Part shown: positions 1-64,000 of the stretch, piece by piece
How the letters are laid out: every line of letters starts with the position of its first letter
Position numbering within the stretch: the stretch's first letter is position 1
Assembly: GCF_024971095.1 (NCBI RefSeq)
Contig: NZ_CP069717.1
Coordinates: 2,418,001 to 2,482,000 of the forward strand
Direction: 5' to 3'
Source of the DNA: Microbacterium neungamense
GTDB lineage: Bacteria > Actinomycetota > Actinomycetes > Actinomycetales > Microbacteriaceae
DNA: 64,000 nucleotides
Program-made: the position numbers and the translations under genes
The notes under the pieces: model-generated
Databases searched by the model: none
What the model was told of the DNA's origin: nothing
Seen by the model: only the letters and a program-made list of their open reading frames with translations

Positions 1-1
1 G

Positions 2-301
2 CATCTGCGCACCGCGCGCGCGATGATGCCGATGGAGTACGACGACACCGAGGCGTTCCCGACTCCGCTCGGCGTGGGGGAGAAGCTCGTGGTGGCGATC
101 CCGCGGACTCCGGCTTCGCCGCCCTTCGCGACCTACACCTGGGACACCGGCACGCACCTGATCACACTGAACGCGGTGTGCAGCGACCGCCAGCGCTTCG
201 GCACTCTGGAGGGCGCGCTGGACGATCTCGCCCGCAGCATCCGCATCGCCGACGACCTGACCGCGGGCGAGTCGGACATGCTCCGCCTCCCGCCGGCCTG
301 A
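2..301 (+). CDS. Partial hypothetical protein, C-terminal end
   Basis: The reading frame is open from the first complete codon of the window to a TGA at 299-301, so only the last 99 residues or so of a longer protein are visible. I recognise no family. The tail has alternating hydrophobic strands and ends in a helix-like, Asp- and Arg-rich segment (DDLARSIRIADDLTAG). No membrane segment or signal is present in the visible part. It is convergent with the minus-strand remnant at 342-839. Coding status rests on the open frame and its codon pattern. Confidence 0.55.
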   Translation, partial: HLRTARAMMPMEYDDTEAFPTPLGVGEKLVVAIPRTPASPPFATYTWDTGTHLITLNAVCSDRQRFGTLEGALDDLARSIRIADDLTAGESDMLRLPPA

Positions 302-341
302 ACTCCGCCCGGCCAGAGCGCGTCCGCCCGACCTCCCGCCG

Positions 342-839
342 TCAGGACCGGAGCGCGGTCTCGATCACCTCGTGAGCCGGCGCGTGCAGGGCCTCCGCGG
401 CCGTCCGGCCGGTCGCGGCGAGGTAGCGGTCCGCGAGGCGGTTGCCGACCGCATAGCCGCCACCGGTCGGCACACCCACCGGCTGACCGCCGAAGCGGCG
501 CGCCGTGGCGTCGCCGAGCACCCACGCGGCGAAGTTCTGCATCCCCTGGACGTCGAGCCCGGAGACGACCTTGTCGAACACGGCGTCGTCGTGCAGGTGC
601 GCCCGCGCGATCGGGGTGTACCCGAGATCGTCGCCGTACAGCTGCCGCGCGAAGGCGTCGGCGAGCCCCTCCGAAACGACGTGGTCGCCGACCGCGACGG
701 TCGCCGGGTTCCAGACGGCGCCGCCCGGCGCGAAGCGCAGGTTGTGGTGCAGCTCGTGCACCGCGGACGCCTCCAGTCGCGCCAGGTTCTCGTCGGTCGG
801 CCACAGCGTGAGGCTGATGTAGCCGGTCCATCATCGTGA
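342..839 (-). pseudogene. Remnant of DUF2268 putative Zn-dependent protease
   Basis: The visible part is the C-terminal half of a DUF2268 protein, a family of predicted zinc peptidases. Reading on the minus strand it runs GYISLTLWPTDENLARL, then AVHELHHNLRF, which carries the HExxH zinc motif, then a DAFARQLYG segment whose typical position is the third ligand region. The frame is closed by a TGA at about 831-833, just before GYISLT, and contains no usable start before the HExxH. A neighbouring frame carries MTITMMD, which resembles the residues that should precede GYISLT, so a frameshift plus loss of the N-terminal half is the simplest reading. Intact members are about twice as long. It is probably non-functional. 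Confidence 0.65.
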
Positions 840-918
840 TCGTCATGTCTGCCACGGTAGAAGTTGACGCAGCGGACAGGTCAACCTCGGGCATCCGACC
901 CCGCGTGCCGACCCGCGA

Positions 919-2550
919 TCAGATGTTCACGTCTCCGACGAGGTTGACCTTGATGCCCATGCCGTCGAACATCGCGGCCTTGGCGAGGAGGGCCTTGTCG
1001 GCGGTCTCGGCGTCGGGGGCGTAGACGACCTGCGCGTGGTTGGCCTTGTGCCGGGCCATGAACTGGTCGCGGGTCTGGCCGTGCAGCACCACGTGCGCGA
1101 TCGGCCACTCCGGATTGGTGGCGTTCTTGCGGCGCTGCGTCTCCTCCTCGGGCAGCTCGATCACGGTGCCGCGGAAGATGTCGGCCTGCAGGATGCCGTC
1201 GGCGATGAACACCCGGCTGATCACGACCTCGCCCGGCTTGGAGACGCCGTTGATCGTGGATCCGCCCGCGGGGAAGAAGACGTGCCCCTGCCGCCAGCCC
1301 TCGGCCTTGTCCCAGCCGCCGAGGTGCGAGGCAGGCACCGAGCCGGAGATCTCGTAGACCCAGACGAACTCGCCGTCGTACTCCTCCCCCCAGCGCACGT
1401 CGTGCAGGGTGTTGTCCGGCACCAGGCCCATGGCGCGCCAGACCCGGTCGGTGACCAGCGCATCCACCGCGACGGCCTCGTCGGCCTCGTTGAAGTGCGG
1501 GAACGCGCGGCCCTCGTGCAGCACCCGCGAACCGTCGCGCGAGGTCACCGGCGGCCGCTCCGTGGAGTTCAGGATGCCCTCGGCGAGGTCGGATGCCGGC
1601 ACGAGGTCCTTCAACCCCTGCTGGTACTGGATGCCGACCGCGTCCAGCCCGAAGTCGTCGGCGATCCGGAGTGCGGCGATGTACATCTTCAGCTGCCACT
1701 GCACCTGGTCGCGGGTGAGTTCGGTGGCGGGGTCCTCGCCGTAGCGGAAGGTCATGCCGCGGTCGATCAGCCAGTCGTAGGCGGCGTCCGCCTCGGCATC
1801 CGTCACGCGCAGCATCTCGGCGTACAGCGCCGACTGCGAGAGCCGCTCCTTGTAGATGCCGGTCGCGTTCAGCAGCTCGTCATCGAAGATCGCGTTGTAC
1901 ATGCCCATGCAGCCCTCGTCGAACACGCCGATGATCGCCTTGTCCGCGAGCAGCTCGGCGGCGAGCGCCTGGCCGAGCTCCTTCTCCGGGGAGTCGGGCA
2001 GCGCGGGCAGCGGGCGCACGTGCGAGGCGTCGTGCGTGATGCGGCCGGTCTCGGTCCACTCCCGGATGCCGGCCTTGAACCAGTCGTCGGTGAAGTCGAC
2101 CGACCAGATCGTGGCGTACTCCTTGCCCATCTTCGTCAGCCCGGCGTTCAGGCCGAGCAGCCCGACGAGTCCGGGCCAGTCGCCGGCGAAGTTCGCCACC
2201 GTGAGGATCGGCCCCTGGTGGGTGCGAAGCCCGGCGAGCACGTGGTGCGAGTACTGCCAGACCGCCTCGGCGACGATCAGGGGCGCGTCGACGGGGATGC
2301 GCTTGAAGACCTCCAGGCCCATCCGCTGGCTGGAGATGAAGCCGTGTCCGGTGGCCGGGTCGACGTCGTTCGCACGGATCACGGTCCAGCCGAGGTCGCG
2401 GAGCACCCCGGTGACCCCCTTCTCGAGTTCGACCTGCGTCGGCCAGCCGGCGGTGTTCGCCGACTCGCGCAGGTCGCCCGAGGCGATGAGGTAGGCGGTC
2501 TTCGGTGCGGATGCCGGGCGGGATGCCGGGGTGGGGAGGGCGTAGCTCAT
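919..2550 (-). CDS. L-fucose/L-arabinose isomerase family protein
   Basis: The product is a 543-residue cytosolic protein of the FucI-like aldose-ketose isomerase family, which uses Mn2+ to interconvert a sugar and its ketose. The N-terminal Rossmann-like region (about 18-180) includes NFAGDWPGLVGLLG. The centre has VFDEGCMGMYNA (about 209-220), matching the acidic metal-binding segment of the family. The C-terminal domain (about 370-540) is beta-rich. The start is the ATG preceded by GGAG seven bases away. It is the last gene of a minus-strand operon behind an FGGY kinase (30 bp gap) and a LacI repressor, the expected isomerase-kinase pairing for a pentose or deoxyhexose. The true substrate cannot be read from sequence; fucose is only the family name. 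Confidence 0.85.
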   Translation of the reverse strand: MSYALPTPASRPASAPKTAYLIASGDLRESANTAGWPTQVELEKGVTGVLRDLGWTVIRANDVDPATGHGFISSQRMGLEVFKRIPVDAPLIVAEAVWQYSHHVLAGLRTHQGPILTVANFAGDWPGLVGLLGLNAGLTKMGKEYATIWSVDFTDDWFKAGIREWTETGRITHDASHVRPLPALPDSPEKELGQALAAELLADKAIIGVFDEGCMGMYNAIFDDELLNATGIYKERLSQSALYAEMLRVTDAEADAAYDWLIDRGMTFRYGEDPATELTRDQVQWQLKMYIAALRIADDFGLDAVGIQYQQGLKDLVPASDLAEGILNSTERPPVTSRDGSRVLHEGRAFPHFNEADEAVAVDALVTDRVWRAMGLVPDNTLHDVRWGEEYDGEFVWVYEISGSVPASHLGGWDKAEGWRQGHVFFPAGGSTINGVSKPGEVVISRVFIADGILQADIFRGTVIELPEEETQRRKNATNPEWPIAHVVLHGQTRDQFMARHKANHAQVVYAPDAETADKALLAKAAMFDGMGIKVNLVGDVNI

Positions 2551-2580
2551 GGTGTGCTCCGGGTGATTCGGGGAGGGTGG

Positions 2581-4065
2581 TCAGTGGGTCCGCTGCGCGT
2601 GGGCGAGCTCGTGCACCACGTCCTTCGTCGCTTCGTACAGCCGCAGGTAGCGGTCGAAGAGCGCGTCGTAGGTCGCGCGGACGGCGGGGTCGGGGGTGAC
2701 GGTCTCGGCGATCGGGTTCCAGTCCGTGATGACGGGCGCCGCGCCCTCGGCGGCGACGGCGGATGCCGCGAGGAACGCGGCGCCGTAGCTGGCGCCGATC
2801 GTCGTCTCCGGCACTTCCTGCACGAGGCCGGTGGCGTCGGAGACGATCTGCAGCCAGAGCCGGCCCTGCGTGCCGCCGCCGACCGCGACGATGCGGCGGA
2901 TGTCCGCGCCGGCGGCGCGCATGGTCTCCACGTTGTGCCGCACGCCGAGGGCGGTCGCCTCGAGCGCTGCGCGGTAGAGGTCGCCGCGGCCGTGGCGCAG
3001 GGTGAGTCCGGCGATCACGCCGCGGGCATCGGGGTCCTGGATCGGCGTGCGCTCCCCCGCAAAGTAGGGCAGCATCACCAGCCCGCGCGCGCCGGGACCG
3101 GAAGCCGCCGCCTCGGCGAGCAGCTGCGGGTAGTCCGCCTCGGTGAGGTCCTTCAGCCACGCGGTCAGCGCGCCCGAGGTGGACAGGCCCCCGGCGAGGT
3201 TGCGGGTGCCGGGGAAGGCGCCGGCCGTGGTCCACATCGACGGGGTGCGCAGCGTCTCCCCGCCGGTCGCGACGAGGAACATCGTCGTGCCGTACATCAG
3301 CATGAGATCGCCAGGCTCGTGCGCGCCGACGCTGACGGCCTCCGTCCAGGCGTCGATGGTGCCGGCGACGACCGGCGTGCCGGCCGGGATGCCGGTGAGC
3401 CGGGCGGCCTCCGCGGTGATCGTGCCGGCGATGTCACCGGCCCAGGCGAGCGGCGGACGCTCGAGCCTGCCGGCGTAGCGGTCCCACCACGGCTCGTGCC
3501 AGCGTTCGCGCTCGATGTCGTAGAGCGGGGACACCTGGCTGGCGGACTGGTGATCCAGGACGTATGCGCCGGTCAGCTTGCGGGCGAGCCAGGAGGCGGG
3601 CATGAACAGCCGACGGGCGCGCGCCCAGGCATCCGGCTCCTCGTCCGCGATCCAGGCGATCTTCGGACCACCCGCCTGGGAGGTGAGCACGGAGCCGCCG
3701 ATGCGGGTGATCTCGTCCTCACCGAGCTCGTCGGTCATGTGGGCGATCTGCGCGGTGGATCGGGTGTCGACGCCGTACAGGATGGCGGGGCGCACCGGCT
3801 CGTCGTGCTCGTCCGCCAGCAGGATGCACGGACCCATGCCGCTGACCCCCACGCCGACGACCTCCGCGTCTTCGTCCGCCAGCAGCTCCCGCGCGATCGC
3901 GACGAACTCGTCCCACCAGATGCGACCGTCCATCTCCACCCAGCCGGCGTGCGGGCGGCCGACCTCATGGGCGCGGGTGGCGGTGGCGACGATGGTGCCG
4001 TCCTCCGCGACGAGCACGCCCTTGCTGCTCGACGTGCCGACGTCCACTCCGAGCGTGCAGCGCAT
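2581..4065 (-). CDS. FGGY-family carbohydrate kinase (xylulokinase-like)
   Basis: This 494-residue kinase phosphorylates a ketose made by the isomerase encoded next. The N-terminal FGGY fold begins MRCTLGVDVGTSSSKG, whose GTSSSKG is the phosphate-binding loop. GTIDAWTEAVSVGA near residue 235 holds the likely catalytic Asp. The C-terminal domain contains FAGERTPIQDPDARG and VAVGGGTQGRLWLQI, the adenosine-binding part. I chose the ATG at 4065 because AGGAGGA lies five to six bases upstream; a longer in-frame start at 4122 would overlap the operator. Length is normal for the family. The palindromic operator at 4106-4117 sits 41 bp upstream of the start, so the LacI protein encoded just beyond it probably represses kinase and isomerase together. 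Confidence 0.9.
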   Translation of the reverse strand: MRCTLGVDVGTSSSKGVLVAEDGTIVATATRAHEVGRPHAGWVEMDGRIWWDEFVAIARELLADEDAEVVGVGVSGMGPCILLADEHDEPVRPAILYGVDTRSTAQIAHMTDELGEDEITRIGGSVLTSQAGGPKIAWIADEEPDAWARARRLFMPASWLARKLTGAYVLDHQSASQVSPLYDIERERWHEPWWDRYAGRLERPPLAWAGDIAGTITAEAARLTGIPAGTPVVAGTIDAWTEAVSVGAHEPGDLMLMYGTTMFLVATGGETLRTPSMWTTAGAFPGTRNLAGGLSTSGALTAWLKDLTEADYPQLLAEAAASGPGARGLVMLPYFAGERTPIQDPDARGVIAGLTLRHGRGDLYRAALEATALGVRHNVETMRAAGADIRRIVAVGGGTQGRLWLQIVSDATGLVQEVPETTIGASYGAAFLAASAVAAEGAAPVITDWNPIAETVTPDPAVRATYDALFDRYLRLYEATKDVVHELAHAQRTH

Positions 4066-4105
4066 CTCGTCCTCCTGACTGATGAGACCTGCGACCACGA
4101 TACGC

Positions 4106-4117
4106 GAAATCGATTTC
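4106..4117. promoter_or_regulatory. LacI-type operator upstream of the kinase-isomerase operon
   Basis: The 12-base sequence GAAATCGATTTC is a perfect palindrome with a central CG, the hallmark of LacI-family operators. It lies between the kinase start (4065) and the end of the lacI-like gene (4157). The LacI protein encoded next door is the natural candidate to bind it. Confidence 0.75.
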
Positions 4118-4156
4118 ATCATGCAACGCGCTCGTCACCGCGCCGCGCGCCGCGGG

Positions 4157-5134
4157 TCACTCGCCGACCGAAGCGGGATGCAGTTCGCCGTGGAGCACGA
4201 CGTTCCGCGGCGGGCCGGCCTCGCCGTGCACTCTCTCCAGCAGCATGCGCGCCGCTGTCATGCCCATCTCCCGAGCGGGGAGCCGCACGACGCTCACCGC
4301 CGACGGCGACAGTGTGGTGAACGGCAGTCCGCCGATGACGGCGACAGCGACCTTCGGCGGCGTGAGCGCGCGCTCGCTGAGCACCTGGATCGCCCCGACG
4401 CCGATCAGGTTGTTGCCCGCCACGACGGCGTCCGGCGGCTCGGGCAGCGCGAGCAGCCGCTCCATCGCCTGGCGCCCGCCGTCGACCCGGAACGACGAGA
4501 ACAGCAGGAGGTCTTCGGGCGCCTCGAGGCCCGCATCATGGTGCGCTTGCCGCCAGCCCTCCGCACGTTCGGCCGCGGTCTCGATGTGCTCGGGTCCGCC
4601 GATGTACGCGACCCGGCGGTGGGTGCCCAGCAGGTGCGCAGCGGCGGCGCGTCCGGCCTCCCGGTTCGCCATCACCACGCTGTCGATTTCCGCTCCGGCG
4701 TGACGGTCGACGGCGACGACGGGGCGGCCGGAGTCGAGCAGCACGTCGAGCGCCGGCCGATCCGAGGCCGGCGCCAGGATCACCCCGGACATGTGCTCGG
4801 CCACGGCGATGCCCAGGTAGGTCGATTCCTTATCCGGCTCGGCATCCGAGTTGCACAGCACCACGGAGTACCCGGCCTCGGATGCGACGTCCTCGACCCC
4901 GCGCGCCACCTCGGTGAAATAGGGGTTCTCGATGTCCGGGATGATCAGCCCGATCACCTCGGAGCTCCGCCGCCGAAGCGTGCGGGCGGTGCGGTTGGGA
5001 ACGAACCGCAGCTCTCGGGCCGCCGCACGCACCGCTTCGGCCTTCTCCGCCGACACGCTCGTCCCGTTGAACACGCGCGACACGGTCGCCGGCGACACTC
5101 CGGCGGCGCGTGCGACGTCGTAGATGGTGGCCAT
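4157..5134 (-). CDS. LacI-family transcriptional regulator of sugar operon
   Basis: A 325-residue repressor. Residues 2-22 (TIYDVARAAGVSPATVSRVF) are a classic LacI helix-turn-helix, followed by the hinge helix near RTARTLRRRSSEVIGL. The remaining residues form a periplasmic-binding-protein-like sensor domain, with IIPDIENPYFTEVARG at its start. I chose the ATG at 5134 because it begins exactly at the conserved MATIYDVA; the longer frame to 5188 adds an unconserved tail. It lies upstream of, and in the same direction as, the FGGY kinase and isomerase, and a perfect LacI palindrome lies in between. The inducer is presumably the sugar or sugar phosphate handled by those enzymes. Confidence 0.9.
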   Translation of the reverse strand: MATIYDVARAAGVSPATVSRVFNGTSVSAEKAEAVRAAARELRFVPNRTARTLRRRSSEVIGLIIPDIENPYFTEVARGVEDVASEAGYSVVLCNSDAEPDKESTYLGIAVAEHMSGVILAPASDRPALDVLLDSGRPVVAVDRHAGAEIDSVVMANREAGRAAAAHLLGTHRRVAYIGGPEHIETAAERAEGWRQAHHDAGLEAPEDLLLFSSFRVDGGRQAMERLLALPEPPDAVVAGNNLIGVGAIQVLSERALTPPKVAVAVIGGLPFTTLSPSAVSVVRLPAREMGMTAARMLLERVHGEAGPPRNVVLHGELHPASVGE

Positions 5135-5241
5135 GACGGTCCTCGGGTGATGGCTTGCAGGACTTCTGACCTTACCTGCGTCGGTCATCGCCTCCCCGAA
5201 CTCACTGCCGCGGCCGAGGCCGCGACGAACGTCTCGTCGAC

Positions 5242-6003
5242 TCAGGCGTGAGCCCGCACCACGCGCGCGACCTCCGCGCGCCCGGCGTCGTCGGGCGCGG
5301 CGATCGCCATCCGGCAGTGCGCGTCGGTGACGCCGAGCACCCGGTAACCCTCTTTCATGCGCGCCATGTCGCCGCCGATCAGGGCGACCACCTCGTCGAC
5401 GGCTTCCTGAGCCGCGGCGACGGCCGAGGCGTCGCCGGAGCGAGCCGCATCCGCGAGAGCGCGGAACGGCTTCGGCGTCACGGCAGACACGCCAGACACG
5501 ACGCCCTGCGCACCCGCCCCGGCGGCGGCGACCAGGTCGCGATCGGCTCCGGTGTACAGCTCGAAACCCTCCGGCACCGCCGCTCGGTAGGCCGCGAGGT
5601 CGTCCAGCGTCAGCTCGCTGACCTTGGCACCCACCACGTTCGGCAGCTCGGCGAGCCGCACCAGCAGCTCGGGCGACACGGGGTTGCCGCTGCGCGCCGG
5701 GTAGATGTAGACGTACAGGCGCCCGTTGCCGACGGCATCCGACACCTGCCGGAAGTAGTCGAACACGGCGTCGTCGGTCGAGCGCAGGTAGTACGGCGTC
5801 AGCGCGGCAAACTCGCGCACCCCCAGAGCCCGGGCGACCCCGACCAGGCGCACGGCCTCGAACGCGCTCGGCCGCCCGACGTGCACGATCACGCGCATCC
5901 GATCGGCGAGCTCCTCCATCGCGGCCGACACAAGCGCGGTGAACTCGTCGACGTCGACAGCGGGGAACTCTCCGGTCGTGCCGAGCACGAAAGCGCCCTC
6001 GTG
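5242..6003 (-). pseudogene. 5'-truncated DapA/NanA-family aldolase
   Basis: The frame encodes about 253 residues of a dihydrodipicolinate synthase / N-acetylneuraminate lyase family protein, starting abruptly at EGAFVLGTTGEF. The TTGE loop, YVYIYPAR (family Tyr) and VVGAKVSEL (Schiff-base Lys) are present, but the first 45 or so residues, including strand one of the barrel, are absent. Upstream the frame runs into the first codons of an ABC permease (6004-6206) with no start codon in a sensible place. The fold would be incomplete, so I call it a remnant. The isomerase-kinase operon on the same strand suggests an original sugar-acid catabolic role. Confidence 0.8.
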
Positions 6004-6206
6004 GCGAGGCTGTAGCTGCTGAACGAGATTTACAGGCTGTAGATCATCGCGCCCGCGGTGAAGACGAGGAACCCGATCAGCCACGGCGCGATGAACAGGT
6101 ACCCCGCGATCGCCTCGCGCTTGTCGTAGCGGTCGCGTCCGGCACGCCGGACCTCGCGGGCACGCGTGGCGCGTCGGCCGGCCGTGCGTGCCTCGGTGAC
6201 CGCCAC
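6004..6206 (-). pseudogene. 5' fragment of a UgpA-type sugar ABC permease
   Basis: A GTG at 6206, preceded by a good GGAGGT, opens a frame with a basic N-terminus and then KREAIAGYLFIAPWLIGFLVF, the typical cytosolic tail and first membrane helix of MalF/UgpA-type permeases. The frame stops at a TAA (6030-6032) after MIYSL. Beyond that stop the same frame continues ISFSSYSLA, still matching the family, up to the join with the aldolase at about 6003. So the gene has both a nonsense codon and loss of everything after the first helix. No partner permease or binding protein remains here. Confidence 0.8.
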
Positions 6207-6292
6207 GATGCACCTCCTCGAAGTGAGCGGGGTGGCCATCCTCTCGGCGCACGCGGGACGGTGTCGAGGGGCTTGCCCGCCGATCGTTCCTG

Positions 6293-6304
6293 TGCAAGCG
6301 CTCA
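6293..6304. promoter_or_regulatory. Possible LacI-type operator (TGCAAGCGCTCA)
   Basis: TGCAAGCGCTCA has the central CG and partial dyad of LacI-family operators and lies about 90 bp upstream of the permease remnant. It may be the leftover control site of a sugar transport operon whose genes are now mostly lost. The match is imperfect. Confidence 0.3.
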
Positions 6305-6313
6305 GCCCCGTCC

Positions 6314-6343
6314 GAGACAGACGGATGCCCCGGGCGATATAAT
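6314..6343 (+). promoter_or_regulatory. Sigma70-type promoter for the Stealth gene
   Basis: GAGACA at 6314-6319 and TATAAT at 6338-6343 are separated by 18 bp and read toward the gene starting at 6509. The -10 is a perfect consensus, which stands out in this GC-rich sequence. The resulting leader would be about 160 nt. Confidence 0.5.
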
Positions 6344-6508
6344 TCCGTCGCGCCCCTCGTCGCTCGACGACTCCGCCAGACGCCCGCCGTTCGGGTGCCA
6401 TCGCACCCCGGCAGCGCTTCCGCGGCATCCGCGACGGCGCGACACGCTCATTCCGAGCACGGTCCCCGGTCCGCCGGCGGTGCTCGGCCGACCCCGCGAA
6501 GGAGGACG

Positions 6509-8089
6509 ATGATGACGACACTCTCGGCGCTGCCCCGCACCCGCCACCGCAGCACCGATCTCATCGCACGACCGGACGTGCTGCTGGATCGGGGCCTGCT
6601 CCATCTCGTCCACGACGACGTCACGCCGTGGCAGGCGCGCATCGACGACCTGCGCGCCACCGCGGACGCCCTCGAAGCCGCCGGCATCGATGTGATGCTG
6701 ATCCGCCGCGACCGGTCCACCCCGTCCTTGGTCGTGGACGCCGAGAACCGCGAGGCCGCCATCCACGCGCTGCGCGCGCACCTGCCCGAGGACCCGTTCT
6801 ACGTCAAGCTCAAGGGACGGCCCGCCGTACCGGTGGAGGATGCCGTCGCACCCGCCGGCGCGCCCTCCGCGCTGCGCGTGTTCCGCCCCCGGATCACACC
6901 GGGCCGCACCCTCCGCTACGGAGCGTCGCTGGCCGCCCGCGTCGAGTTCTGGCGGTTCGGCGCAGACCTCGTCGAGGCGCCCGACGACAACGTGCTCACC
7001 CGGCGGCTCACGCCGGCATCCGACCTCTCCTTCACCGAGGTCGAGCGGTACGGCCGGGTCTGGCGCACGATCGACGGCATGTTCGACCCGCTGCCGGACG
7101 AGTTCCGCGAGGACGTCGACATCGTCTTCTCCTGGGTGGACGGCTCCTCCACCGAGTTCCAGCGGCAGCGCGCGGCGCAGCTGGCCGCGCACGTGGTCGG
7201 CGAGGGCGACGACGGGCCGGCCCGCTACCGGCACGTCGACGAGCTGCGCTACGCCCTGCGCAGCGTGCACATGTACGCACCGTGGATCCGCCGGATCTTC
7301 ATCGCCACCGACTCGCCGGCACCGCGCTGGCTCGCCGAGCATCCGAAGGTCACCATCGTGCGCAGCGAGGAGTTCTTCGCCGACCCGAGCGTGCTGCCCA
7401 CGCACAACTCGCACGCCGTGGAGGCGCAGCTGCACCGCATCCCCGGCCTGTCGGAGCACTTCCTGTACTCGAACGACGACATGTTCTTCGGACGGATGCT
7501 GGAGCCGGAGCTGTTCTTCGCCCCGGGCGGCACGACGAAGTTCGTGGAGAGCGAGATCCGGATCGGCGCGGGCGCCCCGCAGGTGGAGCGCAGCGGCCAC
7601 GACAACGGCCTGCGGGTGAACCGCGCCCTGCTGCGGGAGCGCTTCGGGCGGACGATCGTGCGCGACCTGGAGCACTGCGCCGCCCCGATGCGCCGCAGCG
7701 TGCTGTTCGAGCTGGAGCAGACCTTCCCCGAGGAGTTCGCCCGCACCGCCGCCGCGCGGTTCCGGTCGATGACCGACATCTCGGTGACGAACAGCCTGTA
7801 CCACTACTACGCGCTGTTCACCGGGCGCGCGGTGCCGACGACGCGGCCGCGGGTGCGGTACGTGCACACCACCACGGCGGGTGCGCTGGAGCGGGTGGAC
7901 CGGCTGGTCGAGAGAAGCGACCTGGACATGTTCTGCCTGAACGACGGCGCCGAGACCGACATCCCGGAGCAGCTGCGGATGCGGGCCGTGCGCGACGCGC
8001 TGGAGCGGCTGTTCCCGATCCGCGCGCCGTGGGAGAAGGCGGATGCCGCGGAGGACGCCGACCGGGCATCCGCCGCGATCAGCGGCTAG
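6509..8089 (+). CDS. Stealth-family capsule/cell-wall sugar phosphotransferase
   Basis: A 526-residue protein of the Stealth family, enzymes related to GlcNAc-1-phosphotransferase that add hexose-1-phosphate units to surface polysaccharides. The four conserved regions are visible in order: EDVDIVFSWVDGSS (CR1), RHVDELRYALRSVHMYAPWI with IFIATDS (CR2), HNSHAVEAQLHRIPGL with HFLYSNDDMFFG (CR3), and NSLYHYYALFTGRAVP (CR4). A 140-residue N-terminal extension precedes them. The ATG at 6509 has GGAGG six bases upstream. There is no signal peptide, as expected for cytosolic donors. It stands alone and overlaps the convergent hspR by four bases, so it is not part of a visible polysaccharide cluster. 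Confidence 0.88.
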   Translation: MMTTLSALPRTRHRSTDLIARPDVLLDRGLLHLVHDDVTPWQARIDDLRATADALEAAGIDVMLIRRDRSTPSLVVDAENREAAIHALRAHLPEDPFYVKLKGRPAVPVEDAVAPAGAPSALRVFRPRITPGRTLRYGASLAARVEFWRFGADLVEAPDDNVLTRRLTPASDLSFTEVERYGRVWRTIDGMFDPLPDEFREDVDIVFSWVDGSSTEFQRQRAAQLAAHVVGEGDDGPARYRHVDELRYALRSVHMYAPWIRRIFIATDSPAPRWLAEHPKVTIVRSEEFFADPSVLPTHNSHAVEAQLHRIPGLSEHFLYSNDDMFFGRMLEPELFFAPGGTTKFVESEIRIGAGAPQVERSGHDNGLRVNRALLRERFGRTIVRDLEHCAAPMRRSVLFELEQTFPEEFARTAAARFRSMTDISVTNSLYHYYALFTGRAVPTTRPRVRYVHTTTAGALERVDRLVERSDLDMFCLNDGAETDIPEQLRMRAVRDALERLFPIRAPWEKADAAEDADRASAAISG

Positions 8090-8595
8090 CCTCCGGCCGG
8101 CTGGTTCCCCGGCCGGCGCGGCTGCTGTCGTGCCGGCTGCCCGCCCGGCACCGCCTCCCCGCCGTCGTCCTCGCGGCCGGCGGCGGGGATGCGCGGGCGC
8201 CACAGCACCACCTCGGTGGAGCGGCGCACCCGGCGGCCGGAGGGCAGGGTGATCACCTGACCCGACGGCCCGGCGGCGAACACGCGCACGCCCGGGCGGT
8301 TCTCCCGCTCGGCGCGCAGCGCGTTCTCGAGTTCGGCGACGCGGCGGCGCAGCATCCGCACCTCGTTCTCGAGGTCGAGCAGCTTCGCGATGGCGGGCAG
8401 GTTCATCCCCTCGCTGGAGAGCTGCGCGACCTCCCGCAGCTGCTCGATGTCGCGCATCGAGTACCGCCGCGAGCCGCCGCGGGTGCGCCCGGGCACGACC
8501 AGCCCGAGCCGGTCGTACTGCCGCAGCGTCTGCGGGTGCATCCCGGCCAGCTCGGCCGCGACCGCGATCGCGAACAGCGGGGAGTCCGCGTCCAT
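8086..8595 (-). CDS. hspR: HspR, MerR-family heat-shock repressor
   Basis: A 169-residue MerR-type regulator. Residues 7-75 form the winged helix (FAIAVAAELAGMHPQTLRQYDRLGLV, then RRYSMRDIEQLREVAQLS), followed by a coiled coil (LENEVRMLRRRVAELENALR) for dimerisation. The tail is Pro/Arg/Gln-rich and not conserved. HspR binds HAIR inverted repeats together with DnaK as co-repressor. It is the last gene of the dnaK-grpE-dnaJ-hspR operon, two bases after dnaJ, the standard actinobacterial arrangement, and a HAIR site is visible upstream of dnaK at 12220-12240. This makes the operon autoregulated. Confidence 0.95.
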   Translation of the reverse strand: MDADSPLFAIAVAAELAGMHPQTLRQYDRLGLVVPGRTRGGSRRYSMRDIEQLREVAQLSSEGMNLPAIAKLLDLENEVRMLRRRVAELENALRAERENRPGVRVFAAGPSGQVITLPSGRRVRRSTEVVLWRPRIPAAGREDDGGEAVPGGQPARQQPRRPGNQPAGG

Positions 8596-8597
8596 CG

Positions 8598-9569
8598 TTA
8601 CACCTGCGCTTTCGCCATCATCTCCGCGCGCGGGTTCTCCTTCGGCTCCAGCTCCTGGAACCGCTCCAGCGCCTCGCGCGCGGCGGCATCGAGGTGCGAC
8701 GGCACGACCACCTGCAGCTCGGCGAGCAGGTCGCCGGAGCCCTTGCCGGTGGTGATGCCGCGGCCCTTGACGCGCAGCACACGGCCGGACGGGGTGCCGG
8801 GGGCCACGCGCAGCCGGACGGTGTCGCCGTCCAGGGTGGGCACCTCGATGGTGGCGCCGAGCGCGGCCTCGGTGAAGGTGACCGGCACGGTGATGCGGAG
8901 GTTCTTCCCCTCGCGCCTGAACACCGGATGCGGGCGCACGGTGACCTGCACCACGATGTCGCCGCTCTCCCCGCCGTCCGGCGAGGGGCGGCCGCGGCCG
9001 CGCAGGCGGATCTTCTGCCCGTCGGCGACCCCGGCGGGGATCTTGACCTTGAACGGCTTGCCGTCCTCGGCCTGCAGGGTGATGGTCTCGCCCTTGGCGG
9101 CCGTCATGAAGTCGATCGTGGTGCGGGCCGTGACGTCGGCGCCGCGCTGCGGACCGCCGAACCCGCGGAAGCCGCCCGTCTGCTGCCCGAACCGACCCGA
9201 CCCGAACCCGCCGCCCTGCGTGAACATCGAGAAGATGTCGTCGAAGTCCGCGGTCTGGCCGCGGCCGCCGAAGCGGCTGAAGACGTCCTCGAACCCGCCC
9301 GCGGCACCCGGGCCCGCGGTGAAGCGGGCACCGGAGCCCATCGCGCGGATCTCGTCGTACTCGCGGCGCTGCTCGGGGTCGCTCAGCACGGCGTACGCCT
9401 CGCTGATCTCCTTGAACCTCGCCTCGGCGGCGGCGTCGCCCGGGTTGGCGTCCGGGTGGTACTTCCGCGCGAGCTTGCGGTACGTCTTCTTCAGGTCCGC
9501 GTCGCTGACGTCCTTCGAGACTCCCAGCGTCTTGTAGAAGTCCTTGTCGAACCAGTCCTGGCTAGCCAT
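8598..9569 (-). CDS. dnaJ: DnaJ co-chaperone, form without zinc finger
   Basis: A 323-residue J-domain protein that stimulates DnaK ATPase and delivers clients. The J domain (about 10-75) contains the HPD motif in [11 protein letters not shown] Gly/Phe-rich linker follows (about 80-150), then the two beta-sandwich substrate-binding domains (about 160-320, beginning [17 protein letters not shown]). The CxxCxGxG zinc-finger repeats of classical DnaJ are absent, so it is the CbpA-like class, which explains the short length. It sits between grpE (7 bp gap) and hspR (2 bp gap) and should be co-transcribed from the dnaK promoter. Confidence 0.95.
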
Positions 9570-9576
9570 CGATCAC

Positions 9577-10302
9577 CTAGCCCTCCGTGCCCGGCGACGC
9601 CTCGTCCGGCACAGCGACGACGACCTTCGCCGGGCGCAGCTCGACCTCGCCCAGCCGGTAGCCGACCTCGACGACCTCGAGGACCGTCGGCTTCTCGACG
9701 TCCGGCGAGGGCTGCTGGAAGATCGCCTCGTGGTGCTGCGGGTCGAACTCCTCGCCCTTCTCACCGTAGGCGACCACGCCGAGGCGCTCGACCGCCGCGC
9801 GCACCTTGTCGGCGATCACGGCGAACGGGGAGCCCTCCTCGAGGTCGCCGTGCTGGCGGGCGCGGTCGAGGTCGTCGAGCACGGGCAGCAGGCCCTTCGC
9901 CACCTCGCCCTTGGCGCGGGCGATCTCGATGCCGCGCTGCTCCTCGGTGCGCCGGCGGTAGTTGGCGTACTCCGCCTGCAGGCGCTTGAGGTCGGTCAGC
10001 AGCGCGTTCTCGGCGTCCAGCAGCGCCGCGTCCTCGGCGGCAGCCTCGGCGGTCTGTTCGGTGCCGAGGATGTCGTCGACCGTCAACTCCAGGTCGTCGT
10101 CGGAGCCCTCGGCGGCCGCGGCCTCCGCGGCATCCGGGTTCTCCGCGGCATCCGGGTTCTCGGGAGCCGGCGCGGCATCCGGATTCTGCGGCTCGGGGCC
10201 GGATGCCTGAGCATCCGACCCCTCACCGGACTTCGCCGGACCGTTCCCGTCTTCGGGTCCCTGAGCCTCCTCGAAAGGCTCGTCCAAGTTCTTGTCCGTC
10301 AT
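9577..10302 (-). CDS. grpE: GrpE nucleotide exchange factor
   Basis: A 241-residue GrpE, the exchange factor that releases ADP from DnaK. The first 90 residues are acidic, Pro/Ala-rich and contain a short repeat (ENPDAA twice in tandem), generated by repeated GGATGCCGCGGAGAAC-type DNA and probably disordered. A long helix follows (about 95-150, LLDAENALLTDLKRLQAEYANYRRR), then the small beta domain with the conserved DPQHHEAIFQQ and VLEVVEVGYRL. It starts two bases after the dnaK stop and lies seven bases before dnaJ, so translation is probably coupled. Confidence 0.95.
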   Translation of the reverse strand: MTDKNLDEPFEEAQGPEDGNGPAKSGEGSDAQASGPEPQNPDAAPAPENPDAAENPDAAEAAAAEGSDDDLELTVDDILGTEQTAEAAAEDAALLDAENALLTDLKRLQAEYANYRRRTEEQRGIEIARAKGEVAKGLLPVLDDLDRARQHGDLEEGSPFAVIADKVRAAVERLGVVAYGEKGEEFDPQHHEAIFQQPSPDVEKPTVLEVVEVGYRLGEVELRPAKVVVAVPDEASPGTEG

Positions 10303-10304
10303 GA

Positions 10305-12880
<2,576 letters not shown>

Positions 12881-12882
12881 GG

Positions 12883-13911
12883 TCAGGCGCCCCTTCCGGC
12901 GAGCACGGGTTCGGCATCCGCTCTCGCGGCGTCCTCGCCCTGCGCGTGCCGGCCGATCAGGCGCCCGACGGCGCCGGGGTCGTGGAAGCCGTCCTCGTCG
13001 AGCACGACCCGGCCTGCGGCGATCACCGCCTGAGGCCAGCCGCGCAGCATCCGTCCGTTGAAGGGCGAGAAGTCGGTGCCCATGTGCAGCGCGCCGCCGT
13101 CCACGCGCCGACTCTCGTCCGGGTCGAAGATCACCAGGTCGGCGTCGAACCCGGCCGCGATCCGCCCCTTGCCGGCGAGCCCGTGGATGCGGGCGGGACC
13201 GGCGGAGAACAGGTCCGCGAACCGCGCGAGCACGGCGTCGTCGGCCGGCGCGTCGCCCGCCAGTGCGGTGAAGCCCGCCGGCATCCGCGTCTCCACGCCC
13301 GGCAGCCCGTGCGGCATCTCGCGCACGTCGTCGGTGCGCTCGCGCTTCTGGGTCAGGTCGTAGCAGGAGTGGTCGCTGGAGAGGGTGTCGACGGAGCCGT
13401 CGGCGAACCGCTCCCGCAGCGCGGCCACCGTCTCGGCCGAGCGCATCGGCGGGCAGCATGCGAACCACTCCGGGTAGCGGGACGCGTACACGCCGTCGTC
13501 GAGCAGCAGGTAGTGCGGGCAGGTCTCGGAGTACGCCTCCACCCCGCGGGTGCGCGCCTCGGCGAGCTCGGGACGGGTGTGGTGCAGGTGCTCGATGCCG
13601 ATGCGGCCGGCATCCGCGTGCTCCTCGGTGCAGTCCACGATGATCGCGTCGTGCTCGGCGTGAATGATGGTCAGCCCGCCGAGGCGGCGCATCTCCTTCA
13701 TCACCCGCAGCACGGTGTCGTTGTCGCTCATCGTGGAGCCGCGGTTGGTCATGTACATCTTGACCGAGCGGATGCCCATGGCCGCGAGCTCGTCCAGCTG
13801 TGCCGGCACGGTCTCGTCCCAGGTGATCACCGAGCCGTGCAGGGCGACGTCGCAGCGCGCCTCGCGCGCCAGGTCGCGCTTGTTGCGCGCGGCTTCGAGC
13901 GGGGTCTCCAT
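12883..13911 (-). pseudogene. 5'-truncated allantoinase/hydantoinase-type amidohydrolase
   Basis: About 342 residues of a cyclic amidohydrolase are open: SVKMYMTNRGSTMSDND, TIIHAEHDAIIVDCTEEH (metal-binding His), HLHHTRPELAEA, SSDHSCYDLTQK (metal Asp), and a C-terminal GKGRIAAGFDADLVIFDPDE. Allantoinases and dihydropyrimidinases have about 450 residues, and the missing part includes the HxH metal pair at the start of the barrel. The ATG at 13911 coincides with the join to a permease fragment on the other strand, so the gene is a remnant. Neighbouring racemase and NCS2 permease pieces support an original role in ureide, hydantoin or pyrimidine degradation. Confidence 0.8.
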
Positions 13912-14132
13912 CCCGGCTCCGGTGCTCGGCGGCGTCGGGATCGTGCTGTTCGGCACGGTGGCGGCGAGCGGCATCGCGACACTGGTTCACGGTGATCTTC
14001 AACTCGGCGATCAGCTCGACCACGGTGGTCGCGGTGCTGCTGAACATCGTCTTCAACCATCTCGTGCGCGGCTCGGCGCGGAACGAGGGACGCAACGAGT
14101 TCGTCGCCGCGTCGGAGCATCCGACCGCGTAG
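13912..14132 (+). pseudogene. Remnant of NCS2 uracil/xanthine permease, C-terminal pieces
   Basis: Two pieces of one permease remain. The first reads IPAPVLGGVGIVLFGTVAASGI, a highly conserved NCS2 segment. The second, in another frame from about 13978, reads WFTVIFNSAISSTTVVAVLLNIVFN, the last membrane helix, and continues to a natural-looking C-terminus EFVAASEHPTA and a TAG at 14130-14132. The stretch normally separating them (dozens of residues) is gone, as are all earlier helices. It abuts the allantoinase remnant head-to-head. No functional transporter can be made. Confidence 0.8.
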
Positions 14133-14155
14133 CCGGGGCGCCGCGGCGAAGGCGG

Positions 14156-14617
14156 TCAGCGGCCGCCGGGCGGGCCGAGGATCAGCAGCACGACGAAGAG
14201 CGCGGCGACCGCGGCGAGGATCAGCACCGCCAGCGCCCACGGCCGTCGCAGCAGCCAGCGCATGCAGCGGTCGTACCAGGTGCGGTCGCGGGGGTCGTCG
14301 GTCTCGTCGAGGCGCCAGTCGCCGTCGAGGCGGCCGGTGCGGTGCAGCCACAGCTCGGCGGGGACGGTCGCGTAGGGGATGACGGCGCTCGCGATCGCGA
14401 GCATCGCGGCGCCCGGATGCCAGCGCTGACGAACGGCCAGGAGCACCGCCGTGGCGCCGTAGGAGAGGAAGACGAAGCCGTGGACGCCTCCGGCGATCGT
14501 CACCAGCACCGGCGGGAGGCCGGCGGCTCGGGCGATGAGTGCGGCGATCAGCAGGCTCCAGGTGATCGCCTCAGCGATCGCGAGCACGCGGAACAGGCGG
14601 GCGGGGGTGCGGAACAT
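14156..14617 (-). CDS. DUF3817 integral membrane protein
   Basis: A 153-residue membrane protein matching the DUF3817 pattern: FRVLAIAEAITWSLLIAALIA as the first helix, then GGVHGFVFLSYGATAVLLAV, an AIASAVIPYATVPAELWL helix, a charged loop (DETDDPRDRTWYDRC), and a final hydrophobic helix with a Gly/Pro tail. Four helices are likely. Function is unknown; relatives are often annotated as small actinobacterial membrane proteins near chaperone or housekeeping genes. It is isolated here, with a strong hairpin (14646-14679) separating it from the DUF222 gene upstream. Confidence 0.8.
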   Translation of the reverse strand: MFRTPARLFRVLAIAEAITWSLLIAALIARAAGLPPVLVTIAGGVHGFVFLSYGATAVLLAVRQRWHPGAAMLAIASAVIPYATVPAELWLHRTGRLDGDWRLDETDDPRDRTWYDRCMRWLLRRPWALAVLILAAVAALFVVLLILGPPGGR

Positions 14618-14645
14618 CGGTCTCCTCGGGTCCTGTCCAGCCTAC

Positions 14646-14679
14646 GGGTGCCCCCGGAGAGCACACTCCGGGGGCACCC
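14646..14679. terminator. Hairpin terminator downstream of the DUF222/HNH gene
   Basis: A 14-bp perfect stem, GGGTGCCCCCGGAG with CTCCGGGGGCACCC, closes a 6-base loop. It lies about 55 bp beyond the stop of the minus-strand gene at 14734. No strong T-tract is present, as is common in high-GC actinobacteria. Confidence 0.7.
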
Positions 14680-14733
14680 CGCGCCGGCGGTCCGGCGGGA
14701 CACCGCCCGAAAGCAAGGGTTCCGCGGCCCCGG

Positions 14734-16176
14734 TCAGAACGGCGCGGTTTCCGCGGCCGGGACGGACGCCCACAGGTCGCGGGACGGGTCCGGATCGGGC
14801 GGCTGGAAGGTGACGGTGTTCTGCGGCGGCGGCCGATCGATGTACAGCCGGCCGGTCGGGCTGGTCCAGGCGAAGACACCGCCGCCCAGCTGTTCGACGT
14901 GCCAGGGACTGTGGTGTTTCAGGATGTGATGCCGTCGGCAGAAGTCGCCGAGGTTCTCGGCCGAGGTCGCCCCGCCGGCGGAAGCCGCGCGGTTGTGGTC
15001 GAGGTCGCACTGCGACGCCCTGCGCCCGCAGGTGGGGAAGCGGCAGCGCTGGTCCCGGGCATGCAGGTAGCGGCGCAGGTGTGTCGACGGCCGGTACCGG
15101 TCGACGGCGAGGACGCCGCCGGTGATCGGATCCGTGAGCACGCGGTCCCAGCCGGATGCCGCCCCGGCCAGGCGCCGGGCCGTGTCGAGGTCGATCGGAC
15201 AGGCGCCGTCGAGCTCGGCCGGCGGCAGCGGCACGCCCGCGCGATCCAAGCCCATCAGGGTGAGGATCGGGACGGTCACCTGGACGTGCGGGACGATCCG
15301 GGCGAGCAGGCCGTCCTCGGTGTCGTGACCCGTGGGCACACCGCTCAGCACGAGGTCGGCGAGGAGGTCGGCGCGCAGCTGGGCGACCGTGCGGTCGTCC
15401 GCGACGAACACCGCGCCATCCGCCGCCGACCCGAACGCCGACGACCCCGCCGCCTGCCGGGCCGCGGCATCCGACGCCGGCACGACCCGCGCACCGGCGG
15501 CGCGCGCCTCCGCGGCGGCCTGGGCGTTGTGGTTCTTGAGCTCGGTCGCCATCTCGCTGAGCCGGTCGAACATGCCGTGCGCGAGTGCCGATGAGGTGAT
15601 CGCGGTGATCTTGGAGTTGCCGTCCTCGAGATCGTCCAGCCAGACGCCGCACTTCTTGCGCGCCCTGCGGTGACGCTCGTCGATCGGCAGCGGCTGATAC
15701 CGCTCCGCGAGCCGTCGCGCCATCGGGCGGAGACGGTTCGGCGATTCCTGTTCGGCGATCGCGAGCACGCTCTCGGCGTAGGCGGCGCGCTCGGCGGGAT
15801 CCTCGAGATGGCTCCCCGCTTCCACGATCACACGGGCGTGACCCGCGCTGATCCGGCCCGCGCCCTGCGCGGCCCACACCTGCGGGAACCGGGTCACCAG
15901 CCATTCGGCATCCGCCATCCAGCGCTGCACCGTGCGATCGCTCACCCGCTGCGCCGCCCCGATCTCGGCCGCCACCGTGCGCAGGGTCAGGTCGCCGTGA
16001 TCCGGATGCCCGCCCTGCTCGGCGACGGTCAGCGCAAGACGGGAGGCCAGCGCGAGCATGCCGTCGCGCACCGCGAGCACGCTGCTCAGCGTGGCGTCGA
16101 TCTGACGCAGCGAGGACACGATGGAATCCAGGGCGGCGACCTGCGCGTCACTGGCGTCCATCAGTGCGTTTGTCAT
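14734..16176 (-). CDS. DUF222 / HNH endonuclease domain protein
   Basis: A 480-residue protein with the DUF222 helical domain (about 20-260, containing QRVSDRTVQRWMADAEWLV and AGRISAGHARVIVEAG) and a C-terminal HNH nuclease (about 375-435: CRFPTCGRRASQCDLDH, then GGATSAENLGDFCRRHH). The Cys pairs and the DxDH and HH residues needed for zinc and catalysis are intact. Such proteins are multicopy in actinobacteria and many are linked to an HNH group of self-splicing or mobile elements, but their job is not established. No intein or intron is evident here. The gene is monocistronic, with a terminator-like hairpin after it. Confidence 0.9.
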   Translation of the reverse strand: MTNALMDASDAQVAALDSIVSSLRQIDATLSSVLAVRDGMLALASRLALTVAEQGGHPDHGDLTLRTVAAEIGAAQRVSDRTVQRWMADAEWLVTRFPQVWAAQGAGRISAGHARVIVEAGSHLEDPAERAAYAESVLAIAEQESPNRLRPMARRLAERYQPLPIDERHRRARKKCGVWLDDLEDGNSKITAITSSALAHGMFDRLSEMATELKNHNAQAAAEARAAGARVVPASDAAARQAAGSSAFGSAADGAVFVADDRTVAQLRADLLADLVLSGVPTGHDTEDGLLARIVPHVQVTVPILTLMGLDRAGVPLPPAELDGACPIDLDTARRLAGAASGWDRVLTDPITGGVLAVDRYRPSTHLRRYLHARDQRCRFPTCGRRASQCDLDHNRAASAGGATSAENLGDFCRRHHILKHHSPWHVEQLGGGVFAWTSPTGRLYIDRPPPQNTVTFQPPDPDPSRDLWASVPAAETAPF

Positions 16177-16295
16177 ATTCTCAGTGAACCACGAGCCACC
16201 GACATTCGAACAAAGCCACGATGCGGAGTCCGCCCGCCGTCACGCGAGGACGCGCGACACACGCCGGTAACGCGGCGCCGCTAGGCTCACCCGAC

Positions 16296-17003
16296 ATGAC
16301 GACACCCGCTCTGCTCGCCGTCTCGCACGGGACCGCCGACGTCGACGGCGCGGCTGCGGTCGCCCGCCTCGTCGCCCGCGTCGCGGAGGAGCTGCCCGGC
16401 GTCGCCGTGCACGAGGCGTTCGTGGACGTGCAGCAGCCGGAGGCGGCCACCGCCCTCGCCGCGATCGACGGCCCGGTCGTGATCGTGCCGCTGCTGCTGT
16501 CCAGCGGCTTCCACGTCAACGTCGACATCGGCGGGCTCGCCCGCGACGACCTCGCGATCGCCCCGCCGCTCGGCCCCGACCCCCGCCTCGCGGACGTGCT
16601 CGCCGAGCGGCTCGCGCAGGCCGGCGGCGCGCTCGGCACAGCGTCCGGCGCCTCCGGCAGCCCGGACACCCCGGTGATCCTCGCCGTCGCCGGATCGCGC
16701 GACCCCGCATCCGAGACGGACGCCCTCGCGATGGCGGGCCTGCTCGCCGCCCGGCTCGGCCGCCCGGTCGAGACCGCGTACCTGGCCGCGCGCGAGCCGC
16801 GGCTCGACACGGTCGCCGCACAGCATCCGGATGCCGTCGTCGCGGCGTACCTGCTCGCGCACGGCTACTTCCACGACCTCGCCGTCCGCCAGGCGGGCGC
16901 ATCCGTCGTCACCGAGCCCCTGCTCGACGCGGCCGAACCGCCGGCCGCGCTGGTCGACCTGGTCCTCTCCCGCTACCGCGACGCCGCCGCCTCCCTGGGC
17001 TGA
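16296..17003 (+). CDS. Sirohydrochlorin ferrochelatase (CbiX/SirB family)
   Basis: A 235-residue chelatase that inserts iron into sirohydrochlorin to make siroheme for sulfite reductase. It has two CbiX-like halves: ALLAVSHGTADVDGAAAV with the active-site His (residues 7-8) and IVPLLLSSGFHVNVDI in the first, and ILAVAGSRDPASETDA with AAYLLAHGYFHDLAV in the second. Start at ATG 16296, just before MTTPALLAVSHG; a longer frame from 16221 overlaps the upstream promoter region. It begins the sulfur cluster, separated from sir by 184 bp, and pairs logically with cobA further down. Confidence 0.85.
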   Translation: MTTPALLAVSHGTADVDGAAAVARLVARVAEELPGVAVHEAFVDVQQPEAATALAAIDGPVVIVPLLLSSGFHVNVDIGGLARDDLAIAPPLGPDPRLADVLAERLAQAGGALGTASGASGSPDTPVILAVAGSRDPASETDALAMAGLLAARLGRPVETAYLAAREPRLDTVAAQHPDAVVAAYLLAHGYFHDLAVRQAGASVVTEPLLDAAEPPAALVDLVLSRYRDAAASLG

Positions 17004-17187
17004 TCGACCGGCTCCTCCACTTCGAGCGGCGGGCAGACGCAGTCACGGCTATGTAACCGCACGTTGCTGAGCGAGAGCCCCTCCGTGACGAACTGTGACC
17101 TCCCGTTTCCGGGTGTTCGTCATGTCCTCGCATCCGGCGCCCGAGTCTCCTTACCGTGTTCACACCTTCACGAGAGCGAGACCCCCG

Positions 17188-18930
17188 ATGACCCTGGAAG
17201 CGACGACCCGCGGCGCCCGCACCCGCACTGCGCGCGTCCCCACCAAGCCGCACGGGCAGTGGAAGGTCGACGGCACCGAGCCGCTGAACGCGAACGAGGA
17301 GTTCAAGCTCGCCGACAACGGCCTCAACGTCCGCGAGCGGATCGAGACGATCTACGCCAAGGGCGGCTTCTCGTCCATCGACCCCACCGACCTGCACGGC
17401 CGGTTCCGCTGGTGGGGCCTGTACACGCAGCGCAAGCCCGGCATCGACGGCGGCCGCACCGCCCAGCTCGAGCCGCATGAGCTCGAGGACGAGTACTTCA
17501 TGCTGCGGGTGCGCATCGACGGCGGCCAGCTCACCACCGAGCAGCTGCGCGTCATCGGCGGGATCTCCACCGAGTTCGCCCGCGACTCCGCCGACCTCAC
17601 CGACCGGCAGAACGTCCAGCTGCACTGGGTGCCGGTCGAAGACGTCCCCGAGATCTGGCGGCGGCTCGAAGCCGTGGGCCTGAGCACCACCGAGGCGTGC
17701 GGCGACGTACCGCGCGTGATCCTCGGCTCCCCCGTCGCGGGCATCGCCGCCGACGAGCTCATCGATCCGACGCCGCAGATCGCCGAGATCGCCGAGCGCT
17801 TCCTCGGCGACGAGTCGCTGGCGAACCTGCCCCGCAAGTACAAGACCGCCATCACCGGCCACCCCAGCCAGGACGTCGTGCACGAGATCAACGACTGCGC
17901 GTTCGTCGCCGTCGAGCACCCCGAGCTGGGCATCGGCTACGACCTGTGGGTCGGCGGCGCGCTCTCCACGGTGCCCCGCCTGGGCGAGCGGCTCGGCGCC
18001 TTCGTGCCGCCGGCGCGCGTCGCCGAGGTGTGGCACGGCGTCACCCGCGTCTTCCGCGACTACGGGTACCGCCGGCTGCGCAACAAGGCCCGTCTGAAGT
18101 TCCTCCTCGCGGACTGGGGCGTGGAGCGCTTCCGCGAGGTGCTCGAGACCGAGTACCTGGACGCCCCGCTGCCCGACGGCCCCGCCGCACCGCGGCCGCT
18201 CGGCCAGGGCGACCACGTCGGCGTGCACCGGCAGAAGGACGGGCGCTTCTACGTCGGCGCCGCCCCGGTCGTCGGCCGGGTCTCCGGCAGCATCCTCACC
18301 GCCCTCGCGGATCTCGCCGAGGCGCACGGCTCCACCCGCATCCGCACCACCCCGTTCCAGAAGCTGCTCGTGCTCGACGTCGCCGAGGACCGGGTGGAGT
18401 CGCTCGTGGCGGGCCTGGACGCGCTCGGCCTGTCGGCGCGCCCCAGCCTGTTCCGCCGCGGCACGATCGCGTGCACCGGCATCGAGTACTGCAAGCTCGC
18501 GATCGTCGAGACGAAGGCGAACGCCGCGGATGCCGTGGCCCGGCTCGAGGAGCGCCTGGGCGCGCTGGAGCCGGAGATCGGCCAGCCGATCACCCTGCAC
18601 GTGAACGGATGCCCGAACTCGTGCGCCCGCATCCAGATCGCCGACATCGGGCTGAAGGGCCAGCTGATCACCAACGCCGCCGGCGAGCAGGTGCCCGGCT
18701 TCCAGGTGCACCTCGGCGGCGGGCTCGCCTCGCCGGACCGCCCGGATGCCGGGCTCGGCCGCACCGTCCGCGGGCTCAAGGTCGAGGCGGACGGCATCGC
18801 CGACTACGCCGAGCGGATCATCCGCCGCTACCTCGCCGACCGCGAGGAGGGCGAGACCTTCGCGCACTGGGCGCACAGAGCTGATGAGGAGGCGCTCCAG
18901 GCCGCGCCCGAGCAGGAGGCCGTGCGATGA
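17188..18930 (+). CDS. sir: Ferredoxin-dependent sulfite reductase
   Basis: A 580-residue siroheme and [4Fe-4S] enzyme that reduces sulfite to sulfide with six electrons from ferredoxin. Two ferrodoxin-like half-domains (from about 45 and 345) flank two nitrite/sulfite-reductase domains. The cluster ligands are visible as C429/C435 (CTGIEYC) and C475/C479 (NGCPNSC). TDRQNVQLHWV and the RLRNKARLKFLL segment bind siroheme and substrate. Nitrite reductase is the alternative in this family, but cysH, cysD and cysN follow directly with four-base overlaps, so sulfite is the likely substrate. Electrons probably come from the Fpr-FdxA pair encoded 7 kb downstream in the same cluster. The start is the ATG at 17188; its Shine-Dalgarno is weak. 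Confidence 0.92.
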   Translation: MTLEATTRGARTRTARVPTKPHGQWKVDGTEPLNANEEFKLADNGLNVRERIETIYAKGGFSSIDPTDLHGRFRWWGLYTQRKPGIDGGRTAQLEPHELEDEYFMLRVRIDGGQLTTEQLRVIGGISTEFARDSADLTDRQNVQLHWVPVEDVPEIWRRLEAVGLSTTEACGDVPRVILGSPVAGIAADELIDPTPQIAEIAERFLGDESLANLPRKYKTAITGHPSQDVVHEINDCAFVAVEHPELGIGYDLWVGGALSTVPRLGERLGAFVPPARVAEVWHGVTRVFRDYGYRRLRNKARLKFLLADWGVERFREVLETEYLDAPLPDGPAAPRPLGQGDHVGVHRQKDGRFYVGAAPVVGRVSGSILTALADLAEAHGSTRIRTTPFQKLLVLDVAEDRVESLVAGLDALGLSARPSLFRRGTIACTGIEYCKLAIVETKANAADAVARLEERLGALEPEIGQPITLHVNGCPNSCARIQIADIGLKGQLITNAAGEQVPGFQVHLGGGLASPDRPDAGLGRTVRGLKVEADGIADYAERIIRRYLADREEGETFAHWAHRADEEALQAAPEQEAVR

Positions 18931-19643
18931 GCCGGCGGGACGCCGACACACTGCGCGCCCTGGCCGCCGAGGGCGCGCAAGCGCTGCGCAGCGGGGCCTC
19001 CGACGAGGCCTCTCCCGCCGAGGTCGTGGCGTGGGTCGCGGAGAACTTCGACGTGCGCGCCGTCGCGGTCGCATGCTCGATGGCGGATGCCGCGCTGCCG
19101 CACCTCGTCGCCGAGCAGCTGCCGGGCGTCGACGTGCTCTTCCTCGACACCGGGTACCACTTCGCCGAGACCATCTTCACCCGGCACGAGGTCGCCCGCA
19201 CCCTGGACGTGCGGATCGTCGACGTGAAGCCGGCGCAGACCGTGGCGGAGCAGGACGCCGAGTTCGGCCGCGACCTGTTCGCCCGCGACCCGGGCCTGTG
19301 CTGCGCCCGCCGCAAGGTGGAGCCGCTGCAGCGGGCGCTCGGCGACTGCGAGGTGTGGTTCACCGGGGTGCGCCGCGAGGAGGCGCCCACCCGGGCCGCC
19401 ACGCCGCTGGTGACCTTCGACGAGCGCAACGGTCTGGTCAAGGTCAACCCCGTCGCCGCCTGGACCTTCGACGATCTGATCGGCTACGCCACGGCGCACG
19501 AGGTCGTGGTGAACCCGCTCGTCGCGAACGGCTACCCGTCCATCGGGTGCGCACCCTGCACCCGCCCCGTCGCCCCCGGCGACGACCCCCGCTCCGGCCG
19601 CTGGGCCGGACTCGCCAAGACCGAATGCGGACTCCACGTATGA
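18927..19643 (+). CDS. cysH: Adenylylsulfate (APS) reductase
   Basis: A 238-residue reductase of the CysH family that converts activated sulfate to sulfite using thioredoxin. It has the PP-loop-like start (VAVACSMADAALPHLV), FLDTGYHFAETI for nucleotide binding, and the two Cys pairs of the [4Fe-4S] APS-reducing class: CC in DPGLCCARRKVEPL and CAPC in IGCAPCTRPV. The C-terminal ECGLH holds the redox-active Cys. Presence of all four cluster Cys argues for APS rather than PAPS as substrate, consistent with the lack of an APS kinase in this window. ATG overlaps the sir stop by four bases. Confidence 0.95.
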   Translation: MSRRDADTLRALAAEGAQALRSGASDEASPAEVVAWVAENFDVRAVAVACSMADAALPHLVAEQLPGVDVLFLDTGYHFAETIFTRHEVARTLDVRIVDVKPAQTVAEQDAEFGRDLFARDPGLCCARRKVEPLQRALGDCEVWFTGVRREEAPTRAATPLVTFDERNGLVKVNPVAAWTFDDLIGYATAHEVVVNPLVANGYPSIGCAPCTRPVAPGDDPRSGRWAGLAKTECGLHV

Positions 19644-20683
19644 CTTTCAGCACTGCACAGACCGTTTCGTCAGAGAGTGTTTCGTCCCGGTCGGCTGCGC
19701 CGTCCTCGCTCAACGACCGGGAGGGGCGGCCGGTGTCGTCGACGGCGCACCTCGGCCGGGTCCCGGACGTGCCCGCCCTCGGCGAGGGAGCGCACCTGAG
19801 CACGCTGGACCTGCTCGAGGCGGAGGCCATCCACATCATCCGCGAGGTGGTCGCCGAGTTCGAGCGGCCGGTGCTGCTGTTCTCCGGCGGCAAGGACTCC
19901 GTCGTCGTGCTGCACCTCGCCGCGCGGGCGTTCGCACCCGGCCGCATCCCGTTCCCGGTGCTGCACGTCGACACCGGCCACAACTTCCCGGAGGTGATCG
20001 CGTTCCGCGACGAGACCGTCGCCCGGCTCGGCCTGCGCCTCGAGGTCGCCTCAGTGCAGGACTGGATCGACGACGGCCGGCTCACCGAGCGTCCCGACGG
20101 CACCCGCAACGTGCTGCAGACGCGGCCGCTGCTCGACGCGATCGCGCGCGGTCGGCACGACGCCGTGTTCGGCGGCGCCCGCCGCGACGAGGACAAGGCC
20201 CGCGCCAAGGAGCGCATCCTGTCGCTGCGCGACGAGTTCGGGCAGTGGGATCCGCGCAACCAGCGCCCGGAGCTGTGGAGCCTGTACAACGGCCGCCACC
20301 TGCCCGGTCAGCACGTGCGCGCCTTCCCGATCTCGAACTGGACCGAGCTGGACGTGTGGCGCTACATCGCCCGCGAGCGCATCCCGCTGCCGCCGCTGTA
20401 CTTCGCCCACGAGCGCGAGGTGTTCCGCCGGGACGGCATGTGGTGGGCGGTCGGCCCGTACAGCGCGCCGCGCGCCGGCGAGCAGGTCGAGCGCCGCGTG
20501 GTGCGCTACCGCACGGTCGGCGACATGAGCTGCACCGGCGCCGTGGAATCGGATGCCGCGGACGTCGACGCCGTGGTGGCGGAGGTCGCCCGGTCGACGC
20601 TCACCGAGCGCGGCGCGACGCGCGCCGACGACCGGATCAGCGAGGCCGCCATGGAGGACCGGAAGAAGGACGGGTACTTCTGA
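19640..20683 (+). CDS. cysD: Sulfate adenylyltransferase subunit 2
   Basis: A 347-residue PP-loop ATP pyrophosphatase that, with CysN, makes APS from sulfate and ATP. The core runs from about residue 50 (LSTLDLLEAEAIHIIREV), with the PP motif LLFSGGKDSVVVLHL, DTGHNFPEVIAFRD, GGARRDEDKARAKER, and the C-terminal MEDRKKDGYF. The first 48 residues are an unconserved extension rich in Ser, and part of it is encoded by a copy of a dispersed repeat (19679-19720, ending GCTCAACGACCGG). The normal protein is about 300 residues, so the extension is an insertion in the gene. Overlaps cysH by four bases. Confidence 0.95.
   Translation: MTFSTAQTVSSESVSSRSAAPSSLNDREGRPVSSTAHLGRVPDVPALGEGAHLSTLDLLEAEAIHIIREVVAEFERPVLLFSGGKDSVVVLHLAARAFAPGRIPFPVLHVDTGHNFPEVIAFRDETVARLGLRLEVASVQDWIDDGRLTERPDGTRNVLQTRPLLDAIARGRHDAVFGGARRDEDKARAKERILSLRDEFGQWDPRNQRPELWSLYNGRHLPGQHVRAFPISNWTELDVWRYIARERIPLPPLYFAHEREVFRRDGMWWAVGPYSAPRAGEQVERRVVRYRTVGDMSCTGAVESDAADVDAVVAEVARSTLTERGATRADDRISEAAMEDRKKDGYF
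19679..19720. repeat. Dispersed GTTTCGTC...CTCAACGACCGG repeat inside cysD
   Basis: Begins GTTTCGTC and ends TCCTCGCTCAACGACCGG, matching the family seen at 28489-28521, 63714-63756 and 63843-63885. Here it is in frame in the N-terminal extension of CysD and reads [13 protein letters not shown]. Confidence 0.65.
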
Positions 20684-21987
20684 TGACGACGACCACCCTC
20701 GAGGGCATCCTGTTCCGGTTCGCGACGGCCGGCTCCGTGGACGACGGCAAGTCGACCCTGGTGGGCCGCCTGCTGCACGACGCGAAGGCGATCCTCGCCG
20801 ACCAGCTGGAGCAGGTCGCTCGCACCTCGGCCGAGCGCGGCTTCGCGCACGGCGAGTTCGACTTCGCGCTGCTCACCGACGGCCTGCGCGCCGAGCGCGA
20901 GCAGGGCATCACGATCGACGTCGCCTACCGCTACCTCGCCACAGACCGGCGCACCTTCATCCTCGCCGACTGCCCCGGCCACGTGCAGTACACCCGGAAC
21001 ATGGTCACCGGGGCGGCGACCGCGGACGCCGTCTTGGTGCTCGTCGACGTCCGCAAGGGCGTGCTCGAGCAGACGCGCCGGCACCTCGCCGTCGCCTCGC
21101 TGCTGCGTGTGCCGCACGTCATCCTCGCCGTGAACAAGATCGACCTCGTCGGCTTCGACGAGCGGGTGTTCCGTGCCGTGGAGGCGGATGCCCGGGCCGT
21201 GGCCCGGGAGCTCGGCATCCCGGCGGCGCACGTCGTCCCGGTGTCGGCGCTGCAGGGCGACAACGTCGCCGAGGCATCCGACCGCACCCCGTGGTACGAC
21301 GGGCCCGCTCTGCTGGAGCTGCTGGAGACGCTGCCCGCCGAGTCCGAGATCGACGACGTGCGCGGACGGTTCCGCCTGCCGGTGCAGTCCGTGATCCGGC
21401 CCCAGGGCGGGCTCGCGCCGGGAGAGGATGCCGAGGCGCTGCGCGACTACCGCGGCTTCACCGGCCGGGTGTCCTCGGGCTCGGTGCGCGTCGGCGACCG
21501 CGTCGAGGTCTTCCCCGGCGGGCACGAGACGACGGTCACCGGCATCCGCGTCGCCGGGCGCGAGAGCGATGAGGCGCACGCTGCGCAGTCCGTCGCGCTC
21601 ACCCTCGCGGACGAGATCGACGCCGCCCGCGGGTCCGTGATCGCGGCGGCCGGCACCGGGCTCACCGGCTACCGGCAGGCGGAGGCGGAGATCTTCCACC
21701 TCGACCCCCGCCCGCTCATCCCCGGCGACGAGGTGCTGGTCAAGCACGGCACCGCCACCGTCCGCGCGCTGGTGAGCGAGGTCACCTCCAGCCGCGACCT
21801 GGAGACCCTGGCCCACCAGCCCACCTCCGAGCTGCGCGTGAACGACATCGGCCGGGTGCGCCTGCGCTTCGCCGCCGAGCTCCCGCTGCAGCGCTACGCC
21901 GACGACCGCGACGGCGGCGCGCTGCTGCTCATCCACCTCGGCGACGGCGCCACGCTCGCCGCCGCGACCATCACGTCCCTGGGCTGA
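20683..21987 (+). CDS. cysN: Sulfate adenylyltransferase subunit 1 (GTPase)
   Basis: A 434-residue EF-Tu-like GTPase that drives APS formation by CysD. The G domain shows the P-loop GSVDDGKSTLVGRLLHD, G2/G3 elements (EREQGITIDVAYRYL and LADCPGHVQYTRNM) and the G4 motif NKID. Two beta-barrel domains follow (about 225-434). There is no fused CysC kinase, so APS goes straight to CysH. The ATG at 20683 overlaps the cysD TGA. Followed by ssuA after 58 bp. Confidence 0.95.
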   Translation: MTTTTLEGILFRFATAGSVDDGKSTLVGRLLHDAKAILADQLEQVARTSAERGFAHGEFDFALLTDGLRAEREQGITIDVAYRYLATDRRTFILADCPGHVQYTRNMVTGAATADAVLVLVDVRKGVLEQTRRHLAVASLLRVPHVILAVNKIDLVGFDERVFRAVEADARAVARELGIPAAHVVPVSALQGDNVAEASDRTPWYDGPALLELLETLPAESEIDDVRGRFRLPVQSVIRPQGGLAPGEDAEALRDYRGFTGRVSSGSVRVGDRVEVFPGGHETTVTGIRVAGRESDEAHAAQSVALTLADEIDAARGSVIAAAGTGLTGYRQAEAEIFHLDPRPLIPGDEVLVKHGTATVRALVSEVTSSRDLETLAHQPTSELRVNDIGRVRLRFAAELPLQRYADDRDGGALLLIHLGDGATLAAATITSLG

Positions 21988-22045
21988 ACCGGCCCCGGGC
22001 ATCCGACACCGACCCGCAACACCCGACCCTGCGAAGGAGGCGACA

Positions 22046-23107
22046 GTGAACACCGTCCGTACGACCGCGACCATCACCATCCTGGGAGTGGCCGCCGCCA
22101 TGCTGGCCGGCTGCCAGTCGGCATCCGCCGAACCGCAGGAGGAGGCGGCCGCGCTGCGCCTCGGCTACTTCGCCAACCTCACCCACGCGCCGGCGCTCGT
22201 CGGCGTCGAGGAGGACCTGTTCGAGGACGCCCTGGGCGGGATCGACCTGGAGACGCAGATCTTCAACGCCGGGCCGGCCGCCGTCGAGGCGCTCTCCGCG
22301 GGCGCGATCGACGCCGCCTACATCGGCCCGAGCCCGGCGATCAACACCTACATCCAGTCCCGCGGGAAGTCCGCCGTGATCGTCGCCGGCGCGGCATCCG
22401 GTGGTGCGGCGCTCGTCGTCCGCGAGGGCATCGACACCCCCGAGGACCTGGAGGGAGCGACCCTCGCCACCCCGCAGCTCGGCAACACGCAGGACGTGGC
22501 GCTGCGCGCCTGGCTGGCGGACGAGGGCTTCGAGACCTCGACCTCCGGCGGCGGCGATGTGGCGATCGTCCCGACCGAGAACGCCCAGACGCTGACCCTC
22601 TTCCAGTCCGGCGACGTCGACGGCGCCTGGCTGCCGGAGCCGTGGGCGTCGCGCCTGGTCGTCGATGCCGGCGCGCACGTGCTGGTCGACGAGCGCGAGC
22701 TGTGGCCGGATGGCGAGTTCCCGACCACGGTGCTGCTCGTGCGCGCGGACTTCGCGCAGCAGCATCCGGATGCCGTGGAGAAGCTGCTGCAGGGCCACCT
22801 CGCCGCCCTGGACTGGATCGAGGAGCACCCGGACGAGCTGGGCGGTGCCATCAACGCGGCGCTGGACCAGGCGACCGGCAAGGCCCTCGCCGAACCCGTG
22901 CTCGCGCGCGCCCTGGAGAACGTCGCGTTCACGGCCGACCCGCACGCCGCCGCGTTCGAGGAGCTCGTCGCCGACGGCGTCGCCGCCGGCACGCAGAAGG
23001 ACGGCTCGATCGAGGGGCTGTTCGACCTGTCGATCCTGAACCGGCTGCTCGAGGAGTCCGGCGCGGAGCCGGTGGACGACGCCGGGCTCGGGAGGGCGGA
23101 ACCGTGA
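22046..23107 (+). CDS. ssuA: Sulfonate/aliphatic sulfur ABC substrate-binding lipoprotein
   Basis: A 353-residue lipoprotein: hydrophobic signal, then the lipobox LAGC with C23 as the lipidated residue. The mature part is an SsuA/TauA/NMT1-like binding protein (LRLGYFANLTHAPALVGVEEDLFEDA, then AGPAAVEALSAGAIDAAYIGPSPAINTY), the fold used for alkanesulfonates, taurine and other small anions. It is anchored outside the membrane and delivers ligand to SsuC. It sits directly behind cysN and overlaps ssuB by four bases (GTGA). The sulfur-gene context makes sulfonate the best guess. A good GGAGG precedes the start. Confidence 0.85.
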   Translation: MNTVRTTATITILGVAAAMLAGCQSASAEPQEEAAALRLGYFANLTHAPALVGVEEDLFEDALGGIDLETQIFNAGPAAVEALSAGAIDAAYIGPSPAINTYIQSRGKSAVIVAGAASGGAALVVREGIDTPEDLEGATLATPQLGNTQDVALRAWLADEGFETSTSGGGDVAIVPTENAQTLTLFQSGDVDGAWLPEPWASRLVVDAGAHVLVDERELWPDGEFPTTVLLVRADFAQQHPDAVEKLLQGHLAALDWIEEHPDELGGAINAALDQATGKALAEPVLARALENVAFTADPHAAAFEELVADGVAAGTQKDGSIEGLFDLSILNRLLEESGAEPVDDAGLGRAEP

Positions 23108-23946
23108 CCGCCGAGCCCACCCTCACGGTGGAGCGGACCATCGGCGCCACGGCCCCGCTCGCCCCGAGCTTCGACGGCGTCACCCCGTTGCGCCCGCCCG
23201 CGGAGCCGGTTCCGCCGGCCGTCCGCATCGACCACGTGTCCAAGCGCTACGGCTCCGGGCCGCTCGTGCTCGACGACATCTCGCTCGACATCGCACCCGG
23301 CGAGTTCCTGTGCCTGCTCGGGGCATCCGGATGCGGCAAATCGACGCTGCTGAACCTCATCGCCGGCCTGGAGCCGGTCACCTCCGGCAGCATCGTCACC
23401 CCCGACGGCGGGGCCGCGGTGATGTTCCAGGAGGCCGCGCTGATGCCGTGGCTGAGCGCCGCCCGCAACGTCGAGCTCGCCCTGCGGCTGCGCGGGATGC
23501 CCCGCGGCGAGCGCCGCGTCGAGGCGCGCCGGCTGCTGGCCACCGTGAACCTCGCCGACGCCGCCGACAAGCGCCCGCACGAGCTCTCCGGGGGGATGCG
23601 GCAGCGCGTCGCCCTGGCCCGGGCACTCGCGCAGGAGCGCTCGGTGCTGCTGATGGACGAGCCGTTCGCGGCCCTGGACGCCATCACCCGCGACCTGCTG
23701 CACGAGGAGCTGGAGCGGGTGTGGCGGGCCACCGGCCGCACCATCGTGTTCGTCACCCACAACGTGCGCGAGGCGGCGCGCCTCGGCCAGCGGGTCGTCC
23801 TGCTCTCCAGCCGGCCCGGCCGGATCGCCGGCGAGTGGCGGGTGTCCAGCACGGGCCCGCGCCGGATCGAGTCCCCGGAGGTGTCGGCGCTCGCGACCGA
23901 GATCACCGCCGAGCTGCGGAAGGAGATCCGCCGCAATGCCCACTGA
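23104..23946 (+). CDS. ssuB: Sulfonate ABC transporter ATP-binding protein
   Basis: A 280-residue ABC ATPase. After an unconserved 40-residue leader come the Walker A GASGCGKSTLLNL, the Q-loop in VMFQEAALMPWLSAARN, the signature LSGGMRQRVALARAL, Walker B VLLMDEPFAALD and the switch His in VFVTHNVREA. The arrangement and the MPWL segment are typical of the SsuB/TauB branch. It powers SsuC. GTG start overlaps ssuA, and the end overlaps ssuC by 11 bases, indicating tight translational coupling. Confidence 0.92.
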   Translation: MTAEPTLTVERTIGATAPLAPSFDGVTPLRPPAEPVPPAVRIDHVSKRYGSGPLVLDDISLDIAPGEFLCLLGASGCGKSTLLNLIAGLEPVTSGSIVTPDGGAAVMFQEAALMPWLSAARNVELALRLRGMPRGERRVEARRLLATVNLADAADKRPHELSGGMRQRVALARALAQERSVLLMDEPFAALDAITRDLLHEELERVWRATGRTIVFVTHNVREAARLGQRVVLLSSRPGRIAGEWRVSSTGPRRIESPEVSALATEITAELRKEIRRNAH

Positions 23947-24850
23947 CCTCCGCACCCCCGGCGACGTCGACCTCCGCCCCGCTCCCGAGGACGAGCTGCA
24001 GACGCTCGCCGCGGGCCTGGACCGTCTGCAGTCCGAGGAGTCCCGGCGCCGCTCCCCCTGGCGCGAGGTGCTGTCGAAGACGCTCCCGCCGGTCCTGCTG
24101 CTGCTGACCCTGCTGGCCGCCTGGCAGGCGTACGTCGTCATCGCGCAGCCGCGCCCCGACCTCGCCCCCGGCCCGCTCGACGTCGCCGCGGCGATCGGCG
24201 ACGCGTGGGCGCAGGGGCGGCTGCAGGAGGCGGTGCTCACCAGCCTCGAGCGCGGGATCCTCGGCTTCGCGATCGCCATCCTCGTCGGCACCCCGCTGGG
24301 GATGCTGCTGGCCGAGTCGCGACCGCTGCGGCGGGCCGCGGGTCCCCTGATCTCCGGACTGCAGGTGCTGCCCTCCGTGGCATGGGTTCCCGCCGCGATC
24401 ATCTGGTTCGGCCTGACCGACGCGACGGTCTACTTCGTCATCCTGATGGGCGCGATCCCGTCGATCGTGAACGGGCTGCTCTCCGGCATCGACCAGGTGC
24501 CGCCCCAGCTGCGCCGCGTCGGCACCGTCCTCGGCGCCTCGCGGTGGCAGCTGGCCACCGAGATCGTGCTGCCCGCGGCCATGCCCGGATACCTCGCCGG
24601 CATCAAGCAGGGCTGGGCGTTCGCGTGGCGCTCCCTGATGGCGGCGGAGATCATCGCCTTCGGCGGCACGATCGGCTTCGGCCTCGGCTCGATGCTGCAG
24701 CAGTCGCGCGAACTCGCCGACCTCGCCGGCGTCCTCGCCACGATCCTGCTGATCCTCGCGATCGGCATCCTCATCGAACTCGTCCTGTTCGGGCCGCTGG
24801 AGCGGCGACTGCTGCGCCGCCGCGGGCTGCTCACGGAAGGAACCTCATGA
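23936..24850 (+). CDS. ssuC: Sulfonate ABC transporter permease
   Basis: A 304-residue permease with a hydrophilic N-terminus of about 45 residues, then six predicted membrane helices beginning VLLLLTLLAAWQAYVVI. The EAA-like cytosolic loop that contacts the ATPase is visible at QLRRVGTVLGASRWQLATEIVLPAAMPGYLAGI. This matches the SsuC/TauC family and fits the adjacent SsuA and SsuB. Its stop overlaps the start of cobA (ATGA), linking sulfonate uptake with siroheme synthesis in one transcript. Confidence 0.92.
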   Translation: MPTDLRTPGDVDLRPAPEDELQTLAAGLDRLQSEESRRRSPWREVLSKTLPPVLLLLTLLAAWQAYVVIAQPRPDLAPGPLDVAAAIGDAWAQGRLQEAVLTSLERGILGFAIAILVGTPLGMLLAESRPLRRAAGPLISGLQVLPSVAWVPAAIIWFGLTDATVYFVILMGAIPSIVNGLLSGIDQVPPQLRRVGTVLGASRWQLATEIVLPAAMPGYLAGIKQGWAFAWRSLMAAEIIAFGGTIGFGLGSMLQQSRELADLAGVLATILLILAIGILIELVLFGPLERRLLRRRGLLTEGTS

Positions 24851-25785
24851 CCACCGGAACCGTCACCCTGGTCGGCGCCGGCCCCGGCGACGCCGGCCTG
24901 CTCACCCTCCGCGGCCTGCGCGCGCTGCGCGCCGCCGACGTCATCGTCGCCGACAGGCTCGGCGCCCGCGCCGTGCTCGACCAGCTCGCCGCCGAGGGCG
25001 AGCGGCTGCGCGCCGAGATCGTCGACGTCGGCAAGCATCCGGGCCACCACCCGGTGCCGCAGGAGCGCATCAACGCCCTGCTGGTCCGGTACGCCCGCGA
25101 GGGCAAGGCGGTCGTCCGCCTCAAGGGCGGCGACCCGTTCGTGTTCGGCCGCGGCCGCGAGGAGCAGCTGTACTGCCAGGCCGAGGGCGTGCCGGTCGAG
25201 GTCGTCCCCGGGGTGACCAGCGCCGTGTCGGTGCCAGCGGTGGCCGGCATCCCGCTCACGCACCGCGGCGTCGCGGCGGCGTTCACAGTCGCCAGCGCGC
25301 ACGATCCGCTCGAGGAGCTGCCCGGCGGCCGCGACCACACCGTGGTGCTGCTGATGGGGGTGGGCACGCTCGCGCACGCCGCGCACGTGCTCTCGCTCGG
25401 CGAGCGCGGCACCGGATGCCCGGTCGCGATCGTCGAGGACGGGTACGGCGACCGCGAGCGCGTCACCGTCGCCACCCTCGGCGACATCGCCCGGGTCGCC
25501 GCGGCCCGCCGGGTGCGCAACCCGGCCGTGATCGTCGTCGGCGACGTCGTCCGGCTCAGCCCGCACGCCCCCGCCGGCCTCGGCACCACCGCCGCCGGGG
25601 ACGCGGCCCCGAACACTTCGGGGGTCGACACGCCACGTGTCGGACGGGATGCCCCGCAGCATCCGGCATCCGGCGTGTCGACCCCCGAACTGCAAGCCCT
25701 GGTGACCCGCATCGTCGCGGCGTTCGACGCCGGCCTGGCCGTCGACGCCGGACTCGCCGACAGCACCACCTCGCGCACCCGTTGA
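24847..25785 (+). CDS. cobA: Uroporphyrinogen-III C-methyltransferase (siroheme branch)
   Basis: A 312-residue SAM-dependent methylase that converts uroporphyrinogen III to precorrin-2, the first committed step to siroheme. Motifs in order: TLVGAGPGDAGLLTLRGLRAL, DVGKHPGHHPVPQERIN, VRLKGGDPFVFGRGREE, VEVVPGVTSAVSVPA and GIPLTHRGVA. The catalytic core ends near residue 245 (VIVVGDVVRLSP). The remaining tail contains residues encoded by an 18-bp inverted repeat (25617-25689) and is not conserved. The dehydrogenase needed next (SirC/Met8) is not seen in this window; CbiX at 16296 does the final chelation. Confidence 0.92.
   Translation: MTTGTVTLVGAGPGDAGLLTLRGLRALRAADVIVADRLGARAVLDQLAAEGERLRAEIVDVGKHPGHHPVPQERINALLVRYAREGKAVVRLKGGDPFVFGRGREEQLYCQAEGVPVEVVPGVTSAVSVPAVAGIPLTHRGVAAAFTVASAHDPLEELPGGRDHTVVLLMGVGTLAHAAHVLSLGERGTGCPVAIVEDGYGDRERVTVATLGDIARVAAARRVRNPAVIVVGDVVRLSPHAPAGLGTTAAGDAAPNTSGVDTPRVGRDAPQHPASGVSTPELQALVTRIVAAFDAGLAVDAGLADSTTSRTR
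25617..25689. repeat. 18-bp perfect inverted repeat inside cobA
   Basis: TTCGGGGGTCGACACGCC at 25617-25634 is exactly complementary to 25672-25689, with a 37-base spacer that itself contains CACGTG. It is translated in frame as part of the CobA tail. It looks like a REP-type palindromic element rather than a terminator, since it is internal to a gene. Confidence 0.8.
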
Positions 25786-25819
25786 CCCCGCGCGAACCGT
25801 CCACCCGAAAGGCCCCGTC

Positions 25820-27226
25820 ATGACCTCTCACCCGCTGCGCGTCGCGATCGTCGGCGCCGGTCCCGCCGGCATCTACGCCGGGAACATCCTCACCGCCGCC
25901 GTCGCCGCCGGATCCGCCGGCCCTGACCTCAGCGGCGTCGAGATCGACCTGTTCGACTCGCTGCCCGCGCCGTACGGGCTGATCCGCTATGGCGTCGCCC
26001 CCGACCACCCGCGCATCAAGGGCATCGTCACCTCGCTGCACGAGATGCTCGACGCGCGGACCGAGGGGGCCGGGCGCCGCGGCATCCGCTTCCTCGGCAA
26101 CGTCGAGGTCGGGCGCGACGTCGCCCTGGACGAGCTGCGCGGCCGCTATCACGCGGTGATCCTCGCCACCGGCGCGATCCGCGACGCCGCCCTGGACATC
26201 CCCGGGGTCGACCTGCCCGGCTCCTACGGGGCGGCGGACTTCGTGGCCTGGTACGACGGGCACCCCGACGTGCCGCGCACCTGGCCGCTGGACGCCCGCG
26301 AGGTCGCGGTGATCGGCAACGGCAACGTGGCCCTCGACGTCGCGCGCGTGCTCGCCAAGCAGGCGGAGGATCTGCGCAGCACCGAGGTGCCCGACAACGT
26401 CCTGGCAGGCCTCGAGGCCTCGGCCGTCACCGACGTGCACGTGTTCGGCCGCCGGGGCCCGGCGGACATCAAGTTCACCCCGATCGAGCTGCGCGAGCTG
26501 GGCGAGGTGCGCGACCTCGACATCGTGCTGCACGACGAGGACTTCGAAGGCGTCGACCCGGCATCCGCCCCCAACAACCAGCTCAAGGTGATGCTGCGCA
26601 CCCTCAACACGTGGCGCACCCGGCCCGCGATCGGGGCGTCGCGGCGGCTGCACCTGCACTTCTGGCACGCGCCGGTGGAGATCACCGGCGACGGCCGCGT
26701 CGAGGGCATCCGCTTCGAGCGCACCGCGCCGGACGGCACCGGCGGCATCGCCGGCACCGGCGAGTTCCGCGAGTACCCGGTGCATGCGGTCTACCGCGCG
26801 GTCGGATACTTCGGCTCGGAGGTGCTCGGCGCGCCCTTCGACGCGCGCCGCGGCGTGGTGCCCAACGAGGAGGGCAGGGTGACGGATGCCGACGGCGCCG
26901 CCATCCCGGGGCTGTACGCCACCGGCTGGATCAAGCGCGGCCCGGTGGGCCTGATCGGTCACACCAAGTCGGACGCCACCGAGACCATCGCGCACCTCGT
27001 CGCCGACGCCGCCGCCGGGCGGCTGGACGCCCCGGCCGAGGCCGAGGACATCGCCGCGGTGCTGGAAGCCCGCGGGGTCGAGGTCACCACGTGGGACGGC
27101 TGGCTGGCACTGGATGCGCACGAGCGCGCCCTCGGCGAGACGCACGTGCACACCCGCGAGCGGGTCAAGGTCGTGCCGCGGGAGGAGCAGGTCGCGATCT
27201 CGCGCGCGGAGGTGCTGACCCCGTGA
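25820..27226 (+). CDS. fpr: Ferredoxin/adrenodoxin-type NADP+ reductase
   Basis: A 468-residue FAD enzyme of the FprA/adrenodoxin reductase family that passes electrons from NADPH to ferredoxin. The FAD dinucleotide fold starts the protein (RVAIVGAGPAGIYAGNIL), followed by APYGLIRYGVAPDHPRIK, the NADP-binding VAVIGNGNVALDVARVL, and the C-terminal YATGWIKRGPVGLIGHTKSD. Length and motifs match the family. Next to the fdxA gene (four-base overlap) and in the same transcript as sir, it most likely supplies reducing power for sulfite reduction. Confidence 0.93.
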   Translation: MTSHPLRVAIVGAGPAGIYAGNILTAAVAAGSAGPDLSGVEIDLFDSLPAPYGLIRYGVAPDHPRIKGIVTSLHEMLDARTEGAGRRGIRFLGNVEVGRDVALDELRGRYHAVILATGAIRDAALDIPGVDLPGSYGAADFVAWYDGHPDVPRTWPLDAREVAVIGNGNVALDVARVLAKQAEDLRSTEVPDNVLAGLEASAVTDVHVFGRRGPADIKFTPIELRELGEVRDLDIVLHDEDFEGVDPASAPNNQLKVMLRTLNTWRTRPAIGASRRLHLHFWHAPVEITGDGRVEGIRFERTAPDGTGGIAGTGEFREYPVHAVYRAVGYFGSEVLGAPFDARRGVVPNEEGRVTDADGAAIPGLYATGWIKRGPVGLIGHTKSDATETIAHLVADAAAGRLDAPAEAEDIAAVLEARGVEVTTWDGWLALDAHERALGETHVHTRERVKVVPREEQVAISRAEVLTP

Positions 27227-27552
27227 CCTACGTGATCGCGCTGCCGTGCGTCGATGTGAAGGATCGTGCCTGCATCGACGAGTGCCCCGTCGACTGCATC
27301 TACGAGGGGGAGCGCTCGCTGTACATCCACCCCGACGAGTGCGTCGACTGCGGGGCCTGCGAGCCGGTCTGCCCGGTGGAGGCGATCTACTACGAGGACG
27401 ACCTGCCCGAGGAGTGGCAGGACTACTACACCGCGAACGTGGAGTTCTTCGACGAGATCGGCTCCCCCGGCGGCGCCGCGAAGGTCGGCGTCATCCCGCG
27501 CGACCACCCACTGGTCGCGGCCCTGCCAGCGCAGGACGGCGGCCATGACTGA
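27223..27552 (+). CDS. fdxA: Seven-iron ferredoxin
   Basis: A 109-residue FdxA-type ferredoxin with [3Fe-4S] and [4Fe-4S] clusters. The N-terminal half shows CVDVKDRACIDECPVDCI and the second ECVDCGACEPVCPVEAI, the standard cysteine spacing of the actinobacterial seven-iron class. A C-terminal extension (EEWQDYYTANVEFFDEIGSPGGA) is typical. GTG start overlaps the fpr stop. It is the probable electron carrier from Fpr to Sir. Confidence 0.95.
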   Translation: MTYVIALPCVDVKDRACIDECPVDCIYEGERSLYIHPDECVDCGACEPVCPVEAIYYEDDLPEEWQDYYTANVEFFDEIGSPGGAAKVGVIPRDHPLVAALPAQDGGHD

Positions 27553-28465
27553 GTACGACGTCCTCATCGTCGGCGGCGGGCCGGCCGGGCTGTCGGCGGC
27601 GCTGAACCTGGGCCGGTCCCTGGCCCGGGTGCTCGTGGTGGACGCCGACCGGCCGCGCAACGCCGCCACGCTCAACTCGCACGGGTTCCTCACCCGCGAC
27701 GGGGTGCCGCCGTTCGAGCTGCGCCGCATCGCCCGGGAGGAGCTCGCCGCGTACCCGAACGTCGAGATCCGCTCGCGGGTGCGGGTCGCCGACCTGCGGG
27801 CGACGGATGCCGGATTCGCCGCCGGCATCGGGCGCCGCGAGGCCACCGAGACGGTGACCGCCCGCACCGTGCTGCTCGCCACCGGGCTGCGGGAGACCCT
27901 TCCCGATGTGCCGAACCTGCGCGGCTACTACGGCATGAGCCTGTTCAGCTGCGCCGCCTGCGACGCCTGGGAGCTGCGCGGCCGCCGGCTGGCGCTGATC
28001 GGCGAGTCGGCCGATCTCGCCGACCGCGCCCGGCTGATCGCGCGCTGGACCGAGAGCCTCACCGTGTTCACGCACGGCTCGGACGCCGTCACGACCACGG
28101 AGGAGGCGGAGCTCGCGACCGCCGGCGTCGCCGTGGTGCGCTCGCCGATCGCCGAGCTGGAGGGAGACCGCGGGCGGCTGGAAGGCATCCGTGTCGCCGA
28201 TGGGACGCGGTACGCGGTGGATGGCGGGTTCGTGCGGCCGGAGTGGGATGCCGACCTGTCGTTCCTGGACGGGATCGCCCCCGCCCGCGACGCGCACGGG
28301 CACCTGCACACCGACCGGTCGGGGCGCACCGACGTGCCCGGGCTGTACGCCGCGGGCGATGTGGCCTCCCCCGGCCCGCAGCAGCTCATCGTCGCCGCGG
28401 GCGCCGGGGCGCGCGTGGCGGCCGTGATCGTGCACGACACGATCGGCGTCGCAACCGCCCACTGA
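27545..28465 (+). CDS. Thioredoxin-reductase-like FAD oxidoreductase
   Basis: A 306-residue flavoprotein with the FAD fold YDVLIVGGGPAGLSAALNLG at the N-terminus, a redox-type CAAC motif in LFSCAACDAWEL, a reduced NADPH-binding region (LALIGESADLADRARL) and the C-terminal FAD motif PGLYAAGDVASPGPQQLIVA. It resembles the TrxB-like proteins with CxxC that lack a full pyridine-nucleotide domain. It overlaps fdxA by eight bases and ends the sulfur cluster. It may reduce a thioredoxin partner for CysH, or take electrons from FdxA like ferredoxin-dependent thioredoxin reductases; the sequence does not settle which. Confidence 0.85.
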   Translation: MTEYDVLIVGGGPAGLSAALNLGRSLARVLVVDADRPRNAATLNSHGFLTRDGVPPFELRRIAREELAAYPNVEIRSRVRVADLRATDAGFAAGIGRREATETVTARTVLLATGLRETLPDVPNLRGYYGMSLFSCAACDAWELRGRRLALIGESADLADRARLIARWTESLTVFTHGSDAVTTTEEAELATAGVAVVRSPIAELEGDRGRLEGIRVADGTRYAVDGGFVRPEWDADLSFLDGIAPARDAHGHLHTDRSGRTDVPGLYAAGDVASPGPQQLIVAAGAGARVAAVIVHDTIGVATAH

Positions 28466-28488
28466 CAGGTGACGTCAACGACGGGTGG

Positions 28489-28521
28489 CGTTTCGTCTCG
28501 CTCCGCTCGCTCAACGACCGG
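28489..28521. repeat. Dispersed CGTTTCGTCTCGCTCCGC...CAACGACCGG repeat
   Basis: A compact copy of the dispersed element also present at 19679-19720, 63714-63756 and 63843-63885. On the minus strand its CGTTGA supplies the stop codon of the agmatinase remnant. It lies between two convergent transcription units. Confidence 0.75.
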
Positions 28522-29157
28522 TGGCGGCGACCTGGGCGGCGAGGAGGGTGACGAGCTCGTACACGACGTGGCTCGCGGCGATGCCGGTCATCTGGGCGTG
28601 GTCGTAGGGTGGTGCGACCTCCACGACGTCCGCGCCGACCACGTTCCGGTCGGTGAGCGCGCGCAGGATGCGCAGCAGCTCCCGGCTGGTGAGCCCGCCG
28701 GCCTCGGGCGTGCCGGTGCCCGGCGCGTGCGCGGGGTCGAGCACGTCGATGTCGATCGAGATGTACAGCGGCTTGTCGCCGATGCGGGTGCGGATGCGGT
28801 CGATGCCGGCCTCCACGCCGTGCTCCTCGATGTACTCGCTGGAGACGATCGAGAAGCCGAGCCGCTCGTCGTCCTCCAGGTCCTGCTTGGAGTAGAGCGG
28901 ACCGCGGGTGCCGACGTGGCAGCTCGCGGTGAGGTCGATCAGCCCCTCCTCGCTCGCGCGCCGGAACGGCGTGCCGTGCGTGGTCGCCGCCGATCGTCAC
29001 GATCCGCTGCACCTTCTCGCTCAGCTCCTTCGCGGCCTTCTCGATGCCGTCGACGGCTTCGGTGAGGTTGAACGGGTTGGCCGGGATGTCACCGGCATCC
29101 ACCACCTGCGCGATCGCGAAGGGCGACACGTCCTGGGCCGGGTTGTACGGGCGCAGC
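28511..29157 (-). pseudogene. Agmatinase/arginase-family gene with 5' truncation and internal deletion
   Basis: Three joined pieces are visible. The first, LLRPYNPAQDVSPFAIAQV with VDAGDIPANPFN, starts mid-protein. It reaches IVTIGGDH, then shifts frame at about 28983 to [17 protein letters not shown]. The last part reads [23 protein letters not shown] and continues to the C-terminus. The residues between GGDH and THGTPF, which should contain the DAHxD manganese ligands (about 35 residues), are missing, and so is the N-terminal third. The enzyme could not bind its metal pair, so agmatine hydrolysis is not expected. The stop codon falls inside the dispersed repeat at 28489-28521. Confidence 0.85.
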
Positions 29158-29443
29158 AGCCGTCGCCGGTCCGCTCCAGCACCGACAGCACGAGCTCGGG
29201 GGCGGCGGCGCGGATCGCCTCGTCCTCCAGGTCCCGGTCGGCGCCGAAGAACCCCGCGGCGCGCAGCGCCGCATCCGGATCGGCCGGCCACGCGGCATCC
29301 GGACCGCCGGCCCACCCGGCATCCGGGCCCACCGACGACCCGGCATCCGGATCCAGCGGCGCGCCGAGGCGGCGCGCGGCCACGTCGAGGGCCTGGCGAT
29401 CGCTGCGCCCCTCGACCAGTACGACCGTGTGCGTCCTCGGCAT
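29158..29443 (-). pseudogene. 3'-truncated TOPRIM-domain protein
   Basis: From an ATG at 29443 the frame reads HTVVLVEGRSDRQALDVAARRL, the TOPRIM start with its catalytic Glu, followed by a Gly/Asp-rich insert made of DPDAG-like repeats, then DLEDEAIRAAAPELVLSVL. The frame is joined at about 29158 to the middle of the agmatinase gene, so the second half of the TOPRIM domain, including the DxD metal site, is lost. Related actinobacterial genes encode TOPRIM nucleotidyl-transferase/hydrolase-like proteins of about 200 residues. It is divergent to the UMF1 transporter. Confidence 0.7.
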
Positions 29444-29530
29444 GGAACGACCCTACTGGGCACCTGCCGGGCACGCCCGCGGACGGCGCGCCGCCACCTC
29501 CCGTTCACCGGGGAGCGCCAGACTGCGAGC

Positions 29531-30946
29531 ATGAGCGATGATCCTCCGCGCCCGGACGCCACGGCGAGCAGCGGCGCCGTCGGCGTGATCGGCCTGGAGC
29601 TGCGCGGGGACGAGCCGCCCTCGCGGAAGCAGATCTACTCGTGGGCGCTGTGGGACTGGGCCACCCAGCCGTTCAACACGGTGATCCTCACCTTCATCTT
29701 CACGGCGCTGTACCTCACGACCGACCGGTTCCTGCCGGCGTCGCTGCAGGGCCTAGCCGAGGACGACCCGGCCCGGGAGGCGGGCATCGCCGACCTCACC
29801 TCGGGTCTCGGGCTGGGCTCGACGATCGCGGGGCTGGCGATCCTGCTCGTCGCACCCGTGCTCGGGCAGCGGGCGGATGCCGCGGGGCGGCAGAAGCTCT
29901 GGCTCGGCATCGGCACCGGGGCGCTGGTGCTCTGCACCGCCGGCCTCTGGTTCGTCGAGCCGTCGCCGTCGCTGTTCTGGCTCGGGGTCGCCCTGATCTC
30001 GGCCGCGAGCGTGTTCGGCGAGATCGCGGCGGTCAACTCGAACGCGATGCTGATCGGCATCGCCACCCCGCGGACGGTCGGCCGGATCTCGGGCCTCGGG
30101 TGGGGCTTCGGCTACCTCGGCGGCATCCTCGCGCTGGTCATCGTCGTGGTGTTCTCCGTGTTCGACTGGTTCGGGATCAGCGAGGAGGGCGGGCTGCCGT
30201 TCCGCATCATCGCGCTCGGCTGCGCGCTGTGGACCGTGGTGTTCTCCATCCCGATCTTCCTCAACGTCCCTGAGCCGTCGCTCGGCCGGCCGGAGCGGCG
30301 GGTCGGCTTCTTCGCCTCGTACGGGCTGCTGGTGAAGGACGTCATCGGGCTGTACCGCAATCCGGTCACCCGGCCGACGTTCTGGTTCCTGCTCGCCAGC
30401 GCCGTCTTCCGCGACGGCCTCGGCGGCGTGTTCGCGTTCGGCGCCGTGATCGCCGCCGCGGTGTTCGGCTTCGGCTTCCTCGACCTGGTGTTCTTCGGGA
30501 TCGCCGCCAACCTCATCGCCGGCGTCTCCACGATCATCGCGGGCCGCTTCGACGACCGTTTCGGGCCCAAGCGCGTGATCGTGTGGTCGCTCACCGCCAT
30601 GGTGGCGGCGGGGCTCGCGGTCTTCCTGCTCACGGATGCCGGCAAGACGGTGTTCTGGATCGGCGGGCTCATCCTGTGCGCCTTCGTCGGCCCGGCGCAG
30701 TCCGCCGCGCGGTCGTTCCTGGCCCGGGTGACCCCCGCCGGACGCGAGGGCGAGATCTTCGGGCTGTACGCCACCACGGGCCGGGCGGCGAGCTGGATGG
30801 CGTCCGGGGCGTGGAGCCTGTTCATCCTGCTCACCGGTCGCACCGCCTTCGGCATCCTCGGCATCGTGCTGGTGCTGCTGGCCGGCCTGCTGCTGCTCCT
30901 GCCGCTGCGCGAGCGCCGGCCCGGCGGAGCCCTCAGGACCCGATGA
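29531..30946 (+). CDS. MFS transporter, UMF1/Atg22-like
   Basis: A 471-residue membrane protein. The segment [23 protein letters not shown] is the signature start of the UMF1 / Atg22-like branch of the major facilitator superfamily. About twelve helices follow, with the loops [17 protein letters not shown] and [16 protein letters not shown] typical of MFS halves. Substrate is unknown; fungal Atg22 exports amino acids from vacuoles. Start ATG 29531 lies nine bases after a weak GGGAG. It overlaps the 3' end of the GH35 gene by 14 bases. Confidence 0.87.
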
Positions 30947-31194
30947 ACTCCTCGGCCTCGCCGAACGACGGCTCCTCACGGATCTCGACCGCGGCTCCGA
31001 GCCGGTCGGTGTCGAGCACGACGAGGTCGTTGCGGCCCTCCCGCCACAGCGGGGCGGGAGGGTACAGCGTCTCCTGCGGCCCGCGCTCCCAGTAGCGACC
31101 GAGCAGGAAGCCGTTCAGCCAGACCATGCCCTTCGCGCCGCCGGGGAAGGCGAGCCACGCGTCGAGCGGCTCGTCGATGTCGAAGGAGGCCACC

Positions 31195-31335
31195 GCGGAC
31201 CCTGAGCCCCCCAGCGCGGACTCTGAGCCCCCCAGCGCGGACTCTGAGCCCCCCAGCGCGGACTCTGAGCCCCCCAGCGCGGACTCTGAAGCCCCCCAGC
31301 GCGGACCCTGAGCCCCCCAGCGCGGACCCTGAGCC
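31195..31335. repeat. 21-bp tandem repeat in the GH35 gene (about 6.5 copies)
   Basis: The unit GCGGACTCTGAGCCCCCCAGC is 21 bp and repeats from 31195; two end copies have CCCTGAG instead of CTCTGAG, and the fifth copy (31279-31300) is 22 bp with one extra A. The minus strand reads it as repeated SESALGG. The repeat runs into a dispersed CTTCGACAGGCTC element at 31333-31370 and its mirror image. Confidence 0.9.
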
Positions 31336-31369
31336 TGTCGAAGGGTCGGCCGGCGCTTCGACAGGCTCG
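31333..31369. repeat. Inverted pair of CTTCGACAGGCTC dispersed repeats
   Basis: GAGCCTGTCGAAG at 31332-31344 is the reverse complement of CTTCGACAGGCTC at about 31357-31369, with a 12-base spacer. The same element occurs at 56099-56116 and, in variant form, at 55277-55318 and 63791-63807. Confidence 0.75.
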
Positions 31370-32710
31370 GCGTCCGCCCGTCCCGTGAGCACGCGTGCGT
31401 CCAGCCGTGCACGTACCGCCGTCCGATCACGACGCCCTGCAGGATGCCCTTGCGCTCCCCGGTCAGCGGCCCGTAGTTGATCCCGGCCGAGGCTCTCCAC
31501 CAGGATCGTCAGGCGCCCGGAGCCGCCGGCCTCGGGCATCCGCAGCTCGTGCGAGCCGTCGTGCTCAAGGGTGCCGAGCCGCACCCCGTCGAGCAGGACG
31601 GTGGCCCGGTCGCGCAGCCCGAGCACGCCGAGCACGGCATCCGCCGGATACGAGACGTCGGCTTCGTAGGCGACGAGACCGTCCTCGGCGCCGAGCTCCT
31701 CGAAGCTGAGCGGCACCGGCGCGACGGCCCGCACCGGCAGCGCCCGCAGGATCTCCGGCAGCGAGGCGACGGGACGCAGGGGGGCGGATGCCGCGCGCCG
31801 GCGGCGCGGGGCATCCGGGATCGGCGGCAGGTCGCCGTCGTGGAACGGCGCGAACGCCGCGCGCAGCGCGTGGAACTTGTCGTTCAGCGTGCCGTCCTCG
31901 CCGATCGGCGCGTCGGAGTCGTAGCTGGTGACCGTCGGCTGCAGCACGCCGTCGTGGTTGGCGCCGTTCCACAAGCCGAAGTTCGTCCCGCCGTGCGCCA
32001 TGTACAGGCTGACCGAGCCGCCGGCGTCCAGCAGCTCCTGCACGGTGCCGATCATGCTCGCAGCCGAGCGGACGTGGTGCTTCTCCCCCCAGTGGTCGAA
32101 CCAGCCGCCCCACAGCTCGCTGCACATCAGCGCCTCGCCGTCGCGGCGCAGCTCCACGGCCTTCGGCACGCCGGTGCCGTCGCGCAGATGCGCGAGATAG
32201 GCGCCGTCGCTGCCGAAGGAGCCGTACTCGTTCTCCACCTGCACCAACCGGATGGGACCGCCGTGCGCGGCCTGTAGCGGCGCGAGCCGCGGGATCAGCA
32301 CGTCGTACCAGGCGTCCACCGCGGCGAGGAAGACCGGATCGCTGGTGCGGAGCGCCCGCGTGCGCCCGCTCAGCCAGAACGGGATGCCGCCGTTGGACCA
32401 CTCCGCGCAGATGTACGGGCTCGGGCGGAGGAACACGTCCAGCCCCACCGCGCCCGCGATGCGGATGAACCGCTCCACGTCGCGCCAGCCGGTGAAGTCG
32501 GGCCTGCCCTCGACCCGCTCGTGGAAGTTCCAGGCGACGTAGGTGTCGACCGTGTTCGCTCCCATCGCGGCGAGGCGGCGCAGCCGGTCCTCCCACTGGC
32601 CGGGGTGGATGCGGAAGTAGTGCACGGCCCCGGAGAGGATGCGGTGCGGGCGGCCGTCCCGGAGGAGCCCGCCGTCACGCCAGGTGAGGGACGGTGCGGC
32701 AGAAGGGGAC

Positions 32711-33238
32711 ATGGGGCTCCGAGCGGCGAGTGTTTGCGCTCACAGTACCGATGAGCTGATCGCCCTCGACCCCGCCCGGCTCAGCCTCGTGTACGTGCTC
32801 GACGGGGTGGTGCGCCCGCTCTCGCATCCGCGCCTGCCGGACGAGCTCCGCGCCGGCGACGCGCTGCTCTCCCGCGAGCCGCTCGCCCTGCTGCTGCCGG
32901 CCGGGTCGGGCATCCTGCTCTCCGAACTCGATCTGGACGAGCGCTCCGCCGAGGTCGCCGGGCTGCTGCCGACGGCGGCATGGATCCAGGGCTTCGACCG
33001 ACTCGAGCCGGCCGCCGCGGCCCTCGCCCAGCACATGGGCGCCGACCGCGAGGGAGACTGCCCGAAGCGGGAGGGCGACCTCGTCATCTGCCGGATGATG
33101 GCCACCACGCTGCTGCAGTCCCTGATCCGCGCCTGGTCGACGATCGGCTGCGCCCCCGAGGGCTGGCCGCATCGCGCCGGCGACCCCTTCCTGGACCGCG
33201 TCCTCGACGCCGTCCATGCCGACCCCGGCCGGGAGTGG
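32711..33238 (+). pseudogene. 3'-truncated AraC-family regulator (cupin part only)
   Basis: The frame encodes a cupin-type sensor segment (LSLVYVLDGVVRPL, AGDALLSREPLALLLPAGSG, LPTAAWIQGFDRLE), then VICRMMATTLLQSLIRAW and GDPFLDRVLDAVHADPGREW. That last segment is the usual lead-in to the two helix-turn-helix motifs of AraC proteins, but the sequence is joined there (about 33239) to the back of an MFS gene. The DNA-binding domain is absent. The start is uncertain: the in-frame ATG at 32711 overlaps the GH35 start and places a LacI-like operator inside the frame, so the true start may be lost or further in. It was presumably the divergent regulator of the galactosidase. Confidence 0.7.
32731..32744. 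promoter_or_regulatory. LacI-type operator upstream of the GH35 gene
   Basis: TGTTTGCGCTCACA has TGT/ACA ends and a GCGC centre, close to the symmetric lac operator (TGTGAGCGCTCACA, 12 of 14). It lies 19 bp upstream of the galactosidase start, a natural position for repression. No LacI gene is adjacent, so the repressor would be encoded elsewhere. Confidence 0.55.
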
Positions 33239-34047
33239 AAGCCGCCGATGCCGAACAGGGCGAGCAGCAGCACGATCCTGCCCGCGTCCACGGCCTGCCC
33301 GTCGGCCTGCACCCGCTCCAGCGCGAGGCGGATGTAGGTGTAGGCGAGGAAGTGGCCGAGCACCACGAGCACGTGACCCGCGACGCCGAGGGCGATGCCC
33401 GGGCGGCGCAGCGTGTCGAGCAGCACCGAGAGGCGGGCGACGTTCTCGGCCGGGACCGACGGCAGCAACAGGCGCAGCGCCACGGCGAGCAGGCCGGTGG
33501 CGAGGGCCGCGAGGGCGAACACGCCCCGCCAGTCGATGACGGCGCTGAGCATGACGCCGATCGGCACGCCGGCGACGGTCGCCAGCGACGTCCCGGCGGA
33601 GGTGAACATCACCGCGCGGCCGAGCCGCTCGGGGCCTGCGATCCGGGCGGCGACCGTGATCGACATCGCCCAGAAGCCGGAGAGGGCGGCGCCGAGGAGG
33701 ACGCGCGCGAGCAGCAGGAGCGGCAGGGTGGGGGCGATGGCGACGATCGCGTTGGACGCCGCCGCGGCCGCGGCCATCCACACCAGCAGCGCGCGGCGGT
33801 CCAGGCGCGGCAGCGCGAGCCCGATCGTGGGGGCGACGAACAGGCCGACGAGGGCGGTCACGGTCACCATCTGCCCGGCCTGGCCCGGCGTCACCCGCAG
33901 CTCGGCGGCGATCTCGGTGAGCACGCCGTTGGGCAGGAACTCCGCGGTGACGAGCAGGAAGCTCATCGTCATCATGGCGAGCAGCGCGCCGTAGCGCAGG
34001 CGGGGCGGGGCGGCGGATGCGACGGGCAGGGGTGCGGTCGTGGTCAT
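33239..34047 (-). pseudogene. 3'-truncated MFS drug/sugar exporter (DHA1-like)
   Basis: From ATG 34047 about 268 residues of a twelve-helix DHA1-type transporter are present: MMTMSFLLVTAEFLPNGVL in helix one, AGQMVTVTALVGLFVAPTIG, the motif-A-like LDRRALLV loop, LLLARVLLGAALSGFWAMS, and helices up to VLLLALFGIGGF. At that point, about two-thirds through, the frame leaves the family and enters the AraC remnant on the opposite strand. The last four or five helices are missing. Transport function is unlikely. Related proteins include YdhP/AraJ-type exporters. Confidence 0.8.
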
Positions 34048-34134
34048 GCTTCCAGCCTCGCCCGGCGGCGGGGCGGATGCCCGACCGTCCGTCCGCGGCA
34101 TCCGACGGATCGTCCGGAAGCCCCGCGCGGCGGT

Positions 34135-34740
34135 TCAGCCGCCGACGGACCCCGCGTCGGTGACACCGACGTCGGTGCGGTGGAAGTTGTGGAAGGACCG
34201 GGATGCCGTGGGCCCGCGCTGCCCCTGGTAGCGGTTGCCGTACGGACCGGAGCCGTACGGGTTCTCCGCGGGCGAGGTGAGCCGGAAGAAGCAGAGCTGT
34301 CCGATCTTCATGCCCGGCCACAGCTTGATCGGGAGCGTCGCGACGTTGGCGAGCTCGAGCGTGACGTGGCCGGTGAATCCCGGATCGATAAACCCGGCCG
34401 TGGAGTGGGTGATCAGGCCGAGGCGGCCCAGCGACGACTTGCCCTCCAGGCGGGCGGCGATGTCGTCGGCGAGGGTCACCCGCTCGAAGGTCGCGCCGAG
34501 GGCGAACTCGCCCGGGTGCAGGATGAACGGCTCGTCGGGCGACACCTCGATCAGCCGGGTGAGCTCGGGCTGGTCCTCGGACGGATCGATGAACGGGTAC
34601 TTGTGGTTGTCGAAGAGACGGAAGTAGCGGTCGAGCCGGACGTCGACGCTGGACGGCTGGACCATCTGCGGGTCGTGCGGGTCGAGGCCGATGCGGCCTG
34701 ACGCGAGCTCTGCTCTGATGTCGCGATCGCTGAGAAGCAC
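34135..34740 (-). CDS. dcd: dCTP deaminase
   Basis: A 201-residue trimeric enzyme that deaminates dCTP to dUTP for dTTP synthesis; some actinobacterial homologues are bifunctional and give dUMP directly. Motifs: [17 protein letters not shown] at the start, [38 protein letters not shown] with the catalytic Glu, and [14 protein letters not shown]. Full-length and complete. The start is a GTG at 34740. It is monocistronic, about 135 bp from the divergent tRNA-Gly, a neighbourhood often seen in Microbacteriaceae. Confidence 0.96.
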
Positions 34741-34876
34741 GGGATCAGCCTAACGGGCGGCGGGAGGGCGGACCGGGCCGCGTGACGGCGGACGGCGGGC
34801 GAGGGGCGGACCGGTCCGCGCGTCGGCGCGGTGCGACCGCGAGGTTTGTTATGCTGGCCAGACGCCGCAAGGCTCC

Positions 34877-34950
34877 GGGGCTGTAGTTCAATGGCAGAAC
34901 TTCTGCTTCCCAAGCAGACAGCGCGGGTTCGATTCCCGTCAGCCCCTCCA
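34877..34950 (+). tRNA. tRNA-Gly (CCC anticodon)
   Basis: A cloverleaf can be drawn: acceptor GGGGCTG pairs with CAGCCCC, the anticodon arm is TCTGC-TTCCCAA-GCAGA with anticodon CCC, and the T arm contains GGTTCGATTCC. CCA is encoded (34948-34950). It lies just upstream of the ArsR/CDF and restriction-modification genes, but I found no copy of its 3' end downstream that would mark an integrated element. Confidence 0.97.
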
Positions 34951-35020
34951 CACGCGAAGAGCGCCCCGCCACCACACGCCGGGCGATCTTCGGCATCCGG
35001 CGCCTTCCGTGGCCCCGCCG

Positions 35021-35623
35021 TCACTCGTGATCGTCGCCCTCCATCAGCATTCCGACCGAGGTGGCACACGTGTCCCCGCTCCAGGCCTCCACGCCCTCAC
35101 GCACCGCGAAGCCAGCGATGACGAGCGCGGCGAGCGAGTCCGCCCACCACCAGCCCAGCCCCGCGTGCAGCACCAGCCCGACGAGAAGCGCCGCGCTCAG
35201 GTACGTGCAGATGAGAGCCTGCTTCGAGTCGGCGACCGCCGTCGCCGATTCCGCCTCCCGCCCGGTGACGCGCTCCCACCAAGACAGGAACGGCGTGACG
35301 AGCACGCTCACCGTGGCGATCGCGATGCCGAGCGGCGAATGCTCCGGCTCCACCCACCACCCGGCGAGCGTGAGCGCGGCGCTCACGGCGACCCAGGCGG
35401 CGAGCGCGAAGAACGCGATTGCGATGATCCTCAGCACCGGCTTCTCCCAGCGCCCCGGGTCGCGGCGCGTGAACTGCCAGGCGACCGCCGCGGCCGAGGA
35501 CGCCGCGCTCCCCGCGGCGAGCGCCACGACCGCTTCGAGCACGTTGTATCCGATCGTGATGCCGACGATGAGACGGATCCGGCGATACAGCAGCGCCCGC
35601 CGCGCCGCCGTCCCGGCGGTCAC
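35021..35623 (-). CDS. CDF-type cation efflux protein lacking part of the metal site
   Basis: A 200-residue membrane protein of the cation diffusion facilitator family. RIRLIVGITIGYNVLEAVVAL is helix one; RIIAIAFFALAAWVAVSAA, SVLVTPFLSWWERVTGRE, AVADSKQALICTYLSAALLVGLVL and WWWADSLAALVIAGFAVREGVEAW follow, the last with the second metal-binding Asp. The segment between SAASSA and AAVAWQF is abnormally short: homologues of this type have GFGLDS-VIEVSS there, which holds the first transport-site Asp. About 15 residues are missing in frame near 35490. The GTG start overlaps the arsR stop, so the two form a metal-resistance operon, but the pump may be inactive. Confidence 0.8.
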   Translation of the reverse strand: MTAGTAARRALLYRRIRLIVGITIGYNVLEAVVALAAGSAASSAAAVAWQFTRRDPGRWEKPVLRIIAIAFFALAAWVAVSAALTLAGWWVEPEHSPLGIAIATVSVLVTPFLSWWERVTGREAESATAVADSKQALICTYLSAALLVGLVLHAGLGWWWADSLAALVIAGFAVREGVEAWSGDTCATSVGMLMEGDDHE

Positions 35624-35970
35624 TCCGCTCCCGCGCAGCATCCGAGGACGTCGCAGGCCCCGTCGCAGCACGTCTCGTTCTCCGCGACCGCGACGGTGAC
35701 ACGCAGCAGCTCGCGGATGGCCGCGGCGAGGTGCGGGTCCGCGACCTCATAACGGGTCCGCCGGCCTCGGGGTTCGGCGACGACGAGACCGCAGCCGCGC
35801 AGGCACGACAGGTGGTTCGAGACGTTCTGCCGGGTGAGGCCGAGCTCCTCGGCGAGGTCGGCCGGGTACCGGCCGCCCTCGAGGAGCTCGAGCAGGATGC
35901 GGGAGCGCGTGCGGTCGGACATGGCGCGGCCGAGCCGGATCATCACGTCGGCGGCGGTCATGGCGGGCAT
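35620..35970 (-). CDS. ArsR/SmtB-family metal-responsive repressor
   Basis: A 116-residue winged-helix repressor. SDRTRSRILLELLEGGRYPADLAEELGLTRQNVSNHLSCLRGCGLV covers the wing and recognition helix, and the C-terminus CCDGACDVLGCC is a cysteine cluster that could bind Cd, Pb or Hg, as in CmtR/CadC proteins. It is encoded first in a two-gene operon with a CDF pump and has an inverted repeat (35977-36000) just upstream. Metal binding should release it from that site. The ATG at 35970 is chosen because it gives MPAMTAADVMIRLG, the usual length. Confidence 0.88.
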   Translation of the reverse strand: MPAMTAADVMIRLGRAMSDRTRSRILLELLEGGRYPADLAEELGLTRQNVSNHLSCLRGCGLVVAEPRGRRTRYEVADPHLAAAIRELLRVTVAVAENETCCDGACDVLGCCAGAE

Positions 35971-35976
35971 GAACAG

Positions 35977-36000
35977 ATAATACATCATTGGCTGTACTAT
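35977..36000. promoter_or_regulatory. ArsR-type operator (ATAATACA-N8-TGTACTAT)
   Basis: Half-sites ATAATACA (35977-35984) and TGTACTAT (35993-36000) match at 7 of 8 positions as an inverted repeat with 8-bp spacing. The site is AT-rich in a GC-rich region and ends seven bases upstream of the arsR start, ideal for autorepression. Confidence 0.7.
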
Positions 36001-36108
36001 TGGCGATGTCGGTGGCTGCCACGAGAATCGTCCACACCGAGCAATCCAACGGGCGTCACTTCCGCCTGTCTGCCAGTGATGGCGCCCGTGAGAAGCGAGA
36101 ATGGAGAC

Positions 36109-37776
36109 GTGACGTCCGTGACCCCCGAACAGCTTGCAGATACGGCGGAGCTGCGAAAGGCGCGCGGGGCGTTCTTCACCCCCTCCGAGATCACGGAGTT
36201 CATCGCCGGGTGGGCACTGCGGGATGCCTCCGACCGAGTGATGGAACCTTCTGCTGGAGATGCAGCGTTTCTCATCGCGGCCGTGAAGCGCCTTCACTCC
36301 CTGGCGGATTCCCCGCAGATCGCGCCCCGAGTCGACGGCGTCGAGATCCATGCTCACAGCGCGGAGGTTGCCCGGCGGCGGGTGATGGAAGCCGGAGGCA
36401 TACCGGCGATTCAGCACGACGACTTCTTCTGCGTCGAACCACTACCGACCTATGACGCGGTGATCGGCAACCCGCCGTACATCAGATATCAGGACTTCTC
36501 CGGCGAGTCCCGGATGCGCGCGCGCGCAGCTGCTCTCCGCGCGGGCGTTCCGCTCACCGGCCTCGCGTCGAGTTGGGCGGCGTTCACGGTACACGGCGCG
36601 CAGTTCTTGCGCCCCGGCGGTCGGCTCGGCCTCGTGCTTCCCGCGGAGTTGCTCTCGGTCAACTATGCGGCCCCGGTGCGCCGGTTTTTGTTCGACAGTT
36701 TCGCCGACGTCACCCTCGTCCTTTTCGATGAGCAGGTCTTCCCCGAGGCCGAGGCCGACGTCGTGCTGCTCCTCGCCGATGGCTTCGGTCTTGGCCCGGC
36801 CACACATGCGACGATCCGGCAGACAAGGAACGCCGAGACCTTGCCTCTCCTCGACCGTGGGTCGAAGTGGCAACCCATGGACCCTTCCGCCAAGTGGACG
36901 AGCAGCCTCATCACCGCAGCCGCGGCCGACTCCCTGATCTCCCTCGCGGACGACGGAGCCTTCCGCGACCTTGAGACGTGGGGCGACACCACCCTCGGCA
37001 TCGTCACCGGCAACAACCGCTTCTTCACGATGTCACCCGCGCGGGCGGCAGAGCTGGGGCTCGCTCAGGAGGAACTTGTTCGGCTGTCCCCTCCAGGCAG
37101 CGCGCACCTCCGCGGTCTCTCACTGACGACGGGGATGCTGACTCGGCTCGGGGCGGACGGATCCTCAACGCTGCTGTTCGCCCCGGGAGAGACCTTGAGC
37201 TCCGCTGCGGCGGCGTATATCGAAAGCGGGCACCGCACCGGTGTCGACACCGCGTACAAGTGCCGCGTGAGAAAGCCGTGGTACAAGGTCCCGCTCGTCC
37301 CACCTGCCGACCTGCTCCTCACGTGCATGAACGCCGACACGCCTCGGTTGACGACGAATACAGCCCGAGCCCACCACTTGAACTCGGTGCACGGCGTGTA
37401 CCTCGCGGACCAGCATCGTGATCTCGGTGTCGAGCTCCTTCCGCTCGCAAGCCTGAACTCCGTGACCGTGTTGCACGCCGAGCTGGTCGGGCGCGCGTAC
37501 GGCGGTGGGATTCTGAAGATCGAGCCCCGGGAAGCGGACCGATGGCTGATGCCGAGCCCGGCACTAGTGCGCTCCCGCGCAGAGCGGCTGCGCGAGATCA
37601 GGCCGGCGATCGGGAGGCTGCTCCGACAGGGACGCCTTCTCGACGCCGTGCACCAGGTCGATGAAGTGCTTCTCGAGGACCCGGGCGTGATGGCAGGCGA
37701 GCGGCTCGCACTGGTTCGGGACGCACGCATCGAGATGGCCAGGCGACGGACAGCGAGGGGGCAGCGTGCCCGGTGA
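36109..37776 (+). CDS. N6-adenine DNA methyltransferase (Eco57I/type II-like)
   Basis: A 555-residue class I adenine methyltransferase. LRKARGAFFTPSEITEFIAGWAL is the conserved N-terminal Eco57I-like entry, DRVMEPSAGDAAFLIAAV binds SAM, and VIGNPPYIRYQDF carries the catalytic NPPY (about residues 121-124). GGRLGLVLPAELLSVNYA follows. The C-terminal 250 residues are a target-recognition-like region. The start is unsure: ATG 36079, GTG 36109 and GTG 36118 are all in frame, with GGAG at 36103. It overlaps the next gene by 11 bases, and codon use is less GC-biased than the neighbours, both typical of a mobile restriction-modification cassette. Confidence 0.85.
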   Translation: MTSVTPEQLADTAELRKARGAFFTPSEITEFIAGWALRDASDRVMEPSAGDAAFLIAAVKRLHSLADSPQIAPRVDGVEIHAHSAEVARRRVMEAGGIPAIQHDDFFCVEPLPTYDAVIGNPPYIRYQDFSGESRMRARAAALRAGVPLTGLASSWAAFTVHGAQFLRPGGRLGLVLPAELLSVNYAAPVRRFLFDSFADVTLVLFDEQVFPEAEADVVLLLADGFGLGPATHATIRQTRNAETLPLLDRGSKWQPMDPSAKWTSSLITAAAADSLISLADDGAFRDLETWGDTTLGIVTGNNRFFTMSPARAAELGLAQEELVRLSPPGSAHLRGLSLTTGMLTRLGADGSSTLLFAPGETLSSAAAAYIESGHRTGVDTAYKCRVRKPWYKVPLVPPADLLLTCMNADTPRLTTNTARAHHLNSVHGVYLADQHRDLGVELLPLASLNSVTVLHAELVGRAYGGGILKIEPREADRWLMPSPALVRSRAERLREIRPAIGRLLRQGRLLDAVHQVDEVLLEDPGVMAGERLALVRDARIEMARRRTARGQRAR

Positions 37777-38794
37777 ACCGAGCGCGAAGGAGAGAGCGTG
37801 GGTGCTCTTCGACCGGATTGTCGCGGATGCGGCCCCGGCCGGTGAACACTCGAATCCCTGGTACCGAGACGATGAGGGGACGCTGCGATACGGCCCCGAC
37901 TACGAAACCCTGAGCCGGCTGCTCGGGGTGCCGCTCTATCTCGGGGCGGATACGCGCACGGGCGTTCCCGCCCTCGCGCTGGACGTGTGGATCAGCTACG
38001 AACTGCGCCGCGCTGGTTTCGACGAGGACGCTGTCTGGCCCCGTCCGATCCACCCGCGCATCCTTCCGGCGCCTGTGGCCAACCTACGTCGCGCACTACG
38101 AGGCAAAGAGCGGGTGATGTTGGACGCACGGCTTGCCAAGAAGGCGACGGTTCCGGGAGTCACCGCGGCGAGCGCCAGCATCCTCGGTAAGAACTACTTC
38201 AAGCAGGTCGACGTCATCATGACCGACTGGGCGACGGGACCCGAGCTGCTGATATCCACGAAGCGCATGGACTCGTCGTATGGCAAGAACGCGGCGAATC
38301 GGGTCGAGGAGTCCTACGGGGATGCCAAGAACCTGCGGCTGCGCCATCCGCTGGCGGCCCTCGGATTCGTGTTCGGCCTGCGCTCGGACATCCTTGAGAA
38401 GGAGCCCGAAACGGCCGAATGGCTGGTCGATCTGCTCGCCAAGCTAGGGCGCGAGGACGATGCGTACCATGCGACGTGCCTCATCATGATCGAATATGAC
38501 GACGATCTCGTGGTCCCCACCGAAACGGGAGAAGACCCCGAGAACCCGCTCATCGCCGCCGGACTGGTCGAGGACCCGGATGCCGAGGAGGACGTTCTGG
38601 ACGTACCGGCCCCAGATGTCGAGCGCGACCTCGCCGCTCTGCCTCCTGTGCGGATACGCCACGATGCGATGCCGCTCCACCTCACGCCGAGCCGATTCCT
38701 CGAATCGATGGTCGACCGCGTGCTCGACGCGACGCCTGTCAACCTCCACAAAGCGGCGCGGCAGCGCCGGCGCACCCCGGCAGCCCTCGGCTAG
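37766..38794 (+). CDS. Putative restriction endonuclease partner of the methyltransferase
   Basis: A 342-residue protein that I cannot assign by name. It overlaps the methyltransferase, shares its lower-GC codon use, and has no signal or membrane segments. Residues 140-185 (KQVDVIMTDW, then PELLISTKRMDSSYGKNAAN) have the D-xn-STK form of a divergent PD-(D/E)XK nuclease core, with D149, D154, E160 and K166 as candidates. RVEESYGDAKNLRLRHPLA follows, a pattern I associate with type II restriction proteins. The C-terminus is acidic then basic (VNLHKAARQRRRTP). Context makes a type II restriction enzyme the best hypothesis. The recognition site cannot be predicted. Confidence 0.65.
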   Translation: MPGEPSAKERAWVLFDRIVADAAPAGEHSNPWYRDDEGTLRYGPDYETLSRLLGVPLYLGADTRTGVPALALDVWISYELRRAGFDEDAVWPRPIHPRILPAPVANLRRALRGKERVMLDARLAKKATVPGVTAASASILGKNYFKQVDVIMTDWATGPELLISTKRMDSSYGKNAANRVEESYGDAKNLRLRHPLAALGFVFGLRSDILEKEPETAEWLVDLLAKLGREDDAYHATCLIMIEYDDDLVVPTETGEDPENPLIAAGLVEDPDAEEDVLDVPAPDVERDLAALPPVRIRHDAMPLHLTPSRFLESMVDRVLDATPVNLHKAARQRRRTPAALG

Positions 38795-38828
38795 GCTCCG
38801 CCCGGCATTGTGCTGCAGGGCGCCTCGG

Positions 38829-39386
38829 TCAGGCCTCGCCGGCCATCCGGTACGCCCCGCTCTCCAGTCGTGCGATGAGCTCGCGCACCCACCGGGCGGC
38901 GCTGTCGACGGTGTGCGCCCACAGCTTCACCGCCTCGATGTGATGCTCCCAGTCCTCTCCCTGGTGACGGGCGAGCTCGTCCGCGATCTGCGCCCGCTGC
39001 CGCTCGTGGGCGGCCAGGCGTTCGGTCAGGAGCTCGATCACCCGCGAGCGCGCGAGAGCCGGCATGAAGCCGATGCCCGCCATGGTGGCGGAGAAGTCGT
39101 CGTCCGCCCCGCCCAGCGCCCGTTCCAGCAGCTGGAGGAACGCCTTCTCGCCGGCGGGGGTCAGTGCGTACTCGGTCTTCGCCGGCCCGGCCGCGGGCGC
39201 GCTCGGGGCGACCTCCGCCAGCAGGCCCTCGTCGCGCAGCTTGCGCAGGCCGTGATAGATCGAGCCGCGCTCGACGCTGCCCCAGCGGTGCACCGCCCAG
39301 GACTCCAGGTCGCGGCGCACCTGGTAGCCGTGCGCGCTGCCGCGCTGCCGCACCGCCCCCAGGATCAGCAGCCTCGTCGCCGTCAT
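38829..39386 (-). CDS. PadR-family transcriptional regulator
   Basis: A 185-residue PadR protein with an N-terminal winged helix (LLILGAVRQRGSAHGYQVRRDLE, then GSIYHGLRKLRDEGLLAEV) and a C-terminal helical domain (about 95-180) for dimerisation and ligand contact. It is divergent from the NAD(P)-binding reductase at 39490. Two near-identical CTAGTC-N6-GACTAG-type palindromes lie in the 103-bp gap, so it probably controls both genes. Confidence 0.9.
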   Translation of the reverse strand: MTATRLLILGAVRQRGSAHGYQVRRDLESWAVHRWGSVERGSIYHGLRKLRDEGLLAEVAPSAPAAGPAKTEYALTPAGEKAFLQLLERALGGADDDFSATMAGIGFMPALARSRVIELLTERLAAHERQRAQIADELARHQGEDWEHHIEAVKLWAHTVDSAARWVRELIARLESGAYRMAGEA

Positions 39387-39408
39387 GACTCCTCCTCCCC
39401 GCCCCAGA

Positions 39409-39426
39409 CTAGTCCAGTTTGACTAG
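39409..39426. promoter_or_regulatory. PadR operator 1
   Basis: CTAGTC and GACTAG form a perfect 6-bp inverted repeat spaced by CAGTTT, 22 bp upstream of the padR start. It resembles the site at 39448-39465. Confidence 0.75.
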
Positions 39427-39447
39427 CAGCTCCCCTCGTTTTAGGGT

Positions 39448-39465
39448 CTAGTCAAGTTGTACTAG
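39448..39465. promoter_or_regulatory. PadR operator 2
   Basis: CTAGTC and TACTAG, spaced by AAGTTG, repeat operator 1 with one mismatch; the centres are 39 bp apart. It lies 24 bp upstream of the reductase start. Confidence 0.7.
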
Positions 39466-39489
39466 CTCGCGAGCGGGGAGGACCGCAGC

Positions 39490-40164
39490 ATGCACATCGT
39501 GATCGCCGGAGCATCCGGCGCGACCGGCCGTCTTCTGACCGCGCAGGCGCATGCGGCCGGGCACGAGGTCACCGCCCTGGTCCGCCCTGCCAGCTCGTGG
39601 GCACCCGGCCCCGGCATCCGCGTGCTCCGCGCCGACGTCGTGGCCGACCACGCCGTGCGGCTGCCCGAAGGCACGGATGTCGTGATCTCCACCCTCGGCA
39701 AGCGCTCGTACGACGACACCGCACCGGTGTGCGCGGGTGGCGTGACCAATCTCCTCGGCGCCATGCGCCGCCAGGGCGTCTCGCGGATCGTCGCCACCTC
39801 GGCATCCCCCGTCCTGCGTTCGGGTGCGGGCGAGCCGTGGTGGTTCCGCGGGATCGTGCGCCCGCTCGTGCGGCGCTCCGGCCCGAACATCTACAGCGAC
39901 CTCGAGGCGATGGAGCAGGTGCTGCAGGCATCCGGCGACGACATCGAGTGGACGGTGCTGCGCCCCGGTTACCTCGTCGACAAGCCGCGCACCCGCTACG
40001 AGCTGTTTCCCGAGATAAACGGCATCGGACGCGTCCATCGCGCCGACCTGGCCGCGGCTCTGCTCGACGTGGCGACGCGGTCGGACCTGGGTGGACGCGC
40101 ATTCGGGCTCGTCAGCCGTCCTCGCAGGCCGATTCCGGCCAGGAACGCGACGGCCGCGGCATGA
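39490..40164 (+). CDS. NAD(P)H-binding SDR/NmrA-like oxidoreductase
   Basis: A 224-residue atypical short-chain dehydrogenase. MHIVIAGASGATGRLLTAQA is the GxxGxxG nucleotide loop; VVISTLGKRSYDD and RRQGVSRIVATSASPV follow. No Tyr-xxx-Lys catalytic pair is visible, as in the NmrA/BVR-B-like group whose members are flavin reductases, quinone sensors or redox regulators. It is divergent from padR, carries the PadR operators just upstream, and overlaps a small membrane gene by four bases. The usual scenario is PadR-controlled response to a toxic phenolic or oxidant. Confidence 0.82.
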   Translation: MHIVIAGASGATGRLLTAQAHAAGHEVTALVRPASSWAPGPGIRVLRADVVADHAVRLPEGTDVVISTLGKRSYDDTAPVCAGGVTNLLGAMRRQGVSRIVATSASPVLRSGAGEPWWFRGIVRPLVRRSGPNIYSDLEAMEQVLQASGDDIEWTVLRPGYLVDKPRTRYELFPEINGIGRVHRADLAAALLDVATRSDLGGRAFGLVSRPRRPIPARNATAAA

Positions 40165-40565
40165 GCCGGTCGGGGCGCGAGCGGCTTCTCGCGTTCGGGT
40201 TCGCAGCGGACGGCGTGTTCAAGCTCGCCGTCGCCGTGGCACTGACGGTGCTGATCGCGCCGGCGAGCACGCTGCTGCACGCGGACCCGCCGCTGGCGCT
40301 CCTCACGGCGCTGGTGATCGCGGGCAGCGGCATCGTGGAGATCGGCTTCGCGATGCGCGCGGCACGCCTGCGCGGACACAGCCGGTTCCTCGCGACCTAC
40401 GACGCCGGCTTGGTCATCGCCTCGCTCGCTGCGTGGTGGCTCGCCGGAGAGGATCGCGGCGGGCTCGTCGGGGCGGTGTGGCTGGGGTACCAGCTGGCGG
40501 CGTCCACGGTCCTCGCCGCGCTCCTTCTGCGGAAGCTGAGGAGCGCGGCGAGGGATCTCGGCTGA
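40161..40565 (+). CDS. Small four-helix membrane protein
   Basis: A 134-residue hypothetical protein. Helices are predicted at about 15-32 (FKLAVAVALTVLIA), 45-62 (LLTALVIAGSGIVEIGFAM), 80-96 (DAGLVIASLAAWWL) and 104-122 (WLGYQLAASTVLAALLL). The N-terminus is basic and cytosolic. I do not recognise the family. It is translationally coupled to the PadR-regulated reductase (ATGA overlap), so it belongs to that response. Confidence 0.75.
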   Translation: MSRSGRERLLAFGFAADGVFKLAVAVALTVLIAPASTLLHADPPLALLTALVIAGSGIVEIGFAMRAARLRGHSRFLATYDAGLVIASLAAWWLAGEDRGGLVGAVWLGYQLAASTVLAALLLRKLRSAARDLG

Positions 40566-40574
40566 GGCCTGAGG

Positions 40575-40758
40575 CTACTCGGCGCCGACCTTCTTCGCGT
40601 CATCGGCGTTCAGCACGCGGAACAGCACCGCGCCCACCACCGCGCCGAGGACCGGCGCGATGATGTAGAGCCACAGCGAGCTCCAGGCGACGTGACCGCT
40701 CATCGACAGGCCGAGGGCCACCGCCGGGTTGAAGCCGCCGCCGGAGATGCTGCCCACG
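40575..40758 (-). pseudogene. C-terminal remnant of an aquaporin (MIP)
   Basis: Only the last 60 residues are left: GSISGGGFNPAVALGLSMSG, containing the second NPA box and its half-helix, then a final membrane helix (LYIIAPVLGAVVGAVLFRVL) and a charged tail. MIP channels have about 230-290 residues and a first NPA box, which is missing. The frame joins the 5'-truncated amino-acid permease at about 40758 on the other strand. Confidence 0.85.
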
Positions 40759-42044
40759 GTGGTCGCATCCTGGGCGACGTCCTCGGCGCCGGCGTCTACG
40801 CGCTGATGGGCGTGCTGTCCGAGAAGGTGGGCGGGATGCTGTGGGTGCCGCTGCTGCTGGCCCTGCTGCTGGCCCTGCTCACCGCCGGCTCCTACGCGGA
40901 GCTGGTCACGAAGTACCCGCGCGCCGGCGGGGCGGCGGTGTTCGCCGAGCGCACGTTCCGCAGCCCGCTCCTGGCCTTCCTGGTCGGGTTCAGCATGCTC
41001 GCCGCCGGCGTCACCAGCGCCGCCGGGCTCGCGATCGCGTTCTCCGGCGAGTACTTCCAGACCTTCCTGCCGCTGCCGGTGCTGCCGGTCGCTCTCGTCT
41101 TCCTCGCCGCCATCGCCGCGCTGAACGCCCGCGGCATCCGCGAGTCGATGGGCGCCAACCTCGTGATGACGGTCATCGAGCTCAGCGGCCTGGTCATCGT
41201 CGTGGTCGTCGTCGCGCTCTTCCTGGCCCGCGGCGGGGGCGACCTCGCCCGCGCGATGCAGCCGCCGGAGGGCACCGGCGTCGGCCTCGCCCTGTTGTCG
41301 GGGGCGATCGTCGCCTACTACTCCTTCGTCGGCTTCGAGACCTCCGCCAACGTCATCGAGGAGGTGAAGCGCCCCAGCCGCACCTACCCGCGCGCACTGT
41401 TCGGCGCCCTCGTCACGGCCGGCGCCGTCTACGTCCTGGTCGGCCTGGCCAGTGCGGCGGCGCTCCCGGCATCCGAGCTGCAGGAATCCACAGGCCCGCT
41501 GCTCGCCGTCGTCGAGGCGACCGGCGCGGGCATCCCGTCCTGGCTGTTCAGCCTCATCGCCCTCATCGCCGTCGCCAACGGCGCCCTGCTGACGATGATC
41601 ATGGCGAGCCGCCTCACCTACGGGATGGCCGACCAGGGCCTGCTGCCCGAGGTGCTCGCCCGCGTGCTGCCCCGCCGGCGCACGCCGTGGGTCGCGATCC
41701 TCGCCACCACCCTCGTGGCGATGCTGCTCACTCTCGTCGGCGATCTCGCCACGCTCGCCGAGACGGTGGTGCTGCTGCTCCTCTTCGTCTTCCTGAGCGC
41801 GAACGTCTCCGTCCTGGTGCTGCGGCGCGACGCGGTGGCGCACGAGCACTTCCGGGTGTGGACGGCGGTGCCGGTGCTCGGCATCGGCTCGTGCATCCTG
41901 CTGCTGACCCAGCAGCGCCCGGTGGTGTGGCTGTTCGCGGCGATCCTGCTCGCCGCCGGCGCCGTGCTCTACGCGCTCGCGCGGTGGTCGCGTCGTCGCG
42001 AGCGGCGGCAGACGGATGCCGCTACAGCCAGCCTTTCTTCTTGA
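40759..42044 (+). pseudogene. 5'-truncated APC-family amino-acid permease
   Basis: The frame enters at GRILGDVLGAGVYALMGVL, a conserved helix-one segment of APC transporters, and runs through eleven more helices (GGAAVFAERTFRSPLLAFLVG, IVAYYSFVGFETSANVIEEV, RTPWVAILATTLVAMLLTLV) to TGA 42042-42044. The first 20-25 residues, including the start codon, are missing at the join with the aquaporin remnant. A GTG or ATG inside the frame (for example ATG 40806) would delete the unwound helix-one substrate site. Function is therefore doubtful. It overlaps corA by 23 bases at the end. Confidence 0.85.
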
Positions 42045-43038
42045 AGACCACCCACAGCCCGAAGCCCATCGCGAGCATCAGCCCGATCGCCATCGGGTAG
42101 CCCCACTCCCAGTCCAGCTCCGGCATGGTGTCGAAGTTCATACCGTAGATGCCGCCGATGATGGTCGGCGCGAAAAGGATCGCCGCCCAGCCGGAGATCT
42201 TCTTCACCTCGTCGTTCTGCCGGATGCTGAGCTCGGTCATCCGCCGCATCTCCTCGTTCTGCCGCCGGGCGACGATGGTGGACTCGACGGTGAGCGCGTT
42301 GTCGAGGATGGTGCGGAAGGTGGCGGCGCGATCGGCGATGCGGATGCTGTGGTCGTGCACGTCCCGCAGGTGGCGCTGCAGCTCCTCCTCCACCGCGTAC
42401 TTCTCACCGCCGCGCAGCAGCGCCTCGATCATGCCGGTGAGCGGCTGCGCGGCGCGCTGGAAGTCGATGACCTCGCGCGCGAGCTCGTAGATGCGCTGGG
42501 TGGCGTCGACGTCCTCGACGAACAGTTCGCTCTCGATCTCGTCGATGTCGTTCTCGAGGCCCGCGACGACCGGCCCGTACTCGTCCACCACCTCGTCGAC
42601 GATCGCGTACAGCACCGCCTCCGGCCCGAGCGCGAGCAGCTCGGGCTGCGACTCCATGCGCCGGCGCACCTTGGCCAGGTTCGGCGACTCGGCGTGGCGG
42701 ATCGTGACGACGAAGTCGGGCCCCACGAAGACGTGCAGCTCGCCGAACTCGACCTCCTCCTCGGCGTCCAGGTAGCGGGCGGGGCGGAGGACGACGAAGA
42801 GGATGTCGTCGTAGCGCTCGATCTTGGGCCGCTGGTGGCCGCTGAGGGCGTCCTCGACGGCGAGCTCGTGCAGCCCGAACTCGTCCGCGACGGCGCGGAC
42901 CTCGTCCTCGCTGGGCCGGTACAGGCCGATCCAGCCCATGCCGCCGCGGCTCCGCATCAGCTCGAAGGTCTCGGCGAGACTCTCCGGGTTCTCGGTGCGG
43001 ATGCCGTCGACGTAGATGCCGTTGTCGATCATCGCCAT
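42022..43038 (-). CDS. corA: CorA-type magnesium/cobalt transporter
   Basis: A 338-residue pentameric channel for Mg2+ and Co2+. The cytosolic alpha/beta domain (about 1-230) includes GWIGLYRPSEDEVRAV and LHELAVEDALSGHQRPKIER. The long stalk helix with EEMRRMTELSIRQNDEVKKIS leads to the first membrane helix, whose end has the signature GMNF (IYGMNFDTMPEL), then a short loop and a second helix (GYPMAIGLMLAMGFGLWVVF). The ATG at 43038 gives MAMIDNGIYVDG; the longer frame to 43080 lacks a ribosome-binding site. Complete. Confidence 0.93.
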   Translation of the reverse strand: MAMIDNGIYVDGIRTENPESLAETFELMRSRGGMGWIGLYRPSEDEVRAVADEFGLHELAVEDALSGHQRPKIERYDDILFVVLRPARYLDAEEEVEFGELHVFVGPDFVVTIRHAESPNLAKVRRRMESQPELLALGPEAVLYAIVDEVVDEYGPVVAGLENDIDEIESELFVEDVDATQRIYELAREVIDFQRAAQPLTGMIEALLRGGEKYAVEEELQRHLRDVHDHSIRIADRAATFRTILDNALTVESTIVARRQNEEMRRMTELSIRQNDEVKKISGWAAILFAPTIIGGIYGMNFDTMPELDWEWGYPMAIGLMLAMGFGLWVVFKKKGWL

Positions 43039-43120
43039 GGGCCTGCTCCTCCCGTACGCCCTGCCGACTCTAGCGGGCACGCCGGCGCGCGGGGCTCTCC
43101 CGCGCGCCGGCGCGGGGCGG

Positions 43121-43699
43121 TCAGGAGCGGCGACGGCGGAGCCGCAGGACCGCGGTCACCGCGGCCGCGACGAGCACGAGGGCGCCCAGGCCCCAGAGCA
43201 GCGCTGCGGGCACCGCGTCGGCGGCGGGCGCCTCCTCGGGCTCCGCGCTCTCGTCCGGGGCGGCGGTCTCGGCCGGCTCGGTGGTCTCGGCCGGCGCGGC
43301 GGTCTCCGGGGTCGCGGATGCCACGGTGAAGCCGAACTCGCCCGAGATGGGGTGCCCGTCGCTGGAGACCACCTGCCAGGCGACGCGGTAGGCGCCGTCG
43401 GCCATGCCCTGCCGCAGCGGCACCGTGACGGTCTCGGCCTGGACGACGGGCGCCCCGTCGGCCCACTCGCGTCCGGCCTCGTCCGTGACGACCACGGCCG
43501 TGCCGCTGTTCTCGCCCTCCAGCGCGAGCAGGCTGTTCGAGTAGGTGAGGACGAGCTGCTCGGGCGCGGCGGTCAGCTGCTGCCCGTCGGCCGGGTCGCT
43601 GGAGACGAGCTCGTCGTGGGCGGATGCCGGGCCGGCGACCGCGAGGACGGCGACGGTCGCGACGGCGAGGCCGGCGAGGAGGGTGCGGATGCGGGACAT
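43121..43699 (-). CDS. CopC-like copper-binding protein, membrane-anchored
   Basis: A 192-residue exported protein: signal peptide with AGPASA before the mature His (AHDELVSSDPADGQQLTAAP), which is the copper ligand at the N-terminus of CopC. The beta-sandwich ends at VVSSDGHPISGEFGFTV with the second His. A linker rich in Glu, Pro and Ala (ETAAPAETTEPAETAAPDESAEPEE) and a C-terminal helix with an RLRRRRS cytosolic tail follow. It probably sequesters or delivers copper at the cell surface. The CopD-CtaG fusion at 51420 is a likely partner although it is 8 kb away. Confidence 0.85.
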   Translation of the reverse strand: MSRIRTLLAGLAVATVAVLAVAGPASAHDELVSSDPADGQQLTAAPEQLVLTYSNSLLALEGENSGTAVVVTDEAGREWADGAPVVQAETVTVPLRQGMADGAYRVAWQVVSSDGHPISGEFGFTVASATPETAAPAETTEPAETAAPDESAEPEEAPAADAVPAALLWGLGALVLVAAAVTAVLRLRRRRS

Positions 43700-43843
43700 G
43701 AGGGAACCTCTCTTTCGGATGCCGCGGAGGGCATCTTTCGGATGCCGCACGGGGCGGCGTCATCGTCTGGGCGCCCGGGCGTCCCGGGCGCGGGGAAGCG
43801 CCGCGCGTCGTGCGCGGGCCGGCCGCCGTCGGCGGCGGAGGAC

Positions 43844-44473
43844 TCAGACGAGGCGGAGAGGGGGACCGCGGCGGCACAGATCCCGCAGCGGCGGGTCCTG
43901 CCGCACCGGGGCGGGGACGGCGACCGGCAGCGGCGTGCGCGGCGCGGTGTGCGGCCGCGCGGGGACGAGGGCGGGGCGGCCGAGCCACGCCGCGAGAGCG
44001 GATGCCAGCGCGCGCAGCGCGTGCACGATCCGCTCACCGCGGTACAGCAGCACCACGGTCAGCGCCGCGGCGACCGCGTGCCCCGCCCACATCGCGGCGG
44101 TGTCCGGCACGAAGGCCGCAGCGGCGGCCGGGCTCCCGACCGGGCCTCCGACCGGCCGATCCGCGAGCGCCGGCAGCGCCGGCACCCCGTGCTCGTGCGG
44201 GCCGAGCCCGGTGCGCGGGGCGATGCCGCCGAGCACGAACAGCGCGTGGAACAGCAGCTGCGAGATCGCCACGGATGCCGTCAGCCGCACCGGCGACAGC
44301 CGCCGGCCGGCGAGCAGCGTGCACACCATGAGCGACAGCAGCCACGGCACGGCGATGCCCAGCATCCCGGGCATCCCGCCGCCGGCGAAGACGTGCGACG
44401 CGAGCGCGACGAAGGTCGCGACCGAGGCGGCGGCGAACCCACGGATGACGTGGGGCCTGCGGGACGTGCGCAC
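43844..44473 (-). CDS. Integral membrane protein of unknown function
   Basis: A protein of about 209 residues with four helices: GFAAASVATFVALASHVFAGG, LGIAVPWLLSLMVCTLLAGR, LTASVAISQLLFHALFVLGGI and AMWAGHAVAAALTVVLLYRGE. A His-containing loop (GLGPHEHG) and a long Pro/Arg tail may bind metal. The start is probably the GTG at 44473 preceded by GGAGG, giving VRTSRRPHVIRG. It lies 144 bp upstream of copC in the same direction, so a role in copper handling is possible. The EamA frame upstream stays open through this gene. Confidence 0.7.
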   Translation of the reverse strand: MRTSRRPHVIRGFAAASVATFVALASHVFAGGGMPGMLGIAVPWLLSLMVCTLLAGRRLSPVRLTASVAISQLLFHALFVLGGIAPRTGLGPHEHGVPALPALADRPVGGPVGSPAAAAAFVPDTAAMWAGHAVAAALTVVLLYRGERIVHALRALASALAAWLGRPALVPARPHTAPRTPLPVAVPAPVRQDPPLRDLCRRGPPLRLV

Positions 44474-45320
44474 CCCTCCATCCTCGCACGCGCGCCCGAG
44501 GCGCCCCCGGGCGCGGACCCGACGCGGCCAGCGGCACCTCGGCCTCGGGCAGCGCGTTCCGGTCGCGGCCCTCCCACACCGCACCCGCGCTGGCCACCAC
44601 GACGAGCGCGATGCCGGCGACCTCCAGAGGGGACAGGTGCTGCCCCAGCACCAGGAAGCCGGCCAGGCTTGCGGTCGCGGGGCCCAGGCTCATCAGCACG
44701 CCGAACACGGCCGGCGCGAGCCGGCGCAGCGCGATCAGCTCGAAGGCGTACGGGATGGTCGACGACATCAGCGCGACGGCGGCGCCCAGGGCGACCAGCT
44801 CGATCCGCAGCAGCGCCGACCCGGCATCCGCGATCCCGAACGGGAGTGCCATGATCGCCCCGAACCCCATCGCGAACGCGAGTCCGTCCAGGCCGCGGAA
44901 CGCGCGGCCGACCCGGGCGGAGCATAGGATGTACGCCGCCCAGCTGACCGCCGCCCCGAGCGCGAACAGGACGCCGGGCAGCGTGAGCCGGTCCCAGCCC
45001 CCGCCGCCCAGGGCCAGGATGCCCAGCAGCGCCACGCCCGCCCAGATCCATCCGGCGCGGGTGCGGCCGACGATCACCGAGAGCGCCAGCGGGCCGAGCA
45101 CCTCGATCGTCACCGTGACCCCGAGCGGCAGCTCGCTCAGGGCGAGGGAGAACATCCCGTTCATCGCCGCGATCACCGCGCCGAACAGGGCGGCGGCGCG
45201 CCAGGCCCGTGCGGTGTGACCGCGCAGCGCCGGCCGCGCCACGAGCATCAGGATGACCGTGGAGAACACCAGCCGGAGCATGACCATGCCGAGCGGCCCC
45301 ACGGCGGGGAAGAGCAGCAC
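44034..45320 (-). CDS. EamA-family (RhtA-like) exporter, ends unclear
   Basis: Ten-helix drug/metabolite exporters of the EamA family match the segment 44540-45320: PLGMVMLRLVFSTVILMLV, AALFGAVIAAMNGMFSLAL, LPLGVTVTIEVLGPLALSV, then the second half GLDGLAFAMGFGAIMALPF to LEVAGIALVVVASAGAVWE. RhtA-type proteins export homoserine, threonine or related compounds. Both ends are odd. Upstream the first helix (AGAVGLVVAGLLAQEAGAALAV) is in frame but has no start before the TGA of the previous gene; a GTG at 45423 is one frame off, suggesting a one-base shift near 45385. Downstream the frame stays open to 44034, deep into the next gene, without a natural stop near 44500. Confidence 0.7.
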   Translation of the reverse strand: MLLFPAVGPLGMVMLRLVFSTVILMLVARPALRGHTARAWRAAALFGAVIAAMNGMFSLALSELPLGVTVTIEVLGPLALSVIVGRTRAGWIWAGVALLGILALGGGGWDRLTLPGVLFALGAAVSWAAYILCSARVGRAFRGLDGLAFAMGFGAIMALPFGIADAGSALLRIELVALGAAVALMSSTIPYAFELIALRRLAPAVFGVLMSLGPATASLAGFLVLGQHLSPLEVAGIALVVVASAGAVWEGRDRNALPEAEVPLAASGPRPGAPRARVRGWRGAHVPQAPRHPWVRRRLGRDLRRARVARLRRRRDARDAGHRRAVAAVAHGVHAARRPAAVAGAADGIRGDLAAAVPRAVRARRHRPAHRARPARARGAGAAGARGSAGRRPGREPGRRCGLRAGHRRDVGGARGRRGADRGAAVPR

Positions 45321-45419
45321 GGCGAGCGCGGCGCCGGCCTCCTGCGCGAGCAGGCCGGCGACGACGAGGCCGACGGCCCCGGCCGCCGGGCGTCCCGCGC
45401 GCGGTCGCCGCGGAGACGG

Positions 45420-46709
45420 TCACTCCGCAGGTGCCGGCGGCGCGCACACGGCGGCGTCGAGCACGGCCTGCTTGTACTGCTCGGCGGTGAAGGGCAGACC
45501 GAACTCGGGGGCGGTCTGCCCCGCTGCGGCCGGCGCCTTGGACGCGATCGCGGCGAGTTCCCACGCCAGGTACCCGGCGATGGCGCCGCCGGAGGTGGAG
45601 TTGTTCAGGGTCACCGCGACGGTGAAGCCGGTCTCCGGGTCGGCGTAGGCGGCGGTGGCGTAGCCGGGCGTCCAGCCGTGCTGGCCGATCATCGATCCGA
45701 CCAGGTAGCCGCCGCCGGTCGCCTGGTGCCAGGACGGCGCGCCGGGGCCGGCCGGCAGCGGGCTGCCGAAGCGGGCCGGCTCGGCCTTCTCCCCGCGCAG
45801 CGCCTGCCGGGCCTCGGCCTGGACGTAGCGCCCGAGCTCCTCGATGGTCGACACGGCGCCCGAGTCCGTGAAGCCCGTGCTCGCCGACATCCCGGTGATG
45901 TCCACGGGGGCGGCGCAGTCGTACCCGCCCTCGATCGCCGGCAGGTAGTAGCCCTTGAGCGCGGGAGCCGGCTGCGGCGGGGCGGCCTTGTCGCCGGGCA
46001 GCGACGTGCTCTCCAGGCCGAGCGGCCGGGTGACGTACTCGGCGATCAGCTGGGACGCGCTCTTGCCCGATTCGCGCTCCAGCGCCATCCCGAGCATCAG
46101 GTAGCCGGCATCCGAATCGCGGTACGCGGTTTTCGCCTCGCTGCGCGGCTGGCCCAGTCCGAAGCTCGCCAGCTGCAGCGGCGCCCACACCCGCTCCGGC
46201 GTGTTCAGCAGGTACGGCTTGACCTTCTCCTCCGAGGAGCCGGCGCCGCTCGTGCCATTGCACAGGTCGAGCAGGGTGATGTCGGCCATGTCGGCGACGC
46301 CGGGCACGTAGTCGGGCACCTTGCCGTCGAGCGGGATGAGCCCGTCGTCGGCCATGCCGTACAGCACGTCGCAGGTCATCAGCCGGGTGACGTCGGCGAT
46401 CCGGAAGGACATGTCGGTGGTCACCTCGGCATCGTCGCCCGCTCCCTGCGTGCCGACGCCGGTGACCCAGCTGCCGCTCCACGGCACCCACACGCCGACG
46501 ATGGCGCCGGATGCCCCGGCCGCCGCCATCGCCTCGTCGACCGCGGTCTGCAGCTGCGCCACGGTGTCCTCGGGCAGCCCGCCCTCCGCCTGAGGCGGCG
46601 GGGTGTACGTGACGGTCGGGTCGGCGGAGGTGCATCCGGTCAGGGTCAGCGCGAGAACGGCGGCGGCGCCGAGCACGGTGCGCAGACGGCGGGACGGACG
46701 ATGCGGCAT
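45420..46709 (-). CDS. Penicillin-binding/beta-lactamase-like lipoprotein with altered active site
   Basis: A 429-residue lipoprotein with the lipobox LTGC (C26). The body has the serine beta-lactamase / AmpH fold, with SGSWVTGVGTQ and TTDMSFRIADVTRLMTCDVL at the SxxK position, YRDSDAGYLMLGMALERE at the YxN position and SMIGQHGWTPGYATAAY at the HxG position. In the first motif the catalytic Ser and Lys should read FRIASVTK; here they are D106 and R109. The acyl-enzyme chemistry should be impossible, so a binding or scaffolding role in the envelope is more likely. ATG 46709 chosen for the signal peptide. A GTGA overlap links it to the EamA gene. Confidence 0.82.
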   Translation of the reverse strand: MPHRPSRRLRTVLGAAAVLALTLTGCTSADPTVTYTPPPQAEGGLPEDTVAQLQTAVDEAMAAAGASGAIVGVWVPWSGSWVTGVGTQGAGDDAEVTTDMSFRIADVTRLMTCDVLYGMADDGLIPLDGKVPDYVPGVADMADITLLDLCNGTSGAGSSEEKVKPYLLNTPERVWAPLQLASFGLGQPRSEAKTAYRDSDAGYLMLGMALERESGKSASQLIAEYVTRPLGLESTSLPGDKAAPPQPAPALKGYYLPAIEGGYDCAAPVDITGMSASTGFTDSGAVSTIEELGRYVQAEARQALRGEKAEPARFGSPLPAGPGAPSWHQATGGGYLVGSMIGQHGWTPGYATAAYADPETGFTVAVTLNNSTSGGAIAGYLAWELAAIASKAPAAAGQTAPEFGLPFTAEQYKQAVLDAAVCAPPAPAE

Positions 46710-46796
46710 GAAGGGACCCCCAGGGACGATAGTTCCGAGTCTAGAACGCCGATCCTGAAAGGCCGGCATGCCCGCCGGGCCGGCATCCGTCGACGA

Positions 46797-48185
46797 TCAC
46801 GACGCCCCGGCGACCTGCCGCGCCTCCCACGCCTCGCGCATGAACCTGCGCACGTCGGGGTCGACGCGGATGTCGCTCGGCCGCAGCGGGCGGGTGAGGT
46901 AGAGCCCGTCCAAGGAGGTCAGCCGGGACAGCGCCACGTACGTCTGGCCCGGCGCGAACGCCCCCGAGCCGAGGTCGATCACGGCCTGGTCGTAGGTCTT
47001 GCCCTGCGACTTGTGGATGGTCACCGCCCACGCCAGCCGCAGCGGGAACTGGGTGAACTCGGCGACGACCTCGCGGCTGAGCGTCTTCGTCCCGGGGTTG
47101 TAGGCGTAGCGGAAGCGCTCCCACACCGCCGGTTCGACGTCGAACTCCTCACCGTCGACCTCGACACGGACGGTGCCGCCGAGGATGCGGGTGACCGTCC
47201 CGATCGAGCCGTTCACCCAGCGCGGCGGCTCGCCCGACATCGACGTGTCGTTGCGGAGGAACATCACCTGGGCGCCCACCTTCAGCTTGAGCTCCAGGTC
47301 GGCGGGGTGGTTCGCCTCGCCGCGTCCGAAGTCGCCGCTGACCTCCGCTCGGGCGGTCTGCTCGCGGCCGGGGAGCGCGGCGAGGTGGCGCCGGTTGATG
47401 GCGTTCACGATGTCGTTGCGGGTGGCGAGGGTGATGATCGGGGTCTCCCCCGGCTCGGGCTCGGGCGGGGTGCGCGCGCCCTGCGCGTTGAGCACGCCGG
47501 CGATCTCAGCGGTGACTCGGCCGTACCGTACGGCGTTCAGCATGGCCTTGAACCCGTCGTCGGACTGGCGGTGGATCTCGACCAGCTCGCGCACGTGCAG
47601 CTTCGCGCCGTGCGTACCGAGGTCGAGCATCGGGGCGTCCCCTGCGCCCGCTGACGGGGCGCCGCCGGTCCACACCTTGGCGTCGAAGAACCAGAACGAC
47701 CGGTAGTGGTCCTGGATGTAGCGCAGCTCGTCGCCGCGGGGCGGCACCGGGGCCAGCTGGTACGGGTCGCCGAACATCACCACCTGCACGCCGCCGAACG
47801 GCTCGGCCCGCCGCCCGCGTGCCTGCCGCAGCGAGCGGTCGATGGCGTCCATCAGGTCGGCGTTCACCATCGAGACCTCGTCGATCACGAGCGTCTCGAT
47901 CGCGTTGAGGATGCGGCGCGTGGCATCCGTCTGCTCGATCTCGCTCTCGGCGATGAGGCCGATCGGCAGGCGGAACAGCGAGTGGATGGTCTGCCCCTCG
48001 ACGTTCAGCGCGGCGACGCCGGTGGGGGCGCAGATCGCGATCTGCTTCTTCGTGTTCCACGCGAAGTGCTGCAGCAGCGTGGATTTGCCGGTGCCCGCCC
48101 TGCCGGTGATGAAGACGTGCTCGTGCGTGTCTTCGATGAGCCGGAACAGCTCCTGCTGCTCAGCGGAGAGGGCGGGGAGGGACAC
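46797..48185 (-). CDS. PIF1/RecD-type ATP-dependent DNA helicase
   Basis: A 462-residue helicase of the PIF1/RecD2-like SF1B group that unwinds DNA 5' to 3'. Walker A GRAGTGKST is at residues 28-36, LVIDEVSMVNADLMDAID is Walker B with motif II, FGDPYQLAPV is motif III, and WAVTIHKSQGKTYDQAVIDLG and QTYVALSRLTSLDGLYL are the C-terminal motifs V and VI. A SH3-like insert (KLKVGAQVMFLRNDTS) is typical of the family. Such genes are usually present once in actinobacteria and are of unclear but likely recombination or replication role. GTG 48185 follows a GGGGG ribosome-binding stretch. Confidence 0.88.
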   Translation of the reverse strand: MSLPALSAEQQELFRLIEDTHEHVFITGRAGTGKSTLLQHFAWNTKKQIAICAPTGVAALNVEGQTIHSLFRLPIGLIAESEIEQTDATRRILNAIETLVIDEVSMVNADLMDAIDRSLRQARGRRAEPFGGVQVVMFGDPYQLAPVPPRGDELRYIQDHYRSFWFFDAKVWTGGAPSAGAGDAPMLDLGTHGAKLHVRELVEIHRQSDDGFKAMLNAVRYGRVTAEIAGVLNAQGARTPPEPEPGETPIITLATRNDIVNAINRRHLAALPGREQTARAEVSGDFGRGEANHPADLELKLKVGAQVMFLRNDTSMSGEPPRWVNGSIGTVTRILGGTVRVEVDGEEFDVEPAVWERFRYAYNPGTKTLSREVVAEFTQFPLRLAWAVTIHKSQGKTYDQAVIDLGSGAFAPGQTYVALSRLTSLDGLYLTRPLRPSDIRVDPDVRRFMREAWEARQVAGAS

Positions 48186-48265
48186 GCCCCCATGGTAGGC
48201 CGAACGCGGCGGATGCGGGCCGCGCGTCACGGCGTCGTCCCAGCGCCCCCTCCTAGACTGACGCC

Positions 48266-49333
48266 ATGGAGCAGGCGAGGACGAGGACGCGACGTCGCGC
48301 CGGTCTCGCCTCCGATCTCACCATCCTCGGCATCGTCGGGGTGCTACTGCTCGCCGCCATCGCCGCCGGCGGCCTCTCGCTGTACCGCGACTTCTACGGG
48401 CCGTCCGCCTTCGTCGAGCGCTATCTGGACCTGCTGTCGTCCGGACGGGCGGCGGACGCGCTGCGCGTGCCGGGCGTGGCCGTCGACCGCGCCGCGCTGG
48501 AGGAGAACGGGATCGACGGCGCCGCCTCCGAGGCCCTGCTGCGCCGCGCGGCTCTCGCCCCGCTGGACGACGTGGAGATCGTGTCGGAGACCGAACAGGA
48601 CGGCTCCTTCCTGGTCACCGCCGATTTCCGGGCGGGCGGCGCGAAGGGCCGCACCACGTTCACGGTGGTGCAGGACGGCTGGGTCGGCGTCACCCCGAAC
48701 TGGAGCTTCGCGGTGAGCCCGCTCGCCGAGGTCGAGCTGCGGCTGCGCGGCGCCGACCGCTTCGCCGTGAACGGCTTCGAGGTCGACCGGCGGCAGGTGT
48801 CGGCGCAGGGGGCGGATGCCGATCCGCTCGAGCCGCTGCATCTGCTGGTGTTCACGCCCGGCGTGTACTCGGTCACCGTGGACACCGCGATCTCGCACAC
48901 CCCCGGGGTGAAGGTGCTCGCCGACACGCCCCTGGCCCGCACTCCCGTGGAGGTGCAGGCGCAGCCCACGGAGGAGTTCCGCGAGGTGGTGCAGCAGCGG
49001 GTCGAGGAGTTCCTCGAGGGCTGCACCACGCAGGAGGTGCTGCAGCCGACCGCCTGTCCGTTCGGGCTCACCGTGCGCAACCGGATCGCTTCGCCGCCGA
49101 AGTGGTCCATCGTGCAGCATCCGACCGTGACCGTCGTGCCCGACGGCGCGAACTGGGCGATCCCGCCCGCCGACGCCGTGGCTCACATCGAGGTCGACAT
49201 CCAGTCCCTGTTCGACGGGTCGATCGATCACGTGTCCGAGGACGTGCCGTTCCGCATCAACGGGACGATCGCGATCCTCCCGGACGGGTCGGCGTCCATC
49301 CGGGTCGGGTCGCCGGACGTCGAGAGCGACTGA
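48266..49333 (+). CDS. Membrane-anchored extracytoplasmic protein, unknown function
   Basis: A 355-residue protein with an Arg-rich cytosolic tail (TRTRRRAGLASD), one membrane helix (LTILGIVGVLLLAAIAAGGL), then a large external domain: a YRDFYGPSAFVERYLDLLSSG helix bundle and repeated beta segments. Two Cys (CTTQEVLQPTAC) may form a disulphide. It resembles the mostly uncharacterised actinobacterial exported proteins near helicase or cell-wall genes; I do not recognise a family. The gene ends 8 bp before the structured IS110 left end, so the element may have inserted just after its stop. Confidence 0.75.
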   Translation: MEQARTRTRRRAGLASDLTILGIVGVLLLAAIAAGGLSLYRDFYGPSAFVERYLDLLSSGRAADALRVPGVAVDRAALEENGIDGAASEALLRRAALAPLDDVEIVSETEQDGSFLVTADFRAGGAKGRTTFTVVQDGWVGVTPNWSFAVSPLAEVELRLRGADRFAVNGFEVDRRQVSAQGADADPLEPLHLLVFTPGVYSVTVDTAISHTPGVKVLADTPLARTPVEVQAQPTEEFREVVQQRVEEFLEGCTTQEVLQPTACPFGLTVRNRIASPPKWSIVQHPTVTVVPDGANWAIPPADAVAHIEVDIQSLFDGSIDHVSEDVPFRINGTIAILPDGSASIRVGSPDVESD

Positions 49334-49340
49334 CAGTGAT

Positions 49341-49565
49341 GATGGTGGTGGGAGCCCCGCAGCGGTTGTCCTGACTCAGCGACTGACTGACTACGGGTCT
49401 TGAACGCGATCTGTCGTTCGATCGCTGCGGGGCTGCCATGCACTCACCGTGCGAGGGTTGTGACCTCATAGGAGCCTGTGCCAGCAGGCACCCATCACTG
49501 TCTTGTCCGCTCGCTCTCGGATGGTGCGTGCCGTCCGATCGGAGAGTTGAGAGGAAGGGACGGCG
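49341..49565 (+). ncRNA. Candidate IS110 bridge RNA region
   Basis: The non-coding left part forms two large hairpins. The first has a perfect 12-bp stem, AGCCCCGCAGCG (49353-49364) with CGCTGCGGGGCT (49423-49434), closing a 58-nt loop. A small GCCTG/CAGGC hairpin (49474-49489) follows. The third pairs GGCACCCATC (49487-49496) with GATGG and GTGCC (49520-49532), with a TGC bulge. In IS110-group elements such as IS621 the region upstream of the recombinase encodes a bridge RNA with target- and donor-binding loops. Length and position fit; transcription is not demonstrated. Confidence 0.6.
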
Positions 49566-50621
49566 ATGACCACCATCGCACGAGAAGAGCAGCAGGACCA
49601 GGTCATGATCGTGGCGGGTATCGACACGCATGGCGATTCCCACACCGCGGCGGTCATCGACACCACCGGCCGGCTGCTCGGGAGCGCGCAGTTCCCCGCG
49701 AATCGTTCCGGTTATGCCGCGTTGCTGAGTTGGGCGTGTGCGTTCGGTGTGCTCGTGATCGCGGGGATCGAGGGCACCGGCGCATACGGTGCCGGTCTTG
49801 CCCGTCACCTGCGCGCTGCGGGTGTCGAGCTGCGGGAAGTGGACCGACCGGACCGGAAGTCGCGGCGCTTTGCCGGTAAGTCCGACCCGCTGGACGCGGA
49901 AGCTGCCGCCCGGGCAGCGTTGGCAGGCACACGATCGGGGATCCCGAAGGACCGAGCAGGGAAGGTGGAAGCGCTCCGCAATCTGCGGATCGCCAGGCGC
50001 AGCGCCGTGACCCAGCGCGCCGACTGTCAACGCCGGATGAAGGCGATCATCGTCACCGCACCCGACGCGCTCCGCGAACGGTTGCGGGGGCTGTCAGACC
50101 GGGAGCTGATCGAGGTATGTGCCGCTGCACGTCCCGACACCACACGCGCCGACGAACCCGAGCAGGCATCGAAGATCGCGCTGCGCGCTCTCGCACGCCG
50201 CCACCAGTCGCTGACCGCCGAGATCGCCGAACTCGACGCACTCATCGACCCTCTCGTCGCGGACATCAACCCGCGGCTGCTCGCCCTCAACGGGGTCGGC
50301 GCCGATGTCGCCGGGCAACTGCTCGTCACCGCTGGCGAGAACCCCGGCCGGCTCCGTTCCGAAGCCGCATTCGCGATGCTCTGCGGCGTCGCGCCCATCC
50401 CCGCCTCATCAGGCAAAACCCACCGACACCGCCTCAACCGCGGCGGCGACCGCCACGCGAACGCCGCGCTCTACCGCATCGTGCTCTGCCGGCTCCGCTG
50501 GGATCCCAGAACCCGCGCTTACGCCGCCCGACGCACCACCGAGGGCCTCTCGAAGAAGGACATCATCCGCTGCCTCAAACGCCTCATCGCCCGCGAGATC
50601 TACACCGCCCTCACCACTTGA
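49566..50621 (+). CDS. IS110-family transposase/recombinase
   Basis: A 351-residue recombinase. The N-terminal RuvC-like DEDD domain has D20 in VAGIDTHGDSHTAAV, E69 in IEGTGAYG, and D107/D110 in GKSDPLDAEAAARAAL. A helical linker follows (about 125-230). The C-terminal Tnp_20 domain starts near NGVGADVAGQLLVTAG and has the catalytic Ser region in PASSGKTHRHRLNRGGDRHAN. Both domains appear intact, so the element may still be active. Start at ATG 49566, preceded by GAGGAAGG. Confidence 0.95.
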   Translation: MTTIAREEQQDQVMIVAGIDTHGDSHTAAVIDTTGRLLGSAQFPANRSGYAALLSWACAFGVLVIAGIEGTGAYGAGLARHLRAAGVELREVDRPDRKSRRFAGKSDPLDAEAAARAALAGTRSGIPKDRAGKVEALRNLRIARRSAVTQRADCQRRMKAIIVTAPDALRERLRGLSDRELIEVCAAARPDTTRADEPEQASKIALRALARRHQSLTAEIAELDALIDPLVADINPRLLALNGVGADVAGQLLVTAGENPGRLRSEAAFAMLCGVAPIPASSGKTHRHRLNRGGDRHANAALYRIVLCRLRWDPRTRAYAARRTTEGLSKKDIIRCLKRLIAREIYTALTT

Positions 50622-50686
50622 CATCCATAGGAGCATCGCACCCGGGCCGAGGCCGGGGCAGGGGCGCGGGCTCACGTCGCGAGTGG

Positions 50687-51140
50687 CTACTCCAAGTCTT
50701 CAGCAGCCAGCGTCTCAGGGAGCTTGTCTCCCTCCTCGAACGGACCGTGAACAAACATGCCGTCCTGCTGAGCGTAGATCCCGGCCGACCCTCCCGTGAC
50801 GTAGAAGTGGCCTGCTACCTCACCTTCCAGCATCGACGGTGTAAGGAACAACAGATAACGCTTCCCTTCCTCCAGGTAGGGGAAGGGCGCGACGTCTCCT
50901 GGAACACCCAACTGTCACACGATCACAGTGTCTCCGGAAACGGCGGGCGCTTCGGAAAGCGACGAAGCGAGGCTCGGGGGCTCGAAAGAGGTGATGACGG
51001 CCGCCGTTGACAGAGTCTCTCGAAACTTCCCATCGATGATGTTCTGGTCATCGATCTCCACCACACCGATGAAGGAGCTGGCGGCCGCAAGCGAGTCGAC
51101 GCTTTCGAACAGCTCGTGACGTGAACCTTCGTTGTGCGTC
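50687..51140 (-). pseudogene. Hypothetical protein gene with nonsense codon and lost 5' end
   Basis: The minus-strand frame reads HELFESVDSLAAASSFIGVVEI, then SEAPAVSGDTVIV, a TGA at 50915-50917, and continues in the same frame as QLGVPGDVAPFPYLEEGKRY and LLFLTPSMLEG to a stop at 50687. The two halves clearly belong together: one CGA-to-TGA-like change broke them. No start or N-terminal region is present; at about 51140 the frame meets the end of a secreted-protein remnant. I do not recognise the family, although the GKRYLLFL segment is common in exported hypothetical proteins. Codon use is less GC-rich than the surroundings. Confidence 0.65.
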
Positions 51141-51300
51141 ACTGGTCCCGATTCCAGGTGACTGTTCCGGTGGCCGTCGGCCACGTGCACCCCGTCGTCG
51201 TATATGCGGCCGCAGGGCTGGCCGGTAACACGACAGCCAGAACAATCCCAAGCACTGCCACCATGGCGGCATCGCGTCTATAACCTCGCCTGGCTTTCAT
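51139..51300 (-). pseudogene. 5' remnant of a secreted protein
   Basis: ATG 51300 starts a 53-residue frame: basic ARRGYRRD, hydrophobic MVAVLGIVLAVVLPASPAAA (a signal peptide with an ASPAAA cleavage site) and the mature start YTTTGCTWPTATGTVTW, ending at a TGA after NRDQ. This start resembles matrixin-like metalloproteases of actinobacteria, which are several hundred residues long. Everything downstream of the first 20 mature residues is missing, replaced by the gene at 50687-51140. Non-functional. Confidence 0.6.
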
Positions 51301-51419
51301 CGGCGCACCCCCCGAGCAGCTCCCCGCTCCGGAAGCTGGCACCACTGAGGAACCACCACAAGAGTTCAGTGGTTTGCTCACACAGGCCCTGGTCCACCTT
51401 CTTCTCTGCCACACGTGCC

Positions 51420-53495
51420 TCAGCGCCGCTCGCGCTCCGCGATGCGCCGGTCCCGCTCGGCGATCTCGGCGAGCCGGGCGTTGTACTCCGCCAGCTCGGC
51501 GTCGCCGGTGCGGTCGGCGTGCCGGTCGCGGCGGCGCTGCAGCCGGGCATCCGATCGCGACCACTGGATCGCGACCGTGATCGCCAGGATCAACGTGGGG
51601 ATCTCGCCGATCGACCACGCGATGCCGCCGCCGACGTACTGGTCCTCGTACGGCGTCGGGCCCCAGGTGCGCCCCATGGCGCCGAACCACTCCGCGACCA
51701 TGAGCCCCTCCTGCATCATGATCGCGATGCCGAAGAAGGCATGCATGGCCATCACCGCGATCAGCGTGATCAGGCGGCCCGGATACGGCAGCCGGTACGG
51801 GACCGGGTCGGCGCCGATCAGGCTCATCACGAACAGGTAGCCGGAGAGCAGGAAGTGGATCACCATCCACTCGTGCCCGAGGTGCTCGTATATCGCCCAC
51901 CGGACGAGGTCGGTGAAGTAGAACGCCCACAGCGACCCGATGAAGATCGCGGCGGCGACGAGCGGCTGCGTGATCACACGCGCGAACGGGGAGTGCACCG
52001 CCCACATGATCCACTCCCTGCCGCCGCGGGTGCCGTCCTCGCGCTTGTGGATGGCGCGCAGCGCCAGGGTGATCGGGGCCCCCGCGACGAGGAGCAGCGG
52101 GATCGCCATGCTCAGCATCATGTGCCCCAGCATGTGGATGCTGAACAGGTACTCCTGGTAGGCGTTGATCGGGCCGCAGGTGACCCACACCAGCAGGAGC
52201 ATGCCGAGGGTCCAGAGAACTGTGCGGTGGACCGGCCACCGGTCGCCGCGGCGGTGCAGCCGCCACACGCCGGCGGCGTACAGGAACAGGCCGAAGCCGG
52301 CGGCCACCAACCAGAGGATGTCGATGTCCCAGGCGGTGAACCAGCGGTCCAGGGTGAGCTCGGGGGGCAGCGGGGAGCGGGTGAGCCGCTCGGCCGGCGT
52401 CTGCGCGGCCGGGGCCTCCTCGCCGACCGGCGGCGGCGTGCGGGCGAGCGCGGCGGCAGCGCCGGAGGCCAGGCCCATCAGGGCGAGCTCGCCGAGGATG
52501 AGGGTCCAGAAGGCGCGGCGGGGGCGGGCGGCCGCGCCGCCGCGGGTGCCGCGGGTGCCGCGGGTGCCGTCATCCAGGTGCGGGATGAGCCGCATCCGGT
52601 ACCACGCGCCGAACAGGCCGAGGCCGGCGAGCAGCGCTGCTTTGGCGAGCAGGATGCCGCCGTACGGGCTCCACAGCTGGCTCCACGTGCCGAGGGCGAC
52701 GACGCTGCGGGCGATGCCCGACACCGCGACCACCGCGAACGCGGCGAGCGCGATGCTCGAATAGCGGCGGATCAGGGCCGGGAGGTCGATCCGGTCGGCA
52801 TCCGTCCGGCTCGCGCCCCGGCCGGCATCCGTCCGCGACGATGCGCGACCCGGGGCCGGGCGGAGCACGACGAGCAGGATCACGCCGCCGAGCCACGCCG
52901 CCGCGCCGACGGTGTGCAGCAGGATGGCGTTCACAGCGACGGTGTGGCCGGCGAGGTCGCCGGAGTGCCCCTGCGTGGCCATCGGCAGGAGCGCGGCGGC
53001 GGCGAGCGCAGCGGTGAGCAGGGTGCCGGTCCAGCCGCGCCAGGCGAACGCCATCACGGTGATCACCGCCCCCATCAGCGTGGTGATCAGCCACGCCTGG
53101 CCGAGCGGGATCTCGAGCAGGAAGCTGCCCAACTGCTCGCCGAAGGCGCGGTCGGCGGTGAGGCGAGGGTTGAACGCGGCCATGAAGGTGAGGAAGCCGG
53201 AGAGGCCGGATGCCACCGTGAACACGGCGGCGCCTACGGATGCCGTGTCGACGGCGACCTCGAACGGGCGCGTCTGCGTGCGCAGGGCGAACAGCGCCAG
53301 GCTGAGCGATCCGAGCATGGCCGCGGCACCGAGGTTGCTGACCAGTTTCGCCGCCGGGAGGCCCCACAGCACGACCGGGCCCGGATCGAGCAGGATCGGG
53401 GCGTTCGCTCCGCCGCCGAACAGCAGCGCCGCCACGAGGGCCGCCGCCGAGGCGGCGACGAGGATCGCGAGGCCCGCGACGCGGTAGGGGTTCAC
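51420..53495 (-). CDS. CopD-CtaG fusion, copper transport and cytochrome oxidase assembly protein
   Basis: A 691-residue polytopic protein with two domains. Residues 1-340 are CopD-like (VVLWGLPAAKLVSNLGAAAMLGSL, then HTVGAAAWLGGVILLVVLRPA and LAAFAVVAVSGIARSVVAL), thought to move copper across the membrane. Residues 380-640 match the CtaG/caa3 assembly family (AWDIDILWLVAAGFGLFLYA, SIHMLGHMMLSMAIPLLLVAGAP, MAMHAFFGIAIMMQ). The C-terminus is a charged coil (LAEYNARLAEIAERDRRIAERERR). Fusion of the two is common in actinobacteria and should couple copper import with insertion in the Cu sites of oxidase. Start ATG 53495. Confidence 0.9.
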   Translation of the reverse strand: MNPYRVAGLAILVAASAAALVAALLFGGGANAPILLDPGPVVLWGLPAAKLVSNLGAAAMLGSLSLALFALRTQTRPFEVAVDTASVGAAVFTVASGLSGFLTFMAAFNPRLTADRAFGEQLGSFLLEIPLGQAWLITTLMGAVITVMAFAWRGWTGTLLTAALAAAALLPMATQGHSGDLAGHTVAVNAILLHTVGAAAWLGGVILLVVLRPAPGRASSRTDAGRGASRTDADRIDLPALIRRYSSIALAAFAVVAVSGIARSVVALGTWSQLWSPYGGILLAKAALLAGLGLFGAWYRMRLIPHLDDGTRGTRGTRGGAAARPRRAFWTLILGELALMGLASGAAAALARTPPPVGEEAPAAQTPAERLTRSPLPPELTLDRWFTAWDIDILWLVAAGFGLFLYAAGVWRLHRRGDRWPVHRTVLWTLGMLLLVWVTCGPINAYQEYLFSIHMLGHMMLSMAIPLLLVAGAPITLALRAIHKREDGTRGGREWIMWAVHSPFARVITQPLVAAAIFIGSLWAFYFTDLVRWAIYEHLGHEWMVIHFLLSGYLFVMSLIGADPVPYRLPYPGRLITLIAVMAMHAFFGIAIMMQEGLMVAEWFGAMGRTWGPTPYEDQYVGGGIAWSIGEIPTLILAITVAIQWSRSDARLQRRRDRHADRTGDAELAEYNARLAEIAERDRRIAERERR

Positions 53496-53526
53496 CCTCC
53501 CAGCCTACGGACCCGGAGGACGCGCG

Positions 53527-53554
53527 AAGGCCGCCCCCGGAAGGGGACGGCCTT
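53527..53554. terminator. Hairpin terminator after the HU gene
   Basis: AAGGCCG-C-CCC pairs with GGG-G-A-CGGCCTT around a CGGAA loop (53527-53554), 16 bp beyond the HU stop. It also lies 31 bp upstream of the CopD-CtaG start, insulating the two genes. Confidence 0.7.
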
Positions 53555-53570
53555 CGTGCGAACTGCGGTC

Positions 53571-53858
53571 TTACTTGACGGCAGCCTTGAGCTTGGAGCC
53601 CGCGGTCACCTTGACGCGCTTGCCGGCCGGGATCTTGATCTCGGCGCCGGTCTGCGGGTTGCGGCCGGTGCGAGCAGCGGTCTCGACCTGCTCGAACGAG
53701 ATCCAGCCCGGGATCGAGACCTTGCTGCCCTTGGCGACGGCGTCGGAGACGGTGCCGAAGAGCGAGTCGAGGACGCGCGAGACGGTGGCCTGGCTCTCGC
53801 CGGTGGCGGAAGCGATGCTCGCGACGAGCTCGGTCTTGGTGATGGACTTGTCAGCCAT
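53571..53858 (-). CDS. hup: HU-family histone-like DNA-binding protein
   Basis: A 95-residue HU protein: MADKSITKTELVASIASATG, then QATVSRVLDSLFGTVSDAVAKG and the beta-arm region ISFEQVETAARTGRNPQTGAEI, with the conserved RNPQTG, and a final KVTAGSKLKAAVK. It lacks the Lys/Ala-rich tail of mycobacterial HupB, so it is the short form. It bends and compacts DNA as a homodimer. Start ATG 53858 is set by the conserved N-terminus and GGAGG; the longer frame to 54026 is spurious. Monocistronic with a terminator. Confidence 0.96.
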   Translation of the reverse strand: MADKSITKTELVASIASATGESQATVSRVLDSLFGTVSDAVAKGSKVSIPGWISFEQVETAARTGRNPQTGAEIKIPAGKRVKVTAGSKLKAAVK

Positions 53859-54295
53859 GTCATCCTCCAGCGACGAAGATCCCGTCGCATCATGTTGGGT
53901 CCGAGGGGCGGACGCACCCCGGTGGTCGATCGACCGCTCCGAATGTATCAACGGCACCCCGTGTTTCCGCGTCATTTCAGGGGTTTCGGGCGATTTCTGC
54001 GGCGTGTCGCGCCACATCCGCCCCATCTGTCACACCCTTCCCCGCTCAGGCGGCGCGCGTCCCCCGGGCAGGCGGCGCCCCGGCCCCTCCCGGTCGGGAG
54101 GCGCCCCCGCCCCTCCCGGGCGGGAGGAGTTCTCACGTTCGGGAGGACGAATCACCGGGAATCCTCCGCCCGAGTGAGAGAACTCCTCCCGACGCGGTGC
54201 GCGAGAGCAGGCCGCGCGGACCGCTCGGGCGGGTGATGAGGGATGCCAGCGGGCCCGGAGGCGGCGGATGTCAGCGGGCCCGGAGGCGGCGGATG
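53859..54295. other. 437-bp intergenic region with two repeats
   Basis: This gap between hup and the DUF559 gene holds no convincing gene. It contains the hup promoter region (AT-rich near 53940-53985), a GGGCGGGAGG-rich direct repeat near 54070-54125, an imperfect 15-17 bp inverted repeat at 54122-54190, and a 25-bp tandem repeat at 54246-54300. Confidence 0.6.
54122..54190. repeat. Inverted repeat around GGGAGGAGTTCTCAC
   Basis: GGGAGGAGTTCTCAC (54122-54136) mirrors GTGAGAGAACTCCTCCC (54174-54190) with a two-base difference, and an inner CGGGAGGA/TCCTCCGCCCG pair continues the stem. It is not at a gene end and lacks a T-tract, so it looks like a REP- or MITE-like element. Confidence 0.65.
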
Positions 54296-54300
54296 TCAGC
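54246..54300. repeat. 25-bp tandem repeat (about 2.2 copies)
   Basis: CAGCGGGCCCGGAGGCGGCGGATG is repeated with a period of 25 bp, ending at the stop of the DUF559 gene. Its origin may be the GGATG-rich composition of the genome. Confidence 0.7.
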
Positions 54301-55120
54301 GGGCGAGGTGGAGGCGCTGGGCGATGGCGGCCATGATCACGGCCTGCACGGCGGGCCAGTCGTCGAACAGCTGGGCGTAGCTGATCCGGATCACGTGGTA
54401 CCCGTGCAGCTTCAGCAGCGCGTCGTGCGTGATGTCGCTGCTGCGCTGGGCACCCACGTGATGGCCGCCGTCGATCTGCACGACCAGGCGCTCGCCGATC
54501 AGGCAGTCGACGGGCCGACCCAGAACCCATGCCTGGGGAAGGACCGGGATGCCGAGCCAGCGCAGCCTGCTGAGGAAGATCGTCTCGGTGCCGGCATCCG
54601 CGAACGGCTGGGCGTCACGGAGCATCCGTCTCGCATCCGGCGGCAGCGGCGCCCGATCGAGCACGCCCGGATCGACGGCTCCCTTCCGAAGCGCCGACTC
54701 CCACACCGCCAGCGCCTCCTCATACGGACGGCAGCGGGCGACGAGGACCAACGCGTTCTCTATCGCGTCCTCGCAGGAATCGGGGTCGCGCGGGAAGAGC
54801 GGAGCACTCCAGTGGATGACGCCGCGCGTCACTCGTGCATGCCCGGAGTGCGGAGGCGCGGCGACGTGCGGCTCGCAGGCGTCGAGCACCCACAGTCCGC
54901 GCCGCGCGGCGAGGGTCACGCAGCTGAGCACCACGCCGCGCTTCACGGCAGTGACGAGCATCGGATCCGCGCCCGGCAGCGCCACCCAGCCGCGGCGGAC
55001 GACGATCAACGCCCCGGCCTCACGGGCGCGCCGGAAGGAGTGGGCGCTGACGCCGCGCCGCCGGAGGGTCTGCACACGGGCGATGCCGCCCGCTCGCCGC
55101 AGTGCATCGATCGGATCCAT
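54296..55120 (-). CDS. AbiEi-like N-terminus plus DUF559 nuclease-like protein
   Basis: A 274-residue protein. Residues 1-55 (IDALRRAGGIARVQTLRRRGVSAHSFRRA, then GWVALPG) match the winged-helix AbiEi/antitoxin-type domain. The C-terminal 110 residues are a DUF559 / very-short-patch-repair-like nuclease fold, with PVDCLIGERLVVQIDGGHH (the D..V.D) and RSSDITHDALLKLHGYHVIRI (the H..L...G). Such proteins are frequent singletons in Microbacteriaceae; function is unknown. Start ATG 55120 chosen over GTG 55138. No neighbouring toxin gene is seen. Confidence 0.78.
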   Translation of the reverse strand: MDPIDALRRAGGIARVQTLRRRGVSAHSFRRAREAGALIVVRRGWVALPGADPMLVTAVKRGVVLSCVTLAARRGLWVLDACEPHVAAPPHSGHARVTRGVIHWSAPLFPRDPDSCEDAIENALVLVARCRPYEEALAVWESALRKGAVDPGVLDRAPLPPDARRMLRDAQPFADAGTETIFLSRLRWLGIPVLPQAWVLGRPVDCLIGERLVVQIDGGHHVGAQRSSDITHDALLKLHGYHVIRISYAQLFDDWPAVQAVIMAAIAQRLHLAR

Positions 55121-55248
55121 GCGGCGATCCTGCGGCACCGGCGAGCGGCCCGAACCGCCGGAACCCGGCCGCTGTGGACAGTCCGCTCCGGCATCCGTTC
55201 CGTGCAGGACGAGCGCAAGGGGCGGGGCGGATGCCGGGGCATGCAGAA

Positions 55249-55274
55249 GGGCGGGGATCCGAAGATCCCCGCCC
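55249..55274. terminator. Hairpin terminator of the rpmB-rpmG-rpsN operon
   Basis: A perfect 11-bp stem, GGGCGGGGATC with GATCCCCGCCC, closes a CGAA tetraloop, 51 bp beyond the rpsN stop. Two CCCTTCGACGCGCTCAGGG-type repeats lie between the stop and the hairpin. Confidence 0.75.
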
Positions 55275-55277
55275 CTA

Positions 55278-55319
55278 CCCTTCGACGCGCTCAGGGTCCC
55301 TTCGACGCGCTCAGGGTGC
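55278..55319. repeat. Two tandem CCTTCGACGCGCTCAGGGT repeats
   Basis: The unit appears twice back to back with a period of about 21 bp. It is a variant of the dispersed CTTCGACAGGCTCAGGG element at 56099 and 31333. Confidence 0.75.
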
Positions 55320-55324
55320 GATGC

Positions 55325-55630
55325 TCACCAGCTCGACTTGGTCACGCCGGGCAGCTCGCCGCGGTGCGCCATGTCACGGAAGCGGACACGCGAGATGCCG
55401 AACTTCGTGAGGACACCGCGCGGGCGGCCGTCGATGACGTCGCGCGAACGCAGGCGCACCGGCGAGGCGTTGCGCGGCAGCTTCTGCAGGCCGACGCGAG
55501 CGGCCTCGCGCTGCTCGTCGGTCGCGTTCGGGTCGACCAGGGTCTTCTTCAGCTCGGCGCGACGCTCGGCGTAACGGGCGACGACAGCCTCGCGCTGCTT
55601 GTTGCGGGCGATCTTGCTCTTCTTCGCCAT
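55325..55630 (-). CDS. rpsN: 30S ribosomal protein S14, zinc-free type
   Basis: A 101-residue S14 ([28 protein letters not shown], ending [11 protein letters not shown]). It is the long form without the CxxC-CxxC zinc ribbon. Together with rpmG and rpmB it forms a three-gene unit (2-bp gap to rpmG). In mycobacteria and streptomycetes such Cys-free paralogues are made under zinc limitation by release from Zur; no clear Zur box is visible here, so this may be the only copy. Confidence 0.97.
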
Positions 55631-55632
55631 GA

Positions 55633-55803
55633 TTAACGCTCCTCGCGGAATTCGACGTGCTTGCGGACGACCGGGTCGTACTTCTTCAGCACGAGACGGT
55701 CCGGGGTGTTGCGGCGGTTCTTCTTGGTCACGTAGGTGTAACCGGTGCCCGCCGTCGAGCGCAGCTTGATGATCGGACGAACGTCCTGAGCCTTCTTCGC
55801 CAT
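55633..55803 (-). CDS. rpmG: 50S ribosomal protein L33, zinc-free type
   Basis: A 56-residue L33: [20 protein letters not shown] and [18 protein letters not shown]. It has no Cys, so it is the C-minus type. The ATG overlaps the rpmB stop by three bases and it precedes rpsN by two bases. Full-length. Confidence 0.97.
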
Positions 55804-56039
55804 CAGAGCTTCACACCCTTCGCAAGCAGATCCTTCACGACGTTGTCGATGCCGCGGACGTCGATCACCTTCATGCCCTTGGCGGACACGTTGAGGGTGA
55901 CCTTACGACCGAGGGTCGGCACGTAGTAGGTCTTCTTCTGCACGTTCGGGTCGAAGCGGCGCTTCGTCCGGCGGTGCGAGTGCGAGATGTTGTGACCGAA
56001 GCCGGGAACAGCACCGGTCACCTGGCACACTGCTGCCAT
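55803..56039 (-). CDS. rpmB: 50S ribosomal protein L28
   Basis: A 78-residue L28 with [32 protein letters not shown] as its conserved basic start. The usual CxxC zinc pair is reduced to a single Cys (C5), so it belongs to the zinc-independent class. First gene of rpmB-rpmG-rpsN. The start is the ATG at 56039, which is followed by the universally conserved MAAVCQV. Confidence 0.97.
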
Positions 56040-56098
56040 GTCGGTGACTCCTTCACTACCGTGAGGCCGGACGGCCCCACCCAAGATCCCTTGTCTGC

Positions 56099-56117
56099 CC
56101 CTTCGACAGGCTCAGGG
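56099..56117. repeat. Dispersed CCCTTCGACAGGCTCAGGG element
   Basis: A 19-base near-palindrome, the canonical form of the repeat also found at 31333-31369. It lies in the 162-bp gap between rpmB and the sugar permease gene, with nothing else recognisable there. Confidence 0.75.
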
Positions 56118-56201
56118 ACCGGCATCGGGCCGATCGAGCATGAAGGAGGGACGAACTGCGCACCAGGAGAGTGCGCAGACGAAGAGCAATCCTAGCACGG
56201 A

Positions 56202-57041
56202 TCACTTCTCGGCCCCTGCCACCATCCCCTTGATGAAGTAGCGCTGCAGCAGGAGGTAGACCACCAGCACCGGCAGCACGGAGAGGAGGGATGCCGCGGC
56301 CGCGGCCCCGAGGTCGCTGGACGAGGTCGCGAAGAACGTCCCGATCGCCGGTGCGATGGTGCGCATCTCGGGGCTGCGCATGAGATAGACGCTGATGGCG
56401 TACTCGTTCCACACCGCCACACCGGTGAGGATCACCACGGTCGCGGTAACCGGCTTGAGCATCGGGAACACGATGCGGAACAGCAGCTGCACCGCATTCG
56501 CCCCGTCGACGGATGCCGCCTCCTCGATCGACAGCGGCAGGCCGCGCATGAACGAGGCGTACAGGAAGATCGCCAGCGGCAACTGCATCGCCACCATCAC
56601 CAGGATGGTGCCCCAGAACGTGTTCACCGCCTTCAACTGGTTCATCATCGAGTACAGCGGCACGAGGATGGACAGCGGCGGCACCATGATCAGCCCGACG
56701 ATGCCGGCGAAGACGAGCCGGTTCCCCCGCGTGGGGCGGCGCGCCAGCGGGTAGGCGGCGAGCGCCCCGAGCAGGCACACCAGCACGGTTGTGCTCCCGG
56801 TCACGATCGCGCTGTTCCCGATCGCGCGCAGGATGTGCCCCTCCTCGACAGCGGTGGCGAAGTTCTGCCAGTGCCACGCCCCGATCGGGAACGCCCACTG
56901 CGAGGACAGGTCGCTGCGCGCCTTCAGCGCCGAGGTCACCGTGATGTAGAACGGCAGCAGCTGCAGCAGCACGGCCAGGAGCACGCCTCCGCCGATGGCG
57001 AGCCGCGCGCCCCAGGAGGCGGATGCCCGGGGCGCGCTCAC
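56202..57041 (-). CDS. Carbohydrate ABC transporter permease 2 (MalG/UgpE type)
   Basis: A 279-residue permease with six helices, starting GARLAIGGGVLLAVLLQLLPF. The EAA loop is IEEAASVDGANAVQLLFRIVFPMLKPVTATV, the contact site for the ATPase, which is not encoded here. The family imports sugars or sugar derivatives. The GTG at 57041 overlaps the stop of permease 1 (GTGA). It is last in the operon with permease 1 and the binding protein. Confidence 0.93.
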   Translation of the reverse strand: MSAPRASASWGARLAIGGGVLLAVLLQLLPFYITVTSALKARSDLSSQWAFPIGAWHWQNFATAVEEGHILRAIGNSAIVTGSTTVLVCLLGALAAYPLARRPTRGNRLVFAGIVGLIMVPPLSILVPLYSMMNQLKAVNTFWGTILVMVAMQLPLAIFLYASFMRGLPLSIEEAASVDGANAVQLLFRIVFPMLKPVTATVVILTGVAVWNEYAISVYLMRSPEMRTIAPAIGTFFATSSSDLGAAAAASLLSVLPVLVVYLLLQRYFIKGMVAGAEK

Positions 57042-57970
57042 AGCAGCTCCAGGCGCCGGCGGTTCAGCACGGTGTTCAGCACGAGGGTGAACACCGCGAT
57101 CATCAGGAACAGCACGACGCCCATCGCGGAGGCGTAGCCGGCGCTCTGGTTGTCGAAGTACATCTTCGCGATCAGAGTCGACACCGAATTCGTCGCGTAC
57201 CCCGGCCCGCCGCCGGTGAGCACCTGGATGACGTCGAACAGCTTCAGGCCGCCGATGAGGTTGAGCACGATGCTGGTCGCGAAAGCCGGCTGCAGCATCG
57301 GCACGGTGATGCGCAGGAAGGACTGGATGCTGCTCGCGCCGTCGATCCGCGCGGCTTCGAAGTACATCGTCGGGATGGACTGCAGCCCGGCCAGGTAGAT
57401 CACCATCGAGACGCCGACGAACTGCAGCGAGTTGACCGCGACGATGAGCGCGATGGCCGTGCCGACCTCGCTGAGCCAGGCGGTGCGCTGCCCGCCGAGG
57501 GCGATCACGAGGTCGTTCAGCCCGCCGGAGTTGTACGCGAAGAACAGGTAGTACATCGTGCCCATCACCACCGGCGAGACGAGCACGGGCAGGTAGATGA
57601 TCGCGCGGGCGAGGTTGCGCCCGCGCACCGCGCGGTCCAGCGCGAGCGCGAGCGCGAGGCCGATCACCTGCTGCACGAGCGTCGACCCGAAGCCGTAGAT
57701 GAAGGTGTTGCCGAGGGCGGTGCGGAAGTTCGGGTCCTCGAACAGCCGCAGGTAGTTCGCCGCGCCGACCAGGTCGCGCGCCGCGCTGTACCCGTTCCAG
57801 TCGGTCAGCGACAGCAGCACGCCGTTCAGGAGCGGCCACAGCATGAACAGGCCGAGCACGGCGAGCGCGGGCAGGTAGAGCAGGTTCAGCCCCCGACCAG
57901 CGAAACGGGGGACCGCCCCCCTGGTCCCCCGTTCGCCCTTCGGCACCGTCACCGCGGTGGTCGCCGTCAT
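57038..57970 (-). CDS. Carbohydrate ABC transporter permease 1 (MalF/UgpA type)
   Basis: A 310-residue permease. GLNLLYLPALAVLGLFMLWPL is helix one, LLNGVLLSLTDWNGYSAARDL the family signature loop, and ARIDGASSIQSFLRITVPMLQPAFATSI the EAA motif. Six helices are likely. It pairs with permease 2 to form the channel. Overlaps the solute-binding gene by four bases. Its intact first 60 residues are a useful comparison with the broken permease remnant at 6004-6206. Confidence 0.93.
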   Translation of the reverse strand: MTATTAVTVPKGERGTRGAVPRFAGRGLNLLYLPALAVLGLFMLWPLLNGVLLSLTDWNGYSAARDLVGAANYLRLFEDPNFRTALGNTFIYGFGSTLVQQVIGLALALALDRAVRGRNLARAIIYLPVLVSPVVMGTMYYLFFAYNSGGLNDLVIALGGQRTAWLSEVGTAIALIVAVNSLQFVGVSMVIYLAGLQSIPTMYFEAARIDGASSIQSFLRITVPMLQPAFATSIVLNLIGGLKLFDVIQVLTGGGPGYATNSVSTLIAKMYFDNQSAGYASAMGVVLFLMIAVFTLVLNTVLNRRRLELL

Positions 57971-59205
57971 TGCAGCGAGTCGAAACTCGACTTCATCTGC
58001 GCGACTGCATCCGCCGGGGTCATCTGGCCCGTGATGACGCCATCCGTGGTCGACACCATGGTGTCCCAGATCCCGTTGGGCAGGTACACGCGATCGAAGT
58101 ACGGCTTCAGAGGCACCTCCCCCGGTGCGACGAAGGTCTCGTAGCTCTCGGTCAGCACGCCCAGGTCGCTCTCGGCGTTCGTCAGGCCGGGGATGCCGCC
58201 GATGGACGCGGCCAGCACCCCGAGGTTCTCCGGCTCGGCGAGGAAGGCGAGGTAGTCGAGGGCCTGCTCCTTGTCCGGCGAGTCCTTCGCGACCCCGTAC
58301 GCGCGGCCCTCGCCGCCGACCAGGAACGGCTGCCCGGTCTGCGACGGGATGGGCATGTACGCGATGCGCGCAACCGGGTTGAACTCCAGCGCGGTGGCGA
58401 CGAGGTAGTTCTGCACGAAGATGAACGCCGTCTTCCCCTCCGCGAGCGACCGCCCGAGGTCGTCCATGGTCGCGGACGAGTAGTCCGGGTTGAAGTACCC
58501 GTTCTGCCGCCAGGTGTCGATCATCTCCATGATCCGGGTGTACCCGGCCTCGTCGAAGGTGCCGTCCTTGAACCCTTCGAACGCCTCCTCGCTGAAGTCA
58601 CCCGAGCCGATGAAGTCGGTGATGTTGCCGGCGAACCAGCTGTCCTTGCCGGAGGAGGAGATCGGGATGACCCCGGCATCCTTCAGCTTCTGCAGGGCCG
58701 CTCCGAACGCGTCCCAGTCGGTGAGGGACGCCGGGTCGATGCCCGCGGACTCCAGCACCTCGGCGTTGTAGACGATGCCCGCCACGTCGGTCTCGATCGG
58801 CAGGGCGTAGAACCGGCCGTCCTCGTCCTTCATGGCCGGTGCGAGCGCCTCGTTGAAGTTCTCCGCCCAGGGCTGGCCGTCCAGCGGCTCGAGGAACTCC
58901 GCGTAGCGCAGCAGCGACCACCCGTGCGTGGCCCAGATGTCCGGCACGTCGCCCGAGGCGAGGCGCACCTTGACGTCGGCCTCGTAGGTGTCGGTGGAGG
59001 GCACCAGGTCGATGGCCACCCCGGGGTGCTCCTCGAGGTACCGGTCGGTGATCTCCTGCAGCACGTCGAGGGACGGATCGGTCGAGCCGAAGTTCGTCTG
59101 CACCTCGAGCGAGACCTCGTCGCCGCCGGAACCTCCCCCCGTGCAGGCGGTGAGCGCCAGTCCGGTGACGGAGATCAGCGCCAGGGCGGCGACGGGATGC
59201 TTCAT
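57967..59205 (-). CDS. Extracellular sugar-binding lipoprotein
   Basis: A 412-residue family 1 solute-binding protein: signal ALALISVTGLALTAC with the lipidated C21, a Gly-rich linker (TGGGSGGDEVSLEVQTNFG), then the two-lobe fold (YLEEHPGVAIDLVPSTDTYEAD, then DVPDIWATHGWSLLRYAEFLEPL and MPIPSQTGQPFLVGGEGRAYGVAKDS). It delivers sugar to the two permeases encoded next. ATPase MsmX-like partner must be elsewhere. Start at ATG 59205 with GAGAGG upstream; divergent from the oxidoreductase. Confidence 0.93.
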   Translation of the reverse strand: MKHPVAALALISVTGLALTACTGGGSGGDEVSLEVQTNFGSTDPSLDVLQEITDRYLEEHPGVAIDLVPSTDTYEADVKVRLASGDVPDIWATHGWSLLRYAEFLEPLDGQPWAENFNEALAPAMKDEDGRFYALPIETDVAGIVYNAEVLESAGIDPASLTDWDAFGAALQKLKDAGVIPISSSGKDSWFAGNITDFIGSGDFSEEAFEGFKDGTFDEAGYTRIMEMIDTWRQNGYFNPDYSSATMDDLGRSLAEGKTAFIFVQNYLVATALEFNPVARIAYMPIPSQTGQPFLVGGEGRAYGVAKDSPDKEQALDYLAFLAEPENLGVLAASIGGIPGLTNAESDLGVLTESYETFVAPGEVPLKPYFDRVYLPNGIWDTMVSTTDGVITGQMTPADAVAQMKSSFDSLQ

Positions 59206-59306
59206 GATGCGTACCTCTCGTCCTTCGACTTCATTGTCCTCGACATCCGGAGATGCGGCGACGCTCGGTTCGTGATATGTTACCCGCGTAGATCGCTGGG
59301 GGAAAA

Positions 59307-59346
59307 GATCCCGGAACCTTTTCGAGGGGGGCTAGGTTCCGGGATC
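59307..59346. promoter_or_regulatory. 12-bp perfect inverted repeat in the divergent promoter region
   Basis: GATCCCGGAACC (59307-59318) is exactly complementary to GGTTCCGGGATC (59335-59346) with 16 bp between. It lies between the divergent sugar-binding gene and the oxidoreductase gene. It could be a paired regulator site or an RNA hairpin; there is no gene end nearby to terminate. A TTGACA lies just to the right at 59357-59362. Confidence 0.6.
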
Positions 59347-59375
59347 ACCCGCCTTGTTGACACCGGTAGACCTCG

Positions 59376-59390
59376 GTGGAAGACTTCCAC
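59376..59390. promoter_or_regulatory. Palindrome GTGGAAGACTTCCAC just before the oxidoreductase start
   Basis: A perfect 7-bp inverted repeat around a central A, ending two bases before the ATG. It overlaps where the ribosome-binding site should be, so a bound regulator or RNA hairpin here would affect expression directly. The LacI gene at 60582 is a candidate. Confidence 0.5.
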
Positions 59391-59392
59391 GC

Positions 59393-60592
59393 ATGGCGTT
59401 CACACTGGGGATGGTCGGCGCAGGCCAGTTCGCCGGTCAGTTCGCCACACTCTTCCATCATCATCCGGGTGTCTCCGCCGTGCACGTCACGGACGTCATC
59501 CGCTCCCGCGCCGACGACCTCGTCGCCAGCGCCGGGCTGGCCGGCACCTTCGACAGCTTCGAGGACATGCTGGCCTCGCCGATCGACGCCGTCGCGATCT
59601 TCACCCAGCGGTGGACGCACGGCCCGCTCGTGGTGCAGGCGCTGCGCGCCGGGAAGCACGTGTACTCGGCGGTGCCGATGGCGGTGTCGGCGGAGGAGAT
59701 CGCAGCGATCATCGAGGCGGTGCGGGAGACCGGGCTGACCTACATGATGGGCGAGACCAGCTACTACAACCCGGCCACGGTGTTCGCCCGCGCCAAGCTC
59801 GCCGAGGGCGCGTTCGGGCGCCTCTTCTACGGCGAAGGCGACTACGTCCACGACATGGATCTCGGCTTCTACGAGGCATATCAGTATTCCGGTGGCGAGG
59901 ACTGGCGGTCGACCGCGAGCTACCCGCCGCTGCTGTACCCGACGCACTCGATCGGCGGGGTGCTCGGCGCCTGGCCTACCCACGCCACCGCGGTGTCGGC
60001 GATCGGCGTGGTCGACGAGCGCGGCGACGGCGTCTTCGACCGCGACGTCAGCCAGTTCGACAACGACTTCTCCAACGCCACCGCCCTGTTCGAGCTGGCC
60101 GGCGGCGGCTCGATGCGGATCAACGAGTTCCGCCGCGTCGGCTACCCCACGCACCTGCGCGAATCGCGGTTCCGCTGGTTCGGCACGGAGGGCTCGTTCG
60201 AGCAGCTCGCCCGCACCACGGTGTGGCAGACCAGGGAGGGGGTGGAGGACATCTCGCACCTGATCGACACCCACGCCTCGGCATCCGTCGACGACCCGTC
60301 GCTCGCGCACGTGGCACCCGCGCTGCGCGAGGCGTTCGTGTCCGGCTACGCCGCGATCCACGACCGCGAGCGCATCCCCGAGGAGCTGCGCCGCCTGCCG
60401 AACGGGCACGAGGGCAGCCACCACTTCCTCGTCGACGACTTCGTGCGCGCGGTCACCGACGGCACTCTGCCGCCCGTGAACGCCTGGCAGGCGGCCCGCT
60501 TCACGCTCCCCGGCGTGATCGCGCACGAGTCCGCGCGCCGCGGCGGGGAGCGGCTGCGCATCCCGGACATGGGGGACGCGGATGCCGGGTGA
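59393..60592 (+). CDS. Gfo/Idh/MocA-family NAD(P)-dependent oxidoreductase
   Basis: A 399-residue dehydrogenase with an N-terminal Rossmann fold (FTLGMVGAGQFAGQFATLF, then DAVAIFTQRWTHGPLVVQAL) and the EK-P-like segment GKHVYSAVPMAVSAEEI (the usual E-K-P Lys is not obvious). The C-terminal beta-sheet domain begins about 125. These enzymes oxidise or reduce sugars or inositols. The start is the ATG at 59393, placed directly after a palindrome and giving the normal family N-terminus. It overlaps the LacI gene by 11 bases. With the divergent ABC transporter it makes a sugar uptake-and-conversion locus. Confidence 0.9.
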   Translation: MAFTLGMVGAGQFAGQFATLFHHHPGVSAVHVTDVIRSRADDLVASAGLAGTFDSFEDMLASPIDAVAIFTQRWTHGPLVVQALRAGKHVYSAVPMAVSAEEIAAIIEAVRETGLTYMMGETSYYNPATVFARAKLAEGAFGRLFYGEGDYVHDMDLGFYEAYQYSGGEDWRSTASYPPLLYPTHSIGGVLGAWPTHATAVSAIGVVDERGDGVFDRDVSQFDNDFSNATALFELAGGGSMRINEFRRVGYPTHLRESRFRWFGTEGSFEQLARTTVWQTREGVEDISHLIDTHASASVDDPSLAHVAPALREAFVSGYAAIHDRERIPEELRRLPNGHEGSHHFLVDDFVRAVTDGTLPPVNAWQAARFTLPGVIAHESARRGGERLRIPDMGDADAG

Positions 60593-61592
60593 GCGCCGAG
60601 CGCGCTCGGTGACGCGCGCGGACGTGGCCCGCTACGCGGGCGTGAGCACCGCCGTCGTCAGCTACGTGCTCAATGACGGCCCGAAGCCGGTCGCACCGCT
60701 CACCCGGGAGCGGGTGCTCGACGCGGTGCGCGTGCTCGGGTACCGGCCGAATGCGGCCGCGCGGGCGCTGTCGATGGGATCGGCCGACATGTTCGGCCTG
60801 CTCGTGCACGACAACCGGAACCCGTTCTTCGCCGAGCTCTGCCACGCCCTGGACAAGGCGAGCGCCGACCAGGGCCGGTCGCTGCTGATCGTGAACTCCG
60901 ACCGCGACCAGGCCGACCCGGGCGAGCAGATCCGCGAGCTCGCCGCGCGTCAGGTGGACGCGCTCCTGATCGCCACCGTGCTCACCGCCGGGGAGCAGGC
61001 GCTCGTGGCGTCGCTGAACATTCCGACGGTGATGATCGGGCAGTTCGGCGAGACCGAGGGGCTCGCCGGGGTCGGCGTGGACTTCTGCCGGGGCGCGCGC
61101 GAGGTCGTCGAGCATCTGATCGGGCACGGCTACCAGGACATCGCGTTCGTCGGCAGCGCCGCCCGCTACGACGAGCGCGAGCGCGGCTGGTCGGAGGCGC
61201 TGTCGGCCGCGCGCCTGCCGCTGGGCCCGCTCATCCACACTCCGTTCACGTACCAGGGCGGCTACGAGGCCGGCGTGCGGCTCGCGAACGCCGAGCGGAT
61301 GCCGCGGGGCGTGCTGGCCGCATCCGATCAGATCGCGATCGGGATGCTCACCGCGCTGCACGAGCACGGCGTGCGGGTGCCGGAGGACATCGCAGTGGCC
61401 TCCTTCGACGGCACCGTCCCCGCCGACTTCGTCTGGCCGCGGCTCACCACCGCCGTGCAGCCGCTCGCCGAGATGGCGGAGACGGCGATCGCAGCGCTGG
61501 TGAACCCGGACCCGGAGCGGCGCTTCCACGAGCTGACCACGCGCCTGCGGGTGCGGGAGTCCTGCGGCTGCACCTCGGCATCCGGGAGCTGA
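60582..61592 (+). CDS. LacI-family transcriptional regulator
   Basis: A 336-residue repressor. The HTH (TRADVARYAGVSTAVVSYVLNDG) and hinge (YRPNAAARALSMGSADMFGLLV) are followed by the type I periplasmic-binding-like sensor (HDNRNPFFAELCHALDKAS, then EHGVRVPEDIAVASFDGT and the CGC-containing tail RESCGCTSASGS). It is coupled to the oxidoreductase and lies beside the sugar ABC genes, so it is the likely controller of this locus. ATG overlaps the preceding stop by 11 bases. Confidence 0.92.
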   Translation: MPGERRARSVTRADVARYAGVSTAVVSYVLNDGPKPVAPLTRERVLDAVRVLGYRPNAAARALSMGSADMFGLLVHDNRNPFFAELCHALDKASADQGRSLLIVNSDRDQADPGEQIRELAARQVDALLIATVLTAGEQALVASLNIPTVMIGQFGETEGLAGVGVDFCRGAREVVEHLIGHGYQDIAFVGSAARYDERERGWSEALSAARLPLGPLIHTPFTYQGGYEAGVRLANAERMPRGVLAASDQIAIGMLTALHEHGVRVPEDIAVASFDGTVPADFVWPRLTTAVQPLAEMAETAIAALVNPDPERRFHELTTRLRVRESCGCTSASGS

Positions 61593-61650
61593 CACCGGGC
61601 CGTGTGCGGGGTGCGCGCGTGCGCGCCGGCCTCCGCGCCGCGGGCCCGGC

Positions 61651-62316
61651 TCAGCCGGCGGATGCCGCGGCGGCCGCCCCACGGCCCCAGCGGAACGGCG
61701 AGACCGTCGGGTCGCCCGGGATCCAGAACCGCCATGGGAACGCCTGGGTGCCGGCGTGGCCGGCGACGCCGACCCGCGGGCCGGTCGCGACATCGGGGAG
61801 CGGGTCGCCGAGCCACAGCTCCGCCGTCGCGCCGTGCAGCGGCATGCCCGTGACGGCGTCGATGCCGTCGTGGCGCGGATGCCGCAGCCCCGACACCTGG
61901 CCGAGCCGGCCGGGCCCGCGGGCGAGGTCGCGGCCGGTGCGGCCGGAGCGGGCCGCCGCGGCATCCGTCCCGCCGACGACTTCGGCGGCGCGCAGCAGCA
62001 CCCCGCCGGCGACCCCGTCCGGGGCGCAGACCACGTTGACGCAGGAGTGGATGCCGTGGCTGAGATAGATGTACAGGTGCCCCGGCTCGCCCCACATGGT
62101 GGCGTTGCGGGCGGTACGGCCCATGCGGGCGTGCGAGCCGGGGTCGGGCTGATCGCCGGTGCCGCGGCCGTGATAGGCCTCCACCTCGGTGAGCCGCAGC
62201 CGCACCTGGGCGCCGTCGACGACGGTGCGCAGCTCGCCGCCGAGGAGCCGCGGGGCGACCTCGAGCGGCAGGCCGAGGAGGTCGTCGCGGCCGGCGCGAC
62301 GCAGGGTCGCGCTCAC
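61651..62316 (-). CDS. 3-methyladenine DNA glycosylase (AAG/MPG family)
   Basis: A 221-residue base-excision-repair enzyme that removes alkylated purines. Signature segments: RLTEVEAYHGRGTGDQPDPGSH with the catalytic Glu, MWGEPGHLYIYLSHGIHSCVNVV, GVLLRAAEVV and GPGRLGQVSGL. Length matches the AAG family. GTG start (62316) overlaps the previous stop (GTGA), so it is translated together with the membrane protein upstream. The Ala-rich C-terminus is unconserved. Confidence 0.93.
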   Translation of the reverse strand: MSATLRRAGRDDLLGLPLEVAPRLLGGELRTVVDGAQVRLRLTEVEAYHGRGTGDQPDPGSHARMGRTARNATMWGEPGHLYIYLSHGIHSCVNVVCAPDGVAGGVLLRAAEVVGGTDAAAARSGRTGRDLARGPGRLGQVSGLRHPRHDGIDAVTGMPLHGATAELWLGDPLPDVATGPRVGVAGHAGTQAFPWRFWIPGDPTVSPFRWGRGAAAAASAG

Positions 62317-63974
62317 GGGCGCGGCGCCACCCGGCACCACGAGATGTCGAAGCCGTTCAGCGTCGGCAGCTCCTGCTCCCCGGCCAGGTCGATCAGCCGG
62401 GTGTGCAGGGTCGTCGGCAGCGGGAGCAGCAGGTCGTCGTAGGGGTTGGTCGGCAGGTCGGGCGCGACGACGACGCCGGCGTACTGGCCGCTCGGCGAGG
62501 CGCACGCCTGCAGGATGGCATCCGTCCCGCTCACCTCGGCGATCGGCGCGGCGCGGCCGTCGGCGTCGACCCGGATCACCGCCTGCCCCGTGGGCATGCC
62601 GCTGTCGTCGCGCTGCACGACGTGACGCAGCGTGCCGCCCGGGTAGGGGACGATCGTGGTGGGGCGGCCGTAGTCGGGGTCGGTCGGGGCGAGCGGCTGC
62701 TCACTGCCGTCGAGGAGGTTCAGCTCGACGAGCGAGGCATCCGTGCGCTCCACGATCGCGGTGTAGGTGCCGCGGCTGATGCCGAGGATGCTCGCGGCGA
62801 GGCCGAGCGGCTTGACGCCCTCGTCCGAGGTCGGGTCCTCGACGGCGAGGGCGCCGTCGAAGTCGATGAACAGGAGGGAGGACGAGTCGGGCACGAACTC
62901 CCAGTCGGCGACGCTGGCCTCCGCGCCGCCGACCTCGACGATGCGCGGGGCGCCGGTGCCGCTGAGCGGCTGGGTGACGAGGATGCTGGCGCGGCCGGAG
63001 GTGTCGGTGAGCTCGCGGTCGGAGTAGCTGTAGCCGACGAGGCCGCCGCGGTCGGAGACCTGCACCGAGGAGACGTGGCCCTCCCCGGGCAGCTCCAGCT
63101 CGCGCTGGCCGGATCCGTCGCGGTCCATCACCAGCAGCCGGGAGCCGTCCTCCTCCTCGACCGCGACCACGAGAGCGTCGGGGGTGCTGCGGAAGTCGCT
63201 GATCCGCGGGTGCGCGAACACCGGCACGCCCTTCTCGCCGGTGAGGTCGGTGCTGAAGATGCGGTCCTCGCCGTCCGCGGAGCGCTGCAGCAGGAAGATC
63301 TGCGCGGCCGGGGTGCGGAAGCTCGTGGCGAGGTCGGCGGCCGGGCCGCCGCCGGCGGCGGTGACGTCGGAGACCCGCACGGTGTAGTCGGTGGCGTCGT
63401 CGAGCGGGGCGGTGAAGCGGATGCCGATGCTGCGCCCGGCCGCGTCGACGGTGAAGGGGGCGGCGGGCTCGACGGTGACCTGCTCGGGATCGACCTCGGC
63501 GAGCGCCTGGTTCGCGGTGAGGATGACCCGGCTGCCGGAGGTCTCGATCGCCTCGGCGGGTGAGGCCTGGACGTCGCTCAGCCGCGGTCCCTGCACCAGG
63601 CTGACGACGCCCAGCACCCCGACCACGAGGGCGAGGATGCCGAGGACGGCGAGGAGCGTCAGCGGGAAGCGGCGGCTCGCCCCACGAGACGAAACGCTCC
63701 GACCGGCGGAACGCGTTTCGTCTCGCTCCGCTACGCGGTGCTCGCTCAACGACCGGGATGGGACGGCGTCCTGCTCGCCGGAAGGTGCGGACGCTGAGCC
63801 CGTCGAAGCGTCCGCCGCGGGGCGGGGATCCGCCGCGGGGGGCGTTTCGTCTCGCTCGCCTTCGGCGTGCTCGCTCAACGACCGGGAGCCGTCGGCGTGC
63901 TCAGTCGACGACTGGGAAGCACGGAGGGCGCGGAGCTGGGCGCGGGTGAGGGGCCGGTCGCCGTCAGTACTCAT
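62313..63974 (-). CDS. Membrane-anchored beta-propeller-like protein
   Basis: A 553-residue protein with a disordered cytosolic N-terminus (about 1-103), one membrane helix (FPLTLLAVLGILALVVGVLGVVSLV) and an external part of repeated beta segments of WD40-like/LpqB-like type (FLLQRSADGEDRIFSTDL, then RLLVMDRDGSGQRELEL and SLVELNLLDGSEQPL). An Ig-like segment (about 150-215) precedes them. The N-terminal region is built partly from dispersed repeats and contains SRSLSEHAEGERDETP and SRSLSEHRVAERDETRS in tandem-like copies. Function unknown. It overlaps the preceding gene (63964) and the glycosylase. Confidence 0.75.
   Translation of the reverse strand: MSTDGDRPLTRAQLRALRASQSSTEHADGSRSLSEHAEGERDETPPAADPRPAADASTGSASAPSGEQDAVPSRSLSEHRVAERDETRSAGRSVSSRGASRRFPLTLLAVLGILALVVGVLGVVSLVQGPRLSDVQASPAEAIETSGSRVILTANQALAEVDPEQVTVEPAAPFTVDAAGRSIGIRFTAPLDDATDYTVRVSDVTAAGGGPAADLATSFRTPAAQIFLLQRSADGEDRIFSTDLTGEKGVPVFAHPRISDFRSTPDALVVAVEEEDGSRLLVMDRDGSGQRELELPGEGHVSSVQVSDRGGLVGYSYSDRELTDTSGRASILVTQPLSGTGAPRIVEVGGAEASVADWEFVPDSSSLLFIDFDGALAVEDPTSDEGVKPLGLAASILGISRGTYTAIVERTDASLVELNLLDGSEQPLAPTDPDYGRPTTIVPYPGGTLRHVVQRDDSGMPTGQAVIRVDADGRAAPIAEVSGTDAILQACASPSGQYAGVVVAPDLPTNPYDDLLLPLPTTLHTRLIDLAGEQELPTLNGFDISWCRVAPRP
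63684..63756. repeat. Dispersed CGTTTCGTCTCGCTCCGC repeat, inverted pair
   Basis: CGTTTCGTCTCGCTCCGC at 63714 with GCTCGCTCAACGACCGG ending at 63756 is the repeat of 28489-28521 with a small insertion. A partial inverted copy (CGAGACGAAACG) precedes it at about 63684-63695. The whole is in frame within the N-terminus of the 62313-63974 protein. Confidence 0.75.
63843..63885. repeat. Dispersed CGTTTCGTCTCGCTCGCC...CAACGACCGG repeat
   Basis: Second intragenic copy in the same gene; translated on the minus strand as SLSEHAEGERDET, nearly the same as the peptide from 63714-63756 (SLSEHRVAERDET). Confidence 0.8.
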
Positions 63975-64000
63975 ACGGGTCCTTCGGCTCGTCGACCTTC
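63964..64000 (-). CDS. Partial gene, C-terminal 11 residues
   Basis: The minus-strand frame entering at the window edge reads KVDEPKDPYEY and stops at TGA 63964-63966. It overlaps the start of the propeller-like gene by eleven bases (TATGAGTACTGA). Too short to identify. Confidence 0.5.
   Translation of the reverse strand, partial: KVDEPKDPYEY

Follow-up and report, generated by a model that had tools for sequence, protein, structure and literature searches.

A candidate bridge RNA and a one-base core in an IS110-group element of Microbacterium neungamense

The window analysed here, a 64-kb stretch of the Microbacterium neungamense genome, carries an IS110-group element whose recombinase gene is preceded by a strongly folded non-coding left end. 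Bridge recombinases are under study as programmable tools, and IS621 uses a core dinucleotide that is common to both of its DNAs. The locus raises the question of whether its left end encodes a guide RNA of this kind, which DNA the loops of such an RNA would read, and how much sequence donor and target have to share. The segment 49334-49565, in which an initial annotation made from the letters of the window had seen a candidate bridge RNA, extends from the crossover base through the base before the start codon of the recombinase.

The element, its recombinase and its ends

The recombinase was described as intact in the initial annotation, and the protein of 351 aa (49566-50621) carries both family domains above their cut-offs: DEDD_Tnp_IS110 (PF01548) with 80.7 bits (cut-off 29) and Transposase_20 (PF02371) with 62.9 bits (cut-off 21.3). 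The family model NF033542 is matched with 162.7 bits (cut-off 140). Residues D20, E69, D107 and D110 and the serines S281/S282 are the same in the window protein as in 15 relatives throughout, and the four acidic residues and a serine are probably catalytic, named by analogy with D11, E60, D102, D105 and S241 of IS621 (PMC11208158). The spacing of the D-E-D-D residues is 49/38/3 here versus 49/42/3 in IS621. The closest named recombinase, from Microbacterium sp., is 88% identical. A profile search gave just two solved sequences at E up to 0.001, the transposase of ISCro4 (PDB 9t56, 9.7e-9) and that of IS621 (PDB 8wt6, 2.3e-8); both are distant, the matches cover parts of the chain, and no single stretch passes by itself. 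The gene leaves a non-coding left end of 231 bp and a non-coding right end of 16 bp. By its domains, its candidate left-end RNA and its short right end the element belongs to the IS110 group; the long right end with a guide RNA that marks the IS1111 group was not found in these 16 bp.

The genome, a single contig of 2.55 Mb, contains seven near-identical copies of the element in different flanks, which are the same over 49335-50630 save one base in one copy. One of them (L004) is nested in a second IS110 element, here called ISB, of which the genome holds six copies that are uninterrupted at that site. The uninterrupted copies give the empty site GGGACTGA-C-GCCGGCG, while in the filled site GGGACTGA-C-AGTGATG forms the left junction and GCAT-C-GCCGGCG the right one, with identical flanks over at least 131 bp to the left and at least 145 bp to the right of the crossover. 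Thus, the element spans 1303 bp (49335-50637), and a single base, C, is common to donor and target. Cores of CA and GA, which had first been considered from the ends of the copies and the guides, were ruled out by the empty site. The features of the locus are collected in Table 1.

Table 1. Coordinates of the element, its predicted RNA and the adjoining target within the window
Feature	Position	Strand	Basis or remark
Left target GCGACTGA with crossover C at 49334	49326..49334	+	Genome sequence, not element
IS110-group element	49335..50637	+	1303 bp with the crossover C counted once; seven copies, empty site
Right donor AGTGATG, start of the element	49335..49341	+	Complement of 49493-49499
-10-like box GATGAT	49338..49343	+	Set near the -35-like box by circle formation alone
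Predicted bridge RNA of about 183 nt (target loop, followed by donor loop)	49350..49532	+	Covariance model built without the window
Target-loop stem, 5' arm, 12-bp perfect part	49353..49364	+	Helix 1: 17 of 17 pairs changed on both sides in relatives
Left target guide GCGACTGAC	49379..49387	+	Same letters as left target and core; guide-flank tests; nine positions including the core
Hairpin between target guides (GACU/GGUC)	49389..49399	+	Consensus fold, helix 3
Right target guide ACGCG	49404..49408	+	Complement of the right target C-GCG(T)
Target-loop handshake bases AT	49409..49410	+	Complement donor positions 7-8 (AT), not the target (GA)
Target-loop stem, 3' arm	49423..49434	+	Stem search, covariation
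Left donor guide CATAGGAGC	49467..49475	+	Same letters as the right end, 50626-50634; direct reading and relatives
Hairpin between donor guides (GTGCC/GGCAC)	49478..49491	+	Direct reading; helix 7 covers the aligned part
Right donor guide CATCACTG (CATCACT, with G pairing the crossover C)	49493..49500	+	Complement of C-AGTGATG, 49334-49341
Donor-loop handshake bases TC	49501..49502	+	Complement target positions 7-8 (GA), not the donor (AT)
IS110 recombinase, 351 aa, DEDD_Tnp_IS110 and Transposase_20	49566..50621	+	Domain searches
-35-like box TTGACA, overlapping the recombinase stop codon	50618..50623	+	Consensus match at the joined ends
Left donor CATAGGAGC at the right end	50626..50634	+	Copies, direct reading
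Crossover C at the right junction, then right target GC	50637..50639	+	Copies and empty site

The L004 site in ISB is the only empty site that was read together with its filled partner; the sites found in relatives are unoccupied copies of the same motif. Such motifs are genomic repeats in Amycolatopsis sp. 2-2 (the genome of loci L071 and L072) and in Phytohabitans flavus (that of L048 and L050). The former contains 43 unoccupied copies of TTGAATGACTCATTCA, which likewise show the one-base form, and the halves at its two insertions read TTGAATGA-C and C-TCATTCA. The latter contains 122 matches to SGCGGAC-N{0,3}-ATCGCGGTAGC, none with an extra base among the matches listed, and GCGGA-C and C-ATCGCGGTAGC are found at its two insertions. 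In a third relative, Streptomyces sp. V4I2, the predicted empty site was looked for and not found. The search for empty sites that had been suggested at the outset was thus rewarded once in the element's own genome and, in two of these three relatives, by numerous unoccupied sites of the form predicted. In the genome of the window element, the core of the target, CGACTGACGC, occurs three times and a backward control four times; therefore, it is not a repeat there.

Structure of the predicted RNA and the reading of its guides

A covariance model of the left end was built from 35 relatives, with the window element and the loci L010 and L011 left out. It matched 49350-49532 with 144.5 bits (E 1.8e-24), the sole match in the 64-kb window at E up to 1. 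In the relatives, 28 of the 43 pairs show changes on both sides and 94.4% of cells pair; the covariation score is 0.435, versus 0.184 +/- 0.009 for shuffled and at most 0.118 for slid alignments. These counts use the structure without six pairs that RNAalifold had placed on the donor guides (two such pairs were found in the alignment of 42 left ends and six in the next alignment). The consensus of the 42 left ends consists of a long first stem, an inner stem and a small hairpin, followed by a second module of the same plan, and it leaves the target guides unpaired. In the second, donor, module an outer stem encloses the guide at 49467-49475, a 5-bp hairpin (49478-49482/49487-49491) and the guide at 49493-49502. 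Taken singly, the left end folds at -114.6 kcal/mol versus -94.5 +/- 4.8 for its shuffles (z -4.2), and none of 200 shuffles is as low.

Much of what the initial annotation had said of this structure is borne out. The left end is strongly folded, the covariation that it had asked for in homologues is present, and its 12-bp perfect stem, which encloses a 58-nt loop, is correct to the base (49353-49364 paired with 49423-49434). The second stem that it had named, of 10 bp with a 23-nt loop, is absent: a search of 49334-49565 for perfect stems of 10-13 bp with loops of 3-69 nt gave the first stem and nothing else, and no stem of 9-11 bp that allows G-U pairs and has a 23-nt loop was found either. 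What forms the second module is the donor loop. There is also a 10-bp perfect inverted repeat at 49332-49341/49493-49502, with its arms 151 nt apart, in which the right donor guide matches the left junction. In the minimum-energy fold of the single sequence the left edge is paired to the right donor guide, a pairing that is absent from the consensus of relatives; that match is therefore taken as one of guide to donor, and the minimum-energy fold was set aside. The candidate bridge RNA as such is supported by the covariation and by the loop-to-flank matches given below, and its expression is a prediction.

An Rfam search gave no bridge RNA match, its only match in the window being a tRNA. The covariance model also matches distant relatives, down to a lower end at which ISB (29.8 bits) stands next to a spurious match (29.5 bits). 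At two loci (L055 and L074) the left end is partly duplicated in tandem, and at two others (L070 and L075) further insertions part the recombinase gene from the bridge RNA, which the model matches over its whole length.

The guides were compared with the flanks at 66 of 89 loci, the 89 comprising the seven own copies, two near relatives and 80 further loci. Loci were dropped where the left end or guides were not found or where the left end was interrupted or truncated, and L055, L057 and L116 were dropped by hand. Some loci represent the same place reached twice (e.g. L011/L054 and L070/L131), and identical guides were merged. As the boundaries came solely from the right donor guide, the tests of the target guides make no use of the letters tested; the left end having been chosen by its match to the right donor guide, that donor match is not independent. 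The left target guide matches its flank at 8.40 of 10 positions versus 5.65 when permuted (66 loci, 38 guides), a value reached by none of 5000 permutations. Counted outward from the C, the second to eighth positions were reached by none of the 5000, the first by 68 and the ninth by 3839; the tenth position of the guide, with the core counted in, was not above chance. Similarly, the right target guide matches at 4.63 of 8 positions versus 3.05 permuted (57 loci, 26 guides), again reached by none of 5000, and the first five bases after the C were reached by 0, 0, 4, 24 and 104 of the 5000 permutations. The right target guide matches over short stretches, and two of the element's own seven targets mismatch it at the base directly following the C.

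The same holds in a held-out set of 32 hits that were neither in the covariance model nor in the 66-locus test. Among these, 27 had a boundary and five lacked an acceptable one. The left guide matches at 5.93 of 9 positions versus 3.24 permuted (27 hits) and the right guide at 3.33 of 5 versus 1.48 (18 hits), both unreached in 5000 permutations. Six of the 27 match at two or fewer left positions, several of them being probably misplaced, and L159 is counted twice, as two hits.

The second loop repeats the ends of the element itself within the window: CATAGGAGC stands at 49467 and again at 50626, and CATCACT answers AGTGATG. In the relatives the ends were mostly located by donor-guide matches, and donor matches are thus not independent there. 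Both expectations of the initial annotation for the loops have been upheld: they can be read as target and donor guides, all four having been read, and the two target guides exceed every one of 5000 permutations in the main set and once more in the held-out hits.

The one-base core and the proposed pairing with the exchanged strand

With position numbers 8 and 9 following IS621 usage, a C stands at the crossover in 79 of 82 targets and in 71 of 72 donors. Among the 66 left junctions, 63 have A before the C and 3 have G, and the 58 right junctions that were read have T without exception; position 8 differs between target and donor in 71 of the 72 insertions with both ends read. All these insertion counts (66, 58, 72 and 82) take the copies one by one.

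The bases on the core side of the right guides fit the other DNA rather than their own. In the donor loop they fit the target at position 8 in 53 and at position 7 in 50 of 57 distinct guides, as against 2 and 7 that fit their own DNA. In the target loop they fit the donor at position 8 in 45 and at position 7 in 47 of the 49 guides whose right end was read, as against 1 and 5 for their own DNA. By permutation, the non-cognate pairing at position 7 was reached by none of 5000 in either loop. The pairing at position 8 was reached by two permutations for the donor loop; for the target loop every one of the 5000 reached it, and position 8 carries no covariation signal there. These permutations used 83 of 99 model hits, namely those with at least four of seven left guide-flank matches outside positions 7-9, a filter that favours correct boundaries; the other 16 were dropped for a poorly placed boundary. 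A spurious minus-strand hit (L065, 29.5 bits), removed later, is still in the permutation set and is out of the final counts.

Changes along the recombinase tree point the same way as far as they go, the test being limited by few changes. Targets with AA go with the guide TT in 6 of 6 guides, scattered over the tree, and all five independent pairs change in the same direction (p 0.0625). For G versus other bases there are seven pairs, with the same direction in 4.2 on average, never the opposite (median p 0.125). On the donor side one of three pairs changes in both and two do not differ (p 1).

In IS621 the core is CT; of its two positions 9 is the stricter, and top-strand cleavage falls directly behind it (PMC11208158). 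Pairing of the guide with the other DNA helps exchange and pairing with its own DNA blocks it, and natural covariation of this handshake kind has been reported at position 7 across IS110 orthologues (Hiraizumi et al., PMC11208158). The natural RNAs of the present clade show the helpful state of IS621 one position further in, up to the first core base. This extension to the first core base is new here, the pairing at position 7 having already been reported for IS110. No report of a one-base core was found in the open-licence literature, preprints and figures lying outside the search; Extended Data Fig. 10c of PMC11208160, which gives guides and cores of six diverse elements, ISAar29 among them, may already draw one.

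It might be argued that the RNA is a bridge RNA whose AT and TC are conserved to serve its structure or a contact with protein, not to fit the product, the differing base beside the C being tolerated by mismatch and repair. Both dinucleotides are nearly invariant across most of the clade, and the missing permutation signal at position 8 of the target loop and the p of 1 on the donor side of the tree would fit this view. So would IS621, whose first core base is less conserved and where other bases still work (PMC11208158). However, structure or contact would account poorly for a position 8 that differs between target and donor in nearly every insertion, or for a non-cognate pairing at position 7 that exceeds all permutations in both loops while cognate pairing is rare. 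Joint changes in scattered lineages, and the distant ISB, which carries GC for the target GC, also speak against it. We therefore consider this explanation rather unlikely, and prefer a pairing of these bases with the exchanged strand.

A second alternative, that the left end is a leader or attenuator of recombinase expression while protein-DNA contacts choose the target, would suit a strongly folded region directly upstream of the recombinase gene. It is, however, very improbable, as the loop letters change with the flanks between relatives, at nine positions on the left and about five on the right, the ends of the element recur in the second loop, and the target guides are unpaired in the consensus fold. 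Finally, that the matches are a by-product of misplaced ends (element counted as target) or of a common target motif is hardly credible: targets do resemble each other (CTGAC) and permuted guides share part of the match (5.65 of 10), but the empty site is seen in uninterrupted copies, identical copies have varied flanks, and the unlike targets AGCCACCAC-CTGGAC (L061), TTGAATGAC-TC (L071) and GCTGCTCGAC-CAGCGATG (L136) each fit their own guide.

A proposed insertion cycle and its relation to other elements

The reading that we prefer, and hold to be very probable, is that the left end encodes a two-loop bridge RNA of about 183 nt which reads the target and the joined ends of the element, that the two DNAs share a single C, and that the core-side bases fit the incoming strand. 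From the ends, the empty site, the covarying structure, the guide-flank matches, the shared C and the product-fitting bases, all of them read from DNA, we infer a cycle that is drawn in part by analogy with IS621. Excision would join the right end to the left end to give a circle, as in IS621, the way of excision being left open in PMC11208158. The circle would set a -35-like box 17 bp from a -10-like box and so drive the RNA. The first loop, with GCGACTGAC and ACGCG, would guide on the target, and the second loop, with CATAGGAGC and CATCACTG, on the joined ends of the element. The recombinase would cut both top strands just after the C and swap them, and AT of the first loop and TC of the second would pair with the incoming strand. 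Since the core-side bases complement the incoming strand, the swapped state would be held by more pairs than the starting state, which may bias the reaction towards insertion. Nature appears here to spend the positions beside a single shared base on pairing with the exchanged strand. With seven fresh copies, readable guides and known empty sites, the rules of the core, the direction and the excision are directly testable.

At the joined ends of the window element the putative promoter reads TTGACA-17-GATGAT, a consensus match given without a chance control. Likewise without a chance control, TTGACA or TTGACG is followed 17-18 bp on by GATGAT or GAGGAT in 33 of 36 distinct junctions; the first box of the other three is TTGAAA, TAGACA or TGGACA. 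In the integrated copy, no promoter-like or terminator-like site was found over 49280-50700. A start about seven bases after the -10-like box is predicted near 49350, where the match to the covariance model begins.

The window copy lies directly 3' of the stop codon of the open reading frame 48266-49333, whose TGA (49331-49333) falls within the left target. Among sites with a left target ending in TGA-C, 22 of 46 look like true gene ends, as against 51 of 1838 for TGAC, 30 of 542 for CTGAC and 10 of 50 for ACTGAC (p 0.005) in the flank controls. GACTGAC elsewhere in the flanks marks a gene end in 5 of 17 cases, with no difference from 22 of 46 (p 0.26), so that targeting of stop codons and survival of harmless insertions are inseparable here; selection against harmful insertions would yield the same excess of gene ends. 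A wider proposal, to which we give an even chance, is that the right guides of the clade pair the recombined junction, first core base included, better than their own substrate, that one shared base suffices, and that the RNA itself tips the exchange in favour of insertion, in many cases directly behind a stop codon. This would make a natural directional system whose choice of core is freer than that of IS621.

Several traits are shared with IS621 as described in PMC11208160 and PMC11208158: a recombinase with RuvC-like and Tnp domains, a guide RNA (here a predicted one) in the left end, and a target loop followed by a donor loop, each with a left guide, a hairpin and a right guide in the same strand order. 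IS621 forms a promoter at its joined ends, to which the consensus match at the joined ends would correspond here. A nine-base left target guide that includes the core, and core-side bases fitting the other DNA (the handshake), are also common to both. In contrast, IS621 has a CT dinucleotide core common to donor and target and paired by all four guides, where the present element has a single C, and its handshake involves positions 6-7 (with natural covariation at 7), as compared with 7-8 here. IS621 also has a 5' stem-loop before the target loop, for which the start predicted near 49350 would leave no room, and the left donor guide of the present element, unlike that of IS621, ends three bases short of the crossover base. 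Judged by these sequence comparisons, the system appears to work like IS621; it is not a strict IS621-type RNA, because the shared dinucleotide is absent.

The seekRNA of ISEc21 (PMC11187229) is similarly a guide RNA from an upstream non-coding region, with a bottom-strand match 5' of a top-strand match, and ISEc21 hits genes of other IS elements, as does copy L004 here. It differs in its target, and RNAs of 74 and 58 nt sufficed. The IS1111 group shares the recombinase superfamily and RNA-guided targeting (PMC11208160, PMC11187229), and differs in having its RNA in a long right end and subterminal inverted repeats, as against the short right end found here.

Two other IS110 elements were met with. 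At 7 of the 80 further loci (L049, L067, L073, L106, L107, L119 and L121), another IS110-family element lies reversed inside the left donor guide of the clade's bridge RNA gene; identity to the copy at L067 is 56-89%. Comparison with relatives that lack the interruption gives CT as the shared core of this element, as in IS621. The region upstream of the element at L073 and L107 contains GCAGGCTCCT and CTCATAG, matching the target CAGGCTC-CT-ATGAG, and the other five match less well. To judge from these matches, the L067-type element looks like a bridge-RNA element preying on other bridge RNAs.

The second, ISB (L039-L043), is a distant IS110 element with six copies in the genome of the window element. 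Its 29.8 bits are no better than the 29.5 of the spurious match, and ISB is therefore read from its guides, by which it follows the same rules: a left guide TTGAATCGCC, a right guide complementary to CCTGGG, handshake bases GC for the target GC, and a right end AT-C. Several ISB copies adjoin what we take to be the ends of IS3-type elements. Copy L004 of the window element interrupts the ISB recombinase gene, and two guide-RNA elements are thereby nested.
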